Assembly: GCA_947627455.1 (NCBI GenBank)
Contig: CANQWC010000013.1
Span: forward strand, 1 to 62,302
Source: an uncultured Clostridia bacterium
GTDB taxonomy: Bacteria > Bacillota > Clostridia > Oscillospirales > Ruminococcaceae
Reading direction: 5' to 3'
Length of the DNA: 62,302 nt
Numbering within the stretch: position 1 is the stretch's first letter; the number at the start of each line of letters is the position of its first letter. The position numbers and the translations under genes were made by a program. Positions 1 to 62,302 of the stretch are shown in pieces. Under the pieces are notes generated by a model. The model had not been told where the DNA came from, ran no database searches, and saw only the letters and a list, made by a program, of their open reading frames with translations.

Positions 1-923
1 TTCGGGTCAAATCCCAAAATTTCAAGCGAAGCAAGCGCGCAAAGCGTGTTCGAGACGTTATAGCTCCCGGGAAGCTTCACTTCCGTCCTGAACGCCTTCT
101 GCCCTCGGCAGTACCAGTATATCGAGCCGTGCGGTCTCAGGCAGATCGCGTCGGCCGAGAAATCCGCCTCGCCCTCGATGGAGAAGCTGTACTTCTCGCA
201 GTCGATTTCCGAAAGAAGCCTCCGCCCGCTCTCGTCGTCGATGTTCACAAGCGCCCTTTTGCACTGAGAGAACAGAATTTTCTTCGCCTGATAATAGTTC
301 TCCATCGTCCCGTGAAAATCAAGGTGGTCCAGAGTCAGGTTGGTGAACGCCGCAAGCTCGAATTCAATCCCGAAGAGCCTCTTCTGCGCAAGCCCCTGCG
401 AGGTCGCCTCCATAATGCAGAAGTCGCAGCCCGCGTCGGCCATTTTTCTCAGAAGTTCAAAAAGCTCGTCAGGCTCGGGCGTCGAGCGCTCAGCGTGAAG
501 CACCTCGCTGCCGATCTCGTTTGCCCTTGTTCCGATAAGCCCGACCTTGTGCCCAAGCCCCGTGAGAAGGTTTTTCACCGTCGTCGTGATGGTGGTTTTC
601 CCGTTCGTCCCCGTGACCGCGACCATTTTCAGCGATTTCTGCGGGTTGCCGTAAAAGTTCGCCCAAAGCTTCGCGAGGGCTTCTCGTGAATCCTTGACGA
701 TTATCTGATTGGGAATATTGCAGTCGCGCTCGACCACAAAAGCGGCGACGCCCTTTTTTGAAAGCTCGCCGACGGCCTCGTGCGAATCAAAGGTCATTCC
801 CTTTAAACAAACAAAAAGACTTCCCTCCCCGATATCCTTCCGCGTATCGGAGAAGAGCCCCGTGATTTCGATATTTTCGAGCGTCGTCTCGGCAACGCCC
901 TTCAAAAGCTCATAGAGTTTCAT
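1..923 (-). CDS. murE: MurE, UDP-MurNAc-tripeptide ligase (3' end of gene cut by window)
   Basis: Cytoplasmic Mur ligase that adds the third stem-peptide residue to UDP-MurNAc-L-Ala-D-Glu. The first 307 residues are visible; the gene runs off base 1. It starts MKLYELLKGV, has the ATP loop VTGTNGKTT, then MEATSQGL and FTNLTLDHLDFHGTMENY, which fit the MurE central domain. The usual MEVSSH signature reads MEATSQ here. The C-terminal motif that separates diaminopimelate from lysine enzymes lies outside the window, so the added amino acid cannot be told. It is last of the visible dcw genes, 93 bases after the PBP stop. Family known; specificity unknown. Confidence 0.93.
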   Translation of the reverse strand, partial: MKLYELLKGVAETTLENIEITGLFSDTRKDIGEGSLFVCLKGMTFDSHEAVGELSKKGVAAFVVERDCNIPNQIIVKDSREALAKLWANFYGNPQKSLKMVAVTGTNGKTTITTTVKNLLTGLGHKVGLIGTRANEIGSEVLHAERSTPEPDELFELLRKMADAGCDFCIMEATSQGLAQKRLFGIEFELAAFTNLTLDHLDFHGTMENYYQAKKILFSQCKRALVNIDDESGRRLLSEIDCEKYSFSIEGEADFSADAICLRPHGSIYWYCRGQKAFRTEVKLPGSYNVSNTLCALASLEILGFDP

Positions 924-1016
924 AATGCCTCACCTTCGGCGGGAGGGGCGGCTTTTTCCGCCCGACCCGTTATCAGCGTTTTTTATAATCTTATGACGTT
1001 TTTGCCGCCTATATAC

Positions 1017-3248
1017 TCAGCCCGTCTCATCGTTTGTGATAAAGTATGCCTCGATTATCGTTCCGACCTCGACATACTGATCTTTATAGTTCATCACTCC
1101 CGAGCAGGTCGCGCCTTCTTTTCTTGCCGCGCCGCCGAGCGGTTTAAGGTTAAGCCCGAGGCTCGCAAGCTTTTCGTTCGCATATTCAAGCCCCTTCCCC
1201 GTGAGGTCGGGAACATACACATACTCGGGCTCGGTGTCCTCCTCGGTATAAAGCACAACGCTGCACCCTCGCGGCATCGCGCTCGAATTTGTCGGCACCT
1301 GCCGAACAACGGTATCTCCGTTTCCGATGACCTCGGCAGTCAGGCCGAGGGCTTCGACCGTCGCCTTTGCCGATTCAACGTCCGCGTTGATAACGCTCGG
1401 AACATTCACGTCAAGGCTCTCGATGTCCTCCTCGCTGTATTCCGCGTAATATCCGAGGTATGGCAGAATCTCCTCAAACGCCTCCGATACCACGGGCGCC
1501 GCGACCGCCGAGCCGTAATATTTTCCTGCCGACGGGTCGTCGACCATCACGAGCATGATTATCTCGGGGTCTTCCGCGGGGTAAAACGCGCAGTATGAAG
1601 AAACATACTTCGATTCGCCGCCCGGTTCGTCAAGCTTCTGAGAGGTTCCCGACTTTCCGCCGATGTCATAGCCCTTGATGTAAACGTTCGAGCCCTGATT
1701 CGTCGTCACGACGGTTTCGAGGGTGTCGCGCATAAGCGCCGAGGTCTCCTCCGAAATCACCTGCCGCTTGATGGTCGGGGTGAATTCCTTGACTATATTC
1801 CCGTCGGCGTCGACTATCTTGTTGACGACATACGGCGTGACGAGATATCCGCCATTGATTACTGCGGCATATGCTGTTATCATCTGAAGCGGGGTGATTT
1901 TATTTGTCTGCCCGAACGAGCTTGTCGCAAGGTCGAGGGTGGTCATTCTCGAATAGGGCACAAAAATGCTGTCCGTCTCAGCGGGAAGGTCGATCCCCGT
2001 CTTTTCGGTGAGGCCGAACGCCTTGAAGTAGTCGGTGAACGCCTTTGCGCCAAGCTTCTGGCCGATGGCTATAAACGCAGGGTTGCAGGAGTTTGTCATC
2101 GCCTGAACGAAATTCTGAGTGCCGTGGCCGCCGCTTGTCGTCCAACAGTGAATAGGCGGAACGCCCTTGACAACCGTCACCGAGCCCGAGCAGTAAAACT
2201 CATCGAGCATCGATATCGCCCGCTCTTCAAGCGCCGCCGATGCCGTCACGACCTTGAATACCGACCCGGGGAAGTAAAGCGAAGATATCGCCTTGTTAGT
2301 CCATTGAAGGTTCCAAGCCGCCGAGCGCGCCTCGTTATATTCTTCCTCGTTGCCCGTCGCCGAAAGCGCCTCAAGAAGCGCCGCGGTGTTCTGATCATAA
2401 ATCTCTGCGGGCGCGTTGAGGTCATAGTCGGGCTCTGTCGCCATCGCGAGGATCTTTCCCGTCTTGCACTCCATCACGATCGCGCAGCCCTTATTTCTCG
2501 CCCTGTTGAGGTCTACCGCCGATTTCAGCGCCTTTTCGGTGTAATACTGAATCGTCGTGTCGATGTTTGTATAGATTGAGTCGCCGTCCTGCGCGTCATA
2601 GCTCTGCTTGTACTTATACTGAATCTCCCGCGAGAAAGCGTCAATCGCGGTGATGATCTTCCCGTCGACCCCCGTGAGGTAGTCGTCGTAATAGCTTTCA
2701 AGCCCGTAAATCCCGTAGCCGTCATAGTGCAGGTGCCCGATGACGTTCGCCGCAAGGTCGTTGTGCGGGTAATATCTCTTCGCGGTAGGCGTTGCCCCGA
2801 CCGAAGTTATCCCGCTGTCAGACATCGCCGTCATGATCGCGGTTGCGGTCTCCTTGTCGACCTCTCTCGCCACGACCTGATATCTGTTGTTCTTATAAAG
2901 CTTCTCGCGAACCTCCGAAGCCTCAACGTCAAGATACTGCGCGAGGGTGTCGCATATATAGTTTTCGTGGTCGCTGTCCCTCTCGCGATACGTCCCGGGG
3001 TCCACGAAAACGGTATAAACCGTAACGCTCTGCGCGAGAACCTGCCCGTTTCGGTCATAGATCGAGCCTCGGTTCGCGGCGACCGTCACCGTTTTGAACT
3101 GCTGGTCGTTCGCAAGCGCCTGATACTTGTCGCTCTCCCTGACGGCGACGTTATACATCACCGCCGAGATATAAACCATCACGGCGAGCATTATCGAAAA
3201 AACTATGAGAAAAAGCTTTGCCTTCATCGAAGCCGTCGATTTTTCCAT
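1017..3248 (-). CDS. Class B penicillin-binding protein with two PASTA domains (FtsI/SpoVD-like)
   Basis: Transpeptidase that cross-links septal or spore-cortex peptidoglycan. The start at 3248 gives 743 residues (MEKSTASMKAK) and is preceded by AAAGGA; an ATG 27 bases upstream lacks a comparable site. A single N-terminal membrane helix (about residues 10-32) is followed by the PBP dimerisation domain (RGSIYDRNG). The catalytic motifs are SVFK (329-332), SCN (387-389) and KSGT (532-535). Two C-terminal PASTA domains run from about 614 to the end. PASTA domains and position beside murE fit either vegetative PBP2b/FtsI or sporulation SpoVD; the sequence alone does not decide. It is in the mraZ-murE operon. 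Confidence 0.93.
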   Translation of the reverse strand: MEKSTASMKAKLFLIVFSIMLAVMVYISAVMYNVAVRESDKYQALANDQQFKTVTVAANRGSIYDRNGQVLAQSVTVYTVFVDPGTYRERDSDHENYICDTLAQYLDVEASEVREKLYKNNRYQVVAREVDKETATAIMTAMSDSGITSVGATPTAKRYYPHNDLAANVIGHLHYDGYGIYGLESYYDDYLTGVDGKIITAIDAFSREIQYKYKQSYDAQDGDSIYTNIDTTIQYYTEKALKSAVDLNRARNKGCAIVMECKTGKILAMATEPDYDLNAPAEIYDQNTAALLEALSATGNEEEYNEARSAAWNLQWTNKAISSLYFPGSVFKVVTASAALEERAISMLDEFYCSGSVTVVKGVPPIHCWTTSGGHGTQNFVQAMTNSCNPAFIAIGQKLGAKAFTDYFKAFGLTEKTGIDLPAETDSIFVPYSRMTTLDLATSSFGQTNKITPLQMITAYAAVINGGYLVTPYVVNKIVDADGNIVKEFTPTIKRQVISEETSALMRDTLETVVTTNQGSNVYIKGYDIGGKSGTSQKLDEPGGESKYVSSYCAFYPAEDPEIIMLVMVDDPSAGKYYGSAVAAPVVSEAFEEILPYLGYYAEYSEEDIESLDVNVPSVINADVESAKATVEALGLTAEVIGNGDTVVRQVPTNSSAMPRGCSVVLYTEEDTEPEYVYVPDLTGKGLEYANEKLASLGLNLKPLGGAARKEGATCSGVMNYKDQYVEVGTIIEAYFITNDETG

Positions 3249-3341
3249 GACAATTTCCTTTCCGCCAAAATTCAAGAAAAAGTCAAGCCTGCAATGTCAA
3301 GCAAAGCTTAACTTTTTCCGTTACGGTATATACATATTGCC

Positions 3342-3839
3342 TCACGCGCCGAGATATTCCCTCAGCTCGTTTATCTTGTTCCTGATTATAACAAAGATGT
3401 TCTTATTTTCGGTCTCGACTATCTCGATGACCTTGTCGCTCGGCAGGTCTACATATTCTATCTGCGCCTTGTCGAGCTTTTTTAGCCCCAAAACGTTCTC
3501 GGCATAGTCCTCGACGTTTTTCAGCGACGTCCTCGCCTCATATTCCGCTGCGAGGGTGATGTTCTCGCTTTGAAGATCCTTAAGGTCGCTCTCAAGCCCG
3601 CTTATCTCGCCGAAGAGGGTATTCGTCTCGACCTTTCCGTATAAAATCGCGCAGAGCACCGCCATCACAAAGAAAGCCCTCATCGCGAATTTAAAAGCGC
3701 TCTCCCTCCTCTTAACGGGGACGGGGTTCTTCTTCATCTTTATGTTCGGGGCATTCCGTTGGGGCTGCTCGGGCTGAGCGGGCCGCTTCTTCGGCTCATA
3801 AACCGAAAGGTCATATGCAAGATTGCTTCTCTGAGCCAT
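3342..3839 (-). CDS. ftsL: FtsL/DivIC-like septum protein
   Basis: A 165-residue bitopic membrane protein. The first ~65 residues are basic and proline-rich and presumably cytoplasmic. One membrane helix (about 68-85, FKFAMRAFFVMAVLCAIL) is followed by a coiled coil (ISGLESDLKDLQSENITLAAEYEAR) and a short acidic tail. This is the architecture of FtsL/DivIC, which join FtsB/DivIB and recruit FtsW-FtsI. Sequence conservation in this family is poor, so the call rests on topology plus location between rsmH and the PBP gene, the standard dcw slot. The ATG has a GGAGATGGG ribosome site. Confidence 0.82.
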   Translation of the reverse strand: MAQRSNLAYDLSVYEPKKRPAQPEQPQRNAPNIKMKKNPVPVKRRESAFKFAMRAFFVMAVLCAILYGKVETNTLFGEISGLESDLKDLQSENITLAAEYEARTSLKNVEDYAENVLGLKKLDKAQIEYVDLPSDKVIEIVETENKNIFVIIRNKINELREYLGA

Positions 3840-3862
3840 TTTCCCATCTCCGTTATTTTATG

Positions 3863-4789
3863 TCAGTCTTTTATCTTTTCGATTATCCTGAGTTTTGCCG
3901 AGCGCGAGCGCGGGTTGATCCGCTGCTCCTCCTCCGAGGGCTCCGTCGGCTTTTTTGTGATGAGTTTTCCCCGCGGCGTCTTCCCGCATACGCAGACGGG
4001 AAACTCGGGCGGGCAGGTGCACCCCTGACAGAAGCTTGCGAACCTCTGCTTCACAAGCCTGTCCTCAAGCGAGTGAAAAGTTATAATCGCGAGCCGCCCG
4101 CCGACCTTTAAAAGGTCGAACGCCTTGTCAAGCGCTTCCGAAAGCGAGCCCAGCTCGTTATTCACTTCTATTCTTATTGCCTGAAAAGTTTTTCTTGCGG
4201 GGTTGTGGTCCCGCCGAGCCTTCTGCGGAACCGACATCTTAATGATTTCGGCCAGCTCCGCAGTAGATTCGATGGGCTTTGATTCACGCAACTTTACTAT
4301 ATTGGAGGCAATGGTTTTGGCATATCTTTCCTCGCCGTATTCAAAGATAATGCGGCTGAGGTCTTCATAGGAATAGCTGTTGACCACGTCCCGCGCGGAC
4401 AGCCCCTCGCGGCTCATTCTCATATCAAGAGGAGCGTCGCCGTGATAGGAAAAGCCGCGCTCGCGGGTATCAAGCTGATAGCTCGACACTCCGAGGTCCA
4501 AAAGCATTCCGTCTATTTTTTCGATGCCGAGCGAGCGCAGAACGCTGTCGACTTCGCAGTAGTTAGACCGCACAAGCTTTGCGTTCAGACCGTAAAGGCG
4601 CTCCCCTGCGGCCTTTATCGCGTCGGGATCGCGGTCAATGGCAATAAGCCTCCCCGTCCCAAGCCTGCGCGCTATTTCAATTGAATGTCCGCCCCCGCCG
4701 ACTGTTCCGTCGACGTAGGTGCCGTCGGGCTTAATGTCAAGCCCGCGAATCGTTTCGTCCAGAAGGACGGGTAGATGGTTGAATTCCAA
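3863..4789 (-). CDS. rsmH: 16S rRNA (cytosine1402-N4)-methyltransferase RsmH
   Basis: SAM-dependent enzyme that methylates C1402 in the ribosomal P site. It has 308 residues, the normal length. Family motifs seen are [10 protein letters not shown] at the start, [10 protein letters not shown] (SAM loop), [26 protein letters not shown] and [12 protein letters not shown]. The start is a TTG at 4789, one base after the mraZ stop, with GGAGG six bases before it, so the two genes are translationally linked. It is the second gene of the dcw operon. Confidence 0.97.
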
Positions 4790-4790
4790 G

Positions 4791-5210
4791 TCAGTCCTCC
4801 AATGCCCCGAGAGCGAGATAAAGCTCTTCGGGCGCTATCGACTGGGTAAATGTCTCATAGGTCGCCTTGTCCCATATCTCGGCGGTATCCACCGCGCCGA
4901 CGACATAGACGTCTTTCATAAGCATCGCATACTCGCGAAGGGCTTGGGGCACAAGAATCCTGCCCATCTTATCGGCCTCAACCGCGATCGCGCCCTTTAT
5001 ATAGATCTGTTTTAAGATTTCCTTTTCTCTCCCCTCGCGCATCGAGGAGATCCTGAGCATAAGCTCATTCCACTTTTCCTCAGAATAAGCGACAAGGCGG
5101 CGGTCGGCGCCCCTTGTGAGAATGAACCTGTCGCCGATGACCTCGCGGAAGCGCTGAGGAAAGCTCATTCTGCCCTTCGAGTCTATTGTATAAGGGAGCT
5201 CGCCGCTCAT
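4791..5210 (-). CDS. mraZ: MraZ, dcw-cluster transcriptional regulator
   Basis: Ring-forming DNA-binding protein that controls its own operon. The start at 5210 gives 139 residues, the family norm, beginning [14 protein letters not shown]. The frame stays open back to 5402, but that would place the start upstream of the promoter at 5304-5332. The two MraZ half-domains are visible through DSKGRMSFP near the start and DKMGRILVP later. The ribosome site for this ATG is weak (TCAAGG). An in-frame ATG at 5285 is the alternative. First gene of the operon. Confidence 0.93.
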
Positions 5211-5303
5211 AAGCCTTGAAGTATCCGCCGAGATTTGCAACCGATTCACCCCGCTTTCCGAGAAAATACCGAATTTTTGCACCATTTCCCACTTGATACC
5301 AAA

Positions 5304-5332
5304 ATTATAGCACTGCTCTTTTAAAATTGCAA
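5304..5332 (-). promoter_or_regulatory. Sigma-A promoter of the dcw cluster
   Basis: On the minus strand TTGCAA (5332-5327), a 17-base spacer and TATAAT (5309-5304). Transcription would begin near 5297, about 90 bases before the mraZ start. MraZ proteins usually bind repeats in this leader; no repeat set was resolved here. Confidence 0.8.
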
Positions 5333-5478
5333 GCGGTTTTGAAGCAAACGCCAATGGGAATTTGTTAGAAGTTTCAATGTGTTTTTTGGTTATTTTGCAC
5401 ATGTTTTACTTCCGCCGCCAAAAAACAGGAGAATCAATGGCATGCGCAGGGCAATAACCGGCCCCGAAATCGTGGATA

Positions 5479-5506
5479 TTGACAAATTCAAGAATCGGTG
5501 TATAAT
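5479..5506 (+). promoter_or_regulatory. Sigma-A promoter of the 79-residue protein gene
   Basis: TTGACA (5479-5484), a 16-base spacer and TATAAT (5501-5506), about 50 bases before the ATG at 5555. It is divergent from the dcw promoter. Confidence 0.85.
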
Positions 5507-5554
5507 TATTCTCAGAAGAAAACAGACATCACGGCAAAAATCGGAGGAATTACT

Positions 5555-5794
5555 ATGGACATCAGCGAAATTAAGGCAAAAGTCGAAGAAACCGTCAAGA
5601 AGATCCAGTCGGACGACAAGCTCATGGAGCAGTTCAAGAGCGACCCGATCAAGACCGTTGAAGAGCTCGCGGGCGTCGATCTGCCCGACGATCAGCTCAA
5701 AAAGGTCGTCGACGGCATCAAGGCGAAGATGACGGTCGACGACATCGGCGAAAAGCTCGGCGGGCTTAAAAACCTCTTCGGAAAGAAGGACTGA
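5555..5794 (+). CDS. Small charged helical protein, unknown function
   Basis: A 79-residue protein starting MDISEIKAKVEETVKKI, chosen because GGAGGAATTACT precedes this ATG. It is rich in Lys, Asp and Glu, has no membrane helix or signal peptide, and is predicted helical with SDPIKTVEELAGVDLPDDQL in the middle and a glycine-rich GEKLGGLKNLFG tail. Similar small proteins are common in Clostridia, but no function is known to me. It is a single-gene unit: strong promoter, strong ribosome site and its own terminator at 5825, suggesting high expression. Confidence 0.85.
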   Translation: MDISEIKAKVEETVKKIQSDDKLMEQFKSDPIKTVEELAGVDLPDDQLKKVVDGIKAKMTVDDIGEKLGGLKNLFGKKD

Positions 5795-5824
5795 CGCTTT
5801 CGCTTAACGCCGCATAAATGCAAG

Positions 5825-5854
5825 AGCCGCCCACGGCAAGTAGGCGGCTTTTTG
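5825..5854 (+). terminator. Intrinsic terminator
   Basis: AGCCGCC (5825-5831) pairs with GGCGGCT (5843-5849), followed by a T run. It ends the 79-residue protein transcript. Confidence 0.85.
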
Positions 5855-5869
5855 TTTGTCTATGCGGTT

Positions 5870-5936
5870 TTGAGGCATACTTTTGAACGAGCACGGACTT
5901 TTGTTCGATTGAGATCGGTTCGACTGTAATGTTCAT
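5870..5936 (-). pseudogene. Possible 5' remnant of a GNAT acetyltransferase gene
   Basis: From an ATG at 5936, with AAGGAAG about eight bases upstream, the first 18 codons read MNITVEPISIEQKSVLVQ. This resembles the opening of GNAT proteins of the kind that continue LMELYNYDFSE. The resemblance stops there: the frame runs on into KYASKPHRQTK and then through the terminator on the other strand. I read it as a gene start left after deletion. The match is short and from memory, so confidence is low. Confidence 0.35.
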
Positions 5937-6010
5937 GATTGGCTTCCTTGAATGGTGGATGAGCTTGGGTGGGAACATGCCCCCTATTTACTATACCTTG
6001 AAATTTCGGG

Positions 6011-6130
6011 AATGTCCATTCCGCACACATTATCCTCGGCATTTAAAATCGTCGCCGCAGGCGACACCTTGAAACTCTAACATCTAATTTCTAACTTCTA
6101 TCTTCTTAATGTGGCCGCTTCGGCCACATT
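6011..6130 (-). repeat. Family A intergenic repeat, copy 1 (reverse orientation)
   Basis: Read on the minus strand it has the full family A order: a GTGGCC/GGCCAC hairpin, AGAAGTTAGA-type short repeats, TTTCAAGGTGTCGCC with a GGCGAC partner, and GAGGATAATGTGTGCGGAATGG. The other copies are at 9607, 31347, 49828, 52027 and 54720. It lies between a terminator and the promoter at 6147. Confidence 0.85.
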
Positions 6131-6146
6131 TGAAATTTCTAACTCC

Positions 6147-6175
6147 TTGACTTCCCAAAATAAACGTGCTAAACT
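6147..6175 (+). promoter_or_regulatory. Sigma-A promoter of the 134-residue membrane protein gene
   Basis: TTGACT (6147-6152), a 17-base spacer and TAAACT (6170-6175), 31 bases before the ATG at 6207. Confidence 0.65.
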
Positions 6176-6206
6176 TAATTAAAACTTTGTCAAAGGAGAT
6201 ATAATC

Positions 6207-6611
6207 ATGGCGAAAAAATTTGAGAGCATGACCGATACCGAGCTTCTGATCGAGATAGCCAAAGGTCAGAGGAAAGAAACAAAAAGCGGCAGGATTTCCG
6301 CGATAGCGACGGTAGCGCTTGCGATAGCGTTTATCATCACCCTTTCGGTGTTTTTGCCGATAGCCGTGAGCACGCTTGAGAAGGTCAACACAACGCTCAC
6401 CGAAGCCGAGAATGTTGCGATCGCCGCGCAGGAATCGCTCGACGAAATAGACAGCATGGTTGAAAACTTCAACGGTGTGATCGTCGACAACACCGACTCG
6501 GTCAATAAGGCGCTAAATAAGGTCGGAAGCTTCGACGTCGATTCGCTGAACCGTTCGATTGAAGAGCTTGCGTCTATCCTCGGCCCGCTTGCAAAGCTGT
6601 TCGGCAGGTAA
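6207..6611 (+). CDS. Single-pass membrane protein with coiled-coil tail, unknown function
   Basis: A 134-residue protein. Residues 1-25 are charged (MTDTELLIEIAKGQRKETK). One membrane helix follows at about 29-52 (ISAIATVALAIAFIITLSVF). The rest is an amphipathic, Asp/Glu/Asn-rich helical segment (EKVNTTLTEAENVAIAAQESLDEIDSM is part of it). The arrangement recalls DUF948-type membrane coiled-coil proteins, but I cannot assign the family. AAAGGAGATATAATC precedes the ATG. It stands alone and converges with prfC. Confidence 0.8.
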   Translation: MAKKFESMTDTELLIEIAKGQRKETKSGRISAIATVALAIAFIITLSVFLPIAVSTLEKVNTTLTEAENVAIAAQESLDEIDSMVENFNGVIVDNTDSVNKALNKVGSFDVDSLNRSIEELASILGPLAKLFGR

Positions 6612-6641
6612 AACGGAGGCTGCCTTTTCGCGGCCTTTTTC

Positions 6642-8228
6642 TCAGTTTTTATTAAACTCCGAAAGCTCAAGCCCCTCGTTTTTTTCAAGAGCCCAGCGGA
6701 TATTCCACTCGCTTGTGAACAAAAGAAGGTAGTTATCCTTGAAGTCGCGGACGATTTTGGTGTCCGAGCTCAGGTTAAGCTTTTTCGGGTCGATGCCCTC
6801 GTTGTCGATCCATCTGATGTACTGATAAGGCAGGCCCTCGTTGATTATTTCGACGTTATATTCTGTCCTCATGCGGTGCTCAAAAACGTCGAACTGAAGC
6901 ATACCTACTACGCCGACGATTACCTCTTCCATTCCCGAATCGGGCTCGCGGAAAATCTGAATCGCGCCTTCCTGAGCGATCTGGGTAGCGCCCTTGACGA
7001 ACTGTTTGCGCTTCATGGTGTCCTTGTGGCGAATTCTCGCGAAGTGCTCGGGCGCAAAGGTCGGTATTCCCTCGAAGCGAATGTTTTTCCCGACCGAGCA
7101 CACGGTGTCGCCGATCGAGAAGATACCCGGGTCGAAAACTCCGATGATATCGCCCGCATACGCTTCCTCAATGACCTCGCGGTTGTCGGCCATCATCTGC
7201 TGAGGCTGCGATAGGCGCATTTTCTTGTCGCCCTGAACGTGATAGACTTCCATGTCTCTCTCGAATTTTCCCGAGCATATTCTCATGAAGGTGAGGCGGT
7301 CGCGGTGCGCCTTGTTCATATTCGCCTGAATCTTGAAGACGAATGCCGAGAACGCGGGGTCTGTCGGCGCAACGGTTCCCCCGTCGCATTCCCTCGGCAG
7401 CGGGCTCGAGCCCATTTTTAGGAAGCTCTTTAAAAAGGGTTCCACCCCGAAATTATTAAGCGCCGAGCCGAAGAATACAGGCGAAAGCCGCCCCGAGCTC
7501 ACCTCGTCCATGTCAAGCTCATCTCCCGCGCCGTCCAAAAGCTCAACGTCCTCCAAAAGCTGCAAGCGGTTGCGCTCGCCGATCAAAGAGTCAAGCGACG
7601 GGTCAGCGATGTCCGCCTCAACGGCCTCGACCTCATGCCTGCTGTCGCCGCGCTCATAGCTAAGAATTCGCTTTTCGGTGCGGTCATAAACGCCCTTGAA
7701 ATCAACGCCGCTGCCTATCGGAAAATTCATCGGATATGTTGAAATACCGAGCTCGTCCTCGATCTCGGCAAGAAGGTCAAAGGGGTTTTTGGCGTCGCGG
7801 TCGAGCTTGTTGATGAACGTGAAGATAGGAATATGGCGCATCACGCAGACCTTGAAGAGCTTTCGGGTCTGATTTTCAACGCCCTTAGCCGCGTCGATGA
7901 CCATAACCGCCGAGTCGACGGCCATAAGGGTTCTGTATGTGTCCTCCGAGAAATCTTGGTGCCCGGGGGTATCAAGAATATTTATGCAGTACCCGTCGTA
8001 TTCAAACTGCATAACCGAGCTTGTGACCGAGATCCCGCGCTGTTTTTCGATCTCCATCCAGTCAGATACTGCGTGCCGATCGGTCTTTTTGCCCTTGACC
8101 GACCCCGCGAGCGCGATAGCTCCGCCGTATAAAAGAAGCTTTTCGGTGAGTGTGGTTTTACCCGCGTCGGGGTGCGAAATAATCGCGAAAGTCCTCCGAC
8201 GCTCAATTTCATTTATAAAATCAGACAT
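6642..8228 (-). CDS. prfC: Peptide chain release factor 3
   Basis: Translational GTPase that removes RF1/RF2 from the ribosome after peptide release. It has 528 residues, the family length. The G motifs are SHPDAGKTTLTEK (G1), DTPGHQDFSEDTYRTL (G3) and FINKLDRDAKNP (G4); QRGISVTSSVMQF is the switch I region characteristic of RF3. The ATG at 8228 has TAAGGAG before it. It is monocistronic, with the inverted-repeat cassette directly upstream. Confidence 0.97.
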   Translation of the reverse strand: MSDFINEIERRRTFAIISHPDAGKTTLTEKLLLYGGAIALAGSVKGKKTDRHAVSDWMEIEKQRGISVTSSVMQFEYDGYCINILDTPGHQDFSEDTYRTLMAVDSAVMVIDAAKGVENQTRKLFKVCVMRHIPIFTFINKLDRDAKNPFDLLAEIEDELGISTYPMNFPIGSGVDFKGVYDRTEKRILSYERGDSRHEVEAVEADIADPSLDSLIGERNRLQLLEDVELLDGAGDELDMDEVSSGRLSPVFFGSALNNFGVEPFLKSFLKMGSSPLPRECDGGTVAPTDPAFSAFVFKIQANMNKAHRDRLTFMRICSGKFERDMEVYHVQGDKKMRLSQPQQMMADNREVIEEAYAGDIIGVFDPGIFSIGDTVCSVGKNIRFEGIPTFAPEHFARIRHKDTMKRKQFVKGATQIAQEGAIQIFREPDSGMEEVIVGVVGMLQFDVFEHRMRTEYNVEIINEGLPYQYIRWIDNEGIDPKKLNLSSDTKIVRDFKDNYLLLFTSEWNIRWALEKNEGLELSEFNKN

Positions 8229-8273
8229 ATTATACTCCTTACTGTCAATCTTGATTTTGATTTGCTCTCAGCC

Positions 8274-8294
8274 ATGTCACAACAAAAAGTTGAT
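8274..8294 (+). repeat. Left inverted repeat of the cassette
   Basis: 21 bases, exact reverse complement of 9489-9509. The match continues imperfectly by two or three bases outward (GCC against GCT). Confidence 0.85.
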
Positions 8295-8338
8295 CTGAGC
8301 ATTTTAATTTGCGGATAAGTCGGGATTTACACAATTTT

Positions 8339-8875
8339 TTATTGCTGTTCAATGCTTTGGTCGATTTCTCCGTATATCTTCTCTAAAGTATCTTCTGATA
8401 TTACCGCTTTTGGTATCCAGAATGAATATAGCGCCTGTAATTCAGGAGAATCGCCAAGTAAGGACCTTACTTTTTCATAGGCAAATGTATTTGCGTCTAT
8501 CTCATAAGGCTGCCCCAGATAAACTTCTGTAAAAAAGTTTTCATTCCCTTTCAACTTGCAGGTTTTCCATTTGCCGTCTACAAGCTTATAGCAAACACCA
8601 TCATACATGATGATGTAGTGTCGACTTTTAATTATCATTTCGTCAAATCGGTCTGGTTGGAGGTATTGGGACGCGTGGCGCAGTTCGTGAAACAGATAAA
8701 ACAACTTTTCATAATCGGGACGCTCGTCAAGCTTCTTCATGTTAATATAAACAGTTTTGCTGTCAGGGTCAAATGTTCCGTTTGAGTTTTCATATCCAAC
8801 CGGCATAGTGAAGGACAGGCAGACATCTAAATCGTTTTCATGGCAATATCTGTTAAAATAAGTGTGATAGTTCAT
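8339..8875 (-). CDS. ImmA/IrrE-like zinc metallopeptidase
   Basis: A 178-residue cytoplasmic protein. The start MNYHTYFNRY at 8875 is preferred because AGGAG lies seven bases before it; in-frame ATGs further upstream lack a site. FYLFHELRHASQ gives a HExxH zinc motif, and EIDANTFAYEKV matches the third-ligand helix of the ImmA/IrrE (COG2856) peptidases, which cleave repressors of mobile elements or stress regulons. No partner repressor gene lies beside it. It is cotranscribed with the upstream acetyltransferase gene, and its composition is AT-richer than the surrounding genome. Confidence 0.75.
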   Translation of the reverse strand: MNYHTYFNRYCHENDLDVCLSFTMPVGYENSNGTFDPDSKTVYINMKKLDERPDYEKLFYLFHELRHASQYLQPDRFDEMIIKSRHYIIMYDGVCYKLVDGKWKTCKLKGNENFFTEVYLGQPYEIDANTFAYEKVRSLLGDSPELQALYSFWIPKAVISEDTLEKIYGEIDQSIEQQ

Positions 8876-8944
8876 CGCATGTCTCCTCATAAAGATACAA
8901 AGCAGATTGCGCATGTTGGTTCGCTTACCGACAAACGGGAAGTA

Positions 8945-9442
8945 TCAGTCGGCTTTTCCGTATATTGTAAAGACATAAGACTGAATTGACTCTGCATAAC
9001 ATTCCTCAACAAAGTTTAGCTTTTTGAACAAGGAAATGCTTTTTGAATTGTCTTTCTCTATCAAAGCAACAATATCAATGGACGGATAATCATTTTGAAT
9101 CTTTTTTACCAATTCATTCAATATTTCATAAGCGTATCCCTGCCCTTGAAACAGGGGTGCAATTGTAATTCCGAGTGTAAAACAGTTGTCGCTTTCAGAG
9201 TAAAACACGCTTATATCGCCTATCATTTCGCTGCTTTTGCTGCATACTATAGCATAATGTTGTTCCTCTTTGGACAAAAAAGTGCTGTTGGCATAGTCCT
9301 GAATAAACTTATGCAAGTATTCCTTGCTTGTATCTTCATACCGTTGATATAGATTACATCTGATGTCGTTACGGTAATCAAACATTGTGTCCAAGTCGGT
9401 CGGACGAAAGTTTCGTAAATAAAGACGTTTAGTCCGCAGCAT
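8945..9442 (-). CDS. GNAT-family N-acetyltransferase (RimJ/RimL-like)
   Basis: A 165-residue acetyl-CoA-dependent transferase. The start MLRTKRLYLRNFRPTDLD at 9442 follows GGAGGAG. The opening TKRLYLRNFRPTDL is typical of the RimJ/RimL and SpeG-like branch. The acetyl-CoA loop is seen as IAPLFQGQGYAYEIL, and the C-terminal KDNSKSISLFKKLNF is the usual beta6-alpha4 stretch. Substrate unknown; members acetylate protein N termini, polyamines or antibiotics. First gene of the inverted-repeat cassette. Confidence 0.88.
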   Translation of the reverse strand: MLRTKRLYLRNFRPTDLDTMFDYRNDIRCNLYQRYEDTSKEYLHKFIQDYANSTFLSKEEQHYAIVCSKSSEMIGDISVFYSESDNCFTLGITIAPLFQGQGYAYEILNELVKKIQNDYPSIDIVALIEKDNSKSISLFKKLNFVEECYAESIQSYVFTIYGKAD

Positions 9443-9488
9443 TTTTCTCTCCTCCATCAATCCCGCTTTATCTCAGCAATTCGCAAAA

Positions 9489-9509
9489 ATCAACTTTTTG
9501 TTGTGACAT
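9489..9509 (-). repeat. Right inverted repeat of the cassette
   Basis: 21 bases, exact reverse complement of 8274-8294. It lies just upstream of the acetyltransferase gene and may carry part of its promoter. Confidence 0.85.
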
Positions 9510-9606
9510 AGCCCTAAATTTTACATCGGAGTATCTCCCATCTTTTTCACATGCCAGACTATATTACCACAATTTCAAAAATAAATCAATAGGTTCAGCG
9601 GCATAT

Positions 9607-9728
9607 AATGTGGCCGAAGCCACATTAAGAAGATAGAAGTTAGAAATCAGATGTCAGAGTTTCAAGGTGTCGCCTGCGGCGACGGTTTTAACTTCCGAGG
9701 ATAATGAGTGCGGAATGGATACTCTCAG
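9607..9728 (+). repeat. Family A intergenic repeat, copy 2
   Basis: GTGGCCGAAGCCAC hairpin, AGATAGAAGTTAGAAATCAG short repeats, TTTCAAGGTGTCGCCTGCGGCGAC and GAGGATAATGAGTGCGGAAT. It stands between the right cassette end and the tmRNA promoter. Confidence 0.88.
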
Positions 9729-9806
9729 AGGCATATATTGTCACTTTGCGAGCCTCTTTTGAGGGGCGATATCTCCATGTTCCCCAAAAACTTCTCTGAT
9801 TCTCTA

Positions 9807-9835
9807 TTGATTTCTCCGAAAAAACGGTGTATAAT
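9807..9835 (+). promoter_or_regulatory. Sigma-A promoter of tmRNA
   Basis: TTGATT (9807-9812), a 17-base spacer and TATAAT (9830-9835), placing initiation close to the mature 5' end at 9852. Confidence 0.85.
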
Positions 9836-9851
9836 ATAAATGAACGGTTTA

Positions 9852-10202
9852 GGGGGCGTAAAGGTTTCGACGGGGATCTTGACGACAAATAAGCGAGTAG
9901 AGACTGTGCCGTATCTCTTAAAAATGGCGCAAAACTAAAATTAAACGACAATAACCGTTTAGAATTAGCGGCTGCTTAATGCCGCTCGTCCACCCCGAGA
10001 GCACCACGGCTCGGGCTTGGGCGTCGATCAGTGGTGAACGTCTTTTCGCGAATCCCTGAGCGAGAAGATGATCTAAGGGATACCGAGCTGAGAAGTCTGC
10101 TTACCGACGGCTCAGCAAGGGAAACTAAAAGATAAGCTACACTCGTAGAAAGTTTTTTTGATGGGTTTTCGGACACGGGTTCGATTCCCGTCGCCTCCAC
10201 CA
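9852..10202 (+). ncRNA. ssrA: tmRNA (SsrA)
   Basis: Rescues stalled ribosomes with SmpB and tags the nascent chain for proteolysis. The 5' end GGGGGCG pairs with CGCCTCC at the 3' end to form the acceptor stem (one G-T pair), and CCA is encoded at 10200-10202. A T-arm-like GGGTTCGATTCCCG precedes it. The tag frame starts at GCA (9929-9931) and reads AKLKLNDNNRLELAAA to TAA at 9977-9979. Pseudoknot-like arms fill the rest. Its protein partner smpB is at 40951. Confidence 0.97.
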
Positions 10203-10241
10203 AAATTTGGAAAGTACCGTCAGGTGCTTTCCAAATTTTTT
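10203..10241 (+). terminator. tmRNA intrinsic terminator
   Basis: AAATTTGGAAAG (10203-10214) pairs with CTTTCCAAATTT (10227-10238), with an inner ACC/GGT pairing and a trailing T run. Confidence 0.9.
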
Positions 10242-10456
10242 GTAGTAGTATTACCGGTGAGAAACCGTGCCAAAGCGCCTCAAGCGTTATCCATATATCA
10301 AATTATGAGCGCTTTGCCGCTATGCCTTTATAATTCCTTACACGAATCTTACACAAATTTTCCCCGTTTTTATTTTCACCCGTAAATTTTCCAACAGCCC
10401 CTTTTGAGTCCGTTTTCTTGTACTCCGAGCCCAATTTTCAAAAAATTTTTCTTTCT

Positions 10457-10560
10457 GTTGCACGTTTCCGTGCAACTTTCGGCGTTTTCGGGAGTATTAG
10501 TGAAAGCAGCTTTTCAGCCGAGCCTCGGCTGTCATGATCATGAAACCCTTGGGCTTTCAC
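10457..10560 (+). other. Hairpin-rich noncoding stretch, candidate structured RNA
   Basis: The 500-base gap between tmRNA and the CorC-like gene contains a perfect hairpin GTTGCACG-TTTC-CGTGCAAC (10457-10476). A second unit has GTGAAAGC (10500-10507) pairing with GCTTTCAC (10553-10560), enclosing AGCCGA/TCGGCT and the palindrome TCATGATCATGA. All of it lies upstream of the promoter at 10633, so it is not the leader of the next gene. No coding sequence is apparent. Confidence 0.35.
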
Positions 10561-10632
10561 CTCGCCCGAAAGTCCAAAGCCACGAAACCTCATGAATATA
10601 TTTATTTCATTTCAACGCATTGTCAAATTAAC

Positions 10633-10662
10633 TTGACAAATTCATAACTTTTGTGCTATAAT
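10633..10662 (+). promoter_or_regulatory. Sigma-A promoter of the CorC-like gene
   Basis: TTGACA (10633-10638), an 18-base spacer and TATAAT (10657-10662). Confidence 0.85.
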
Positions 10663-10708
10663 ACTCTCCGTGTATTACTATATACACGGAAAGGTTTGAT
10701 TTTCTTTA

Positions 10709-12013
10709 ATGGACGTGTTCATAATAGTCATACTTCTGATACTGTCCGCCCTGTTTTCAGCTTCCGAGACGGCGCTCTCTTCGGTCAATAAGGTGCGCCT
10801 CCGCAGCTATGCCGACGACGGCAGCAAACGGGCAAAGATGGCTATTAAACTTACCGACAATTTTGACAAAACACTCACCACGATTTTAATCGGAAACAAT
10901 ATTGTGAACCTCGCGTCGACGACTGTCGCGACGGTGATGATAACGGTGCGGTTCGGCGCGAAGTTTGTGCCCGCCTCCACCGCGGTGATGACGGTTCTGG
11001 TCATCATTTTTGGCGAGATAATCCCAAAGAACATCGCCAACGAATTTTCCGAGAAGGTCTCGATGTTCATCGCCTACCCTCTTTACGGCCTTTTGGTGAT
11101 CCTCACGCCGATCGTATGGCTGCTGATAAAGCTCAAGAATCTTGTGATAAGGCTATGCGGCGGATCTAAGGAGTCTCCGACCATGACCGAGGAGGAGCTC
11201 AAGTATATAATCGACGAGATCGAAGACGAAGGAGTCCTTGACGAGAACGAGAGCGACCTTGTAAAGTCGGCGCTCGAGTTTTCCGATATCACGATAAGCG
11301 AAATTTTGATTCCGCGAGTGAATATCTCGGCAGTGGAAATCGACCAGAGCCCCGAGGAGATAAAGGACGCGTTTATAACGTCTCATTTTTCGAGGCTGCC
11401 GGTTTACGAAAAGACGATCGACTCAATTGTCGGCATAATACACGAAAAGAACTTTTTTGATATGTATCTGAACGGGCGGAGGGATATCCGCGAGATAATC
11501 CAGAAACCGCTCTACATATTCGAGCTGACGCCCATCTCGGATATAATGCAGCAGATGCAGAGGGCCAAGACCCATATGGCGGTGGTTGTCGACCAATACG
11601 GCGGCACCCAAGGAATCGTCACAATGGAAGATATAATCGAGGAGCTCGTCGGCGAGATATACGACGAGACCGACGAAGAAGACACCTCATTTGTGGTGTT
11701 GGGCGATAATGAATATGAGGTTTCGGCCGATCTTTCTGTCCGCGACTTCCTCGGCAACATCGAAGCCGATCCCGAGGAGATAGAAACGGACTGCAATTCG
11801 ATCGGTGGTCTTGTCATGGAAAATTTAGACCGCATACCCGAAACGGGCGAAGAAGTCGAAATCGGCCGTTTCCGCTTCAAAGTAGTCTCAATCGACGAGC
11901 AGCGCATTCAGCGCGTCCGCATAAGCGTTTCGCCCCCCAAACCCGACTCCCCCGACGACGACAAGCGCGACAAAGACAAAGACAAGGACAATCCCGCCAA
12001 CAAAGACGCATAG
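10709..12013 (+). CDS. CNNM/CorC-family membrane transporter (hemolysin-like)
   Basis: A 434-residue membrane protein. The N-terminal DUF21/CNNM domain (about 1-150) has several membrane helices and FSASETALSSVNKVRLR. A CBS pair follows (about 190-320, ILIPRVNISAVEIDQ and MAVVVDQYGGTQGIVTMEDI), then a CorC_HlyC domain (about 340-410). The tail is a run of Asp/Lys (DKDKDKDN). This family is linked to Mg2+/Co2+ efflux or resistance; the old 'hemolysin' name is not a proven role. It is a single gene with its own promoter and a hairpin terminator. Confidence 0.9.
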   Translation: MDVFIIVILLILSALFSASETALSSVNKVRLRSYADDGSKRAKMAIKLTDNFDKTLTTILIGNNIVNLASTTVATVMITVRFGAKFVPASTAVMTVLVIIFGEIIPKNIANEFSEKVSMFIAYPLYGLLVILTPIVWLLIKLKNLVIRLCGGSKESPTMTEEELKYIIDEIEDEGVLDENESDLVKSALEFSDITISEILIPRVNISAVEIDQSPEEIKDAFITSHFSRLPVYEKTIDSIVGIIHEKNFFDMYLNGRRDIREIIQKPLYIFELTPISDIMQQMQRAKTHMAVVVDQYGGTQGIVTMEDIIEELVGEIYDETDEEDTSFVVLGDNEYEVSADLSVRDFLGNIEADPEEIETDCNSIGGLVMENLDRIPETGEEVEIGRFRFKVVSIDEQRIQRVRISVSPPKPDSPDDDKRDKDKDKDNPANKDA

Positions 12014-12048
12014 CCTGAATATCAGCTATAACCCCGAAACTTTTTCCC

Positions 12049-12106
12049 TGCCAAAACCAAAAAGTTTTCGATCCAACCCCTTACAAAAGGTCGGACCGAA
12101 AACTTT
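12049..12106 (+). terminator. Terminator hairpin (family B end unit, copy 0)
   Basis: AAAAGTTTTCGATCC pairs with GGACCGAAAACTTTT around CTTACAAAAGG. The same end unit closes the family B repeats at 15278, 50725 and 61086. Confidence 0.75.
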
Positions 12107-12127
12107 TCTTATTCCCCTGCGCTTTTC

Positions 12128-13195
12128 CTATTCAATCTCCTCAACGCCGATAAGCGCTCCTTGGTCATTATACTTTGTCTGAACGCTAATCTCTCCGCCG
12201 CCGTCAGAGCTGAAGACATATATTCCGCCGTCGGGGCTCAGGTCAAGGAACTTGCTGACCGCCGTGCCGTTGAAATAAAGCTTTCGCTCGCCGTTCTCCT
12301 CGCGATATTCGACGCCGTAATTCTTATATGGTTCAAACACTTCTTCAAAGCTTCTGCCGCCCGCTTCTGAATTGCCCGTCGCGGCGCTTTCTTCGTTTGT
12401 CGCGATGTTGCCGTCATAGGTCAGGAATGTCTCGGTAACTTCGCCGTCAAATGCAGCCTGATCATCGCGGGTGAAATAGACCGCCTCCGTTATCATCGAA
12501 TACTCCTTCCCGTCGGGGCCCGTCCAGTTTATGACCTTGTCCTTTGTGCAAAGGTCGCCGTCGACGATAGTTTTCAGCGTCTCGTTGATACTCTTCTCAA
12601 TGCTCTTTAAATCCTCCTCGGTGAGGGCCTTACAGACCTTGTCGCCGTCCTCGGTATACCACCAAAGCTCTTCGCCGCTTTCATACATCTCACGATAATA
12701 TTCAAGCTGCTCCTTCGACCATTTTTCATACTCCTCAGCAGTCCAAAATTCGTCCTCAAAAGAATATGAGAGGCTCGACAGGCTTGACTGAGGGTTCAGC
12801 GTGATCGGGTCGATATCCCTGCGAGGCACAAGCTGCGCCTTTGCGAAAAGCAGCATTCCTACGTTCGCCGCGGCGGTCAGGGCAACTACCGCGATGACAG
12901 CCGCTCCGCAGAGGATTTTCAGCCGCCTTGAAGGCTCGCGCTTCGGTGGTTTTTCTTCGGCTTCTTCGGCTTGGTTTTGCTGAAGTTTGGGCTCGGCAGG
13001 CGCGACGTTCAGCATTTCATCGGCAGAGGCGCCGAATATCTCGCAAATATTTTGGAGAATGTAGACGTCGGGCGCGGTCTCGCCCGCTTCCCATCTCGCG
13101 ACGGCCTGGCGCGAGACGTTGAGTTTTTCCGCAAGCTGCTCCTGAGTATAGCCGTGTTCTTTTCTGAGCTTTGCAAGAGTTTCGTTGAATTGCAT
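12128..13195 (-). CDS. XRE-family DNA-binding protein with one membrane helix
   Basis: A 355-residue one-component membrane regulator candidate. The start MQFNETLAKLRKEHGYTQEQ at 13195 follows GGAAGTG. The helix-turn-helix (about residues 5-58, QEQLAEKLNVSRQAVARWE) is cytoplasmic. A Lys/Glu/Pro linker leads to one membrane helix (about 93-118, ILCGAAVIAVVALTAAANVG), and the last ~230 residues would be extracytoplasmic, acidic and rich in Tyr/Trp. I do not recognise the outer domain. It is monocistronic with its own promoter and may sense an outside signal directly. Confidence 0.85.
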   Translation of the reverse strand: MQFNETLAKLRKEHGYTQEQLAEKLNVSRQAVARWEAGETAPDVYILQNICEIFGASADEMLNVAPAEPKLQQNQAEEAEEKPPKREPSRRLKILCGAAVIAVVALTAAANVGMLLFAKAQLVPRRDIDPITLNPQSSLSSLSYSFEDEFWTAEEYEKWSKEQLEYYREMYESGEELWWYTEDGDKVCKALTEEDLKSIEKSINETLKTIVDGDLCTKDKVINWTGPDGKEYSMITEAVYFTRDDQAAFDGEVTETFLTYDGNIATNEESAATGNSEAGGRSFEEVFEPYKNYGVEYREENGERKLYFNGTAVSKFLDLSPDGGIYVFSSDGGGEISVQTKYNDQGALIGVEEIE

Positions 13196-13226
13196 ACAAG
13201 CACTTCCTTTCGTGATTTGTGTCCTG

Positions 13227-13255
13227 ATTATAATTCGGGCAGACCAAAACGTCAA
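13227..13255 (-). promoter_or_regulatory. Sigma-A promoter of the XRE/membrane regulator
   Basis: Minus strand TTGACG (13255-13250), a 17-base spacer and TATAAT (13232-13227). Confidence 0.8.
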
Positions 13256-13342
13256 TCCCGACGGTGTAACATTCGCGCTACAAAATGTAACATTGCAAAA
13301 AACGGCAGAGCAAAAGCCCTGCCGCGAAAGTTTATATTGAAA

Positions 13343-14762
<1,420 letters not shown>

Positions 14763-14879
14763 GAGGAAAAATGCAAAAATTTAAGTTTTTGGGGGAAGAT
14801 GTTCGCTTTCCTTCTTCATCATGGGAGAGCAGCTGCAGAGCGGGGATTACAAATGTGACCGTTTTAACTCAGGAATGAG

Positions 14880-15312
14880 CTTCGTTTGTTTCCCCGCACC
14901 CTTTCCGCGTTTTTATTAGCGGGGACACCCTTGTTGTTTTAGGAGGGTTGTCGAGCAAAGGCGCAAGCCTTTGCAGAACGACGCTGACAAACGTTATCTT
15001 TTGCACTCTGGAAAGGGCGTCGTTTGTTTCCCCGCGCCCTTTCCGAGCACCGGCCGCCTCGCAAGCTCGGCGGCGAGAAATTTTCTCGCTGACGCTCGAA
15101 AATCAGGGGCACCCCCTACGAGGGTTTCCCCGCGTCGCAACAGCCCACCGGGCTGATTGCTCCTCCCCTTCCTGCGTTTCGCTTACGCTTTTAAAAGAGC
15201 ACGCTTGAACGCGTGCTCTTTTTGGGGTTTTCGCGACTGCGGTCGCGACCAAAGGGCGCTGCCCTTTGGAAACCCGTGAGCCTTTTGTAAAAGGCTCAAG
15301 CGAAAACTTTTA
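14880..15312 (+). repeat. Family B composite hairpin repeat, copy 1
   Basis: Most of an 850-base gap without genes. Modules in order include GCAAAGGCGCAAGCCTTTGC, GAACGACGCTGACAAA, a degenerate GCCGCC/GGCGGC stem, GAAATTTTCTCGC with GCTCGAAAATC, GATTGCTCCTCCCCTTCCTG, the stem AAAGAGCACGC/GCGTGCTCTTT, TCGCGAC/GTCGCGA, AAAGGGCGCTGCCCTTT and the end unit GAGCCTTTTGTAAAAGGCTC with GAAAACTTTT. Copies occur at 50455 and, rearranged, at 60240. Nothing coding was seen. Confidence 0.85.
15194..15223 (+). terminator. Terminator-like hairpin inside family B repeat
   Basis: AAAGAGCACGC (15194-15204) pairs with GCGTGCTCTTT (15211-15221), followed by Ts. The equivalent hairpin recurs in copy 2 near 50640. 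Confidence 0.7.
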
Positions 15313-15429
15313 ATTTTGACAGGATAAGTAGTTTTTGTCACTCTCGCAAGCCGAGATACGCGATTATTTCTCCGTGAGCACGAGCAGGCGATCGTTTTTG
15401 CCTGCGAAGTGCGAACGGATAGAAATAAC

Positions 15430-15475
15430 GCTTATCTTTTTGTAAAAGGCTTGACCGAAAACTTTTTGTTTTTGA
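15430..15475 (+). repeat. Extra copy of the family B end unit
   Basis: CTTTTTGTAAAAGGCTTGACCGAAAAC-type sequence, the end unit alone, just upstream of the dtd promoter. Confidence 0.65.
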
Positions 15476-15501
15476 TCCCCCAAAACATGCTCCGCTCGGT
15501 C

Positions 15502-15530
15502 TTGCTTTATTCCTCGCAACGGTGTATAAT
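15502..15530 (+). promoter_or_regulatory. Sigma-A promoter of dtd operon
   Basis: TTGCTT (15502-15507), a 17-base spacer and TATAAT (15525-15530), only 22 bases before the TTG start at 15552. Confidence 0.75.
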
Positions 15531-15551
15531 AGCAAAAAAGGAGGCGGTTTT

Positions 15552-15989
15552 TTGAAAGCGGTCATACAGCGGGTTGTCGGCGCTCGGGTGAGCGTCGCGG
15601 GCAAAACGGTCGGGCAGATAGGCAATGGGCTTCTGATTCTTCTCGGCGTTGCCGTCGGCGATGACGAGGAGCGCTGCGAAAAGCTCGCGCAAAAAATCTC
15701 GAAGCTTCGCATTTTTGCCGATGACGCGGGCAAAACCAATCTTTCTGTCGGCGACGTCGGCGGCGAAATCCTCGCGGTTTCGCAGTTTACACTCTTCGCC
15801 GACTGCTCGCACGGAAATCGGCCGAGCTTCTTTGAAGCGGCACCGCCCGAACCAGCAAACAGGCTTTATGAGCACTTCTGCGACTGTCTTAACGCGCTCG
15901 GGTTTCCGCCTCAGAAGGGCGTTTTCGGCGCGCATATGGAGATTGAAATGACTGCCGACGGGCCGTTCACCGTCATTCTGGAGGTGTGA
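15552..15989 (+). CDS. dtd: D-aminoacyl-tRNA deacylase
   Basis: Hydrolyses D-amino acids (and glycine mischarged on tRNA-Ala) from tRNA. It has 145 residues. The start is a TTG at 15552 giving (M)KAVIQRVVGARVSVAGK, which matches the universal Dtd start and has GGAGG upstream. The SQFTLFAD motif and NRPSF are present, and the second active-site motif reads ADGPFTVILE near the C-terminus where most members have NDGPVT. It is one base from the next gene, so the two are probably cotranscribed. Confidence 0.95.
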   Translation: MKAVIQRVVGARVSVAGKTVGQIGNGLLILLGVAVGDDEERCEKLAQKISKLRIFADDAGKTNLSVGDVGGEILAVSQFTLFADCSHGNRPSFFEAAPPEPANRLYEHFCDCLNALGFPPQKGVFGAHMEIEMTADGPFTVILEV

Positions 15990-15990
15990 A

Positions 15991-16329
15991 ATGAATATTC
16001 AGATATACTCGCGCTCAAAGTGCTTCGACTCGAAAAAGGCCGAGCGCTGGTTCAAAGAGCGCAGAATAAAATTCCAGCTCATCGACCTCGATTCAAAGGG
16101 GCTGAGCCCTCGCGAGCTTGACAGCGTTATCGCCGCGGTCGGGCTTGAAAACATCATCGACGAAAAATCAAAATCGCCCGAGGCCGCCATGATGAAATAC
16201 CTCTCGAGCAGGGAGCAGAAAATCGATAAGCTGCTTGACGACCCGCGGCTGATAAAGTCGCCGATCGTCAGAAACGGCAGGCAGGCAACCGTCGGATACT
16301 GCCCCGATGTCTGGGAAAAGTGGGAGTAA
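15991..16329 (+). CDS. ArsC/Spx-family thioredoxin-fold protein
   Basis: A 112-residue protein of the arsenate reductase-like (ArsC/YffB/MgsR) family. MNIQIYSRSKCFDSKKAERWF has the single N-terminal Cys of the family; there is no CxxC as in Spx. SPIVRNGRQATVGYCPDVWEKW is the family C-terminus. A true arsenate reductase role is unsupported, as there are no ars genes nearby. It lies one base after dtd and 15 bases before the ferredoxin gene. Confidence 0.85.
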   Translation: MNIQIYSRSKCFDSKKAERWFKERRIKFQLIDLDSKGLSPRELDSVIAAVGLENIIDEKSKSPEAAMMKYLSSREQKIDKLLDDPRLIKSPIVRNGRQATVGYCPDVWEKWE

Positions 16330-16344
16330 TCTCGGAGGGAGCGC

Positions 16345-17166
16345 ATGAAGAAATATTTTCTGCCGCTTGTTATGCTCGCGATTTTTGAGACCGTCGCGGT
16401 GGCGCTATGGCTGACGCAGGGCAACATATTTTATCTGTTTAACTTCAGCTATATCGGCATATCGGTTTCTCTCGGGGTGTTTCTTTTCGTCATGAATTAC
16501 AAATACGCCCGCAGGGTCGCGCAGCTTTTGGTCGGGCTTTATATGCTGATATATCTCGGCTTTATCTGCGGCGAGAACATGCAGATCGAGGGATTCTGGT
16601 ATTATCTTTTTACGGGTGTATTCGAGGCCGCGACGATCCACTATGCGGTGGCAAAAATATTCGGGCCGCTGATTTTCGGCAGGGGCTGGTGCGGCTATGC
16701 CTGTTGGACGGCGATGGTGCTTGATTTTCTGCCCTATAAAACCGCCGAAGCGCCGAGGAAAAAGCTCGGGTGGATAAGGTATATAACCTTTGCGGCGTCG
16801 TTTATATTCGTTTCGGCGCTGTTTCTTTGCCGCATCGGCAATATCGAAAAAATAATGTTCTGGGCGTTCATTATCGGGAATATTCTTTATTACGCCGTCG
16901 GGATAATACTTGCGTTCGCTTTCAAAGATAACCGCGCGTTCTGCAAGTACATATGCCCTATCACCGTGTTTTTGAAGCCAATGAGTTATTTCTCGCTGAT
17001 GAGGATTAAATGCGACGAAAGCAAGTGCGTTTCCTGCGGAAAGTGCAAAAAGGTGTGCCCGATGGAAGTCGACGTCACCGACAACTCGCGAAAACGGGCG
17101 AACGGCACGGAATGTATTCTTTGCTTTGAGTGCGTTAAAAGCTGCCCGAAGAAAGCTCTGAAATGA
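16345..17166 (+). CDS. Polytopic membrane protein with two 4Fe-4S clusters (NapH/NosR/CcoG-like)
   Basis: A 273-residue membrane electron-transfer protein. About six membrane helices cover residues 5-205. Between them is GRGWCGYACWT, then CKYICP, both typical of the NapH/NosR-like four-helix family. The C-terminal ferredoxin domain has CVSCGKCKKVCP and CILCFECVKSCP, giving two 4Fe-4S clusters. Partner and substrate are unknown; no nitrate, nitrous oxide or cytochrome genes are nearby. It ends the dtd operon, before a bidirectional terminator. Confidence 0.88.
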   Translation: MKKYFLPLVMLAIFETVAVALWLTQGNIFYLFNFSYIGISVSLGVFLFVMNYKYARRVAQLLVGLYMLIYLGFICGENMQIEGFWYYLFTGVFEAATIHYAVAKIFGPLIFGRGWCGYACWTAMVLDFLPYKTAEAPRKKLGWIRYITFAASFIFVSALFLCRIGNIEKIMFWAFIIGNILYYAVGIILAFAFKDNRAFCKYICPITVFLKPMSYFSLMRIKCDESKCVSCGKCKKVCPMEVDVTDNSRKRANGTECILCFECVKSCPKKALK

Positions 17167-17180
17167 ATTAGCGATATGAA

Positions 17181-17210
17181 AAAAAGCAGGCGGAAACCCA
17201 CCTGCTTTTT
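17181..17210. terminator. Bidirectional terminator between convergent genes
   Basis: AAAAAGCAGG (17181-17190) pairs with CCTGCTTTTT (17201-17210), usable from both strands. Confidence 0.85.
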
Positions 17211-17227
17211 AAGTTTTATGAGGTTTT

Positions 17228-20173
17228 TTATTCCGTTCTCAGGGCGACTACGGGGTCTTTCTTCGCGGCGATGCCCGAGGGGATAAGCCCCGCGATGAGC
17301 GTCAGCGCCATGCTTATCACGACAAGGGCGGTCGCGCCGACTATCGGAAGCGTCGCGGAAAGGTTGTCGATGCCCGTCAGCGAGTGGAGAATTATATTTA
17401 TCGGCAGCAGCAGGAGCAGCGTTATGCCTATTCCGAGGGCGCCCGCGACAAACCCGACGATAAGCGTTTCGGCGTTGAACACCCTCGAAATATCCTTCTT
17501 TGAGGCGCCGACCGAGCGGAGTATTCCTATCTCCTTTGTTCTCTCGAGGACGGAGATGTAGGTTATAATGCCGATCATTATCGAGCTGACGATAAGCGAT
17601 ATCGCGACGAATGCAATCAGAACATAGCTTATCGCGCTGATTATCGTTGTCACCGAGGACATCAGAAGCTTTACATAGTCGGTGTAGACGATCTTGTCGG
17701 CCTCGTCCTCGGCCGCGTCGTTGTAGGCGGTGATGGCGTCGGCAATTACGTCTTTGTTCTCAAAGGTCGAGGCGTAAATATAGATAGCGCTCGGCGAATC
17801 GGGGTCGACCTGACCCAAGGTTCTGAGGTTCTGCTCGTAGGTCGACTCGGAGCGTGTCGGCGGAAGCTTGTTCTCGAAGATGTAGGTGTATTGGCTGTCG
17901 GTGATCTCCGACTGATCGAACATCGCGGCTATCTGCTCGACGGGAAGAGCGCCAAGCTGAGCTTGGATTCCCTCGGCGTACTGCTGAGATATCATCGCGG
18001 AAAGAACCTGGCCGAGGTACTCCTCTTTAGTCGCGGCGTCCATGTTCTGAATGTATTGCAGGACCGATTCCTCGTCCATCTGAGTCTGAGAGACAAACGC
18101 CTGCATCAGCGTGCTGTCGACCGTCGTGTCGTCCATCGTGGCGCGGTATTGGGCGACAGTCGTGCTGAGATATTCCTCGGTCGGAATTGAGGCGAGCTCG
18201 CTGTAAAGCTCGGCCTTTTGGGCGGTATTCAGGCCCGCGACCCATTCATCGACCGACGAGCGGATCTCATCTTCGGAGGGCTCCTCGCCCTCGACCTTGA
18301 ATTTAAGGCCGCTGATGACGTCGGTGTCGGGGTTGTCAAGCTGGGCGGCGACTATCTCGCTTGAATTTGTCCTCTCGATTATCTCCTTTGAAAGATCGGA
18401 AGTGTAGCATACCGCGGCGTTGAGGAAGGAGGATACCGCGTTCGCGCTCGGGCGGATAATGCCGACGACTTTAAGCTTTATTGCGTTGTCGGAGTCGTAG
18501 AGGTATTTGAGACCAGTTTCGGTCTCGCTGACGTCGATATAGCTGTCGCCCGATTTCTGATATTTGTCGCAGTCGAGTATCACCCTGAAATCAAGGTTCA
18601 TGATGTCGTCATAGCTCCAGCTGCCGAATTCCGAGGTGTCTATCTGCTCCTGATTCGCGGCGGCCTTCATGGCGTCCTGAATCTGGTCGAGGGTCTTGAG
18701 GCCGAGGGCGTAGAGCATCATGTCGGAAAGCTCGTTGCGGTCGCTCACAACGACGACTATCTCGTCGTATTTTTCGGGCCATCTTCCCGAAACAACGTCG
18801 TACTGCTCTTTCATGAGGTCGTTGACGGGCTCGCCGTCAAGACCCGCAAGCAACTCCTGCCAGGCGTTTATCTGCATGAAATTCGATAGGGTCGAGCTTG
18901 ACGTCTCGAAGCCCATCATCGAGTAGATGCTGCTCATGAGCTCTAAGATATCCGACTTGACGATGTTGCCGTCGGGGTCGGTGGTATAGACGTTCATGTT
19001 GTTGTTGTAAACATAGCTTATCGCGGTGGAGTAGTCGGAGATGTCGTTGCTGTTCTCGATGTAATCCTTGAATTTGACGAGGTTGTTCTCCTGCGTCTCC
19101 ATCTTGTTCATCGAGTTCATCATCTCATACATTATCTTCGACTCGTAAACCGCGTCGAGCTCGTGCCCCGCCTCGGCGTTGCCGTTTGCGGTGTCGCGAA
19201 GAGAGGTCATCAGCGAGGTCATGTCGACCTCCTGAGCGTTGATGGTGATAGGATAGCTTGAAAGTGTGTCCTCCTGAACGCGGTCGATGTAATTCTGAAC
19301 ACCCGTCGACACCGAGAGGATAAGCGCGATGCCGATTATGCCTATCGAGCCCGCAAAACTCGTCAGAATGGTTCTCGTCTTCTTGGTCATGAGGTTGTTG
19401 AGCGAGAGAGAAAGCGCGGTGAAGAATGACATCGAGGTCTTTTTGCCCTTGCTGACGCTTCTGACCTCGTTTTGATGCATCGGGGTCTCTTCGCCGTCGT
19501 AGGGGTCGGAATCGCTCTGAATCTCGCCGTCAAGAAGCCTTACGGTTCGCGAGGCATACTTCTCGGCGAGGTCGGGGTTGTGGGTGACCATTATTATGAG
19601 CTTATCCTTCGAGATCTCTTTGAGGATCTCCATTATCTGAACGCTGGTCTGAGAGTCAAGGGCGCCCGTGGGCTCATCGGCAAGGAGGATTTCGGGGTCG
19701 TTGACCAAAGCCCTCGCGATGGCGACCCTCTGCATCTGGCCGCCCGACATCTGGTTCGGCTTTTTCTTTAGCTGATCACCGAGGCCGACCTTTTCAAGCG
19801 CCTCTTTCGCCCTGCGGCGGCGTTCGGCCTTGCCGACGCCCGAAAGGGTCAGCGCAAGCTCGACGTTCGCAAGAACGGTCTGGTGGGGAATGAGGTTATA
19901 GCTCTGGAAAACGAAGCCGATCGAGTGGTTGCGATAGGCGTCCCAGTCCGAATCCTTGAATTTTTTTGTGGATTTTTTGTTTATCGAGAGGTCGCCCGAG
20001 GTGTACTGGTCGAGGCCGCCGATTATGTTCAGAAGCGTGGTCTTTCCGCAGCCCGACTGGCCCAATATGGCGACAAACTCGCTCTGACGGAATTCGATTG
20101 AAATTCCGTTCAGCGCCCGAACCTTTTCGCCGCCAGCGTCATAGTCCTTGACGATGTTTTCAAGTTTAAGCAT
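17228..20173 (-). CDS. ABC transporter, ATPase fused to FtsX/MacB-type permease
   Basis: A 981-residue single-chain ABC protein. The N-terminal ATPase (about 1-225) is of the LolD/MacB type: [12 protein letters not shown], signature [15 protein letters not shown] and [13 protein letters not shown] membrane helix follows at about 265-290, then a very large extracellular region (~540 residues) rich in Asp, Ser and Gln, then three C-terminal helices typical of FtsX permeases. Family members export peptides or act as mechanotransmitters sensing bacitracin-type drugs. No two-component genes adjoin it. Substrate unknown. Monocistronic, ending at the bidirectional terminator. Confidence 0.92.
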
Positions 20174-20332
20174 ATGATCACCTTTTAGTAAAATTATACA
20201 TATTTCTGACAGGGTTATTATACATTATATCATAACAAAAAGCCGATTTCAACCGCCTAATGTGTCTTTTAAGTGAAAAGTAAATGAACACTCGGGAATA
20301 TTCTTTATTCGCTCAAAATCGGGAAATTATAA

Positions 20333-20361
20333 TTGACAAACAATTCCGCCCCTGCTATAAT
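20333..20361 (+). promoter_or_regulatory. Sigma-A promoter of the alpha-galactosidase gene
   Basis: TTGACA (20333-20338), a 17-base spacer and TATAAT (20356-20361), a consensus match. Confidence 0.88.
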
Positions 20362-20411
20362 AATTTCGGCACTTAATCGCAATCAAAATTTACTGCAACG
20401 GAGGAATGATT

Positions 20412-21572
20412 ATGCCTAAGAATCTCGGAAAAACGCCGCCGATGGGCTGGAACTCATGGAACACCTTCAGCTGGAACATCGACGAAAACCTGATAAAGGG
20501 CGCTGCCGACGCTCTTGTCGAAAGCGGGCTTAAAGACGCGGGCTATGAATACGTCGTCATCGACGACTGCTGGAGCCTTAAGGAGCGCGACGAAAACGGT
20601 CGGCTCGTTCCCGACCCGAAGAAATTCCCCAACGGAATGAAGGCGGTCGCGGACTATATTCACTCAAAAGGGCTTAAATTCGGAATGTACTCCTGCTCGG
20701 GAACTCACACCTGCGCAAACTACCCCGGTTCGTTCGAGCATGAATTCGTCGACGCCGAGACCTTTGCATCGTGGGGCGTTGATTTCCTCAAATATGACTA
20801 CTGCTATAAGCCGAAGGGGATCCCCGGGGAGCTTTTATACAGAAGAATGTCGATGGCGCTTCGCAACTGCGGCCGCGAAATTCTCTTCTCGGCCTGCAAC
20901 TGGGGCAACGACGGCGTTCACGACTGGATAAGAAACACGGGAGCGCAGATGTTCCGCTCGACGGGCGACATTCAGGACACATGGGCCTCAATTAAAAACC
21001 TCGCGCTGTCTCAGCTCAACATGAGGCAGAGCCAGTCGGGTGTATACTGCTGGAACGACCTTGATATGCTCGTAGTCGGAATGAGCGGAAAGTCGGAGAA
21101 CTCGTGGATAGCTGAGGGCGGCTTCGGCTGCACCGAGACGGAGTATAAAACTCACTTCTCGCTTTGGGCGATGATGAACTCGCCGCTTATGATCGGCTGC
21201 GACATCAGGAATATGTCGGAAAACACGAAGAAGATCCTCACCAACAGCGACGTCATCGCGATAAATCAGGACCCCGAGGGAAGAGGCCCGATCGAAATCG
21301 ACCACTGGTGCAACGAGAGCTGCAAGGGCCTTGTTAAGCCGCTTGAAAACGGCGACTACGCGATTTTGCTCGTAAACTTTGCCGACGGCGAACACCCGTC
21401 TGAGCTTTCGTTAAACTTCTGGGATATGGGCCTGCCCTATGCCTCGGGCTTCGGGTTCGAGATCTATGACTGCTGGGAGCATAAACAGCTCGGCGTCTTC
21501 CGCGAGAGGTTCTGCGCGCATATAATGCCTCACGACTGCGTGATGCTTCGCGCTAAGCTCGTCAAGGTCTGA
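20412..21572 (+). CDS. GH27 alpha-galactosidase
   Basis: Retaining glycosidase that removes terminal alpha-galactose (or alpha-GalNAc). It has 386 residues from the ATG at 20412, which has CGGAGGA at good distance; an ATG at 20406 is too close to it. MGWNSWNTF, YVVIDDCW and the nucleophile Asp129 in FLKYDYCY are present. Asp186 in RSTGDIQDTW is the expected acid/base, and WNDLDMLVVG is conserved. No signal peptide, so it acts on imported oligosaccharides such as the raffinose or melibiose type. No sugar transporter is next to it. Confidence 0.94.
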   Translation: MPKNLGKTPPMGWNSWNTFSWNIDENLIKGAADALVESGLKDAGYEYVVIDDCWSLKERDENGRLVPDPKKFPNGMKAVADYIHSKGLKFGMYSCSGTHTCANYPGSFEHEFVDAETFASWGVDFLKYDYCYKPKGIPGELLYRRMSMALRNCGREILFSACNWGNDGVHDWIRNTGAQMFRSTGDIQDTWASIKNLALSQLNMRQSQSGVYCWNDLDMLVVGMSGKSENSWIAEGGFGCTETEYKTHFSLWAMMNSPLMIGCDIRNMSENTKKILTNSDVIAINQDPEGRGPIEIDHWCNESCKGLVKPLENGDYAILLVNFADGEHPSELSLNFWDMGLPYASGFGFEIYDCWEHKQLGVFRERFCAHIMPHDCVMLRAKLVKV

Positions 21573-21775
21573 TGTCAAACTTTGAGACCTGCAAAAAGTG
21601 CGGCGCAAAGCTTTGCACTGACGACATCGCGATTTATAAGAAAATGGTCATGAGAACCGCCGATGAGTTTCTTTGCATCGACTGCCTCGCGGAATATTTC
21701 GGGGTGTCGAGAAAGGCAATTGAGGACAAGATTCGCTATTTTCGCGAATCTGGCGTATGCACGCTGTTCAGATGA
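21572..21775 (+). CDS. Small cysteine-pair protein coupled to the galactosidase
   Basis: A 67-residue protein starting MSNFETCKKCGAKLCTDDIA. CKKCGAKLC and CIDC form a likely zinc-binding set. The middle (EYFGVSRKAIEDKIRYFRES) resembles a short helix-turn-helix, and the end is CTLFR. The ATG shares its first base with the galactosidase stop, so translation is coupled. The 3' end overlaps the convergent gene by eight bases. Function unknown. Confidence 0.75.
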   Translation: MSNFETCKKCGAKLCTDDIAIYKKMVMRTADEFLCIDCLAEYFGVSRKAIEDKIRYFRESGVCTLFR

Positions 21776-22442
21776 ATTTTTCAAGCGTCTGCGCGGCCTC
21801 GTCGGTGAGCCGCGCGACAAATTCGTCGGTGCGCTCGGCGCTCATGTATCTCCCCGAGGTGTCGGGGGCAGTAAGATAATCTGAGTATGTATCAATAATT
21901 TTAATACGCGCCTTTTCAAAAGCGTCCTCGGGGAAGAACCCGAGATAGATGTTTTTGAAGGGCGCGTTTTCTTTCAGGATTTCAAGCGCGACGAAATTTT
22001 TGTGCTCCCTGAGATACTGACAGTCGACGGCATAAAAGTCCGCCTTGAAGCGGGCGGCATAGGCGGCCTTGTCGCGGGAATAGAGCTCGTAGTCATCGCC
22101 GATTATCGGGAGCACCACATCGGTCGACCAATGGCGGTCGGAGAGAAGGTGGGTGAAATATCCGAGGTGAAAGCTGAGCTCCTCGGGGGTGTATCCCGCA
22201 ATCTTTTCGGGGTTCAGATACTCCGAAAGATACCGCCCGTCTCCCGAGAGGTTATGCCCCGTCGCGGGGTCTTTATACTGAAAGTGAGAGACCTCCTTTG
22301 TCGGCGAAAAAACGTAGTTTCCCTCGACCCGAACGCCGGCGTCGGGCGCGAGGTTTCCGTAGACGAACTCGCGGGGAGAAAGCGCGGAAAAGCGCTTCAA
22401 AAGGTTATCTGCAATTCTGAGGTGGACTATCCACAACGCCAT
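21768..22442 (-). CDS. Zinc-dependent phospholipase C-like protein
   Basis: A 224-residue protein from the ATG at 22442 (MALWIVHLRIADNLLKRF), which has GGGAGTGA upstream. The pattern HLRIADN, FVYGNLAPDAG, KEVSHFQY and FHLGYFTHLLSDRHW spaces His and Asp residues as in the zinc phospholipase C/P1-nuclease superfamily proteins found in Firmicutes. No signal peptide, so a cytoplasmic hydrolase of unknown substrate is more likely than a secreted toxin. It follows dnaJ by 51 bases and may be read from that operon. Confidence 0.75.
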   Translation of the reverse strand: MALWIVHLRIADNLLKRFSALSPREFVYGNLAPDAGVRVEGNYVFSPTKEVSHFQYKDPATGHNLSGDGRYLSEYLNPEKIAGYTPEELSFHLGYFTHLLSDRHWSTDVVLPIIGDDYELYSRDKAAYAARFKADFYAVDCQYLREHKNFVALEILKENAPFKNIYLGFFPEDAFEKARIKIIDTYSDYLTAPDTSGRYMSAERTDEFVARLTDEAAQTLEKFI

Positions 22443-22493
22443 TTTATCACTCCCGAAAATGCGGGGCCCGACTTGCGGGCTCCGCATAAAAAA

Positions 22494-23642
22494 TTATTTG
22501 AACCAGTCTGAGAATTTCTTCTTGTCGGGGTTGTTGCGGTCATCGAGCGAATCGTTGAACGCCCGAAGAAGATCCTGCTGTTTTTTCGTGAGGTTCTTCG
22601 GCACCATCACCCGAACAGTCGCGTGGTGATCGCCGCGGCCGCTTCGGTAAAGCCTCGGCACGCCTTGGCCGCGCAGGTGGAAGGTGTCGCCGTTCTGGGT
22701 TCCCGCGGGGATTCGGTATTTCACGTTTCCGTCGATGGTCGGAATAGTGATATCGTCGCCGAGCGCCGCCTGCATATATGAGATCGGAACCTCGGTGTAG
22801 ATATCGAAGCCCTCGCGCTCAAACATCTCGTCGGGGCGAACGCTCACACGAATGATAAGGTCGCCGTTCGGACCGCCGTTGAGCCCGCAGTCGCCCTCGC
22901 CCGTTATGCGAAGGGTTTGGCCGTCGTCGATGCCTTGGGGAATGCTGACGTTCTTCTGAAGAACCCTCCTGACTACGCCCTGACCCGAACACGTCGGGCA
23001 GGGGTCGCGGATTATCTTTCCGCGCCCTCCGCAGCGGTCGCAGGTCTTGGTCGTCTGGAAAACCCCGAGCGGGGTGCGCTGGTTTATTCTTACATTTCCC
23101 GTGCCTCGGCAGTCGGGGCAGGTCTCTGCTCCGCTGCCCGCCTTGGCGCCAGTGCCCGAGCATGCCGAGCACCTTTCAAGCCTGTTCACGCGGATATCTA
23201 TGCCCGTGCCCTTGCAGGCCTCCATAAACGAGATCTGAACGCTCGTCTTGATGTCCTGACCCTTTCTCGGCGAGTTGGGGTTCTGGCGCTGGCCTGTAAA
23301 TCCTCCGCCGAAAAAGCTCTCGAAGATATCGCCGATATCGTCAAAGCCGCCCGAGAATCCTCCCGATGAGAACCCTCCGAACCCTCCGCCGCCTTGGCCC
23401 GCGGCATAAGACGGGTCGACGCCCGCAAAGCCGAATTGGTCGTATTTTGCGCGCTTTTCCCTGTCGGAAAGAACGTCGTAAGCCTCGTTGACCTCTTTCA
23501 TCCTGGCTTCGGCTTCCTTGTCGTCGGGGTGAAGGTCGGGGTGGTATTTTTTTACCATCGCGCGGTAAGCCTTTTTGAGCTCGTCGTCGCTTGCGCCCTT
23601 TTGGACGCCCAAGACCTCGTAATAATCTCTCTTGTCTGCCAT
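22494..23642 (-). CDS. dnaJ: Chaperone DnaJ
   Basis: Co-chaperone that delivers substrates to DnaK and stimulates its ATPase. It has 382 residues: J domain (about 5-70) with the HPD motif in YHPDLHPDD, a Gly/Phe-rich linker (GGGFGGFSSGGFSGGF), four zinc repeats CSACSGTG, CPDCRGTG, CDRCGGRG and CPTCSGQG, then the two C-terminal domains. Last chaperone gene of the hrcA-grpE-dnaK-dnaJ operon, 91 bases after dnaK. Confidence 0.98.
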   Translation of the reverse strand: MADKRDYYEVLGVQKGASDDELKKAYRAMVKKYHPDLHPDDKEAEARMKEVNEAYDVLSDREKRAKYDQFGFAGVDPSYAAGQGGGGFGGFSSGGFSGGFDDIGDIFESFFGGGFTGQRQNPNSPRKGQDIKTSVQISFMEACKGTGIDIRVNRLERCSACSGTGAKAGSGAETCPDCRGTGNVRINQRTPLGVFQTTKTCDRCGGRGKIIRDPCPTCSGQGVVRRVLQKNVSIPQGIDDGQTLRITGEGDCGLNGGPNGDLIIRVSVRPDEMFEREGFDIYTEVPISYMQAALGDDITIPTIDGNVKYRIPAGTQNGDTFHLRGQGVPRLYRSGRGDHHATVRVMVPKNLTKKQQDLLRAFNDSLDDRNNPDKKKFSDWFK

Positions 23643-23733
23643 AAATACTCTCCGTTATTCAGGTTTTATCGCTCCCGCAGGACGCGTGGATCTGCGGCAT
23701 TGGGGGACCCTTTCGCAGGTCCCCCGTTTTTTA

Positions 23734-25557
23734 TCAGTTATTGAAGTTTGTGTCGACGTAGTCGTCGTTCGGGTTTCCGCCCTGAGCGCCGCCCTGAGGC
23801 CCGCCCTGCTGGCCGTTCTGCGCGGCGGCCTGATAGACCTTTGTCGCGACCTGACCGAAGACGGTTTCAAGCTCTTTCTGCCTTGACTTGATGAGCTCTA
23901 TATCCGTGCCCTTGAGGGCTTCCTCGAGCGCCGAGATCTTTGCCTCGACGTCGGCCTTTTCGGAGGGGTTCACCTTGTCGCCGAAGTCCTCAAGAGACTT
24001 CTTGCACTGGAAGACCATCTGGTCGGCCGAGTTGCGGGCGTCGACGTCCTCTCTTCTCTTCTTGTCCTCGGCGGCAAAGCGCTCGGCGTCCTTGACTGCC
24101 TTGTCGATGTCGTCCTTGGACATGTTCGAGGAGGATGTGATGGTGATGTTCTGCTCCTTGCCCGTGCCGAGGTCCTTCGCCGAAACATGGACGATGCCGT
24201 TGGTGTCGATGTCGAAGCTTACCTCGATCTGAGGTACTCCTCTCGGGGCGGGGGCGATGCCGTCAAGCTTGAACATTCCGAGCTGCTTGTTGTCCTTCGC
24301 AAACTCGCGCTCGCCCTGTAAAACAACGATATCGACGGCGGGCTGGTTATCGGCAGCGGTAGAGAAGACCTGCTTGCGGTTGCAAGGAATGGTGGTGTTT
24401 CTCTCGATTATCTTGGTGCAGACGCCGCCGAGGGTCTCGATTCCGAGGGAAAGCGGGGTGACGTCGTTGAGGACGAGGCTTGAATCGATATCGCGGTTCA
24501 TGATGCCGCCCTGAATCGCGGCGCCGAGGGCAACACATTCATCGGGGTTGATGCCCTTGAACGGCTCTTTGCCCGTGATTTTTCTCACTGCCTCAACGAC
24601 GGCGGGGATTCTTGAAGAACCGCCGACCATCAGGACCTTATTGATCTGAGAGGTGGTGAGGCCCGAGTCGGAGAGCGCCTGGCGGACAGGGCCCATCGTC
24701 GCCTCGACAAGATCAGCGGTGATCTCGTTGAATTTGGCCTGAGTGAGCGTGTAGTCGAGGTGCTTGGCGCCCGTGGCGTCGGCAGTTATGAACGGCAGAT
24801 TGATGTTCGAGGTGGGAACGTTAGAAAGCTCGATCTTGGCCTTTTCGGCGGCCTCCTTAAGCCTCTGCATAGCCATTTTGTCGCCCGAGAGGTCGATGCC
24901 GTCGGTCTTTTTGAACTCGGCAACCAAAAGGTCGATTATTCTCTGGTCGAAGTCGTCGCCGCCGAGACGGTTGTTGCCCGCCGTCGCGAGGACTTCGGTG
25001 ACGCCGTCGCCCATCTCGATGATAGAAACATCGAAGGTGCCGCCGCCGAGGTCATAGACCATTATCTTCTGGTCCTCTTCCTTGTCGATTCCGTAGGAGA
25101 GCGCCGCGGCCGTGGGCTCGTTGATGATTCTTCTGACGTTGAGGCCCGCGATCTGGCCCGCGTCCTTTGTCGCCTGGCGCTGAGAGTCGGTGAAGTAGGC
25201 GGGAACGGTGATTACAGCCTCGGTGACCTTTTCGCCGAGATAGGCCTCGGCGTCGGTCTTGAGCTTCTGAAGAATCATCGCGGAGATTTCCTGCGGGGTA
25301 TAGCTCTTTCCGCCCATATGAGCCTTATAGTCCGAGCCCATGTGGCGCTTGATCGAGATGACGGTGTTATCAAAGTTGACGACCGCCTGACGCTTTGCGA
25401 CCTGGCCGACAAGCCTGTCGCCGTTTTTAGATACGCCGACCACCGACGGGGTGGTTCTTGCGCCTTCGCTGTTGGGGATAACTACTGCCTCGCCGCCCTC
25501 CATGACGGCTACACATGAGTTGGTTGTACCTAAGTCGATACCGATGATTTTAGACAT
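23734..25557 (-). CDS. dnaK: Chaperone DnaK (Hsp70)
   Basis: ATP-driven foldase. It has 607 residues, typical of Firmicutes. [18 protein letters not shown] opens the ATPase domain; [29 protein letters not shown] and [13 protein letters not shown] are further signatures. The linker is [11 protein letters not shown]. The tail is Gly/Gln-rich and ends [10 protein letters not shown]. Third gene of the heat-shock operon under CIRCE control. Confidence 0.99.
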
Positions 25558-25610
25558 ATTGAATTACTCCTTTTTAAAATATAAATATGTTGGTTTGTAA
25601 GCTTTGTTTA

Positions 25611-26159
25611 TCAGTTCGCGATGACCACCGTTGCGTGGCGGATAACCTTGTCTTTGAGCTTATAGCCCTTCTGATATACCGCTGCTACGGTGTTCTCGCC
25701 GAGCTTTTCGTCGTCGATGTGGCTTACCGCGTTTTCAACCGTCGGGTCAAACTGCTCGCCGACGCGTGAAATTTCCTCGATTCCGAGCTTTTTAAAGGCG
25801 TTCGAGAGCTGGTCGTAGATCATCATCACGCCCGCCTTATACTTCTCGTCGGCGGTTTCGGCGTTCGCGGCGCGCTCAAAGTTATCGGCGAGCGGCAAAA
25901 ACGCCTCGACGGTGTTCGCGACCGCCTCGGGGTAAATTTCGGCGCGCTCTTTGGCGCTTCGCTTGCGATAGTTGTCAAACTCGGCAAGAAGCCTCAGATA
26001 TTTGTCGCGAAGATCGGCGTTCTCGGCCTTAAGCTTGTCGGCCTCGCTGATCTCGGGCTCCTTCTCGGACTCCTTTTCCTGTTCCTTCGCCTCCTCCTCG
26101 GGGGCTTCCTTCGGCTCTTCGGCCTCGGGCTCTTTGATTACCTTCTCTTCTTCAGTCAT
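25611..26159 (-). CDS. grpE: Nucleotide exchange factor GrpE
   Basis: Releases ADP from DnaK. It has 182 residues. The first 60 are a Glu/Lys-rich disordered or coiled-coil extension (EEKVIKEPEAEEPKEAPEEE), then the long dimer helix with YLRLLAEFDNYRKRSAKER, and the beta domain ending GYKLKDKVIRHATVVIAN. It begins two bases after hrcA, so translation is probably coupled. Confidence 0.98.
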   Translation of the reverse strand: MTEEEKVIKEPEAEEPKEAPEEEAKEQEKESEKEPEISEADKLKAENADLRDKYLRLLAEFDNYRKRSAKERAEIYPEAVANTVEAFLPLADNFERAANAETADEKYKAGVMMIYDQLSNAFKKLGIEEISRVGEQFDPTVENAVSHIDDEKLGENTVAAVYQKGYKLKDKVIRHATVVIAN

Positions 26160-26161
26160 AT

Positions 26162-27211
26162 TCAGTCCTCGCTTATATCATTATCTTCGCCATGGGTGTC
26201 TATCTGTTCGGGCGCGCCCGATGAGAGCATCTCCGATATCTTCTCGGCAAAATATTCGACGTAGGGAATGACCTTTTTATAGTCTATCCTCATCGGCCCT
26301 ATCAGCCCGAGGTGCCCCGCGACCTCGCCGTCTTTCAGGAATTCGGAGCTTATCAGGCTTGAATTGCCGATGATGAAATCGTCGTCCTCCTCCGAGAACA
26401 TCACATGAATCCCGCTGAAGCTGTCGTCGACAAGCTTGTGAAGGTCGTCGCTGCGGTCGATGAACGAGATCACGTCGCTTTGGTCGAAGTCGGAGCACTG
26501 GAGAAGATTCTTCATTCCCGCGACGTTTACCTCGTGCCGCGTTATCTCCCTCGTCATGTCGAACACACCGCGGATAAGCGGCGAAAGGGTCAGCAGATAG
26601 GTGCCCATCGCGGTCTCAAGCTTTTCAAGCATCTCCTCGCTTAAAACCTCAAGAGGAACGCCCTCAAGGTTCTCCCTCACAAACTTTGAGAAGTAGTCGA
26701 GGTGCTCCTGAGTCAGGTCGATCTCGACCCGACAGGTGCGGTTCTTGATCTTTCCGTTCGAGGCGATCAGCAGAAGAACATAAAGCCTTTTGCCGGTCGG
26801 TATTACCTCGACCTTTGAGATTACCGAGAATTTCGGGCTTTCGCTTGAAACAAAGGTCGCGTATTTTGTCAGCTCGGCAAGGGCGTTTGTCGCCGATTGA
26901 ACGATGCCCTCCTCGGAATATTCGTCCTTCGGGAGCAGCTCGTCAAGATGCCTTCGTTCCTCCTCGGAAAGCGGGTTGGTCTTTAAAAGCCTGTCGACAT
27001 AAAGGCGGTAGCCGTTATATGTCGGCACCCTGCCCGCCGAGGTGTGAGGCTGTTCAAGATAGCCCTGCTTTTCAAGCTCGGCCATCTCGTTGCGAATGGT
27101 TGCGCTTGAGGTGTTGATGTATTTCATTATCGCCTTTGAGCCCACGGGCTCGCCCGTGACGATGTATTCATCGACGACGGCCGCAAGAATCCGAAGCTTT
27201 CTGTCGTCCAC
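26162..27211 (-). CDS. hrcA: Heat-inducible transcription repressor HrcA
   Basis: Represses the operon by binding CIRCE. The chosen GTG start at 27211 gives 349 residues (VDDRKLRILAAVVDEYIVTG) with AAGGGGGC upstream. An in-frame ATG at 27256 would put the start inside the CIRCE element and is rejected. The winged helix (SSATIRNEMAELEKQGYLEQPHTSAGRVPT) and the C-terminal VIGPMRMDY-like stretch (IGPMRIDYKKVIPYVEYF) are clear. First gene of the operon. Confidence 0.97.
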   Translation of the reverse strand: MDDRKLRILAAVVDEYIVTGEPVGSKAIMKYINTSSATIRNEMAELEKQGYLEQPHTSAGRVPTYNGYRLYVDRLLKTNPLSEEERRHLDELLPKDEYSEEGIVQSATNALAELTKYATFVSSESPKFSVISKVEVIPTGKRLYVLLLIASNGKIKNRTCRVEIDLTQEHLDYFSKFVRENLEGVPLEVLSEEMLEKLETAMGTYLLTLSPLIRGVFDMTREITRHEVNVAGMKNLLQCSDFDQSDVISFIDRSDDLHKLVDDSFSGIHVMFSEEDDDFIIGNSSLISSEFLKDGEVAGHLGLIGPMRIDYKKVIPYVEYFAEKISEMLSSGAPEQIDTHGEDNDISED

Positions 27212-27249
27212 TTTTCGCGCCCCCTTTTGGCAGTTAAAGACACTGTTTG

Positions 27250-27276
27250 TTAGCACTCTTTTTTCCTGAGTGCTAA
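27250..27276. promoter_or_regulatory. CIRCE operator
   Basis: TTAGCACTC, nine bases, GAGTGCTAA: a perfect match to the CIRCE consensus bound by HrcA. It overlaps the predicted start of transcription of hrcA. Confidence 0.97.
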
Positions 27277-27280
27277 TTAT

Positions 27281-27308
27281 AGTATACCCCGTTTTTTGCG
27301 AATGTCAA
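27281..27308 (-). promoter_or_regulatory. Sigma-A promoter of the heat-shock operon
   Basis: Minus strand TTGACA (27308-27303), a 16-base spacer and TATACT (27286-27281), directly upstream of CIRCE. Confidence 0.78.
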
Positions 27309-27409
27309 TAGTTTTTTAAAAATTTTTTAAAATTTCTTTCTTTCCCCGATTCCGACATCTTTTTTGCGGGCAGGCTGTTAAAGTATCACGGTGAAAGGGG
27401 GCCGAGCAT

Positions 27410-27718
27410 ATGCCCGTTTATATATCGGAAAACCCGTCGGGAACGCTTATCGCAAAGCTCACGGGTGAAATTGACCACCACACCGCAAGGTGGCTCAGAA
27501 TGGACATCGACACCGCGATTCAGGACAGATCGCCAGAAAAGCTTCTTCTTGATTTTTCGGGTGTGAGCTTTATGGACAGCTCGGGGGTCGGGCTTGTGAT
27601 GGGAAGATACAGGAATATGTCCGAGCGGGGCGGAAAGGTAGCGCTTGTGAACATGCCCGAATATATAGAAAAGGTGATGAGCCTTGCGGGCATGGACAGA
27701 CTGCTCGGCGGAAAGTGA
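27410..27718 (+). CDS. spoIIAA: Anti-sigma F factor antagonist SpoIIAA
   Basis: STAS-domain switch protein that, when dephosphorylated, frees sigma F in the forespore. It has 102 residues. LLLDFSGVSFMDSSGVGLVMGRY holds the phosphorylated serine (MDSSG). First gene of the spoIIA operon, nine bases before spoIIAB. The gap to the divergent hrcA promoter is short, and I could not recognise a convincing sigma-H promoter in it. Confidence 0.96.
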   Translation: MPVYISENPSGTLIAKLTGEIDHHTARWLRMDIDTAIQDRSPEKLLLDFSGVSFMDSSGVGLVMGRYRNMSERGGKVALVNMPEYIEKVMSLAGMDRLLGGK

Positions 27719-27727
27719 GGGAGGAAG

Positions 27728-28162
27728 ATGAAAAAACCGCAGAACGAGATGAAGCTTATCTTTCCGAGCCTCTCGGAGAACGAGCGGCTCGCAAGAGTGG
27801 CGGTCGGCGGGTTCATTACCCCGAAAAACCCGCGAATGGACGAGCTTAACGACATCAAGACGGCGGTGAGCGAGGCGGTGACAAACTGCATAGTTCACGC
27901 ATACCGCGACACCGTCGGGCTTATCGAGCTAACCGCAAGGCTATGCGACGACGTTGTGTACATAAAAATCCGCGACCGAGGCTGCGGGATAGAGGACGTA
28001 AAAAGGGCGATGGAGCCCCTGTTCACGACTCTGCCCGACGAGGAGCGCTCGGGCCTCGGGTTTTCGGTGATGGAGAGCTTCACGGACAGCGTTAAGGTAA
28101 AGAGCAAATTGGGCTCGGGCACAACAGTCGTTTTGGTAAAGAAGCTCCGAACAAGAATATGA
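27728..28162 (+). CDS. spoIIAB: Anti-sigma F factor SpoIIAB
   Basis: Serine kinase and anti-sigma factor of the GHKL fold; it phosphorylates SpoIIAA and holds sigma F inactive. It has 144 residues. The N box is DIKTAVSEAVTNCIVHAY, the G1 box IRDRGCGIEDV, and the G2 box SGLGFSVMESF. Middle gene of the spoIIA operon. Confidence 0.97.
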   Translation: MKKPQNEMKLIFPSLSENERLARVAVGGFITPKNPRMDELNDIKTAVSEAVTNCIVHAYRDTVGLIELTARLCDDVVYIKIRDRGCGIEDVKRAMEPLFTTLPDEERSGLGFSVMESFTDSVKVKSKLGSGTTVVLVKKLRTRI

Positions 28163-28169
28163 GGGGTCT

Positions 28170-28841
28170 ATGTATATTACCAATGAAGCCTTTGCCGAAA
28201 GCGTCACCGTTGAGGACAACCTCGGGCTTGTAAGGCTTTGCGCAGGGCGGTTCTGCAACCGCGGAATAGAGTATGAGGAGCTTTACAGCGCGGGCTGCAT
28301 GGGGCTTGTCAAGGCGGTGAAAGCCTTCGACAAAAACAGGGGCGTGCGCTTTTCAACCTATGCGGTGCCCGTGATTCTCGGCGAGATAAGGCGGCTTTTT
28401 CGCGACGGCGGCGCGGTGAAGGTCTCGCGAAGTTTAAAGGAAAAAGCGCTGAGGATTTCGCGGGAGGCGGGCAGGCTTGAACACTCGCTCGGGCGCGAGC
28501 CGACCGTCTCGGAGATCTGCGAGATCACGGGGTTTTCGCCCGAAGAGGTCGCCGAGGCCACATGCGTGATGCAGCCCGTTGTAAGCCTCACCCGCGAAAC
28601 CGACGACGGCGAGCGCGAGCTTGATATACCCGTTGAGGCGCCCGACGTCAGGATAACCGACTCGATCGCGCTGTCGCAGGCGCTTGAAAGCCTTGATGAC
28701 CGCGACCGCAAGCTTATTTACTGCCGATTTTTCGCGAGCCTCACCCAACAGCAGACCGCCGAACGCCTCGGCATGACGCAGGTGCAGGTATCAAGAAGGG
28801 AGAAAAAAATTCTGCTGTATCTCAGGCAGAAGATGGAGTGA
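28170..28841 (+). CDS. sigF: RNA polymerase sporulation sigma factor F
   Basis: Forespore-specific sigma factor (SpoIIAC). It has 223 residues. Region 2 is EELYSAGCMGLVKAVKAFD and FSTYAVPVILGEIRRLFRD, region 3 is LGREPTVSEICEITGFS, and region 4 is QQQTAERLGMTQVQVSRREK. It starts eight bases after spoIIAB. Strong evidence that the organism has an endospore programme. A terminator follows. Confidence 0.96.
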   Translation: MYITNEAFAESVTVEDNLGLVRLCAGRFCNRGIEYEELYSAGCMGLVKAVKAFDKNRGVRFSTYAVPVILGEIRRLFRDGGAVKVSRSLKEKALRISREAGRLEHSLGREPTVSEICEITGFSPEEVAEATCVMQPVVSLTRETDDGERELDIPVEAPDVRITDSIALSQALESLDDRDRKLIYCRFFASLTQQQTAERLGMTQVQVSRREKKILLYLRQKME

Positions 28842-28847
28842 CGGCAT

Positions 28848-28880
28848 AAAAAAGCAGCCTTGCGGCTGCTTTGTTTTTTT
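28848..28880. terminator. Terminator after sigF, probably bidirectional
   Basis: AAAAAAGCAGCC (28848-28859) pairs with GGCTGCTTTG-TTTTTT after a TTGC loop. It separates the convergent sigF and ktrA genes. Confidence 0.85.
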
Positions 28881-28884
28881 CATC

Positions 28885-29529
28885 TTAAATCTTGAAACAT
28901 TTCTGCACGGCTTTGAGGGTGCCGAGGACGAGGATGGGGTGCTGTTTATCCATCGGGATATCGGGGGTGATCATCGTCAGAACGCCGTTTTCACGGATCG
29001 CGATGATGTTGAGCCCGTACTTTTTGCGGATATCAAGCTGGACGACAGTCTTGCCCTGCCAGTCGTCGGGGACGGTGAGCTCGAAGATGTCGATATCGCC
29101 CTCAAGCTCGATATAATCGCGGATATGGTCTGAGGTGCACCTCACCGCTGTCCATGCGGCAAGCTGTTTCTCGGGATAGATGACCTCGTCGGCGCCGTTT
29201 CTCAGCAGGAATTTTTCCTGAACCCCGCGCGAGGCCCTCGCGATGACACGCTTTGCGCCGAGATCTTTTAAAAGGCAGGCCGTTTCGAGAGAATTCTGAA
29301 AATCATCGCCGATGGTGACGATGCAGGCGTCGAAATTCTTTATTCCGAGGCTTTCAAGAAAGCTCCTGCTTGTGCTGTCGCCGATTTGGGCGTTAGTGAC
29401 AAAGGGCAGCGCCGAGTTGACGCGCTCCTCGCTGATATCGACCGCCATGACCTCGTGGCCGAGCTCGTTGAGCTTTACCGCGATGTGCCGCCCGAACCTT
29501 CCGAGACCGATTATAAGAACAGATTTCAT
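28885..29529 (-). CDS. ktrA: KtrA/TrkA-type potassium channel regulatory subunit
   Basis: Cytoplasmic ring protein that gates the KtrB channel by binding ATP/ADP or NAD. It has 214 residues: an RCK N-domain with the Rossmann loop IIGLGRFGRHIAVKL, and an RCK C-domain from about 135. The partner ktrB lies two genes upstream on the same strand, separated by a pyrophosphatase-like gene. Confidence 0.95.
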   Translation of the reverse strand: MKSVLIIGLGRFGRHIAVKLNELGHEVMAVDISEERVNSALPFVTNAQIGDSTSRSFLESLGIKNFDACIVTIGDDFQNSLETACLLKDLGAKRVIARASRGVQEKFLLRNGADEVIYPEKQLAAWTAVRCTSDHIRDYIELEGDIDIFELTVPDDWQGKTVVQLDIRKKYGLNIIAIRENGVLTMITPDIPMDKQHPILVLGTLKAVQKCFKI

Positions 29530-29573
29530 TTTAGACCTCCTGAATTGTTATTTTATGTTAATGATGAGCGGGT

Positions 29574-29897
29574 TTACATGATGATTTCAGATTGAAAGTA
29601 TTGCTCTGTAAATTTGATTTGCTCAGCTATTTCTGCTTCGGTAAATGAAATTTCAGCGGGGCAGACTACCCATTTTTCCTCGACGTCGTCCGCTCGGTGA
29701 ACGATCGCGATTATTTTGCCCGTAAGCATTTCAACAGGCTCATTTACCCCTAAAATGTATGCGTCCTGCTCTTCGCCGTCGGGCGCAATTATCCCCTCAA
29801 TATATCCGTAGTTGACGGGATAGCGCATGTCCTTGTGCTCGGGGTGAAAGCTTCCGAGAGGCCTGTCAACTGTAACCGTAACAATATCTCCGATCAT
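29574..29897 (-). CDS. Small family I inorganic pyrophosphatase-like protein
   Basis: A 107-residue protein from the ATG at 29897 (MIGDIVTVTVDRPLGSFHPE), preceded by AGAGGT; an upstream ATG falls in repeat-like DNA. RYPVNYGYIEGIIAPDGEEQDAYILG matches the NYGYIP...DxDPLD region of soluble pyrophosphatases, but the Asp cluster is reduced to DGEEQD, and the protein is about 60 percent of normal length. Catalysis is therefore uncertain. It sits between ktrB and ktrA, with 45-base gaps. Confidence 0.75.
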   Translation of the reverse strand: MIGDIVTVTVDRPLGSFHPEHKDMRYPVNYGYIEGIIAPDGEEQDAYILGVNEPVEMLTGKIIAIVHRADDVEEKWVVCPAEISFTEAEIAEQIKFTEQYFQSEIIM

Positions 29898-29901
29898 TTT
29901 T

Positions 29902-29945
29902 ATACCTCTGATTTCTGACATCTTACTTCTGATTTTCTGACATCA
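29902..29945 (-). repeat. Partial family A short-repeat segment
   Basis: On the minus strand it reads TGATGTCAGAAAATCAGAAG then TAAGATGTCAGAAATCAGAGG, the short-repeat part of family A, inserted between ktrB and the pyrophosphatase-like gene. Confidence 0.6.
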
Positions 29946-31268
29946 GCCGACCGTGAGCTTTTCCTGCGGGAGCGTCGCGGGGGAATTTTTCTTGCCCGAG
30001 AGAGCCGCAAATATTATCGTGAGGCCGCCGACTCTGCCGAAATACATCAAAAGAATTAAAATAGCGCGGGAAAGATGGCCGAGCGTCGGGGTTATGCCGA
30101 GCGTCAGGCCGACTGTTCCGACCGCAGAAGCCGTCTCGAACAGGCAGGCGCCGAGGGGCAGGGCCTCGACTCGCGAAATTATACAGCCGCCGCCGATAAA
30201 CAGCCCTAAATACATCGTTAAAATGCTGCCCGCCTGACGAACCGTATCTTCGCCGATTCTTCGGCCGAAGAAATGCGTGTGCTCGCGGTTTCGGAATACC
30301 GAGAGAGAGGTCGAGATCATCACCGCAAGGGTGGTGGTCTTGAAGCCGCCCGCCGTCGACCCGGGCGAGCCGCCGACAAGCATCAGAAGAATCATCACCG
30401 CGAGGCCCGCGCCGCTCATCAGCGTGAGATCGACCGTATTAAAGCCCGCCGTTCTCGCCGTCACCGACTGGAAAACAGACGCCCAAATTCTGTCGCCGAT
30501 GGGCAGATCGCCAAACTCAAAGAAGAAAAAGCATACCGCGGGAAGGATTATCAGCAGCGACGAGGTCACTAAAATTACCTTGGTCTGCATTCTGTATTTC
30601 TTGATGTGAAGCTTGTTTGTGCCGATGTCTTCCCATGTGAGGAAGCCTATTCCGCCGATCACGATAAGCGCCATCACCGCGATGTTTATAATCGGGCTTC
30701 GCGCAAAACCCGTCAGCGAGGAGTAGGGCGAGTTCACGCCCATGAGGTCGAAACCAGCGTTGCAAAACGCCGACACCGAGTGGAAAACGCTGTACCAGAT
30801 TCCCCTGCCGACGCCGAATTCTCGGATAAACACGGGAGACATCACGACAGCGCCCGCAAGCTCGAATATCGCGGTGAGCTTTAAAATAAAACCCGTCAGG
30901 CGGACGATGCCGCCGACCTGATGAGCCGATATAGCCTCCTGCATGGTCGCGCGCTGCCGCAGACTTATTTTTTTGCCCGAGAGGCTCGTGATCGCGACCG
31001 CAAGGGTGACTATGCCCATTCCGCCGATCTGGATCATCAGAAGTATCACCGCCTGGCCGAACCCCGACCAGTATGTCGCGGTGTCATGGACGACAAGGCC
31101 CGTTACGCAGCAGGCGGACGTTGCGGTGAAAAGGGCATCGGCGAACGGCGCGCCCTCGCCGTCGCTTGTGGCAAACGGCAGACAGAGCAGAACCGCACCG
31201 ACCAAAATCGCGGCGGCAAAGCCGATAATTATTATCTGAGATGTGGTAAGCTGTTTTTTTATCTTCAT
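29943..31268 (-). CDS. ktrB: KtrB/TrkH-family potassium uptake channel
   Basis: Membrane-embedded K+ (often Na+-dependent) translocator. It has 441 residues from the ATG at 31268, which has GGAG before it. The four pore-loop repeats of the Trk/Ktr/HKT family are visible, each with a filter glycine: TSACCVTGLVVHD, FCNAGFDLMG, ARTAGFNTVD and SAVGTVGLTLG. The gene starts the ktrB-ppa-ktrA operon. Confidence 0.95.
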   Translation of the reverse strand: MKIKKQLTTSQIIIIGFAAAILVGAVLLCLPFATSDGEGAPFADALFTATSACCVTGLVVHDTATYWSGFGQAVILLMIQIGGMGIVTLAVAITSLSGKKISLRQRATMQEAISAHQVGGIVRLTGFILKLTAIFELAGAVVMSPVFIREFGVGRGIWYSVFHSVSAFCNAGFDLMGVNSPYSSLTGFARSPIINIAVMALIVIGGIGFLTWEDIGTNKLHIKKYRMQTKVILVTSSLLIILPAVCFFFFEFGDLPIGDRIWASVFQSVTARTAGFNTVDLTLMSGAGLAVMILLMLVGGSPGSTAGGFKTTTLAVMISTSLSVFRNREHTHFFGRRIGEDTVRQAGSILTMYLGLFIGGGCIISRVEALPLGACLFETASAVGTVGLTLGITPTLGHLSRAILILLMYFGRVGGLTIIFAALSGKKNSPATLPQEKLTVG

Positions 31269-31300
31269 GGTTTTCTCCGAAATTGAACTGGGTTTTGTAT

Positions 31301-31329
31301 ATTTTACCACTTTTGCGAGGGGAAGTCAA
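31301..31329 (-). promoter_or_regulatory. Sigma-A promoter of the ktr operon
   Basis: Minus strand TTGACT (31329-31324), a 17-base spacer and TAAAAT (31306-31301). Confidence 0.72.
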
Positions 31330-31346
31330 TATGAGGGGAAGAAACT

Positions 31347-31480
31347 GATGTGGCCTAAACGGCCACATCAAGAAGTTAGAAGTTAGAAATTAGAATTTAG
31401 ATGTTAGAGTTTCAAGGTGTCGCCTACGGCGACGTTTTCAAATACTGAGGATAATGTGTGCGGAATGGACGTTCTCGGAG
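31347..31480 (+). repeat. Family A intergenic repeat, copy 3
   Basis: GTGGCCTAAACGGCCAC hairpin, AGAAGTTAGAAGTTAGAAAT short repeats, TTTCAAGGTGTCGCCTACGG with GGCGAC, and GAGGATAATGTGTGCGGAAT. It lies just upstream of the ktr promoter. Confidence 0.88.
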
Positions 31481-31498
31481 AGATGGGTTAAGGTTCAT

Positions 31499-31524
31499 GC
31501 CCCCGCCCCTCGAGGGGCGGGGGC
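31499..31524. repeat. 26-bp perfect palindrome in a 170-base unexplained stretch
   Basis: GCCCCCGCCCCTC followed at once by its exact reverse complement. The region from here to 31696 has no gene I trust; it ends in sequence (GGATAGCATGAGCGGAGCGA) that looks like intergenic repeat DNA and not coding sequence. Confidence 0.7.
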
Positions 31525-31698
31525 GTTGGTATGTGACAGTTAGCGCGAAAGTTTGGCGGGGGTGGGGTGCAAGCGACGCCCAAGACTTTGAAATAAAGGT
31601 CACATTTGTCAGCGTCGCCGCGAGCCCGCCTGCGGCGGTCTCCCAAAATGTGCGGAGCGGTAAGGATAGCATGAGCGGAGCGAATACCTTTTTATAGT

Positions 31699-32595
31699 TC
31701 AGCTTTCCTCGCCGAAATCGCTCCATTCGATCCTGATGGTTAAAATGCTGCCGTTCATCTCGGCGCTGATTTTGCCGCCCATGCGCTCGGTGAGCTCCTT
31801 CGCGATGGCAAGGCCGAGGCCCGTTGAATTTCTCGCCGCCTCGACAGAAAAGAACCTGTCGAAGAGCTTGCCGACATCAACGCCGCTGAGGTTTTCGGCG
31901 GTGTTTGAAAACTCTACCGAACCGTCGGGGCTCATCTTCACAACAAGGTCGCCGTCGGAGTATTTGAGCGCGTTGCCGAGAATATTCCCGAAAACACGAG
32001 AAAGCGCCTCGCGGTCAAGGCATCGCACGATTTTTTCATCGGGCATGGTTATCTCGGGGCTGATTCCCCTCTCGACAAACGCGCCGTAAAGCCCCGCGAT
32101 GCTCTCTTCAAGAACCGCGCCGATGTCGGTAGGCAGGGGCTCCTCGCCCTCGGAGGCCGAGATTATGACCGAATATCTGAAAAGCTCCTCGGTGAGCCGC
32201 CGCATCGCCTCGGCACGGTTTTCAATTCTTGAGATATACCGCCCGACCTGCTCGCTTTTTTCCTCGCGGTGCAAAAGCTCAAGATATCCGTAAATCGCCG
32301 TCAGGGGCGTGCGCAGGTCGTGAGAAATGTTCGTCACCGCCTCTTTGAGCTCGTGGTCGCCGTCGGTGAATTTTCTCTCGAGGCGACGAAGCTCCCGAAG
32401 CTGTCGGTTGAGCTCTGAGGCGAGCTCGCGAACCGCCCTGTCGCCCGAATTGACCGATATCAGCGTGTTGGTATCCTCGCCGATGAGTTCGGCAAAATCG
32501 CGGCAGACGCCCCTCATACTCTTTCTCACCGAGAAATATTTCGCCGCGAAGAAAATCGCCGCGCAGCCCGCAGCAAAGCTTAAAATCACAGTCAC
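31699..32595 (-). CDS. Orphan sensor histidine kinase
   Basis: A 298-residue HisKA/HATPase kinase. It has one N-terminal membrane helix (about 2-22), no extracellular sensor domain, a HAMP-like linker, the H box NISHDLRTPLTAIYGY with His92, an N box (FGNILGNALKYS), an F box (FDRFFS) and a G box (STGLGLAIAKELTERMGG). No response regulator is adjacent. The GTG start overlaps the tmcAL stop (GTGA), so it is made from the ogg-tmcAL transcript. Confidence 0.92.
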   Translation of the reverse strand: MTVILSFAAGCAAIFFAAKYFSVRKSMRGVCRDFAELIGEDTNTLISVNSGDRAVRELASELNRQLRELRRLERKFTDGDHELKEAVTNISHDLRTPLTAIYGYLELLHREEKSEQVGRYISRIENRAEAMRRLTEELFRYSVIISASEGEEPLPTDIGAVLEESIAGLYGAFVERGISPEITMPDEKIVRCLDREALSRVFGNILGNALKYSDGDLVVKMSPDGSVEFSNTAENLSGVDVGKLFDRFFSVEAARNSTGLGLAIAKELTERMGGKISAEMNGSILTIRIEWSDFGEES

Positions 32596-33731
32596 GGAGC
32601 ACCCCTCACAATCTTCCCGCTTTTTTCGTATTCGGTGGGGCCGAGGATATCGCGCCGACAGAGGCTGCGCAGGCGGGAGGATAGCTCGGTGAGATCGGCT
32701 TGGCGCATGGCCTCGGGGGAAATTTCGGAGAGCTCGGCAAGGGAGCTGCCGATGGGGATATCGGCGGTTTTACGGCACTCGCGGAGCACCTCGGCACCCC
32801 TTTCGCTGAGCGCGAGCACTCGCGCATACGGCGGCTCGAACATGTCGTCAAGGCGTATTCCGAGCGCTGCCGCGAGCGTCGCACGCCTGACCCTCGCGAG
32901 GGTGAAATTACGGCTCTTGACCTTGGCGTAAAACTCTGAAAGGCCTGAAGCGCGGCGGGAGGCGGCAAAGAACCTTCCCGCAAGCTCGCCGCAGCAGGGA
33001 GTTTTCGCAAAATCTTCCTTGGACATCGCAGAAAGGCGGAAGAGTATCGCGCGTTCGCCGTTTTCGATGAACGAGAGGTCGCTTCTGTCGACCGAACAGC
33101 CCAAAAATTCATCGGCACTGCCGCCATCGCGGAGAATTTCTCTTATCTTTGAGGCCGAGGCATAGCCGCCCGCCGTCTTTTCGCCGTCGTGCTCGACGGT
33201 TCTTTTTATCGCGAGGGGTTGAATCCCGCTGTCGCCGAGGGCGCGAAGATATTCGAGCGCAAGGGTGTTGTTTCTTCCGACGATTATTTCGGCCGCCCTT
33301 TCGCCGAGGGCCTTTGCCGCCGCTTGGGGATAAGTCAGGCCCGCGGACATCAGCAGCTTTATTCTCTGCTCGCCGCCTTTCAGGGCTTCGAGGGCCACAT
33401 AGAGCGCGCCGATATCGTCGTTTTCAGCGCCGAAGGAGAGCATACTTACGCAGCCGAGCCTTTTGATAATTCCGACGCCCGCCCTTGCGAAATCTCTCGC
33501 CGCGCTGAGGGCGTATTGGGGCGGGAGCTCAAGGACAAGATCGGCACCGCCCATGACGGCAGCCCTCGCCCTGAAATGGGCGTCAAGAACGGCGACATCG
33601 CCGCGCTGGACCACCGAGGGGCTCATCACCGCGACAATATGCGTCGCGCCAGCCTCACGGGTCTTCTCGATGTGATACCTATGGCCCGAGTGGAACGGGT
33701 TGTATTCCGCGATTATGCCCGCGATCTTCAC
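32592..33731 (-). CDS. tmcAL: tRNA(Met) cytidine acetate ligase TmcAL
   Basis: Forms N4-acetylcytidine at the wobble base of elongator tRNA-Met from acetate and ATP. It has 379 residues. GIIAEYNPFHSGHRYHIEKTR is the nucleotidyltransferase signature of this (YlbM) family, followed by VAVMSPSVVQRGDVAVLD and DLVLELPPQYALSAA. The GTG start overlaps the upstream glycosylase stop (GTGA). Confidence 0.94.
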   Translation of the reverse strand: MKIAGIIAEYNPFHSGHRYHIEKTREAGATHIVAVMSPSVVQRGDVAVLDAHFRARAAVMGGADLVLELPPQYALSAARDFARAGVGIIKRLGCVSMLSFGAENDDIGALYVALEALKGGEQRIKLLMSAGLTYPQAAAKALGERAAEIIVGRNNTLALEYLRALGDSGIQPLAIKRTVEHDGEKTAGGYASASKIREILRDGGSADEFLGCSVDRSDLSFIENGERAILFRLSAMSKEDFAKTPCCGELAGRFFAASRRASGLSEFYAKVKSRNFTLARVRRATLAAALGIRLDDMFEPPYARVLALSERGAEVLRECRKTADIPIGSSLAELSEISPEAMRQADLTELSSRLRSLCRRDILGPTEYEKSGKIVRGAP

Positions 33732-34534
33732 TTTTCCTCACCCTTGTATTTTCTTATGTAGTTAAACAAATAAAGCTGGGCGATGCCCTGAGTCTCCCTG
33801 AATTTTTCGGGGAAGCCGCCCTTATAATATTCCTCCATGACGCGCTTTATCCAGACATCGACGGGGAAAGCCTCGGTCATGTACATTCCGCTGAGAAGAA
33901 CGCAGTCGGCAACCTTCGGGCCGACGCCCTTTATCTTCATCAGCTCGGCCTTGGCCTGCTCATAGGGCAGCTTCGCGACGCTTTCAAGGTCGACTTCCTT
34001 TGAGGCGACCTTTTTCGCGGCATCGATGACATAGCCCGCGCGAAAGCCCGCCCGAAGATAGCCGAGGCTCTCGGGGGTTTCTTTTGAGAGCTCATCGGCG
34101 GTCGGAAATCTTCCGTAATGCTCGGCAAGGCGCGCCGTTATGCCCTTTATCCTTGCGATGTTGTTGTTCGACGAAAAGACAAAGCAGACAAGCGCCTCCC
34201 AGCTGTCCTGCCGAAGAAGCCTTATCCCTCGCGAGAATTCGCATGCGGCCTTTAAGGTTTCGTCTTCGGAGTAGAGCTTTCGCAGCGCCGAGTAATCGGT
34301 CTCGAGGTCGAAATAGGGCACCCAGACATTAAGAAAATCCTCCTCGGTGGTGTTCTTGAGGATAAATTCGCCGTCGGAACCCGAAATTTCGAGCGCCTTG
34401 TCAAGGCAGTGGCCGAAATATCTGTTCTCGCCGATCTTGTCCCAGCGAAAGGTCTGGCCCGTGTCCAAAACATCGTCAAGAACAAGGTCGTCCTCATATA
34501 AAATTATATCGCTGCCCGATACACTGTATCTCAT
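33728..34534 (-). CDS. 8-oxoguanine DNA glycosylase/AP lyase (Ogg1-like)
   Basis: Base-excision enzyme. It has 268 residues from the ATG at 34534 (MRYSVSGSDIILYEDDLVLD) with GGGGTG upstream. DTGQTFRW is the N-terminal domain motif of Ogg1 proteins. The helix-hairpin-helix IKGVGPKVADCV carries the catalytic Lys207, and FPVDVWIKRVM holds the catalytic Asp226. First gene of an overlapping three-gene operon with tmcAL and the histidine kinase. Confidence 0.93.
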   Translation of the reverse strand: MRYSVSGSDIILYEDDLVLDDVLDTGQTFRWDKIGENRYFGHCLDKALEISGSDGEFILKNTTEEDFLNVWVPYFDLETDYSALRKLYSEDETLKAACEFSRGIRLLRQDSWEALVCFVFSSNNNIARIKGITARLAEHYGRFPTADELSKETPESLGYLRAGFRAGYVIDAAKKVASKEVDLESVAKLPYEQAKAELMKIKGVGPKVADCVLLSGMYMTEAFPVDVWIKRVMEEYYKGGFPEKFRETQGIAQLYLFNYIRKYKGEEK

Positions 34535-34552
34535 AAAATCACCCCGCGGCAC

Positions 34553-34580
34553 TTGTAATTAAAACCGAAATATATTATAA
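34553..34580 (+). promoter_or_regulatory. Promoter of the DUF6062 gene
   Basis: TTGTAA (34553-34558), a 16-base spacer and TATAAT (34575-34580), divergent from ogg. Confidence 0.65.
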
Positions 34581-34641
34581 TATATCCGCAGGCTTTTTTC
34601 AAGCCGGACCGACATTTATTTCACGAAAGGGAGGAAACATC

Positions 34642-35334
34642 TTGAGAGAAAGTATTCTTACCATACCCGTAAACGAGATCTTCGAGCCGAAGGAGGGCTG
34701 CCCTGTCTGCCGAATGCGCGATATGCTTGAAAAGCGCACCGTTGAATATATCATGGGCGCGGCGATGATGGAGCCCGACGTTCGCATCGAGACCAACCGC
34801 CTCGGCTTCTGCAAGACGCACTTCGATATGATGCTTAAACAGAAAAACAGGCTTTCCCTCGCGCTGATGCTTCAGACAAGGCTTGAGACCCTTAAGAACG
34901 ATGTTTTTTCAAAGCCCTCTCTCTTCGAGAATAAGCAGAAAAAGGTCAAGTCGCTCTCAAAGGTCAATTCGACCTGCTTTGTGTGCTCTAAGACCGATTG
35001 GGCGATGGAGCGCCTTATGGTGACTGTATTTGAGCTTTATAAGACCTCGAAGGAGTTCAGGGAGCTTTTCAAACAGCAGGAATTTATCTGTATGCCGCAC
35101 TGCGAGATGCTCTGCACACTCGCCGAGAAGGAGCTTGACAAACGCACCGCGCCCGATTTCCGCGACGACTGCCTTGCCCTCGCGGGGAAATATATCGAGA
35201 CGCTTTACGGCGATGTTTCGCACTTCTGCAAGATGTTCGACTATCGCAACAACGGCGAGAACGCCGACTGGGCAAATTCGCGCGATTCGGTCGAGAGGAC
35301 CGTAGGTTTCCTGACCTCAAGAATGCCCGGGTAA
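34642..35334 (+). CDS. DUF6062 family protein with Cys pairs
   Basis: A 230-residue protein starting at a TTG with GGGAGG before it. Two CxxC-type sites are seen, CPVCRM near residue 20 and CFVCSK near 112, each followed some 35-50 residues later by a Cys-x-x-His (FCKTHF, CMPHC), suggesting two similar zinc-binding halves. MMEPDVRIETNRLGFCKTHF is the hallmark of DUF6062. No function is known. Soluble, monocistronic. Confidence 0.85.
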   Translation: MRESILTIPVNEIFEPKEGCPVCRMRDMLEKRTVEYIMGAAMMEPDVRIETNRLGFCKTHFDMMLKQKNRLSLALMLQTRLETLKNDVFSKPSLFENKQKKVKSLSKVNSTCFVCSKTDWAMERLMVTVFELYKTSKEFRELFKQQEFICMPHCEMLCTLAEKELDKRTAPDFRDDCLALAGKYIETLYGDVSHFCKMFDYRNNGENADWANSRDSVERTVGFLTSRMPG

Positions 35335-35612
35335 TTTTATGCAGACTTTTGAATAACAGTCCGAAAAATCGTACTTCGATAGTTTAGACCCTTGAAAAAC
35401 CGCCGCTCTTTCTCATCGGCTTTTTGCCGAGAGGGGGCGGCAGAAAAATTTCGGTCGAACGAAGAATCGCGGGTTTGCGGGGCGATTTTCTTCGGCAGCG
35501 GGGCGGTTTTCGGAAGAACCGTCGAAAAAAGTTGAATAAAGAATTTTTTACCGACTGTATAACCCGAAAATCGCGGCGGTTGAAAATTCAAAGCCGAAAA
35601 CCCGCTCTTTTC

Positions 35613-35691
35613 CAACAATTCAACGGCTTTCTCAACAATTCAGGGCGGTAAACTCAAAAATAATCAACCGTTTCAACATAGTTTTCAACAT
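35613..35691 (+). repeat. Direct repeats upstream of a small membrane protein promoter
   Basis: CAACAATTCA occurs at 35613-35622 and 35633-35642 (20-base period), and TTTCAACAT at 35671-35679 and 35683-35691 (12-base period). They sit in a 460-base gap that also holds a GC-rich hairpin near 35400-35440. They may be operator sites for the promoter at 35697. Confidence 0.45.
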
Positions 35692-35696
35692 GGGCG

Positions 35697-35725
35697 TTGA
35701 ATGTTGCTTATACAGAATGTATACA
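35697..35725 (+). promoter_or_regulatory. Promoter of the 89-residue membrane protein gene
   Basis: TTGAAT (35697-35702), a 17-base spacer and TATACA (35720-35725). Confidence 0.65.
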
Positions 35726-35792
35726 AGCCCGCGCCCTCGGGCATAATCAATAGCGGAAAATACCATTGATAGCCAAAGGAGCGAGGAATAAA

Positions 35793-36062
35793 ATGTTAAA
35801 GGGTGTTACCAAAAGGATCGTCGAGATTAAAAACCCGACGAGCGATTATTTTGAACGCGCCGTGCTTTATCTTCGGCCGAACGGGCAGCTGCCCGAGGGG
35901 AGCAGCGCCGAAAAGCTCGCGGAGGAATATCTCAGCGCTGTCGACCCGAATTCGGGGAGCAGCAGGAGGGATCTGAGGCTTTTGGTGGCGGTTTTATCGC
36001 TGAGCCTCGGGCTTTCGCTGACGGCGCTGGCGGTGCTGTTGGTTCTTTTCACAAAAATCTGA
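35793..36062 (+). CDS. Small C-terminally anchored membrane protein, unknown
   Basis: An 89-residue protein from the ATG at 35793 (MLKGVTKRIVEIKNPTSDYF), which follows GGAGCGAGGAAT. The first 55 residues are soluble and charged. The last 25 form one membrane helix (LLVAVLSLSLGLSLTALAVLL) with a short tail. The start KRIVEIKNPTSDYFERAVLYL is a pattern I have seen in small clostridial proteins of unknown role, but I cannot name a family. Confidence 0.78.
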   Translation: MLKGVTKRIVEIKNPTSDYFERAVLYLRPNGQLPEGSSAEKLAEEYLSAVDPNSGSSRRDLRLLVAVLSLSLGLSLTALAVLLVLFTKI

Positions 36063-36164
36063 CAGATATTTTGGCGATGTTTCCCGAAAAAAGGGCTTTT
36101 CAAATTGAAAATTTTATGCTATAATAATTTTGTATAATTTTGATTTTTTGTAAGGAAACAGCTT

Positions 36165-36932
36165 ATGGACAGAAAACCGCTTGACAAAGCCGAAAAAAGC
36201 CGCGGCGAAAATGAGCTTATCATCGGGCGAAACCCAGTTATCGAGGCACTTAAGGCCGAGCGCCCCATCGACTGCGTATATATTTTCGGCGAGGGCGGCT
36301 CGATCGGGCTGATAAAAAAGCTTGCGAAGGAAAAGGGCGCGGTCGTTAAACAGGTCACTCAGCAGAAGCTTGACGCGATGAGCGGCGGGGCTTCGCACCA
36401 AGGGGTGATCGCGACGGGCGCCTGCGCGGAGTATGTCGAAATAAAGGACATTCTCAACATCGCGAAAGAAAAGAACGAACCGCCGTTTGTGATAATCTGC
36501 GACGAGATCGAGGACCCGCACAACCTTGGCGCTATCATCAGGACCGCGGAGTGCTCGGGCGCGCACGGGATAATCATTCCGAAGCGAAGGTCGGCGTCGC
36601 TCGGCGGAACGGTGTCGAAGACATCGGCGGGGGCGGCAAGCCTTGTGCCCGTGGCGAGAGTGCCGAATATTCCCGCTGCTCTTGACGAGCTTAAAGAGGC
36701 GGGGCTTTGGATTTACGGCACCGACGCGTCGGGCGAGGATTATCGCGAGACGGATCTCAGAGGGCCTGTCGGGCTTGTGATCGGCTCGGAGGGGTTCGGG
36801 CTCGGGAGGCTGGTCGCTCAAAAATGCGATTTTATGCTGAGGCTGCCGCTTAAAGGAAGAATAACATCGCTGAACGCCTCTGTCGCCGCGGGGATCTTTA
36901 TGTATGAGGTCCTGAGACAGAGGGAGAAGTGA
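36165..36932 (+). CDS. rlmB: 23S rRNA (guanosine-2'-O)-methyltransferase RlmB/TrmH family
   Basis: SPOUT-class methyltransferase. It has 255 residues: an N-terminal L30e-like RNA-binding domain (about 18-90, IIGRNPVIEALKAERPIDCV) and the knotted catalytic domain with ICDEIEDPHNLGAIIRTAEC, LVIGSEGFGLGRLV and SLNASVAAGIFMYEVLRQR. RlmB (G2251) is likely; other TrmH paralogues cannot be excluded. It is 40 bases from the next gene, and probably cotranscribed. Confidence 0.92.
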   Translation: MDRKPLDKAEKSRGENELIIGRNPVIEALKAERPIDCVYIFGEGGSIGLIKKLAKEKGAVVKQVTQQKLDAMSGGASHQGVIATGACAEYVEIKDILNIAKEKNEPPFVIICDEIEDPHNLGAIIRTAECSGAHGIIIPKRRSASLGGTVSKTSAGAASLVPVARVPNIPAALDELKEAGLWIYGTDASGEDYRETDLRGPVGLVIGSEGFGLGRLVAQKCDFMLRLPLKGRITSLNASVAAGIFMYEVLRQREK

Positions 36933-36972
36933 ATCGGCTCGGCAAAACGGCCATATAAAGAGGAGGACAACT

Positions 36973-39507
36973 ATGTCAGACAAGAATTTTTCGGTCGACG
37001 ATATCATCAATGAGTATTCGGACAAGGCGCCGCGCAAAAAAATCAGCGAGGAATCGCTTGACCTTGACAAACTCATAAACAGCCTCGGCCACCACGATAA
37101 AGAGGCCGCGAGCGCTAAGGTCGGCCCGAAAACCGAGCTCATTGAGGACGTTTTGGAGATCGGCGACAATAAATATGCCTTCACGCCCGAGGAGGAAAAG
37201 CCAGCTGTTCCGACCGACACCTCGGAGATATCGAAAAAGCTCACCGAGGCTATCAGGGCAGAGGAAGAGACAAATGTTGAAATGCAGATAGACGGGCTCA
37301 GGCAGGCAAAGCGCACCGAGCAGGGCACCGATGTTCTTGAAAAGGTTCTTGAGGAGCAGCAAGAGCATCACCCGCACGTTGAGGAAGAGCCGCCCCGCGT
37401 GACGCCAGTTGAAGAGAGCGTTAAGCGCACCGAGCAGCCCGTGAGGCCGCTTCGGGAGAACGGCTCGAACACCGCGATTATGGAGGGGCTGTTAAAGCTC
37501 AAAAAAGAGCGCGGAGCACCGAAGCACCGCGAATCGAAGGTTCCGCCCGTGAATCGCGCATCGATTGACGACATTGAGCTTGACATAGACTCGAAGATTT
37601 TGCCGAACACCGAGATAGGGCTTGACGACAACGCCACCGACGAGGAGCGCCTCGCTTATCTCAACGCAAAAAGAAGAGAGCGGGTCAAGCAGTTTGTGCT
37701 GTCATCGGACGAAGAGGAGGACGAGCCGAAGAAAAAGAGCGGCGTCACCGACTTCACCAACTTTGAACAGGCAAAGGAGATGGCGGGGAATATCTCGTCG
37801 CTTAAGGCAAGCCTTGTCGTGAGGCTCTGCGTGCTGCTGACAGCTTCGATAGTTTCGGCTTATATAACCATCGCGAACGACCTCGGCCTGCCGCTTATTT
37901 CGCTTCTCTCAAAGGCAGAGAATCAGGGAATGCCCTACTTATTTGTAAACGTCGTTTTGGGGCTTGCGGCCTGCTTTGTTTCGTATACAGTTCTTGCGGT
38001 CGGGCTTAAAAAGCTCTTCACCCTTAAGGCCGACAGCGACAGCCTTGCCGCAGTGACTTCGCTTTTAAGCGTTGTTTCGGGCATCGCGCTTCTGACCGAC
38101 ACCGAGCTGGTTCAGCTCTCGACCGCGAATATTTACATCAGCGTCGCGATAATCGGGCTTCTTATAAATACCGTCGGAAAGCTTCTTATCGTCAGCCGAA
38201 CCGAGCGTAACTTCCGCTATGTCTCGGGCGGGTATTCTAAATACGCAGTGATGCACATCGACGACGAGGACGTCGCCTCGAAGTTCACTAAAGGCGCGCT
38301 GACCGACTTCCCGTCGCTGACGACCTCGCGCAAGACGGAATTTGTGAGCGACTTCATCAAGAACAGCTATTCGGCCGATATGACCGACACGTTCTGCCGC
38401 TACTACGTTCCCGTGATAACCGTCATCTCGCTGATTGTCGGCGTGATCTCGGCGTTCCTGCACCCCGAAAACATCAACACGGGCACAAGAATGCTGATGT
38501 TCGGGCTTTCATGCGCGGCGGGAACCTGCGCAATATGCTCGGCCGCGGGAATGATGCTTGTCGCGAATATTCCGCTCGCAAAGGGCTCGAAGAAATATCT
38601 TCAGGCCTCGGCCGTGATGCTCGGCTACTCGGCGGTGGATAAATTCTCGGACACCAACTCGCTTCTCATCGACGCCGTTGACCTATTCCCCGACGGAATG
38701 GTCGAGATCATAAACATCAAGCCCGCAAAGAAAACGCCGATCGAGGACGGTATCATTTACGCCGCTTCGCTTTGCTGCCAGACCGAGAGTATTCTTCGCC
38801 CGACATTCTATAAGATGATAAAGGGCAAGACCGAAATGCTCTTCCCTGTTGAAAGCTATCTCTATGAGGACGGGCTCGGGCTTTTGGGGTGGATTCAGAA
38901 TAAGCGCGTTCTCTTCGGAAACCGCGCGCTTATGGAGAGCCATTCGATTGAGGGACTGCCCTCGCCCGAAAAAGAGGCGCAGTATGCAAAGGACGACTCG
39001 AACCTGCTCTATCTCTCGATAGGCGGCTCGCTGGCGATGATTTTCGTTGTGAAGCTTAAGGCCTCGATACCCGTCGCAAAGGCGCTGAGGGACCTTGAAA
39101 AACAAAACATCACCGTTATTCTTCGTTCGGTCGATTCGCTTCTGAGCATTTCGCGCATCGCGGAGCTTTTCTCGGTCGCGCCGAATATGTTCAAGCTCCT
39201 GCCGTTCAGGTTCCATAGCGAATATGACGAGCAGACCTCTTACGTCGAGAAGATGTCGACGCCGATGGTTTATTCGGGGCACTTCTCTTCCCTCGCGATG
39301 CTGCTCATCGGCACAAAGAGACTTCAGAGAAGCACCGCCGTCGGCATCGGAATTCAGCTTCTCTCCGCGATTTTGGGCGTGATACTCTCGGTGGTGTTCG
39401 CGCTGATCGGAATTTTCACGGGGGTGCTGAGCGGCTCGACGGTAATCGCCTATACGCTTATATTCGTTATCATCACCGTGATCGTTCAGGCGGTTCAGAA
39501 GACCTGA
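36973..39507 (+). CDS. P1B-type ATPase-like membrane pseudoenzyme with long disordered N-terminus
   Basis: 844 residues. Residues 1-275 are charged and low in hydrophobics. Eight membrane helices follow at about 280-300, 322-343, 355-373, 383-402, 476-497, 507-530, 787-812 and 816-840, the P1B pattern. The cytoplasmic loop keeps the nucleotide-domain shape (GLGLLGWIQNKRVLFGNRAL), but catalytic motifs are gone: GTC (517-519) replaces CPC, DKFSD (556-560) stands near the place of DKTGT, LRSVD near TGD, and no GDGxND exists. So it cannot be an ordinary pump; a regulatory or scaffold role is inferred. Follows rlmB by 40 bases. Confidence 0.75.
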   Translation: MSDKNFSVDDIINEYSDKAPRKKISEESLDLDKLINSLGHHDKEAASAKVGPKTELIEDVLEIGDNKYAFTPEEEKPAVPTDTSEISKKLTEAIRAEEETNVEMQIDGLRQAKRTEQGTDVLEKVLEEQQEHHPHVEEEPPRVTPVEESVKRTEQPVRPLRENGSNTAIMEGLLKLKKERGAPKHRESKVPPVNRASIDDIELDIDSKILPNTEIGLDDNATDEERLAYLNAKRRERVKQFVLSSDEEEDEPKKKSGVTDFTNFEQAKEMAGNISSLKASLVVRLCVLLTASIVSAYITIANDLGLPLISLLSKAENQGMPYLFVNVVLGLAACFVSYTVLAVGLKKLFTLKADSDSLAAVTSLLSVVSGIALLTDTELVQLSTANIYISVAIIGLLINTVGKLLIVSRTERNFRYVSGGYSKYAVMHIDDEDVASKFTKGALTDFPSLTTSRKTEFVSDFIKNSYSADMTDTFCRYYVPVITVISLIVGVISAFLHPENINTGTRMLMFGLSCAAGTCAICSAAGMMLVANIPLAKGSKKYLQASAVMLGYSAVDKFSDTNSLLIDAVDLFPDGMVEIINIKPAKKTPIEDGIIYAASLCCQTESILRPTFYKMIKGKTEMLFPVESYLYEDGLGLLGWIQNKRVLFGNRALMESHSIEGLPSPEKEAQYAKDDSNLLYLSIGGSLAMIFVVKLKASIPVAKALRDLEKQNITVILRSVDSLLSISRIAELFSVAPNMFKLLPFRFHSEYDEQTSYVEKMSTPMVYSGHFSSLAMLLIGTKRLQRSTAVGIGIQLLSAILGVILSVVFALIGIFTGVLSGSTVIAYTLIFVIITVIVQAVQKT

Positions 39508-39523
39508 TCTCAGAAAAAATATC

Positions 39524-39552
39524 AAAGGACGCAATATTTTGCGTCCTTTTTT
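39524..39552 (+). terminator. Intrinsic terminator
   Basis: AAAGGACGCAA (39524-39534), loop TATT, TTGCGTCCTTT (39539-39549) and a T run. Confidence 0.92.
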
Positions 39553-39578
39553 CGTATTACAATCAGAGGTGATTTTTT

Positions 39579-40841
39579 ATGAAAAAATTTGTTTTGATTT
39601 TTCTTGCGATGCTTTTGCTATGCTCCTGCGCGAATGAGCCCGAAAAGCCCGAGACCCCGCCCGTGAGCGGCGGAGAAACCGCCGAGGAAGTTATATCGGC
39701 GCCGCCCGAAAGCGATGAACCCGACGAGGTCGCTGAGCTTGTAAAAACCCTCGCCGACGCGGGGCTTGAAGTCAGCGTTCGCGAGGAGGACATCGGAAGC
39801 ATAAGCTTTGAGGGCTTTGAGCACTCGCCAGTGAGCGGATATATTGTCGAAATCAGCGGCGGCGAGCCCGTTTATATACGGCTTTACGACAGCCCCGAGA
39901 CCGCCTCGGACGAAGCCTCAAACTACGGCCCCGACGGCAGCGAATACGGCTTTGAAAACGGCGGAATGATCATCGACTATGCCGCGCCTGTTCACTTCTG
40001 GCTCTCGGGCCGCGCGATAATCGAGTACGGCTCGTTTGACGGCGCCGTCGCAAAGATCATCAGCGAAACATACGGCGAGCAGTTCGCGGGGAATGAAATT
40101 TCGGAGAGCGACGACGTTTCTTTCGCTTATTCTCAGGTCGAGGCATCGGTCGGAGAGACAGAGCTTTCAACCGCGGAATATATCGGGACGAGAGCGCGGC
40201 TTAAAGAATATTATCGGGCGCTTGAAAACAGCCGGTTCCGGTCGCCGTATGACGGGCCGCAGCTTTCAGAATTTGAGGAAAAGCTCGCCGACTACACCGA
40301 GGATTGGTTTAAAGACCACGCGCTGATAGTCGTTCACGCGATAAGCCCCTCGAGCCCCGCCGAATTCAGGGTCGAGAGCGTTACGCATGACGAAGCGGGG
40401 TATAAGGTCGAGATAGCCCTCGAAGCGGGAGAGAACACCGCGCAGGTTGAAAAGCTTATTCTCGTTGAGCTCGACGGCGCGGGCGTCGACGGGGAAATAA
40501 ATGTCGACGCGGTAGGCGACGGGATTTCAACCTTCGCTTACGCCTTCGGGGAAACCGCACCGAGGCTTGACATCGAGACATTGAAAGAAATTTTAAAGCG
40601 GGATTATACGCTTCGGGACTTCGACGGCTTTGACTTCGACGAACCGAGCGGCGAAACATTTTGCAGAAGATATTTTCTTCGGGACAGCGGATTTCTTCTG
40701 ATGATTTATTCCGATGACCCCGACGGCGGCGGGATAAGCAAAATGCTGCTTTTAAGGACATACCCCGACGGCGAGGAAGCCTGCGAGATCGGGAGGGACG
40801 ACTTGGAGGAATTTTTGAAAGAGCAGGGGTATGGCGAATAA
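39579..40841 (+). CDS. Lipoprotein of unknown function
   Basis: 420 residues. MKKFVLIFLAMLLLCSCAN is a type II signal peptide with lipobox LCSC, so the mature protein is anchored at Cys17 on the outer face of the membrane. A Pro/Glu linker follows, then an acidic globular region rich in Glu, Ser and aromatic residues, including DGGMIIDYAAPVHFWLSGRA-like stretches, and a 60-residue acidic C-terminal segment (DFDGFDFDEPSGE). No family recognised. It is monocistronic: a terminator precedes it and the smpB promoter follows. Confidence 0.82.
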   Translation: MKKFVLIFLAMLLLCSCANEPEKPETPPVSGGETAEEVISAPPESDEPDEVAELVKTLADAGLEVSVREEDIGSISFEGFEHSPVSGYIVEISGGEPVYIRLYDSPETASDEASNYGPDGSEYGFENGGMIIDYAAPVHFWLSGRAIIEYGSFDGAVAKIISETYGEQFAGNEISESDDVSFAYSQVEASVGETELSTAEYIGTRARLKEYYRALENSRFRSPYDGPQLSEFEEKLADYTEDWFKDHALIVVHAISPSSPAEFRVESVTHDEAGYKVEIALEAGENTAQVEKLILVELDGAGVDGEINVDAVGDGISTFAYAFGETAPRLDIETLKEILKRDYTLRDFDGFDFDEPSGETFCRRYFLRDSGFLLMIYSDDPDGGGISKMLLLRTYPDGEEACEIGRDDLEEFLKEQGYGE

Positions 40842-40892
40842 AAAACAAATCTGCGGCCGAGGTATCGGTCGCATTTTGTCAGCGGTTTTTCA

Positions 40893-40921
40893 TTGACACG
40901 GCCGGAAAAGAGTAGTATAAT
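40893..40921 (+). promoter_or_regulatory. Sigma-A promoter of smpB
   Basis: TTGACA (40893-40898), a 17-base spacer and TATAAT (40916-40921), a consensus match. Confidence 0.9.
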
Positions 40922-40950
40922 TTCGGTAGAACATCAAAGGAGGCGAAGAT

Positions 40951-41421
40951 ATGCCCGATAAGAATAAAGGTCAGCGGGTTATCGCAGAGAACCGCGCGGC
41001 AAGGCATGATTATTTTGTTCTTGAGGCTTTCGAGACGGGAATTGAGCTTGTCGGCACCGAGGTCAAGTCGATTCGCTGCGGCGGGGTAAACCTTAAAGAC
41101 AGCTGGTGCGAGATCATCGGCGGGCAGGTATTCGTCAACGGAATGCACATCAGCCCTTATGAAAAAGGGAATATCTTCAACCGCGACCCGAGACGGGTGC
41201 GGCGGCTTCTGATGCACAAAAACGAGATTCGCAGGCTTTATGATAAGGTGAGGCAGGAGGGCCTTACGCTGATTCCTCTCAGGCTTTATTATAAGGACTC
41301 GCGGGTGAAGCTTGAGCTCGGGCTTTGCAAGGGCAAGAAGCTTTATGACAAGCGCGACGACATGGCGAAAAAACAGTCTGAGCGGGATATCGAGAGAGCG
41401 CTTAAGGACAGGCAGCGCTGA
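40951..41421 (+). CDS. smpB: SsrA-binding protein SmpB
   Basis: Binds tmRNA and places it on stalled ribosomes. It has 156 residues. [59 protein letters not shown] and the basic C-terminal tail ([19 protein letters not shown]) are standard. Its RNA partner is at 9852-10202. It is 15 bases before the nitroreductase-fusion gene, which is probably cotranscribed. Confidence 0.97.
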
Positions 41422-41436
41422 ACAGGAGGTATTTTT

Positions 41437-42555
41437 ATGGAACTTCAGAACGCGATAGAATCAAGAAGAAGCACTCGGGAATTCACCGAGAGAAAGCTCA
41501 CGAAGGCGGAAATAAACGAGATTCTGCGGGCGGGCGTTCTCGCGCCGTCGGCATGCAATATGCAGTCGTGGTATTTTTATATAGTATGCGACGAAAGGGA
41601 GCGTGAAAAGCTCAAAGAGGTGTGCGCCGACTGGGTTTCGGCCGCGCCTGTTGTGATAATCGTCTGCACCGACGACAACGGAATCGTCTCGCGGTTCGGC
41701 GACAGGGGCAGAAAATTTCCGATGCAGGATACCTCGCTCGCGATGGAAAATATGCTTCTCAAAGCCACCGACATGGGCCTCGGGGGCTGCATAATCGGGG
41801 CGTATAAGCAGAACAGGCTCAACGAACTCTTCAATATTCCTCGCGAGCACACCGCCGTCGCGCTTTTGCCGATCGGCGAGCCGAAAGAAAAAATCCCGCC
41901 GAGAGATCGCAAGGAAATCGGCGAGGTGTCAAGCTATATCGGCGAGGAACCCGAAGAGGGCAAAATCAAGCCGAAGCCGTTTGAGCTTAAACACGCCTAC
42001 CTGCCGAACGCCGAGTTTTCAGACATCGGGCTTCCGAACGCCCTGTTTGACGACGTAAATCTCTCTGAAACAAAATTTAATAACGTTAATCTTTTAAAGG
42101 CCGAATACAGCGATATAAACCTCTCGGGCGCGAAGTATTCGGCGGTGAATATGACAGGCTCGGAGTTTAAATGCGTTGAGCTTAACGGGGCGAAATTCGG
42201 CTGCTGCGAAATTTGCGAGAGCGAGGGGAAATACTGCGTAGAGATGAAGGAATCGCTCTTCGACAGCGTGGATATCAACGGCTCGAAGCTTAACCATTGC
42301 AGCCTTGAAAGCTCGGTGCTCACCGACGTTAAAATGGCGGGTGCGAAGCTTTACGACATCGACCTTGACGAGGCCGACCTCTCGGGCGTAAACATGGTGA
42401 GCTCGAATATTCGCTGCACGAACCTTTTCGGCGCGACGCTGAAAAACTGCTGCCTTATAAACGCCGCGCTCGAGGGCTGCGACATTGAGGGAATGACCGT
42501 GGACGGCGTGGACGTCGCCGAGGCGATAAAGGCGTTTAAGGACAGAGCAAAGTGA
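41437..42555 (+). CDS. Nitroreductase fused to a pentapeptide-repeat domain
   Basis: 372 residues. The first ~170 form an FMN nitroreductase: MELQNAIESRRSTREFTERK, APSACNMQSWYFYIV, LAMENMLLKATDMGLGGC and VALLPIGEPKEKIPPRDR. From about 183 to 355 there are roughly 30 degenerate A(D/N)LXX five-residue repeats (FDDVNLSETKFNNVNLLKAE is a sample), which should fold as a right-handed beta helix. The join shows no stop or frame change, so it is one protein. The substrate and the role of the helix are unknown. GGAGG precedes the ATG. Confidence 0.87.
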   Translation: MELQNAIESRRSTREFTERKLTKAEINEILRAGVLAPSACNMQSWYFYIVCDEREREKLKEVCADWVSAAPVVIIVCTDDNGIVSRFGDRGRKFPMQDTSLAMENMLLKATDMGLGGCIIGAYKQNRLNELFNIPREHTAVALLPIGEPKEKIPPRDRKEIGEVSSYIGEEPEEGKIKPKPFELKHAYLPNAEFSDIGLPNALFDDVNLSETKFNNVNLLKAEYSDINLSGAKYSAVNMTGSEFKCVELNGAKFGCCEICESEGKYCVEMKESLFDSVDINGSKLNHCSLESSVLTDVKMAGAKLYDIDLDEADLSGVNMVSSNIRCTNLFGATLKNCCLINAALEGCDIEGMTVDGVDVAEAIKAFKDRAK

Positions 42556-42565
42556 TAAAAATGCG

Positions 42566-42655
42566 GGCGAAGCCCGAGGGCCGCCCCGCAGGGGCGGCCC
42601 CGCCTGCGCTTGCGCAGGCGAGTTCGCGCGCGAAGCGCGCGAACAGGGCTTCGCC
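42566..42655. repeat. 90-bp nested palindrome with four-way-junction form
   Basis: An outer stem GGCGAAGCCC (42566-42575) with GGGCTTCGCC (42646-42655) encloses three perfect hairpins in tandem: GGGCCGCCCC/GGGGCGGCCC (42578-42600), CGCCTGCGC/GCGCAGGCG (42601-42620) and GTTCGCGCGC/GCGCGCGAAC (42622-42644). Only four junction bases are unpaired. It lies between the nitroreductase fusion and the YjbR gene. Confidence 0.9.
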
Positions 42656-42690
42656 TTTGTTCCCTATCCCGCAAAAGGAGGTAAAACCCC

Positions 42691-43059
42691 ATGAGCACGC
42701 TCCGCGATGAAATTCTGAGCTATGCTCGCGAGCGCTTCGGCACCGAGCCCGACTACCCTTGGGATTCAGAGCCGACCTATGCGGTGCTGCGTCACAAAAA
42801 GAGCAAAAAATGGTACGGCCTGATAATGGATATTCCGAGGGAAAAGCTCGGCCTCGAGGGCGGCCGCACCGATATTCTCAACATAAAGTGCGACCCCGTC
42901 CTGATAGGCTCGCTGATACTCGCCGACGGCTATTTCAAGGCGTATCACATGTCAAAAGAACACTGGCTCACCGTCATTCTTGACGGCACCGTGCTCCTCG
43001 ACAGCATAATCGGCCTGCTTGAGCAGAGCTTTGAGCTGACGTCGGAGGGGAGAGGGTGA
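42691..43059 (+). CDS. MmcQ/YjbR family protein
   Basis: 122 residues of the YjbR (CyaY-like fold) family, called DNA-binding by homology only. YARERFGTEPDYPWDSEPTYAVLRH, KKWYGLIMDIPREKLGL, LNIKCDPVLIGSLI and GYFKAYHMSKEHWLTVILDG are the family pattern. AAAGGAGG precedes the ATG. A terminator follows at 43073. Confidence 0.9.
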   Translation: MSTLRDEILSYARERFGTEPDYPWDSEPTYAVLRHKKSKKWYGLIMDIPREKLGLEGGRTDILNIKCDPVLIGSLILADGYFKAYHMSKEHWLTVILDGTVLLDSIIGLLEQSFELTSEGRG

Positions 43060-43072
43060 ATTACTCATAGCA

Positions 43073-43096
43073 AAAAGCTCCCTCATGGGAGCTTTT
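43073..43096. terminator. Terminator between convergent genes
   Basis: AAAAGCTCCC (43073-43082) pairs with GGGAGCTTTT (43087-43096) around TCAT; usable in both directions. Confidence 0.88.
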
Positions 43097-43098
43097 CC

Positions 43099-43974
43099 TC
43101 AATATTTTCCCCCGAGGGCGCCTGCTCTGGCGCAGCGGGAATATTTGCCCGGCGACATGCCGACGGAATGGGTGAAGCTTCTGATGAAGTTCGTATAGTC
43201 CAAAAATCCCGAGTGATAGCACGCCTCCGAGACGTTGCTGCCCTCGCGCAGAAGCCGCTTTGCAAGCATGATCCTCTGCTCAAGAATGTAAGAGCGCAGG
43301 GTCATGCCCGTATACTTTTTAAAGGTCGCGCTGATATATTTTCCGTTGAAGAAGAATTGCCGCGAGAGGTCGTCGAGCGAAATCTGTTCGGTGAGGTGGT
43401 CGAAGATATAGTTCTTGACCTCAGAAACAAGGTCGGGAACAGCGCCCTGTTCCTCCTGGTCGCGGCTGCCCGAAAGCTCGCGGGCGATGAGCACCAGAAT
43501 TTCGGTCAGGTATGCATCGACAAGAAGGTCATCGCAGGGCTTTCTGAGGTACACCGCCTTTTCAAGCTTCTCCGCTACCGAGCAGTATTCATCTATCCTG
43601 TCCGACGCGAGCCTCACGCGCTTGACGGTCGAGAGCTCAGAAAAATCAAAGGTCCCGACGAGGTCATTGTCTCGGGTGAGGAATTCCTTCATTCTGTCGC
43701 GGCGCAGGTTGATTATAAAGCGGTCATATTGGTGATATCCTCGGCTGATGGCGCGGTGCGACTGCTCAGGGCCGACGATGAACAGATCGCCCCTCACGGG
43801 TGAGAAAACCGACCCCGCGGCAAAGAAGTTCACGCTGCCGTCAAGAAAAAGATAAAACTCAAATCCGTCGTGGCGGTGAAAAGGCACGTCGCCGTCGCCC
43901 TGTATCCCCGGGGTGCTGCTCTTGCGGTAGCACATGACGGGATAGTTCATCGGAGTAAAAACATCTTCTGACAT
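43099..43974 (-). CDS. AraC-family transcriptional regulator
   Basis: 291 residues from the ATG at 43974 (MSEDVFTPMNYPVMCYRKSS); a start 30 bases upstream is possible. The N-terminal cupin (about 25-110, VPFHRHDGFEFYLFLDGSV) should bind a sugar or similar effector. The C-terminal pair of helix-turn-helix motifs is QISLDDLSRQFFFNGKYIS and NVSEACYHSGFLDYTNFIRSF, ending MSPGKYSR. It has its own promoter framed by palindromes. It lies downstream of the GH94 gene but beyond a terminator, so control of that gene is only a guess. Confidence 0.92.
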   Translation of the reverse strand: MSEDVFTPMNYPVMCYRKSSTPGIQGDGDVPFHRHDGFEFYLFLDGSVNFFAAGSVFSPVRGDLFIVGPEQSHRAISRGYHQYDRFIINLRRDRMKEFLTRDNDLVGTFDFSELSTVKRVRLASDRIDEYCSVAEKLEKAVYLRKPCDDLLVDAYLTEILVLIARELSGSRDQEEQGAVPDLVSEVKNYIFDHLTEQISLDDLSRQFFFNGKYISATFKKYTGMTLRSYILEQRIMLAKRLLREGSNVSEACYHSGFLDYTNFIRSFTHSVGMSPGKYSRCARAGALGGKY

Positions 43975-44027
43975 TTTGCAAGCCCCCAGTATGATTTCAC
44001 GCATTAAAAATTTTCAGCCATCAAAAG

Positions 44028-44083
44028 AATTCAGCTGAATTATACCACATATTTTGGAAAATGTCAACGCTTTTCAGCTGATT
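44028..44083. promoter_or_regulatory. araC-type gene promoter with two TTCAGCTGA palindromes
   Basis: Minus strand TTGACA (44067-44062), a 17-base spacer and TATAAT (44044-44039). A perfect 14-base palindrome AATTCAGCTGAATT (44028-44041) overlaps the -10, and TTCAGCTGATT (44073-44083) lies just upstream of the -35. The placement suggests two operator sites for a dimeric repressor or autoregulation. Confidence 0.75.
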
Positions 44084-44130
44084 CAGCGCAAGTTGAAAAA
44101 ATTATTCCGTGCAAAAAATTCAATGCCCCA

Positions 44131-44164
44131 AAAAAGAAAACCGCCCGATTTTCCGTCGGGCGGT
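44131..44164 (-). terminator. Terminator of the GH94 gene
   Basis: On the minus strand ACCGCCCGA and TCGGGCGGT form the stem, followed by TTTCTTTTTT. Confidence 0.88.
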
Positions 44165-44180
44165 GTTTTATTATCGCTTA

Positions 44181-46577
44181 TCAGCCGAGGACAACCAAGA
44201 CCTCGTTTTCGGCCTTGAGCTTTGAGGCGGGAACAAGCTCGCCGTCAAGCTTTTCGCCGTTGAGCCTGAGCTCTTTGACGCCCGACTCGACATGGGCCGA
44301 GTTGTCGACGGTGATGTTGAGCTTTTTGCCCCTGAAGAGCTTCTTCATCTTCATGCCGTCCCAGCTTGAGGGTATCGACGGGCTTATGATGAGGCCCTCG
44401 GCGTTCGGGCGCATACCGCAGATGCCCTCGACGCAGCCGACCATAACTGTCGAGCCCGTGCCCGTGAGCCAGTGAACATGCGCCCTGCCCTCATAGGGCG
44501 AGCGGGTCGATTCGACGAACTGCCCGTGAACATAAGGCTCAATGACGCGTATCTCGGCCTTGTCGTTCATCGTTGCGGGCGAGCTCTCGGTGAAATATTC
44601 AAAGGCGCGGTTGCCGTTGCCCAAGAGGGATTCGGCGAGGATCGCCCAGCCCTGAGACTGGCTGAAAATGCCGCCGTTCTCCTTTGTGTCGGGGTTGAAG
44701 ATGTGCATTAAAGCGCCGTCGAAGTAGTGGTCGACATAGGGCGGTTCAAGAAGCTTTACGCCGTATTTGGTGTTGAGGATCCTATGAACGCTCTCCATCG
44801 CGATATTTCCGCGCTCTTTTCCCGCGAAGCCCGAAATTACCGACCAGCTCTGCGGGTTGAGCCACATGTTGGCCTCGGGGTCCTTCTTCGCGCCGACGAC
44901 AACGCCGTCCTCGCGGATTCCGCGGATAAACCTGTCCTCGTCCCAGCACTTTTCCAGAGAAGCGCCGAGCTTTGCCTGAACGTCGTCAAGATAGGCGATG
45001 TACTTGTCGTCTCCCCTGCCCTTTGCCCAGTCTCTCATGAGGCTCATCGCGTAGTAAAGCTGGAACGCGACAAAGGTCGACTCGCCCTTTGCGCCAAGGC
45101 GCAGGCAGTCATTCCAGTCGGCATGAAGCCCCGCAGGCATATCGTGAGCACCGAGGCGCTCCATTGAGAAGTTTATCGCCCTCTTGAGGTGGTCATAGAC
45201 GGTGTCCTCGCCGCCGTTGGCATAGACGATGACCTCGTCAAGGAATCCTATGTTTCCGCTCTCGCCGATGTACTTATAGACCGTCGGGAAGAGCCATAAT
45301 GCGTCGTCTGCGCGGTATGACGGGTGGCCCGTCGCCTGAACGTAGGAGGGCTGGTCGGGGGTGTCCTCATGGCCCGCGTTGTGGTTGAATTTGACGAGCG
45401 GGAGGCCGCCGCCGTTGTCGACCTGAGCCGAGATCATGAAGCGGATCTTATCGGCCGCCATCTCGGGGTCGAGGTGGATAATACCCTGAATGTCCTGAAC
45501 GGTGTCGCGGTAGCCGTAGCCGTTTCTGAGGCCGCAGTAAATAAGCGAAGCCGCTCTCGACCAAGTGAACGTGATGAAGCACTGATAGGCGTTCCAGACG
45601 TTTATCATGTTGTTGAATTCTTCCGACGGGGTCTCGACCTCGAAGTGTTCGAGCTTTTCATGCCAGTATGAGCGAAGCTCCTCGACCTCGGAATCGACGA
45701 TCGCGGTGTTCTCATACTTCGCGATTATCTCTGCCGCCGCCTTTGAATCGCGCTGCCCGAGGATATAGACAAAGGTCTTCTCCTCGTTGGGTGCGAGGGT
45801 GATGTTAGTCTGAAGAGCGCCGCAGGCGTTGGAGTTATAGTTCATCGAGCCGTCGCAGCAGCCGCTCTCGACCGCAATCGGGTTGGAATAGGTCCTGTAC
45901 GGGCCGATGAAGCTGTCAAGGTTTCCGCAGGCGGCGTCGACCTTCCGGCCCGCAAGGCCGAGGAAGCGCTCGCGGTGGTTAGAGCCCGAAGCGTCGCGCC
46001 CCGAGTTTTCGTTGATGTGCTGGATCACGCGGTTGCCCTCGAAGGAAGTTCTCGTGATAAAGAGGGTGTACTGAAGATTGACCTGATCCTGCTCATAGTT
46101 GTTGTCGTTGGTGAATTCGAGGAAGCCGAACACCGAGAGGTTTCTCGGCTTGTCCGAAACATTCTTCACCTTGGCGCGCCAGACCTCATATGTAGCCCCG
46201 TTGGGGACGTAGTATGTGACCTCAGAGGCGATGCCCTTGTATTCGGCGCTCATGACCGAATAGCCCGTTCCGTGCCTCACCTCAGACTTATATTCGTCGA
46301 GCGGCTTGCCGACGGGCTGCCACGTCGCGGACCAGTAATCCTTGAGGTCGTTGTCGCGGATATAGACGTATCTTCCCGGAAGAGCCATCATTGAGTTGAA
46401 GCGGTAGCGCGAGATTCTTCCGTTCGCGCCGCTCTGAACAAAGCTGTAGCCGCCCGCGTTGTTCGAGATAATAGCCCCGTAGGCGGGGGAGCCGAGATAG
46501 TTGCACCACGGCGCGGGTGTATCAGGCCTTGTGATGACATATTCCTTTCTTTTTAAGTCAAAATGACCGTACTGCAT
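44181..46577 (-). CDS. GH94 beta-glycoside phosphorylase (cellobiose/chitobiose phosphorylase-like)
   Basis: Splits a beta-linked disaccharide with phosphate to sugar-1-phosphate plus sugar. It has 798 residues from the ATG at 46577 (MQYGHFDLKRKEYVITRPDT), after AAGGAGG. The N-terminal beta-sandwich has WCNYLGSPAYGAIISNNAGG and WQPVGKPLDEYKSEVRHG; the (alpha/alpha)6 barrel carries LHADWNDCLRLG with the general acid Asp490. The N-terminus looks closest to diacetylchitobiose and cellobiose phosphorylases; the true substrate is not decided. No signal peptide, so it is intracellular. No transporter gene adjoins it. Confidence 0.92.
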   Translation of the reverse strand: MQYGHFDLKRKEYVITRPDTPAPWCNYLGSPAYGAIISNNAGGYSFVQSGANGRISRYRFNSMMALPGRYVYIRDNDLKDYWSATWQPVGKPLDEYKSEVRHGTGYSVMSAEYKGIASEVTYYVPNGATYEVWRAKVKNVSDKPRNLSVFGFLEFTNDNNYEQDQVNLQYTLFITRTSFEGNRVIQHINENSGRDASGSNHRERFLGLAGRKVDAACGNLDSFIGPYRTYSNPIAVESGCCDGSMNYNSNACGALQTNITLAPNEEKTFVYILGQRDSKAAAEIIAKYENTAIVDSEVEELRSYWHEKLEHFEVETPSEEFNNMINVWNAYQCFITFTWSRAASLIYCGLRNGYGYRDTVQDIQGIIHLDPEMAADKIRFMISAQVDNGGGLPLVKFNHNAGHEDTPDQPSYVQATGHPSYRADDALWLFPTVYKYIGESGNIGFLDEVIVYANGGEDTVYDHLKRAINFSMERLGAHDMPAGLHADWNDCLRLGAKGESTFVAFQLYYAMSLMRDWAKGRGDDKYIAYLDDVQAKLGASLEKCWDEDRFIRGIREDGVVVGAKKDPEANMWLNPQSWSVISGFAGKERGNIAMESVHRILNTKYGVKLLEPPYVDHYFDGALMHIFNPDTKENGGIFSQSQGWAILAESLLGNGNRAFEYFTESSPATMNDKAEIRVIEPYVHGQFVESTRSPYEGRAHVHWLTGTGSTVMVGCVEGICGMRPNAEGLIISPSIPSSWDGMKMKKLFRGKKLNITVDNSAHVESGVKELRLNGEKLDGELVPASKLKAENEVLVVLG

Positions 46578-46612
46578 AATAATCCTCCTTATCATAAAAA
46601 GTGGTCAACTTA

Positions 46613-46641
46613 ATTCTAACATTTTAACGCGGTCTTGACAA
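46613..46641 (-). promoter_or_regulatory. Promoter of the GH94 gene
   Basis: Minus strand TTGTCA (46641-46636), a 17-base spacer and TAGAAT (46618-46613). Confidence 0.68.
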
Positions 46642-46692
46642 GGGGGTAACAAAAATTTTTTTGACCTAAAACCCTCGGCTCCCCGTTCGGGT

Positions 46693-47886
46693 CTAATCCA
46701 TTCCCTCGCAGGCCTCAAGCATATTCTCAATGAATATTCCGTAGCCCATCGTCGGGTCGCTGACAAAGACATGCGTCACCGCGCCGACGATCTTTCCGTT
46801 CTGGATTATCGGGCTGCCGCTCATTCCCTGAACTATTCCACCCGTGAGGCTTAAAAGCCTCGGGTCGGTGACTTTGATCACAAGGTTTTTTGTCCTCGCC
46901 GAGTCGCTTAGGCTCAGCTTTTCGATGCTCACCGAGTATTCCTCGGGGGCGCTGCCCGAGACGGTCGTGAGGATAGTCGCGGGGCCCGTTTCGACCTCGG
47001 TTCTGAAGGCTATCGGCATCGCCGAGACGCAGCCGTTGGTATAGTTTATCCTGCCGAATATCCCCTGCTCGCAGTTTTTCATGATGTTTCCCGCCGCAAG
47101 CCCCGAGAGAAATGTGCCGAAGAGCTCGCCCGGGCAGCCCTCGCTGCCCTTGTCGCAGCCCGTTATCGTCACATCGACGATTTCACCCGAGCCGAGAGGA
47201 AGAATGCTCTGAGTGTCGGCGTCGGAAATAGGGTGGCCGAGAGCGCCGAATGTTCCGCTCTCGGGGTCGATGAAGGTCATCGTGCCGACCCCCGCCGAGC
47301 TGTCTTTTATCCAGAGGCCCGCCTTGAATGTTCCCTCGCCCTCGGAAAAAATCGGGGTGACGGTGGTGTCAAACTCCTTTCCGTCGCGCCGAACGGTCAT
47401 GGTTATCGGCTCGCCGTGAGAGTTCATTATTATTCTCGCGAGCCTGTCGGACGAGCTTAAAAGCTCGCCGTTGGCCGAAAGAATACAGTCGCCCGCCTTT
47501 ATGCCCGCGTCGCCCGCGGGTGCGCCGAGGCCCGCGACCTCTTGGGTAGAGACCACCACAACGCCGTCGGTCAGAAGCTTTATTCCGACTGGCGAACCCC
47601 CGGGGATCAGCACGGGGGCGTCGGCAACCGTTACCTCGGCATCTTTTATAGGTATAATCCCGAAGAGCTTTATCGTCGCCTGCTCGACAGCGCCGAAAGC
47701 GTCGGCCGAAGCCTCGACCGCGCCGCTTTTAGCGCTCATGCTCAAAAACCCGCCCATATTCGGAAGCCCCCGCTCCGAAACACAATAGCTGTCGGGAAGA
47801 ACCTCGCCGTAATAACCGACAGCGGCAAATATCGCGAGACAAAGCGCGGCGGCAGCGCCTGTCAGGCGTTTTATAAACCTGTTCAT
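46693..47886 (-). CDS. spoIVB: SpoIVB peptidase
   Basis: Serine protease secreted from the forespore that triggers pro-sigma K processing. It has 397 residues: an N-terminal membrane anchor (about 5-26), a PDZ domain (about 95-190, GAPAGDAGIKAGDCILSANG) and an S55 catalytic domain with the His in FGALGHPISD and the Ser in GGIVQGMSGSPIIQNGKIVG. AVTHVFVSDPTMGYGIFIE is the family end. In line with the spoIIA operon, this supports a full sporulation pathway. Monocistronic. Confidence 0.95.
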   Translation of the reverse strand: MNRFIKRLTGAAAALCLAIFAAVGYYGEVLPDSYCVSERGLPNMGGFLSMSAKSGAVEASADAFGAVEQATIKLFGIIPIKDAEVTVADAPVLIPGGSPVGIKLLTDGVVVVSTQEVAGLGAPAGDAGIKAGDCILSANGELLSSSDRLARIIMNSHGEPITMTVRRDGKEFDTTVTPIFSEGEGTFKAGLWIKDSSAGVGTMTFIDPESGTFGALGHPISDADTQSILPLGSGEIVDVTITGCDKGSEGCPGELFGTFLSGLAAGNIMKNCEQGIFGRINYTNGCVSAMPIAFRTEVETGPATILTTVSGSAPEEYSVSIEKLSLSDSARTKNLVIKVTDPRLLSLTGGIVQGMSGSPIIQNGKIVGAVTHVFVSDPTMGYGIFIENMLEACEGMD

Positions 47887-48023
47887 TGAAATATACCGTT
47901 CCTTTCAGTTTGGTTCATGTTGCGCTGATATTTTTTGCAGGCGATAAAAAAATACACCGCCCCGAAAGTAAGTATTATTTTCTTTGTCAAAATCGCGGAC
48001 AAAAGATGACAGTAAAAAAGGTC

Positions 48024-48052
48024 TTGAATGTTGCGGCGGTATTTGCTATAAT
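48024..48052 (+). promoter_or_regulatory. Promoter of the DUF2500-like gene
   Basis: TTGAAT (48024-48029), a 17-base spacer and TATAAT (48047-48052). Confidence 0.75.
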
Positions 48053-48139
48053 AGTATCGGCGCACACCGAAACTATGGTTTGCAATATCCTTTCGGTTAT
48101 TCGCCCGAAGATTTTTTCGCGAAGGGAGACTGTTAAAAA

Positions 48140-48514
48140 ATGGGCGAAATTCTTTCGCTTTGCGCATTTCTTGCCGTTCTCGGGCTGTTTTTGTATATGT
48201 CGGTCGGAAGCGTAAGGTCAATGATCTCGCGAAAAAACACCCCCGATAAGACCGTCGCCGCAAAGGTTGTCTCAAAAGCCGAAGAGGTCGGTCAGGGCGA
48301 GTTTAAAAAGGACGGGCTGCGGCTCGGCAAAAAGACGTATTCGGCGGTGTTCTCGGCCGACGGCGAAGAGCTTGAGTTTCAGCTTTTAAAAAACGAATAT
48401 GAAAATCTTGAAGAGGGCGAGAGCGGCTTTCTGACCTATCGCGGAAAGGCGTTTTTGGGGTTCTCTCGCGACGGACTTATCACGGAGGAAAATAATGAAA
48501 CGCAGACCCGATAA
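48140..48514 (+). CDS. DUF2500-like membrane-anchored protein
   Basis: 124 residues. One N-terminal membrane helix (about 4-22), then a small beta-rich domain (KKTYSAVFSADGEELEFQLL, YENLEEGESGFLTYRGKAFLGF), which matches the DUF2500 pattern. Function unknown. Its 3' end overlaps the next gene by 20 bases. Confidence 0.78.
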   Translation: MGEILSLCAFLAVLGLFLYMSVGSVRSMISRKNTPDKTVAAKVVSKAEEVGQGEFKKDGLRLGKKTYSAVFSADGEELEFQLLKNEYENLEEGESGFLTYRGKAFLGFSRDGLITEENNETQTR

Positions 48515-48965
48515 AGCTGTTCACAAGGTTGTAAAAGTTGCCATGACGCTGATTTTCCTCTGGTCATGCTTTTTCTGGAGCGGCGTCACGGTTCTGAATT
48601 TTTTGATTAACGACACCGATTTTTCATACCTTGCGACGGGGTTTTTGGTCGGCAGCGGGCTTGTTCTCATCTCGCTGATACTCTGCTGGCTGAGGTTCTA
48701 TTTCATACAGATAATCCCCTGCATCGCGGGGCTTATCGTCTATCTTTCCCCCGCAAGGGAGATGATAGACCGCGCCGCGAAGATCGAGGTCGAGTTCAAG
48801 CCGTCGTTTGAGCTCAGATATCTTCCGATAGTAGCTTTCGGGATATTATCCCTCTGTCTTTTCATCGGTAAAATTTACCTTCTGTTCGCCGAGAGGGCGA
48901 AGAAAAGGGAAGAATTTGACAATATGCCGACCGAGAGCGTTCTTGACAAGCACCATGATGAATAG
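48495..48965 (+). CDS. Four-helix membrane protein, unknown
   Basis: 156 residues with hydrophobic segments at about 13-37, 46-66, 68-86 and 110-129, short charged ends and no recognised motif. It begins inside the last codons of the DUF2500-like gene (20-base overlap, GGAGG just before its ATG), so the two products are probably made together and may interact. Confidence 0.75.
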   Translation: MKRRPDKAVHKVVKVAMTLIFLWSCFFWSGVTVLNFLINDTDFSYLATGFLVGSGLVLISLILCWLRFYFIQIIPCIAGLIVYLSPAREMIDRAAKIEVEFKPSFELRYLPIVAFGILSLCLFIGKIYLLFAERAKKREEFDNMPTESVLDKHHDE

Positions 48966-49016
48966 TTCTTCCCGAAATCAAATAAAAATATACCAAAACC
49001 AAAAGCAGGTGATTTT

Positions 49017-49829
49017 TTGAACGCTGATTTAAACAGCCGCCCGATCGGAATATTCGACTCGGGAATCGGCGGGCTCACCGCTGTATGCGAGCTCAGGAAG
49101 ATCCTCCCCTGCGAGGATATAATCTATCTCGGCGACACCGCGCGGGTGCCCTACGGCACAAGAAGCCGCGAGACCGTTCTTAAATACACGGTTCAGGATT
49201 TTGAATTTCTCAAGAGGCAGAATGTGAAATTTTCGATAGCGGCCTGCGGCACGGCCTCGAGCACGATGGTCGGCGAGAGCAGGCTCTTCGGTGAAAGCTG
49301 TACGGGGGTGATTGAGCCCGCGGTCGCGGCGGCCGTCGAGAAAACCGAAAATCAGAGGATAGGCGTCATCGCGACGAGCGCCTCGATAAGAAGCGGCTGG
49401 TATGAGCGGCTTATAAGGGCTGCTCTGCCGAGCGCGAGCGTTTTTTCAAAGGCCTGCCCGATGTTCGTGCCGCTCGTTGAAAACGGCTATACCGCGAGGG
49501 ACTGCGCACCCACCGTCGAGATCGCGAAGGAATACCTGCTGCCCCTGAAGCGCGAGGGAATCGATGTTCTTATCCTCGGCTGCACGCACTATCCGCTGCT
49601 GTCAGAGATCATCGCAGACATTCTCGGCAGCGGGGTCGCGCTGATATCATCGGGCGCCGAGGCGGCAAGGTTCGCAAAAAATGCCCTCGCCGAAAAAGGG
49701 CTTCTTCGGCAGGGGCGAGAGGGCAAGGTGAAATTCTTCTGTACCGACAGCCCCGAGCTTTTCAGGGAATCTGCGGCGCATTTTCTTGACATCGGCGGAA
49801 TCGAGGTCGAAAGGTGCAGCGTCGAATAG
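49017..49829 (+). CDS. murI: Glutamate racemase
   Basis: Supplies D-glutamate for peptidoglycan. 270 residues from a TTG at 49017. IGIFDSGIGGLTAVCELRKI and YLGDTARVPYGTRS open the protein. The two catalytic cysteines are in AACGTASS (most members have CNTAS, so Asn is Gly here) and LGCTHYPLL. The stop codon is the first base group of a family A repeat. A separate unit from the dcw cluster. Confidence 0.95.
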   Translation: MNADLNSRPIGIFDSGIGGLTAVCELRKILPCEDIIYLGDTARVPYGTRSRETVLKYTVQDFEFLKRQNVKFSIAACGTASSTMVGESRLFGESCTGVIEPAVAAAVEKTENQRIGVIATSASIRSGWYERLIRAALPSASVFSKACPMFVPLVENGYTARDCAPTVEIAKEYLLPLKREGIDVLILGCTHYPLLSEIIADILGSGVALISSGAEAARFAKNALAEKGLLRQGREGKVKFFCTDSPELFRESAAHFLDIGGIEVERCSVE

Positions 49830-49890
49830 AAGTTAGAGGATAGAAGTTAGAAGTTAGAAAATAATGTGTGCGGAGCGGGCACTCCCCTGA
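49828..49890 (+). repeat. Family A intergenic repeat, copy 4 (partial)
   Basis: Only the short repeats (TAGAAGTTAG, repeated) and the ATAATGTGTGCGGAGCGG end remain; both hairpins are missing. It begins at the murI stop codon. Confidence 0.8.
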
Positions 49891-49914
49891 GTAACACGGA
49901 AATGAGGTAAAACA

Positions 49915-50334
49915 ATGGACGCTTTGATAAAGATAAAGAGTATCCAGAGGGACGGATATAATAACAACAACGAGACCGAGGTCATCACCGCGGGGACGTA
50001 TCGGAAGATAAAATCGGGGTATGAGCTCAGGTACGAAGAGACCGACGCGACGGGCTATGAGGGCTCGAAGACGGTTCTGAAGATTCTTGACGGCTCGAAG
50101 ATAGAGCTGGTGCGCTCGGGTTCGGTTTCTTCCGAGCTTTACATCGAGCGCGACAGGAAAAATTTCTGCCTTTACGGCACGCCCTTCGGCGAGATGACCG
50201 TCGGGGTTCAGGCGAAAAACGTTGAAAGCCGCCTCACCGACATGGGCGGCAAGGTCTCGGCGAGCTATGTTATCGACATAAACTCGGCGCTGGTCGGAGA
50301 TTATGATTTGGAGATAGATGTGAGGTGCTCGTGA
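49915..50334 (+). CDS. DUF1934 (YwiB-like) beta-barrel protein
   Basis: 139 residues, lipocalin-like fold by family. DALIKIKSIQRDGYNN at the start, then LRYEETDATGYEGSKTVLKI, ELVRSGSVSSELYIERDRKN and YVIDINSALVGDYDLEIDV match the DUF1934 pattern. The role is unknown. GAGGT precedes the ATG. Confidence 0.85.
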   Translation: MDALIKIKSIQRDGYNNNNETEVITAGTYRKIKSGYELRYEETDATGYEGSKTVLKILDGSKIELVRSGSVSSELYIERDRKNFCLYGTPFGEMTVGVQAKNVESRLTDMGGKVSASYVIDINSALVGDYDLEIDVRCS

Positions 50335-50454
50335 GGGGGAGAAGCCGAGCAGACCCCGTCGAATTTTCGAGCTAACATAAAATAGAATCGGGGGACAATG
50401 CGTAATTTTCAAGGCTGAATTCAGCAATTTCTAATTCCCTATATTGATTTAATA

Positions 50455-50763
50455 AAAGCGGGGAAACCCTTGCAGGGTTTCCCCGCACCCTTTCCGTGCT
50501 GGCCGCCGAGCTTCGCTCGGCGGCGGGAAATTTTCTCGCTTACGCTCGAAAATCGGGGGAACCCCCGACGAGGGTTCCCCCGCGTCGCAACCGTTCACTG
50601 AACGGATTGCTCCTCCCCTTCCTGCGTTTTATTCATTTTAAAAGAGCACGCTCGGCCGCGTGCTCTTTTTTGAGTGTTTCGCGACTGCGGTCGCGACCAG
50701 AGGCTTCTCGCCTCTGGACTCTCGCCAACCTTTTGTAAAAGGTTGGATCGAAAACTTTTTCTC
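50455..50763 (+). repeat. Family B composite hairpin repeat, copy 2
   Basis: Same module order as copy 1: GGGGAAACCCTTGCAGGGTT hairpin, GCCGCCGAGC/GCTCGGCGGC, GGAAATTTTCTCGCTTACGC, GATTGCTCCTCCCCTTCCTG, AGAGCACGC/GCGTGCTCT, TCGCGACTGCGGTCGCGA, and the end unit CCAACCTTTTGTAAAAGGTT with GAAAACTTTTT. It ends directly at the 3' end of the GNAT gene, for which the end hairpin may act as terminator. The whole gap 50335-50763 holds nothing else. Confidence 0.87.
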
Positions 50764-51180
50764 TTACAGCCTCTTCGTCATGCTCACATGCGGATAGTCC
50801 TGCTCGAAATAGCGCTCGCCCGTGGGCTCGAAGCCGCAGCGGGCATAAAAGCCCGATTTGTCCTCCTGAGCGCCGACGGTCATCGCGCTGCCGCCGAGCG
50901 ACCTCACCTCGTCAAATGCCCGCTCCATGAGAATTCTGCCGAGGCCCTCGCCCCTGCGGATTTTTTTGACCGCAACTCTGCCGACATGGTACGAGCCGCC
51001 GCCCTCGGGATAAAATCTCAGTGTCGCGACCGGCTCATCGCCGTCAAACATCACGATATGTGTCGCGCAGGCGTCGAACTCGTCAAACTCATCGACAAAG
51101 CCCTGCTCGTCGACGAATACTTCCTGACGAATCGCCGCCGATTCACTCGGCACGCCGTTTTTGAATACTTTGAAGGTCAT
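50764..51180 (-). CDS. GNAT-family N-acetyltransferase
   Basis: 138 residues. IRQEVFVDEQGFVDEFDEFDACATHIV is the ElaA/YjcF-type start, VGRVAVKKIRRGEGLGRILME the acetyl-CoA site, and FYARCGFEPTGERYFEQDYPHVSM the C-terminal end. Substrate unknown. Its ATG overlaps the stop of the preceding gene (ATGA). Confidence 0.92.
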   Translation of the reverse strand: MTFKVFKNGVPSESAAIRQEVFVDEQGFVDEFDEFDACATHIVMFDGDEPVATLRFYPEGGGSYHVGRVAVKKIRRGEGLGRILMERAFDEVRSLGGSAMTVGAQEDKSGFYARCGFEPTGERYFEQDYPHVSMTKRL

Positions 51181-51917
51181 TTCTTGCTCCTCTTCTGATA
51201 GTAGGGGTAGGGGCTCTCGTTGGCCTTTGCGCGCTTTTCTTCAAGCTTCAGGCCGTAGATGAAGAGTATCACGCTCACGACAAGCGCAGCACCGAACGGT
51301 ATCGCGACAAACCAATAGCCGACGGTGTCGCTTTTTTTCGGCAGAGGGCCGAGCTTAAGCGTGTAGTCAAGCTTCTTCATTTTGCTGAGGTTGAGGGTCG
51401 AGATGCCCTGAGAAAACAGGCTCGCCTCCGAGGAATCCATATTCTTGAATCTTCCCGAGAGGTCCTCAAACGCGCTGCCGATATAGCCGCCCTCGGGGTC
51501 TTGGGCATAGGACAGGAATGACGAGATCACCTGCTGAATTGCCGAGTCCATATCCCGCGGAGCCTCTACCAGCGTGAGATACTGCTCGCCGTCGGCGCCG
51601 TCGGTATACATCAGATAGTAGAAATAGGTCGCCGCCTTTTCGCTTTCGGCGATGTGGCCGAGCTTCGCGAGAAATTTATATGCGCTGCCCTGAACATACT
51701 GGCCGTTGAGATCGCCCGAAACATTCAGCCCCGAAAGGTCGCAGATATTTTCCGCCTCTTTGCAGTTTGAGTAGACATTTATCATGCCGATCACCGTGAG
51801 GACAAACACCAGCCCCGAAATTATCGCGACGGCAAGCTGGGAATAAATTCTTCCGCCGCTGAGAAATTTTTTAAGCTTTGTATCCTCAGTCTCGGAAAAG
51901 ATTTCATCGTTTTTCAT
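51177..51917 (-). CDS. Membrane protein with large outer domain, unknown
   Basis: 246 residues. Membrane helices at about 26-48 and 204-225 bracket ~155 residues that should face outside (YVQGSAYKFLAKLGHIAESE within). The C-terminus is short and basic (KRSKK). I recognise no family. It is first in a two-gene operon with the GNAT gene. GGAG precedes the ATG. Confidence 0.8.
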   Translation of the reverse strand: MKNDEIFSETEDTKLKKFLSGGRIYSQLAVAIISGLVFVLTVIGMINVYSNCKEAENICDLSGLNVSGDLNGQYVQGSAYKFLAKLGHIAESEKAATYFYYLMYTDGADGEQYLTLVEAPRDMDSAIQQVISSFLSYAQDPEGGYIGSAFEDLSGRFKNMDSSEASLFSQGISTLNLSKMKKLDYTLKLGPLPKKSDTVGYWFVAIPFGAALVVSVILFIYGLKLEEKRAKANESPYPYYQKRSKK

Positions 51918-51952
51918 TTCTGATGCTCCTTTGAAATTGCGAAAATAAAGTA

Positions 51953-52011
51953 AAATCGCGGTAAAAACCGATACCGCGATTTATTATATCACACTTTTCG
52001 GCGATAGTCAA
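51953..52011 (-). promoter_or_regulatory. Promoter with hairpin at the RNA 5' end
   Basis: Minus strand TTGACT (52011-52006), a 17-base spacer and TATAAT (51988-51983). An 11-base stem, AAATCGCGGTA with TACCGCGATTT (51953-51982), lies at or just after the expected start point and is followed by a T-rich run. It could stabilise the message or act as an early terminator. Confidence 0.72.
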
Positions 52012-52026
52012 TCGGGGAGGGGGGAA

Positions 52027-52150
52027 GATGTGGCCGAAGCGGCCACATCAAGAGGACAGATATTAGAAGTTAGAAGTCAGAAATTCAAGGTGTCGCCTGC
52101 GGCGACGGTTTCAAATATTGAGGATAATGTTTGCGAAATGGACACTTCCG
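52027..52150 (+). repeat. Family A intergenic repeat, copy 5
   Basis: GTGGCCGAAGCGGCCAC hairpin, ATTAGAAGTTAGAAGTCAGA, TTCAAGGTGTCGCCTGCGGC with GAC, and GAGGATAATGTTTGCGAAAT. It lies just upstream of the 51983 promoter. Confidence 0.88.
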
Positions 52151-52213
52151 GGGGAAATGGGAGGAGAAATAGTGGCCCGAGGTTTCTGAAAAGGCACACC
52201 CACACCTCACGCT

Positions 52214-54349
52214 TTAGTCACCCTTACCCCTTTTCCGAGGGCAGCCAACATACCCCCCTATCTCACACCCCCTCCTTTCGCACACAAGCGTTCTCATTCT
52301 CCCCACCGCTTGCAAAACCTCTTCCCGTCTCGGCAGGTCGATGAAGCGGCTCATGTCCGCAAAATTTCCCGAGTAAACGCAGTCCAGCCCCTCGGCTTCG
52401 ATTTTTCTGTAAATCTCGTCGACCTCCTGCTCGATATTCAGCTCCTTATCTGGGTTCGAGAACGAATCCTGCGCGTTTTTCGCCATGATCGCCCGAAGAA
52501 TGAACCCGATGCCGTGAAGCTGTCGCGGCGAAACAACGTTGTGAAGCCCCCGCAAATCCAGCTCCTCCGCGCCTATAATCATCACCCCGAGATCGAACAC
52601 CCTGAGCACCTCTTTGCCGAACCCGTTGGGGTGCGAGTCAAACCCTCCGCAGCGGTAAATTTTTCCTTGCGACCAGTCGGCCGCAGGGATTTTTTCTTTT
52701 TTGGGAATATTTTCTGCCGGCTCTTTTGCATATTCCGTAACATCGACCGGCTGAAAATTTTCCATCATGTAAATTTTGTCAGCGACTTTCAGATACTCCC
52801 CGCTGCCGCCGATGACCAAAACCGTCGAAACGCCGCGCTCGGAAAGCTCGCGAACCCGCTCGGTAAAGTGAATCAGCGGCTCGTTTTTTATCAGCTTTCG
52901 CATTAGCGGGTCGCGGATCATGAAATTCGTCGCCGAGCGGTCCTCGTCTATCAAAAGCAGCCTCGCACCCCTGCTCACCGACTCCGCGATGTTCGCCGCT
53001 TGCGAGGTCGAGCCCGAGGCGCGTGACGTCGAGAAATCGCGGGGGTCTGAGCTAGGAATCGCGCTTAAAAACGGCGAAATATTGACATGGCTTATCGCGC
53101 GGCCGTCCTCGGCAGAGACCGAAACGGCGCTCGGGTCGGTAATGCAAAGCTCCCTGCCGTCGCCGAGGGCGTGGTCGTAAATTCCCGCCGCGACGGCCTC
53201 AACAAGCGTGGTTTTGCCCGAATACCCGCCGCCCGTGATGACCGTGACGCCGCGCTTTATCGCCATACCGCGCACTCCCGCGATCTCGACCTCGCCCTCT
53301 TTCGGCGAGATAAAAGGCACTGCGTCTTCCATCGGAAGGTCGGTGTCGTTTTTTCGCGGCAGAACCGAGCCGTTCGCGATGAACGCGCAATACTCCGAGT
53401 TTTTGAGGTATTCGCGAATCGCACGCTGCTTATCCGCTAAATCAATGACCTTTAGCAGCGCCATTCTGTCAAAATTACGGATATACCTGTCCATCATTTT
53501 CGGCAGGTCGGACGTCAGCATTCGCACCGTCTTTTTCATTCGGTGATAGGGCAGCTGCACCTGTATCATCAGGCAAAGATACATAACCTCTTTAACCTCT
53601 ATGCCGACTCGGGGATAGACCGTGGTCCCCGAGCCGTAGTCATAATCCCGAGGCATTCTCGCCGAAAAATACGCCGAATTTCTGAGCAAAATCTCGCCGC
53701 TCGGCTCGCAGAAATAATACCGGCCGTTCTCCTCGACAGGCCGCGAGCGGTTGAAGAGTTCGCTGTTCAGCTCGTCCATATACGGCTTCAGCGCCCGCAG
53801 GCAGAAGTCGGCGACCGCGATATTTTCTGCGCCGCAGCATATCCCGAGCGCCTCCGAAGGTATCCCGACGGTCACGGTCGGGCAGCTTAATTTCAGGCGC
53901 CCTGTTTGGGTGATATGATAAAACACGCCCTCGCGCCAGTAAATCGGGTCGGCGACGAGCTCGGGCGGAAAGCTGCCGTCGGTTCTCACCACCCTGCAGT
54001 CGCCGTCGTAAATGCCATCGAATTTTTCGGTGTTTTCTCTCATGCCGAGCAAAATATTTTTTAAACGTTTCAAATTATCAACCTCATTTCGTAAATCATA
54101 ATAAATCCCGAGCTTTTCCGCGGGTATGCCCATAACCACGTTGGCGAGCATAGGCTGCTCGGGGCAGCTCTCGGTGATCTGCAAAAAACAGCCGTCATCG
54201 AGCCAATAAGTCGGGTCATATTCAGTCTCGTCCTTATCGGTGGGATTTGCGGGCGTGCGCCGCGGGATTACATACTTGCCGTCGAACACCGCCTGTAAAT
54301 TCTCCGATTTTTCGGACAGCAAATCAAGAATTTGCAGAAGTCTTACCAT
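52214..54349 (-). CDS. ABC-class P-loop ATPase (PF09818-like) with duplicated N-terminus
   Basis: 711 residues from the ATG at 54349, seven bases after GGAGG. The core from about 245 matches the 'predicted ATPase of the ABC class': IQVQLPYHRM, CAFIANGSVLPR, Walker A GGGYSGKTTL (373-382), signature ASGSTSQAANIAE and Walker B LLLIDEDRSATNFMIRD. There are no membrane helices. The first ~200 residues hold two similar ~85-residue units (DPTYWLDDGCFLQIT/MGIPAEKLGI and DPIYWREGVFYHIT/VGIPSEALGI), not the usual start of this family. Function unknown. Expression appears set by a leader peptide and attenuator upstream. Confidence 0.87.
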   Translation of the reverse strand: MVRLLQILDLLSEKSENLQAVFDGKYVIPRRTPANPTDKDETEYDPTYWLDDGCFLQITESCPEQPMLANVVMGIPAEKLGIYYDLRNEVDNLKRLKNILLGMRENTEKFDGIYDGDCRVVRTDGSFPPELVADPIYWREGVFYHITQTGRLKLSCPTVTVGIPSEALGICCGAENIAVADFCLRALKPYMDELNSELFNRSRPVEENGRYYFCEPSGEILLRNSAYFSARMPRDYDYGSGTTVYPRVGIEVKEVMYLCLMIQVQLPYHRMKKTVRMLTSDLPKMMDRYIRNFDRMALLKVIDLADKQRAIREYLKNSEYCAFIANGSVLPRKNDTDLPMEDAVPFISPKEGEVEIAGVRGMAIKRGVTVITGGGYSGKTTLVEAVAAGIYDHALGDGRELCITDPSAVSVSAEDGRAISHVNISPFLSAIPSSDPRDFSTSRASGSTSQAANIAESVSRGARLLLIDEDRSATNFMIRDPLMRKLIKNEPLIHFTERVRELSERGVSTVLVIGGSGEYLKVADKIYMMENFQPVDVTEYAKEPAENIPKKEKIPAADWSQGKIYRCGGFDSHPNGFGKEVLRVFDLGVMIIGAEELDLRGLHNVVSPRQLHGIGFILRAIMAKNAQDSFSNPDKELNIEQEVDEIYRKIEAEGLDCVYSGNFADMSRFIDLPRREEVLQAVGRMRTLVCERRGCEIGGYVGCPRKRGKGD

Positions 54350-54445
54350 GCGCAAACCTCCTTAAAATTATTTTTGTGCATAAAAATAACCTCACTTTCT
54401 TTGAAATCATGATCCGACGCAGAAATTGGGGCCTGAAAAATATGC

Positions 54446-54469
54446 AAAAAACCGCGCAAGAAGCGCGGT
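54446..54469 (-). terminator. Attenuator-type terminator upstream of the ABC-class ATPase
   Basis: On the minus strand ACCGCGC, loop TTCTT, GCGCGGT and TTTTT. It lies between the leader peptide and the ATPase gene, about 95 bases before its ATG, so transcription must read through it. CAGACTGC repeats and a GCGCTTTTT/AAAAAGTGC stem just upstream could form alternative pairings. Confidence 0.8.
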
Positions 54470-54582
54470 CAGTCGTTTTTGAAAATAAAAAAACAGACTG
54501 CAAAGCACTTTTTCAAAAAGCGCAGGCAGACTGCTGTCGCAGGCAATTTGTACAAACTTAGCAGAGCTTTATCGGTAAATCC

Positions 54583-54642
54583 TCACAACAAATAAACCCG
54601 ACGTGACGGCAGGCGCATGCGTATTAAATTTAATTTTTTCAT
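54583..54642 (-). CDS. 19-residue leader peptide
   Basis: MKKLNLIRMRLPSRRVYLL, with a perfect GGAGG seven bases before the ATG, starting about 36 bases after the predicted transcription start. Arg8-Met9-Arg10 is an Arg-X-Arg pattern like the +X+ motifs at which macrolides and ketolides stall ribosomes in erm-type leaders. It is followed by about 110 bases with alternative stems and then an intrinsic terminator. This is the layout of ribosome-mediated attenuation. The peptide itself is inferred. Confidence 0.72.
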   Translation of the reverse strand: MKKLNLIRMRLPSRRVYLL

Positions 54643-54684
54643 ACCGTCACCTCCAAGGCAAATTTGCAAACGGGTCATGGGGAG

Positions 54685-54713
54685 ATTATAACATATGGCG
54701 GGGTGGGTGTCAA
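54685..54713 (-). promoter_or_regulatory. Sigma-A promoter of the leader/ABC-class ATPase unit
   Basis: Minus strand TTGACA (54713-54708), a 17-base spacer and TATAAT (54690-54685), a perfect consensus. The predicted start is near 54678, giving a leader of about 330 bases. Confidence 0.88.
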
Positions 54714-54719
54714 GGGCTT

Positions 54720-54820
54720 TAAGAAGACAGATGGCAGAGGGCAGATTGTCAGAATTTCAAGGTGTCGACTGCGACGGGTTTAAAGATGGTGATAATGTGT
54801 GCGGAGTGGACGCCCCCTCC
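54720..54820 (+). repeat. Family A intergenic repeat, copy 6 (diverged)
   Basis: Short repeats changed to GACAGATGGCAGAGGGCAGA, then ATTTCAAGGTGTCGACTGCG and ATAATGTGTGCGGAGTGGAC. The first hairpin is missing. It separates two divergent promoters. Confidence 0.75.
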
Positions 54821-54832
54821 CCCTCATTTCCC

Positions 54833-54861
54833 TTGATTTCCCCGCTCGGATATGCTACAAT
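54833..54861 (+). promoter_or_regulatory. Promoter of the LytTR regulator/kinase genes
   Basis: TTGATT (54833-54838), a 17-base spacer and TACAAT (54856-54861). Confidence 0.75.
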
Positions 54862-54888
54862 CATTTTATCACCCCCAAGGAGTTCGCC

Positions 54889-55584
54889 ATGCTCAACTTT
54901 ACACTTTGCGATGACAGCGCTGCTGAGCGCGAATACATAAAAGCCCTTGTCTTTGAGTGGTCAAAGCGCTCGGGGGCTGAAATCTCCGTGCGTGAGTGCC
55001 CATCGGCAGAGGCGCTCTTGTTTGAATACGAGGACAACCCGCCCGACATACTTCTTCTTGATATCGAGATGTCGGGAATGAGCGGCGTCGAGCTTGCGAA
55101 AAGGCTTCGCCTCGAGAACAAGCTTATGCAAATAATCTTCATAACCGCCTATTCCGATTATATCGCCGAGGGCTATGATGTCGCGGCGCTTCACTATCTT
55201 TTAAAGCCTGTCGACAGCGCGAAGCTTTTCTCTGTTCTTGACCGCGCGGTCGAAAAAATTGCCGACGACGGCCGAAAGCTTCTTCTTGAGACACCCGATG
55301 AGACCGTTCTTCTTCCGATTTATGAGATCAGCCACATCGAGGTGATAAAAAACTATGTCACCGTTCACGCCTCACGCAACTATACCCTGAAAAAGCCGCT
55401 CAAAGAGATAGAGGCCGAGCTTGATGAACGGTTTATCCGCGTGGGTAGGTCGTATATCGTGAACCTCGGCTTCATCACAAGGGTGACAAAAACCGAGGTA
55501 TATCTCAAAGGCGGCGAGTCGGTCCCGCTGCCGCGCGGGGGCTATGAAAAGGTCAACCGCGCGATAATATCAATGAAAAAGTAG
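54889..55584 (+). CDS. LytTR-family response regulator
   Basis: 231 residues from the ATG at 54889, which has AAGGAG before it. The receiver domain (1-120) has CDDS, the phosphorylated Asp58 in ILLLDIEMSGMSG, and LLKPVD. The LytTR DNA-binding domain (about 130-230) has IYEISHIEVIKNYVTVH, FIRVGRSYIVNLGFI and VPLPRGGYEKV. LytTR proteins bind direct repeats about 21 bases apart; such repeats occur at 56297 before the ABC genes. Nine bases before the kinase gene. Confidence 0.94.
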   Translation: MLNFTLCDDSAAEREYIKALVFEWSKRSGAEISVRECPSAEALLFEYEDNPPDILLLDIEMSGMSGVELAKRLRLENKLMQIIFITAYSDYIAEGYDVAALHYLLKPVDSAKLFSVLDRAVEKIADDGRKLLLETPDETVLLPIYEISHIEVIKNYVTVHASRNYTLKKPLKEIEAELDERFIRVGRSYIVNLGFITRVTKTEVYLKGGESVPLPRGGYEKVNRAIISMKK

Positions 55585-55592
55585 GTGAACCC

Positions 55593-56255
55593 ATGCTCGG
55601 AAAAAAGGCAAACAGGCGTATTGAGGCCTATCAGCGCGAGCTTTTGAAGACGCACTTTTTAGAGGTCGACAACATGTACCGAAAGATGCGCGGCTGGCGC
55701 CACGACTATCGCAACCACATTCAGGTTTTGAAATCCTACGCCGACAGGGGCGACCTTGAGGCGATATCAAAGTATTTAGACGAGCTTGAGGCCGACCTCT
55801 ACACCGTCGACACGGTGATAAAAACGGGCGACCCGATGACCGACGCGATTCTGAACTCAAAAATAGCCCTCGCGAACGACAGAAATATTAAGGTCGAGGC
55901 CGACGCCCACATTCCCGTGCTGCTCTCGGTCTCGGCGGTCGATTTGTGCACCGTCATCGGCAACCTCTTCGACAACGCCATCGAGGCCTGCTCCGAGCTG
56001 CCCGAGGAAAAGCGCGTTATCCGCGTCTATATGGACGTCAAGGGTACTCAGCTTTATATTTCTTTCCTCAACTTCACCTCGGGCGGAAAGCTTCAAAAGG
56101 TCGGCAACATTTTTAAGAGCACCAAGGGCGGCGAGCACGGCTTCGGCCTCGGGCGGATAGACGACGTTGTAAAGCGCCTCGGCGGCTATATCTCCCGCAA
56201 CTCAGAGGAGGGCGCGTTCACGACAGAGGTTTTATTACCCCTTGCGAAAGAATAA
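55593..56255 (+). CDS. Soluble GHKL-type histidine kinase (partner of the LytTR regulator)
   Basis: 220 residues, with no membrane helix. WRHDYRNHIQVLKSYA carries the phosphorylated His37, TVIGNLFDNAIEAC is the N box and HGFGLGRIDDVVKRLGG the G box. This is the AgrC/ComD-like catalytic core without the N-terminal membrane sensor those kinases normally have. The signal must come from the cytoplasm or from a partner protein. Confidence 0.93.
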   Translation: MLGKKANRRIEAYQRELLKTHFLEVDNMYRKMRGWRHDYRNHIQVLKSYADRGDLEAISKYLDELEADLYTVDTVIKTGDPMTDAILNSKIALANDRNIKVEADAHIPVLLSVSAVDLCTVIGNLFDNAIEACSELPEEKRVIRVYMDVKGTQLYISFLNFTSGGKLQKVGNIFKSTKGGEHGFGLGRIDDVVKRLGGYISRNSEEGAFTTEVLLPLAKE

Positions 56256-56295
56256 TTCTGACAATCTGAGCCTCTGATTTCTGACCTCTGATTGC
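56256..56295 (-). repeat. Partial family A short-repeat segment
   Basis: Minus strand CAATCAGAGGTCAGAAATCA, then GAGGCTCAGATTGTCAGAAT. It resembles the segment at 29902. Confidence 0.55.
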
Positions 56296-56296
56296 G

Positions 56297-56325
56297 TTTC
56301 GTCCACTACAGCTTACAATTCGTCC
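56297..56325 (+). promoter_or_regulatory. Putative LytTR-binding direct repeat
   Basis: TTTCGTCC (56297-56304) and ATTCGTCC (56318-56325), 21 bases apart, two helical turns, as expected for a LytTR dimer. A weak -10 (TATGCT) lies downstream at about 56354, with no good -35, as is usual for activated promoters. Confidence 0.6.
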
Positions 56326-56390
56326 CCGAAATATCACATTCGGGGATTTTTGTGATATGCTTAGCTCACGACAAAAAGGAGCTGATAAAA

Positions 56391-58238
56391 ATGTCGGACA
56401 AGAAAAAAGAAAAGCCGCAGTACGGCATGGCGAAGTGTCTTAGATTCTTCTTCGGACGAGCGCTTAAATACCGCCCCGAAACACTGCTGCTTCTGTTTTT
56501 CCAGATACTCTTCAATTCAACAAGCGCGGTCTTCGGCTTTTATGTTTCGCCGATGATCCTCTCCTGCCTTGAGCGCCGTAGCAGATTCGGCGAGCTCATT
56601 CTTACAATGCTGATCATTATCGGCGGGTGCTTTATTTCCGAGGCCGCCGTGCGATATATCGGCAACGGCTCGGGCTCAGACGGGATCAAGTGCGCCTATC
56701 AGGTCGAGCTTCGCAGCAAGATCATGGAAGAGATTACAGACAGAACCGCCAATACTTCCTACTGCCACTGCCTTGACAACAAGTATTTAAGGGCTACCGA
56801 GCGCGCATTGGGAGCCTGCGGCAGCAACAGCGCGGCCGCCGAGGGAACATGGCATACCCTGCAGAATCTCGGGGTAAATCTTGTGATGTTTGTATTCTTC
56901 ACCGCGATGCTCACCTATATTCACCCGCTTGTATTTGCGGTGACTGTCGTTCTGAGCGTCGCCGACTTCGCGGTCTCGGCCTATGTCTACAAATACAACT
57001 ATCGCCACCGCGAGGAGCTTTCACACATCGATCGGCAGGCGTGGTATTTGCAGGGCCTGCCGAGTCAGCTTTCCGTCGCAAAGGATATCCGCCTCTTCGG
57101 GCTTTCAAGCTGGATAAACCGCCTCACCGACAAGGCATTCGCCGCCAAAGAGGCATACGCCAAAAAAGAGCACGCCTTCTATCTCATCGGCACGTTTTCA
57201 AGCATGATACTTGAATTTCTCAGAAGCGGCGCCGCCGTGTTCATTCTTCTGAACATGTGCATTAAAAACGGCATGAGCGCCGCAGAATTCATGCTCTACT
57301 TCTCGGCGGTGAACTCGTTCAACGGCCAATTCAGCGGGATTTTAAACAACTTCCTCGACCTCAAAAACAAGTGCCTTGATTTTTCCTGCATGCTCGAGCT
57401 TCTCAACTACCCCGAGCCCTATAATCTCGGCGAGGGCGAGCCTATTCCCGAGGACTACACCTATGAATTTACCCTCGAGAACGTTAGCTATACTTACCCC
57501 GAGTCTGACAAGAAGATCATCGACAACCTCAGCCTGAAAATAAAGCGGGGCGAAAAGGTCGCGATTGTCGGCCTCAACGGCGCGGGCAAGACCACGCTTA
57601 TAAAGCTGATTACGGGGCTTCTTGACCCCGACGAGGGCAGGATACTCTTAAACGGGGTCGACATCAGAAAATTCAACCGCAGCGAGTATTATAAGCTGTT
57701 CTCGGCGGTCTTCCAGCACTTCAACCTCTTCGATCTCACCGTCGCCGAGACGGTCGCGCAGTCTGCCGATGATATAGATGAAGCCCGCGTCAGCGACTGC
57801 CTCGAAAAGGCGGGGCTTACAAAGGCTGTTTCAGAGCTTCCCGACGGCATCAACACCCACCTCGGCAGAGAGGTATATCTTGACGGCGTTGTTCTCTCGG
57901 GCGGCCAGACCCAAAGGCTGATGCTTGCGCGAGCGCTCTATAAAAACGGCTCGGTGCTTGTTCTTGACGAGCCGACGGCGGCCCTCGACCCCTTGGCCGA
58001 GCGGGACATGTATCAGAAGTATAACTCGATGGCCGACGGCAAGACCTCGCTGTTTATATCTCACCGCCTTGCGTCGACGGGCTTCTGCGACAGGGTGTTA
58101 TACCTCAAAGACGGCAAAATCGCCGAAGAGGGCACTCACGAGAGCCTGCTCGCGCTCGGGAAGGAATATGCCCACCTCTTCAAGGTTCAGGCGAGATACT
58201 ATCAGGAAGACTATGTGAAAGGACAGGAGGCGTTTTAA
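56391..58238 (+). CDS. ABC exporter half-transporter 1
   Basis: 615 residues from the ATG at 56391, with AAAGGAG upstream. Membrane domain with about six helices (residues 20-340), then an ATPase: GLNGAGKTTLIKL (Walker A), VVLSGGQTQRLMLARAL, SVLVLDEPTAALDPLAE and ISHRLAS. It is immediately followed by a second half-transporter (TAA then ATG), so they should form a heterodimer. Likely substrates for such LytTR-linked pairs are peptides or drugs. No precursor-peptide gene was found here. Confidence 0.92.
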   Translation: MSDKKKEKPQYGMAKCLRFFFGRALKYRPETLLLLFFQILFNSTSAVFGFYVSPMILSCLERRSRFGELILTMLIIIGGCFISEAAVRYIGNGSGSDGIKCAYQVELRSKIMEEITDRTANTSYCHCLDNKYLRATERALGACGSNSAAAEGTWHTLQNLGVNLVMFVFFTAMLTYIHPLVFAVTVVLSVADFAVSAYVYKYNYRHREELSHIDRQAWYLQGLPSQLSVAKDIRLFGLSSWINRLTDKAFAAKEAYAKKEHAFYLIGTFSSMILEFLRSGAAVFILLNMCIKNGMSAAEFMLYFSAVNSFNGQFSGILNNFLDLKNKCLDFSCMLELLNYPEPYNLGEGEPIPEDYTYEFTLENVSYTYPESDKKIIDNLSLKIKRGEKVAIVGLNGAGKTTLIKLITGLLDPDEGRILLNGVDIRKFNRSEYYKLFSAVFQHFNLFDLTVAETVAQSADDIDEARVSDCLEKAGLTKAVSELPDGINTHLGREVYLDGVVLSGGQTQRLMLARALYKNGSVLVLDEPTAALDPLAERDMYQKYNSMADGKTSLFISHRLASTGFCDRVLYLKDGKIAEEGTHESLLALGKEYAHLFKVQARYYQEDYVKGQEAF

Positions 58239-60140
58239 ATGACCAAAAAGACCGAAAAAATGTCGTGGCGCGAGGCATACAGGCTCAACGCCCGCGCGAT
58301 AAAGCTTCTGAATTCCAAAAACAGGCTGATGTTCCCTTACATTATCGTGAAGCAGCTTCTTTCGACTGCGGCTTCGCTGACCTCGCTTTTTGTGATAGCT
58401 CGGCTTATCGGCGAGCTTTCGGGCGAACGTCGCTTGGAAAAGCTGATTTTCTGGGCGATATTCGGCATAGTCTCGACCGCTGTCTTTGCGGTGATAAACG
58501 GCGTGATGTATCATGCCTACGAGGTAAAAGCGACAAACTTCTGGAACAACATGAACCGAATCGAGGACGAAAAGTTCATGTCGATGGATTACAGCGATGT
58601 CGAAGACCAGCGCGTCCGCGACCTTAAAGACCAGATCTGGCAGAACCGAAACTGGTCGGGCTGGGGGTTCTCAAGAATACAGTGGTCCTTTCAGGAGCTT
58701 GTATCGCACGTTTTCAACCTCATCGGTTCGCTCGCGATGTCGATAGGCCTGCTTATCCATAAAGTCCCCGAGGGCAGCCCGTTCGCGATTCTGAATAACC
58801 CGTTTGTCATGATAGTTTTTATTCTGTCGGCGGTCCTCTGCTCGATGATAACTCCGAAGCTTGACGCGATAGACACCGAGCATTATGCGAGCATGAGCAA
58901 AAGCGCGACCTTCGGAAACAGGCTGTTTTCGCACTTCGGCTATCTCGACATGAGCCCCGAGAAAATGATCGATTACAGGCTATATCGCCAGAATGACGGC
59001 TTTGTGAAAAAATATCGGTGGAAGTACAACCTTTGGTATGTAGGCGGAGAAAAGGCAAAATATGACAAGGGCTTGGGCGGCCTTATCTCAATAGGTCGGG
59101 CGTTCGGCTCAAAACTTCTGATGTTTGTAGTTTACTTCTTTGTCTGCTTAAAGGCGCTCGGCGGGGCGTTCGGCCTCGGCGAAGTCACCCAATACGTCGG
59201 CGCGATGACGACCCTCGTGAACAGCGCCACGGGCACGTTTTCCGCGATGAACATACTCCGCGTCAACGCGGCATTCCTGAAGGACATCTTTGAGCTCTTG
59301 GATATTCCCAACAAGATGTATCAGGGCAGCCTCACGACCGAAAAGCGCCTCGACAGAAAATACAACGTCGAGTTCAAAGACGTCAGCTTCAAATACCCAA
59401 ACTCCGAGCGATGGACGCTCCGCCATGTTTCGGTGAAGTTTGAAGTCGGCACAAAGCTTGCGGTCGTCGGCGAGAACGGCTCAGGAAAATCGACGTTTAT
59501 AAAGCTTCTCTGCCGCCTCTACGACCCTCAGGAGGGCGAGATACTCCTCAACGGCGTGAACATCAAAAAATACCGCTACGACGAGTACATAGCGATATTC
59601 TCGGTGGTGTTTCAGGACTTCTGGCTGATGTCCCACAAGCTCGGCCAGAATGTCGCGGGCTCCTGCGATGTCGACGGACCCCGCGCGATAAAATGCCTCG
59701 AAGACGCGGGCTTCGGCGACAGGCTCAAAGAGCTCCCCGACGGCTTGGAGACATGGCTCGGCAAAGATTTTGACGAGGACGGCATAATAATTTCGGGCGG
59801 CGAGTCCCAGAAAATCGCGATCGCCAGAGCCCTCTACAAAGACGCCCCGTTTATCGTTTTAGACGAGCCCACCGCAAGCCTCGACCCCCTCGCCGAGGCT
59901 GAGATCTACAAAAACTTCGATGAAATCGTCGGCGACCGCACCGCGATATACATAAGCCACCGCCTTTCAAGCTGCCGCTTCTGCAAAGAAATTCTCGTTT
60001 TTGAGGGCGGCCGAATCATCGAGCAGGGCACGCACGACGGGCTCATCGACGCGGACGGAAGGTATAAAGAGCTCTGGGACGCGCAGGCGAGGTATTACGA
60101 GAAAATGAGGCAGTATGAGGAGGACAAGAAGTATTTGTGA
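58239..60140 (+). CDS. ABC exporter half-transporter 2
   Basis: 633 residues. Membrane domain (about residues 25-345) followed by an ATPase: GENGSGKSTFIKLL, IISGGESQKIAIARALYKDAPFIVLDEPTASLDPLAE and YISHRLSS. All catalytic motifs look intact in both halves, unlike exporters with one degenerate site. The start ATG follows the stop of half-transporter 1 with no gap. Its signature reads SGGES where half 1 has SGGQT. Confidence 0.92.
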   Translation: MTKKTEKMSWREAYRLNARAIKLLNSKNRLMFPYIIVKQLLSTAASLTSLFVIARLIGELSGERRLEKLIFWAIFGIVSTAVFAVINGVMYHAYEVKATNFWNNMNRIEDEKFMSMDYSDVEDQRVRDLKDQIWQNRNWSGWGFSRIQWSFQELVSHVFNLIGSLAMSIGLLIHKVPEGSPFAILNNPFVMIVFILSAVLCSMITPKLDAIDTEHYASMSKSATFGNRLFSHFGYLDMSPEKMIDYRLYRQNDGFVKKYRWKYNLWYVGGEKAKYDKGLGGLISIGRAFGSKLLMFVVYFFVCLKALGGAFGLGEVTQYVGAMTTLVNSATGTFSAMNILRVNAAFLKDIFELLDIPNKMYQGSLTTEKRLDRKYNVEFKDVSFKYPNSERWTLRHVSVKFEVGTKLAVVGENGSGKSTFIKLLCRLYDPQEGEILLNGVNIKKYRYDEYIAIFSVVFQDFWLMSHKLGQNVAGSCDVDGPRAIKCLEDAGFGDRLKELPDGLETWLGKDFDEDGIIISGGESQKIAIARALYKDAPFIVLDEPTASLDPLAEAEIYKNFDEIVGDRTAIYISHRLSSCRFCKEILVFEGGRIIEQGTHDGLIDADGRYKELWDAQARYYEKMRQYEEDKKYL

Positions 60141-60340
60141 GTCGCTGTCGGGGCGACGGAAAGAGCGCTTATGCGATGTGAAGGGGGAGAACTGCGGGCA
60201 ATTACACGTTACGTTGAGATTGGATGAGGGGGAACCCATGTTGTTACAGGAAGATTGTCTGGCAAAGGCGTAAGCCTTTACAGAACGACGCTGACAAAAG
60301 TGCCCTATCCGTAGATGGATAGGGCATCGTTTGAGGCCAC

Positions 60341-60390
60341 TGTAAGAGAGGGCGTCCCCTTATGCTTCGCAGTTCTGACAAGAGCTGCGC
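60341..60390 (+). repeat. Left 50-bp inverted repeat
   Basis: Matches the reverse complement of 60914-60963 at 46 of 50 positions. It starts TGTAAGAGAGGGCGT and ends GACAAGAGCTGCGC. Confidence 0.85.
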
Positions 60391-60913
60391 TTTGTAAATT
60401 TGTATTGATGCCCGCCCGAAAATGCCACGTATCCCCTTTTATAAGGTATACCCGCGACCTCGCTGACGCGAGCTCGGGGTATGCTATTTTTAGCCATCTC
60501 TCCTCCGCGCCCCCTGAAAATGTGCTCGCTGCGCGAGGTTTTTTAAAGTCGGGGAGGCACCCTGCGGGTACTACAAATTCAGATTTTATATATCGGGGGC
60601 ACCCTGCGGGTTCCCCCGAACCCCCTCCGCTACTGGCCGCCGAGCGAAGCTCGGCGGTGGGGAGAATGCTAAATGCATAATTGCCCGCCCAAAAATGCCC
60701 TGCTACCACAATTAAAAGGTACTCGCTGGGCGAGATTTTTTAAAGTCAGGGGCATCCTGCGGATACTGCAAACTCAGATTTTATATATATCGGGGGAACC
60801 CTGCGGGTTCAGAACAAAATTGTAGACCACATTTAAGTAATTCGGGGGAACCCTGCGGGTTCCCCCGAGCCCCCTCCGCGCAAGCCGCCGAGCGAAGCTT
60901 GGCGGCGAAAGGT

Positions 60914-60963
60914 GCGCAGCTCTTGTCAGAGCTGCGAATCAAAAGGAGACGCCCTCTCTTACA
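60914..60963 (-). repeat. Right 50-bp inverted repeat
   Basis: Partner of 60341-60390. The pair bounds 623 bases with no gene. Confidence 0.85.
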
Positions 60964-61130
60964 GGGCGTCCCCTCTTTCAAAACAATCCACCAGATTGTT
61001 TTTCAATTCACCCCTTGCGGAGCGCACTACGTATGGGATTTCGCGACTGCGGTCGCGACCAAAGGACGCTGCCCTTTGGAAACCCGTGAGCCTTTTGTAA
61101 AAGGCTCAAGCGAAAACTTTATATTTCCCC

Positions 61131-61820
61131 TCACGTCACCCTGAAATGCCCCACCACATCATCTCTCAGCTCGAGTATGTCCTGCTCATAGTCGCCCTGA
61201 TTCTCGCTGCCGTGGTGGATAACGAGCGGCGTGCCGTTTTTGTTGCGCTTGTCAGAGACGATGCCGATGTGCCCCTCGAAAACAACAATGTCGCCGCCCT
61301 GCCACTCGCCGATCTCCTTGATGTCGGTCGTGAGCTCTTTCGCGGTGTGCCTGAAATAGACGATCAAATTTCTCACGCGGCGAAAATCAATATTACTGTC
61401 GCCGACATCGGCGTCATAGTCGCGCCTGTCGCTTTCGATATCGGCGCTGACAAGCTCCATGAGGTCATAGCCCGCGGCCCTCAGCGCCTGCGCGACGACG
61501 TCGGTGCATACGCCGTAACCGTCATCGGGATAGCCGCCCTTGTAATAGCAGCTTTTATATTCGGGCTTTTTCGAGACATATGCCCGCGCACCCGCAAGAA
61601 TATCGCTCTGGTCGTCAAGGCCGTCGCCGTCGCGGTCGACCGAACTTATATAGTCCGCGATGCCGAAATCAGCGTTGCTATAAGTCTTTCCGCCGAAGAA
61701 ATAGCGAAACACCGCGTCAAGGTTGAATATCTCATAAACTGCTATGACAAGCCCGAGGGCCGCGACCGCGATGAGAATTTTCGCGGGAGTTTTCAAATAG
61801 TAGTGCTTTTTTGTGCTCAT
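61131..61820 (-). CDS. DUF1287 protein, membrane-anchored, NlpC/P60-like
   Basis: 229 residues from the ATG at 61820 after AAGGGGCGG. One N-terminal membrane helix (about 12-32), then DRDGDGLDDQSDI, an EF-hand-like calcium loop, and the DUF1287 domain: GVCTDVVAQALRAAGYDL with the candidate catalytic Cys, NIDFRRVRNLIVYFR, WQGGDIVVFEGHIGIVSD with His, and PLVIHHG. The fold is thought to be related to cysteine peptidases or amidases; the reaction is unproven. It faces outside. Confidence 0.88.
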   Translation of the reverse strand: MSTKKHYYLKTPAKILIAVAALGLVIAVYEIFNLDAVFRYFFGGKTYSNADFGIADYISSVDRDGDGLDDQSDILAGARAYVSKKPEYKSCYYKGGYPDDGYGVCTDVVAQALRAAGYDLMELVSADIESDRRDYDADVGDSNIDFRRVRNLIVYFRHTAKELTTDIKEIGEWQGGDIVVFEGHIGIVSDKRNKNGTPLVIHHGSENQGDYEQDILELRDDVVGHFRVT

Positions 61821-61844
61821 CAAACCGCCCCTTCCGACGCTTTA

Positions 61845-61873
61845 ATTATCGCTCGGAAAGGGCGTGAAGTCAA
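61845..61873 (-). promoter_or_regulatory. Promoter of the DUF1287 gene
   Basis: Minus strand TTGACT (61873-61868), a 17-base spacer and GATAAT (61850-61845). Confidence 0.72.
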
Positions 61874-61950
61874 TCGAATTAAGGAAAACTTAATCAAATC
61901 TTAAGAATGAGCTCGCAAAAATTAAGGAAATTAAGAAACCGAAAAACGCG

Positions 61951-62302
61951 TCATTCAGCGCTTTCGTCAAGATAGGTGAACTGCCAGCGGTCGAAGCTCA
62001 TGTTCCCGCCGAAGACGAAGTAGAGGTCATGAACGCCCGAAATCTTCTTCGTGAGTTTGTTTGTGACGTTGACTAACTCGCCGTCGGTCTTGAACTGAAG
62101 CTCGCCGACAGGCTCGGAATCGATATCGTCAAGCCTTATCTCGATGATCCCGTTTCCGCGGACGCTTGCCGCGAAGGAATTCGCGCCGCCGCCGAAATCT
62201 GCGTTCTTAATGCCTATCCAGTCGCCGTCGGAAAGCCCCGCCGCAAAAATCGTGCCGAGCTCTTTATCGTCATAATACTGAACCCCCGCTTCGGTATGCG
62301 CG
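61951..62302 (-). CDS. C-terminus of a secreted carbohydrate-active protein with a CBM6 module (5' part outside window)
   Basis: The last ~116 residues are visible, ending QFTYLDESAE. The pattern GDWIGIKNADFGGGANSFAA, GNGIIEIRLDDIDSEPVGEL, GVHDLYFVFGGNMSFDRWQF is a family 6 carbohydrate-binding module, which in gut Firmicutes usually closes xylanases, arabinofuranosidases (GH43) or related enzymes. The catalytic domain is off the window, so the activity is not known. Confidence 0.85.
   Translation of the reverse strand, partial: AHTEAGVQYYDDKELGTIFAAGLSDGDWIGIKNADFGGGANSFAASVRGNGIIEIRLDDIDSEPVGELQFKTDGELVNVTNKLTKKISGVHDLYFVFGGNMSFDRWQFTYLDESAE

Follow-up and report, generated by a model that had tools for sequence, protein, structure and literature searches.

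The leaders that most closely resemble the one described here are those of vmlR from Bacillus subtilis and cplR from Clostridioides difficile. As outlined in the available part of the vmlR report (PMC9226507), that leader carries a uORF within an anti-antiterminator hairpin, an antiterminator, an intrinsic terminator and a further hairpin on the main SD, and our locus has counterparts of these, the anti-antiterminator being a candidate and the antiterminator a proposed one. The cplR leader, according to the accessible portion of its description (PMC10201436), likewise has a uORF and anti-SD elements, and combines transcription attenuation with translation attenuation. In the toiL-topAI system, the text available to us (PMC12121999) describes one uORF that responds to several drug classes, with tetracycline and retapamulin acting at the start codon; start-codon stalling by tetracycline was shown for toiL, and the same text gives start codons as the likely site of action of the drugs to which the vmlR, cplR and vga(A) leaders respond.

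The comparisons reported below make it rather probable, in our judgement, that transcription of a PF09818 ABC-class ATPase gene from an uncultured Clostridia bacterium is attenuated by a leader that senses ribosomes in the manner of the vmlR and cplR leaders.

Sequences and analyses

The window, by which we mean the whole stretch of DNA analysed, comprises 62,302 nt (GCA_947627455.1, contig CANQWC010000013.1, positions 1 to 62,302). A PF09818 match was present in 10 of the 31 genomes of the window's genus, and an orthologue at E 1e-100 was held by 49 of the 295 genomes in the family of the L012 genome; upstream DNA was taken for 47 of these 49 and displayed for 32. Peptides and reading frames were surveyed in 53 leaders, 39 of which matched an RNA-motif pattern (CGGATG and variants) that is loose, the match in L027 being doubtful. 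Fold tests covered 40 leaders with a recognised SD, uORF and terminator T1, 8 of them from the window's genus. Fourteen others were left out as near-duplicates or because T1 could not be placed automatically (L012, L016, L017, L043, L051, L062, L068, L069, L074, L078, L079, L080, L084 and L086), and 5 for want of an SD call (L047, L055, L071, L076 and L087); L013, L015 and L023 likewise stood outside the 40. Antiterminator (AT) probability was computed on nascent RNA, with the 3' arm of T1 still untranscribed and the ribosome placed by codon. Search model R1 was built from 24 PF09818 leaders and model R2 from four leaders of the window's genus. Alignment A4 has 76 related rows (73 distinct) and was fitted to helix P1 and T1; alignment A1 is a 24-row MAFFT alignment that made no use of structure.

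Organization of the leader

The following features were located directly in the window.

54685..54713, minus strand: sigma-70-type promoter TTGACA-17-TATAAT, 12 of 12 consensus matches
54650..54654, minus strand: SD GGAGG of uORF1, extended form GGAGGTGA
54644..54650, minus strand: 5' arm of P1, GTGACGG (SD side), with family covariation
54583..54642, minus strand: uORF1, 19 codons, MKKLNLIRMRLPSRRVYLL and stop; position kept among relatives, peptide not
54603..54609, minus strand: 3' arm of P1, CCGTCAC, within uORF1 (anti-SD side; proposed anti-antiterminator), with family covariation
54595..54622, minus strand: proposed antiterminator strand within uORF1; duplex of -22.9 kcal with the 5' side of T1
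54520..54544, minus strand: 5' side of T1, partner of the antiterminator strand
54487..54534, minus strand: intrinsic terminator T1, hairpin GCAGTCTGCCTGCGCTTTTTGAAAAAGTGCTTTGCAGTCTG (-18.3 kcal) and 7 T (U7 tail)
54446..54470, minus strand: intrinsic terminator T2, GACCGCGCTTCTTGCGCGGTTTTTT
54390..54399, minus strand: SD of uORF2 (GAAAGTGAGG)
54343..54381, minus strand: uORF2, MHKNNFKEVCAW and stop, with its own SD, the stop overlapping the ATPase start
54357..54361, minus strand: ATPase SD GGAGG
52214..54349, minus strand: PF09818 ABC-class ATPase with MRB1590 C-terminal domain, 711 aa from ATG

The original prediction for this DNA had placed a perfect promoter, a GGAGG, a 19-codon frame, a terminator and an ATPase gene with its own GGAGG on the minus strand, and all of them were found there. 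The "competing stems" that it described between frame and terminator also exist, but they form the upstream intrinsic terminator T1 with its U7 tail; uORF2, overlapping the ATPase start, was absent from its account. Thus a uORF with an SD precedes an intrinsic terminator in the window, and a hairpin surrounds the uORF start region (P1, the candidate anti-antiterminator), as the vmlR/cplR type requires. The anti-SD of P1 lies only ~40 nt downstream of the SD. Compared with dinucleotide shuffles the leader folds more stably (z -2.2), 2 of 200 shuffles reaching its stability or better. Taken singly, terminator-like sites are as frequent by chance (5 found versus 5.3 expected in shuffles), and the perfect TTGACA-17-TATAAT sequence occurs 4 times in the window, the leader promoter being one copy.

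In the window, the 5' side of T2 offers a possible partner for the 3' arm of T1 (-14.3 kcal), and such pairing may be a way of disabling T2. For the SD of uORF2 there is a possible upstream sequestering partner, weak in the window (-7.3 kcal) and stronger in L025-L028 (-10.9 to -15.8 kcal). A uORF2-like ORF was present in all 9 genus loci read, with overlap of the ATPase start in 8, and from this overlap of stop and start we infer translational coupling between uORF2 and the ATPase gene. In most of 19 aligned leaders (L041-L073), the segment between T2 and the ATPase gene contains a conserved TTTTTCGTGGAAAGC..ATATAAGT..AACGGAAAAT arrangement, whose ends could pair.

An Rfam scan of the whole window gave no match to the leader at gathering score (best sub-threshold E 0.086). 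The sole gathering-score match in the window is a tmRNA gene at 9852-10202 on the plus strand.

Recurrence of the leader upstream of ATPase orthologues

A near-identical leader is common to the window and to L021, L022 and L024, and the same layout with a different leader sequence was found in L025, L026, L027 and L028, whose proteins are 60-64% identical. R1 detected the G250 leader (E 6.8e-5). Throughout these comparisons, orthologues in differing gene neighbourhoods are again preceded by a uORF, P1 and a terminator; loss of the frame or terminator upstream of orthologues had been named beforehand as what would overturn the reading, and such loss was not the outcome. Cross-reading by hand placed an R1 match (E 0.01) next to the ATPase gene in 33 of the 49 genomes with an orthologue, that in G447 being partial at a contig break. 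Leader scans recognised none in L013, L015, L023, L074, L076, L086 and L087; the upstream DNA of L023 is unrelated, with no such leader over the 279 nt available.

The window leader itself matches R1 weakly (15.9 bits) and is not in register with R2, and neither model found it in genome-wide searches; its membership in the family rests on orthology and shared parts. A DNA search for further copies in the window's own genome returned only the leader itself, and R1 and R2 gave weak matches there (E 0.048 and 0.012). The R2 search of the genus returned its four building leaders and weak matches, of which L166 and L175 were inspected and rejected, neither being leader-like.

All 53 surveyed leaders have an SD and a start codon, and their peptides vary. 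The uORFs are mostly 14-30 codons long; that of L054 stops after four. Among the 39 leaders with a pattern match, the common RNA motif lies in frame 0, 1 or 2 in 19, 14 and 6 cases, respectively, and on these sequences it is the RNA that is conserved, not the peptide. A control for open frames over 14 codons (open in 48 of 53 in frame, 1 in +1 and 34 in +2) carries no weight, because the +1 frame is biased (ATGA gives a stop). Arg-Met-Arg (R-M-R-L-P-S) survives in three of the 8 window-genus leaders, namely those of the window, L021 and L024. A 1-nt frameshift in L022 removes it and leaves the frame open with another peptide, and the peptides of the farther orthologues L025-L028 are unrelated and lack R-x-R. 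Relaxed to [RK]-x-[RK], the motif is found in 11 of the 53 peptides.

Covariation and cognate pairing of the helices

In A4, all 7 pairs of P1 have changed on both sides (35 cells; 73 distinct rows), in a test that leans towards P1 because A4 was fitted to P1 and T1. The structure comprising P1 and the antiterminator beats 500 of 500 shuffles of A4 on every measure, and slid versions of it pair in 25-42% of cells versus 89.6% for the real structure. In A1, where P1 varies little, its pairs are 94.6% paired, 2 of them have changed on both sides, and 43 of 500 shuffles score as high. The antiterminator, which lies outside the A4 model, shows 4 of 7 pairs changed on both sides (6 cells); its region is gapped in 18-19 of the 73 rows, partly because longer uORFs shift the motif.

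Pairing was also compared between cognate and swapped partners. Duplexes of the ORF with the terminator arm averaged -14.2 cognate versus -12.2 swapped in 40 related leaders (0 of 20000 permutations as good), and -9.7 versus -8.5 in 21 representatives (131 of 50000 as good); for P1, 0 of 50000 permutations were as good in the representatives. Shuffled ORFs match the antiterminator at a rate of a third or more in 8 of the 21 representatives, including L025-L028, where it is equalled by 0.35-0.68 of shuffled ORFs.

Folding with ribosomes in place

The original prediction had suggested folding the leader with and without a stalled ribosome. Over the 40 leaders, mean AT probability on nascent RNA was 0.72 with a ribosome at the start codon versus 0.31 for free RNA, and 0.22, 0.22 and 0.19 with the ribosome 4, 8 and 12 codons farther on. 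The control with a shuffled terminator arm gave 0.31, which the start-codon state exceeded in 35 of 40 leaders; the start-codon value was above that of free RNA in 30 and below it in 6. For the window, AT probability was 0.64 at the start codon, 0.23 in free RNA, and 0.50 with Met9 of R-M-R in the P site; motif-codon values were 0.48 in L021 and 0.07 in L024, and some last codons of L021 and L024 give an AT probability equal to that at the start codon. Of the early codons, then, these folds favour the start codon as the place where a stall would free the antiterminator most.

P1 forms in free RNA with a mean probability of 0.77. When the full terminator is present, T1 averages 0.94 in free RNA and 0.84 with a start-codon ribosome, dropping below 0.3 in the latter state only in L046, L049, L054 and L077 of the 40. 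In the window, T1 stays at 0.96-0.97 in every ribosome state once complete. Because the complete T1 prevails in most states and leaders, a switch of this kind would have to be under kinetic control, which polymerase pausing, for instance, might provide.

Other genes behind the leader

In the family of the L012 genome, R1 at E 0.01 matched 57 of 295 genomes, and a hand tally gave 57 matches at E 1e-4 or better. Of these 57, 34 precede PF09818 genes (23 being the leaders from which R1 was built) and 2 precede PF09818 remnants, the remnant at L130, recognised by eye, being followed by an ABC-F gene. Five precede ABC exporters (L138, L140, L142, L149 and L150, the gene in L149 lying 286 nt on), one an Lsa-family ABC-F gene, one a SAM methyltransferase gene, three an unnamed protein family of membrane-type appearance and one another such family; 6 are at contig edges and 4 have no class assigned. 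The ABC-F protein at L146 passes the NCBIfam Lsa cut-off (762 vs 750 bits). Behind the leaders of L136, L139 and L145 (and L134) lie proteins of ~230-280 aa that are membrane-type by eye, and neither Pfam nor NCBIfam gave a match for those of L136 and L134. At the order level, R1 at E 0.001 matched 32 of 394 genomes, a set that overlaps in part with the one above; two of the matches, L206 and L207, look like plain terminators. Inspection covered all but two matches of the order list; of its 29 loci L179-L207, PF09818 follows the leader in 21, and the protein behind the leader in L204 resembles a GNAT acetyltransferase by eye.

We rejected general use of the leader by Lsa-like ABC-F genes: R1 matched only 2 of 24 such loci, some cut at contig ends, and one of the 2 (L130/L211) sits behind the apparent PF09818 remnant. 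The other Lsa-like loci have, by eye, very short uORFs of their own. A search for plasmid copies found none. As far as a model built on PF09818 leaders can tell, the leader appears to belong mainly to PF09818, other genes having acquired it through its spread or by capture.

The ATPase and its neighbourhood

As predicted originally, the downstream gene encodes a PF09818-type ATPase (318.9 bits, cut-off 23.2); its MRB1590 C-terminal domain scores 45.3 bits (cut-off 27). The Pfam scan found no ABC_tran (PF00005) domain, which sets the protein apart from ARE ABC-F factors, and no 23S rRNA methyltransferase in the gene downstream of the leader, which sets the locus apart from the erm class. Residues 271-636 align to PDB 5d6a (E 9.6e-71) and 278-618 to 4yix (E 1.4e-59), and the ATPase core is held in common with MRB1590 and the "Predicted ATPase of the ABC class" (PDB 4yix, 4yj1, 5d6a). 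MRB1590 is a trypanosome mitochondrial RNA-editing factor in the available part of its report (PMC4538832), whereas the window protein is known from its sequence and differs in having a repeated N-terminal module. By eye, this ~90-residue module (YWxxGxFxxIT ... GIPxExLGI) occurs twice in residues 1-180; orthologues of the L012/L028 type have a single copy. PF09818 matches were found in bacterial and archaeal control genomes, and trypanosome MRB1590 also belongs to the family. Among the titles and abstract openings retrieved for PF09818/ABC_ATPase, MRB1590 and COG3044, none names a bacterial role.

When 11 window genes were compared with six genus contigs that carry the ATPase gene, only the ATPase had a close homologue, the others being absent or <32% identical. 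Since the neighbours in the window are not kept beside orthologues, leader and ATPase gene appear to travel as a unit. No conserved operon was found in this comparison; near the orthologues there are only distant kinase, regulator or ABC homologues (25-31% identity). The divergent group adjoining the ATPase gene (54799-60140, plus strand) encodes a LytTR response regulator and a GHKL sensor kinase, followed by a tandem pair of ABC exporters, one of which, the second, was judged by its sequence; it has no close homologues beside the ATPase orthologues of the six contigs. A GNAT gene lies downstream of the ATPase gene at 50764-51180, and in L151, L155 and L156 a divergent PF09818 gene behind the leader is followed by a GNAT acetyltransferase gene.

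Discussion

The order of events that we propose is as follows. The strong SD would drive translation initiation at uORF1. In free RNA, the SD would pair with the anti-SD inside uORF1 (P1), and T1 and T2 would stop transcription; during normal translation, the moving ribosome would cover the antiterminator strand, with the same outcome. A ribosome held on the start or first codons would block P1 and leave free the antiterminator strand, which lies ~20 nt past the start codon in the window; this strand could then capture the 5' arm of T1, and RNA polymerase would read into the ATPase gene. No particular nascent peptide would be required, and the second, coupled uORF may add a translational layer. 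Induction would be expected from pleuromutilins, lincosamides, streptogramin A and tetracycline, as drugs that arrest ribosomes on start codons, and from stresses with that effect. The comparisons establish the anatomy of the leader, its recurrence, the covariation of P1 and the occurrence of the leader before other genes, and from them we infer the order of events, the inducers and a part for the ATPase in translation stress.

The original prediction saw an erm-like arrest motif in uORF1; in a switch of that kind, macrolides or ketolides would stall ribosomes at Arg-Met-Arg. R-M-R-L-P-S is indeed present in the window, L021 and L024, a ribosome with the motif Met in its P site leaves appreciable AT probability in the window and L021 (0.50 and 0.48), and the looser motif recurs in 11 of 53 peptides. 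However, just two of the four nearest relatives of the window share R-M-R, L022 having lost it by frameshift, and it is missing from L025-L028; the motif codon of L024 gives an AT probability of just 0.07; in the three motif-bearing leaders the start codon gives more (0.64, 0.65 and 0.68) than the motif codon; and the frame in which the common RNA motif is read differs among leaders, all three being in use. We regard such arrest as distinctly unlikely. What stands of the original prediction is a uORF/terminator attenuator of translation-sensing type kept with the ATPase gene, and what finds no support is the arrest peptide as its mechanism. A ligand- or protein-binding riboswitch with an incidental short ORF seems to us just as improbable: the stretch around CGGATGTCATAT is conserved beyond its pairs in L012-type leaders, but it differs in other clades, where P1 and the position persist, and an SD and start codon accompany the leader in 53 of 53 cases, with no gathering-score Rfam match (best sub-threshold E 0.086) and no evident common metabolite for the genes behind it.

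Slightly less improbable, though still unlikely, is a sensor of free ribosomes, in which timely binding of a 30S subunit to the SD is what keeps P1 from closing, and the leader would read initiation capacity (starvation, assembly defects) rather than drugs. P1 does form in free RNA (mean 0.77), with the window anti-SD ~40 nt past the SD, and vmlR is also induced by ribosome assembly defects, as stated in the available text of PMC9226507. Yet AT probability in free RNA is low (0.31), and the gene would therefore stay off when ribosomes are lacking, unless P1 and AT form a pseudoknot, a structure beyond the scope of these folds. Attenuation specific for an amino acid, as in a trp-type leader, would also account for a uORF with alternative stems, but no single-codon run is shared by eye across the 53 peptides and the downstream gene is not biosynthetic, and we give this explanation almost no credence. 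A point that counts against the peptide-independent scheme we prefer is the finding, in the accessible portion of PMC10201436, that the sequence of the vmlR uORF itself matters for induction.

The AT response to a start-codon ribosome, taken with the occurrence of the leader before Lsa ABC-F, exporter and methyltransferase genes, lends support to the predicted induction by ribosome inhibitors; the proposal that the ATPase is induced by these or by translation stress is thereby strengthened. The layout of the leader, resembling that of switches through which stalled ribosomes activate resistance genes, suggests that this ATPase of gut bacteria belongs to a response to blocked protein synthesis. 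We further offer, tentatively and with more doubt than confidence, the possibility that in these Clostridia the PF09818 ATPases make up a new class of factors for translation stress or ribosome protection. They would clamp RNA and, in common with an Lsa-type ABC-F protein and with efflux pumps of relatives, would be induced by a single leader that acts independently of its peptide and signals that ribosomes are held at start codons. A recurrent leader, found also ahead of an ABC-F gene of resistance type, offers an initial clue to the conditions in which the PF09818 protein is needed. In one bacterial order it appears ahead of unrelated genes as a module that can be moved, so it should be usable to find candidate translation-stress genes.

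That a start-codon ribosome would favour the antiterminator agrees with what is reported for vmlR and toiL. For the leaders before exporters in L138, L140, L142, L149 and L150 we propose ribosome-mediated attenuation, as the available text (PMC4191407) gives it for the ABC exporter of bmrB-bmrCD. There are also differences from these systems within the portions of the reports at hand. toiL-topAI of E. coli uses Rho-dependent termination (PMC12121999), whereas the terminator here is intrinsic. The cplR uORF is MR[I/M] and controls an ABC-F gene (PMC10201436), and the PF09818 leader differs in both respects. The vmlR uORF has 3 codons (MIN), whereas the uORFs described here mostly have 14-30 and run through the anti-SD; moreover, there are often two terminators here, the second uORF overlaps, and the gene is not an ABC-F gene (PMC9226507 for vmlR). 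What is new here is the gene, the long uORF with an internal anti-SD read in different frames, and the use of the leader across gene classes.
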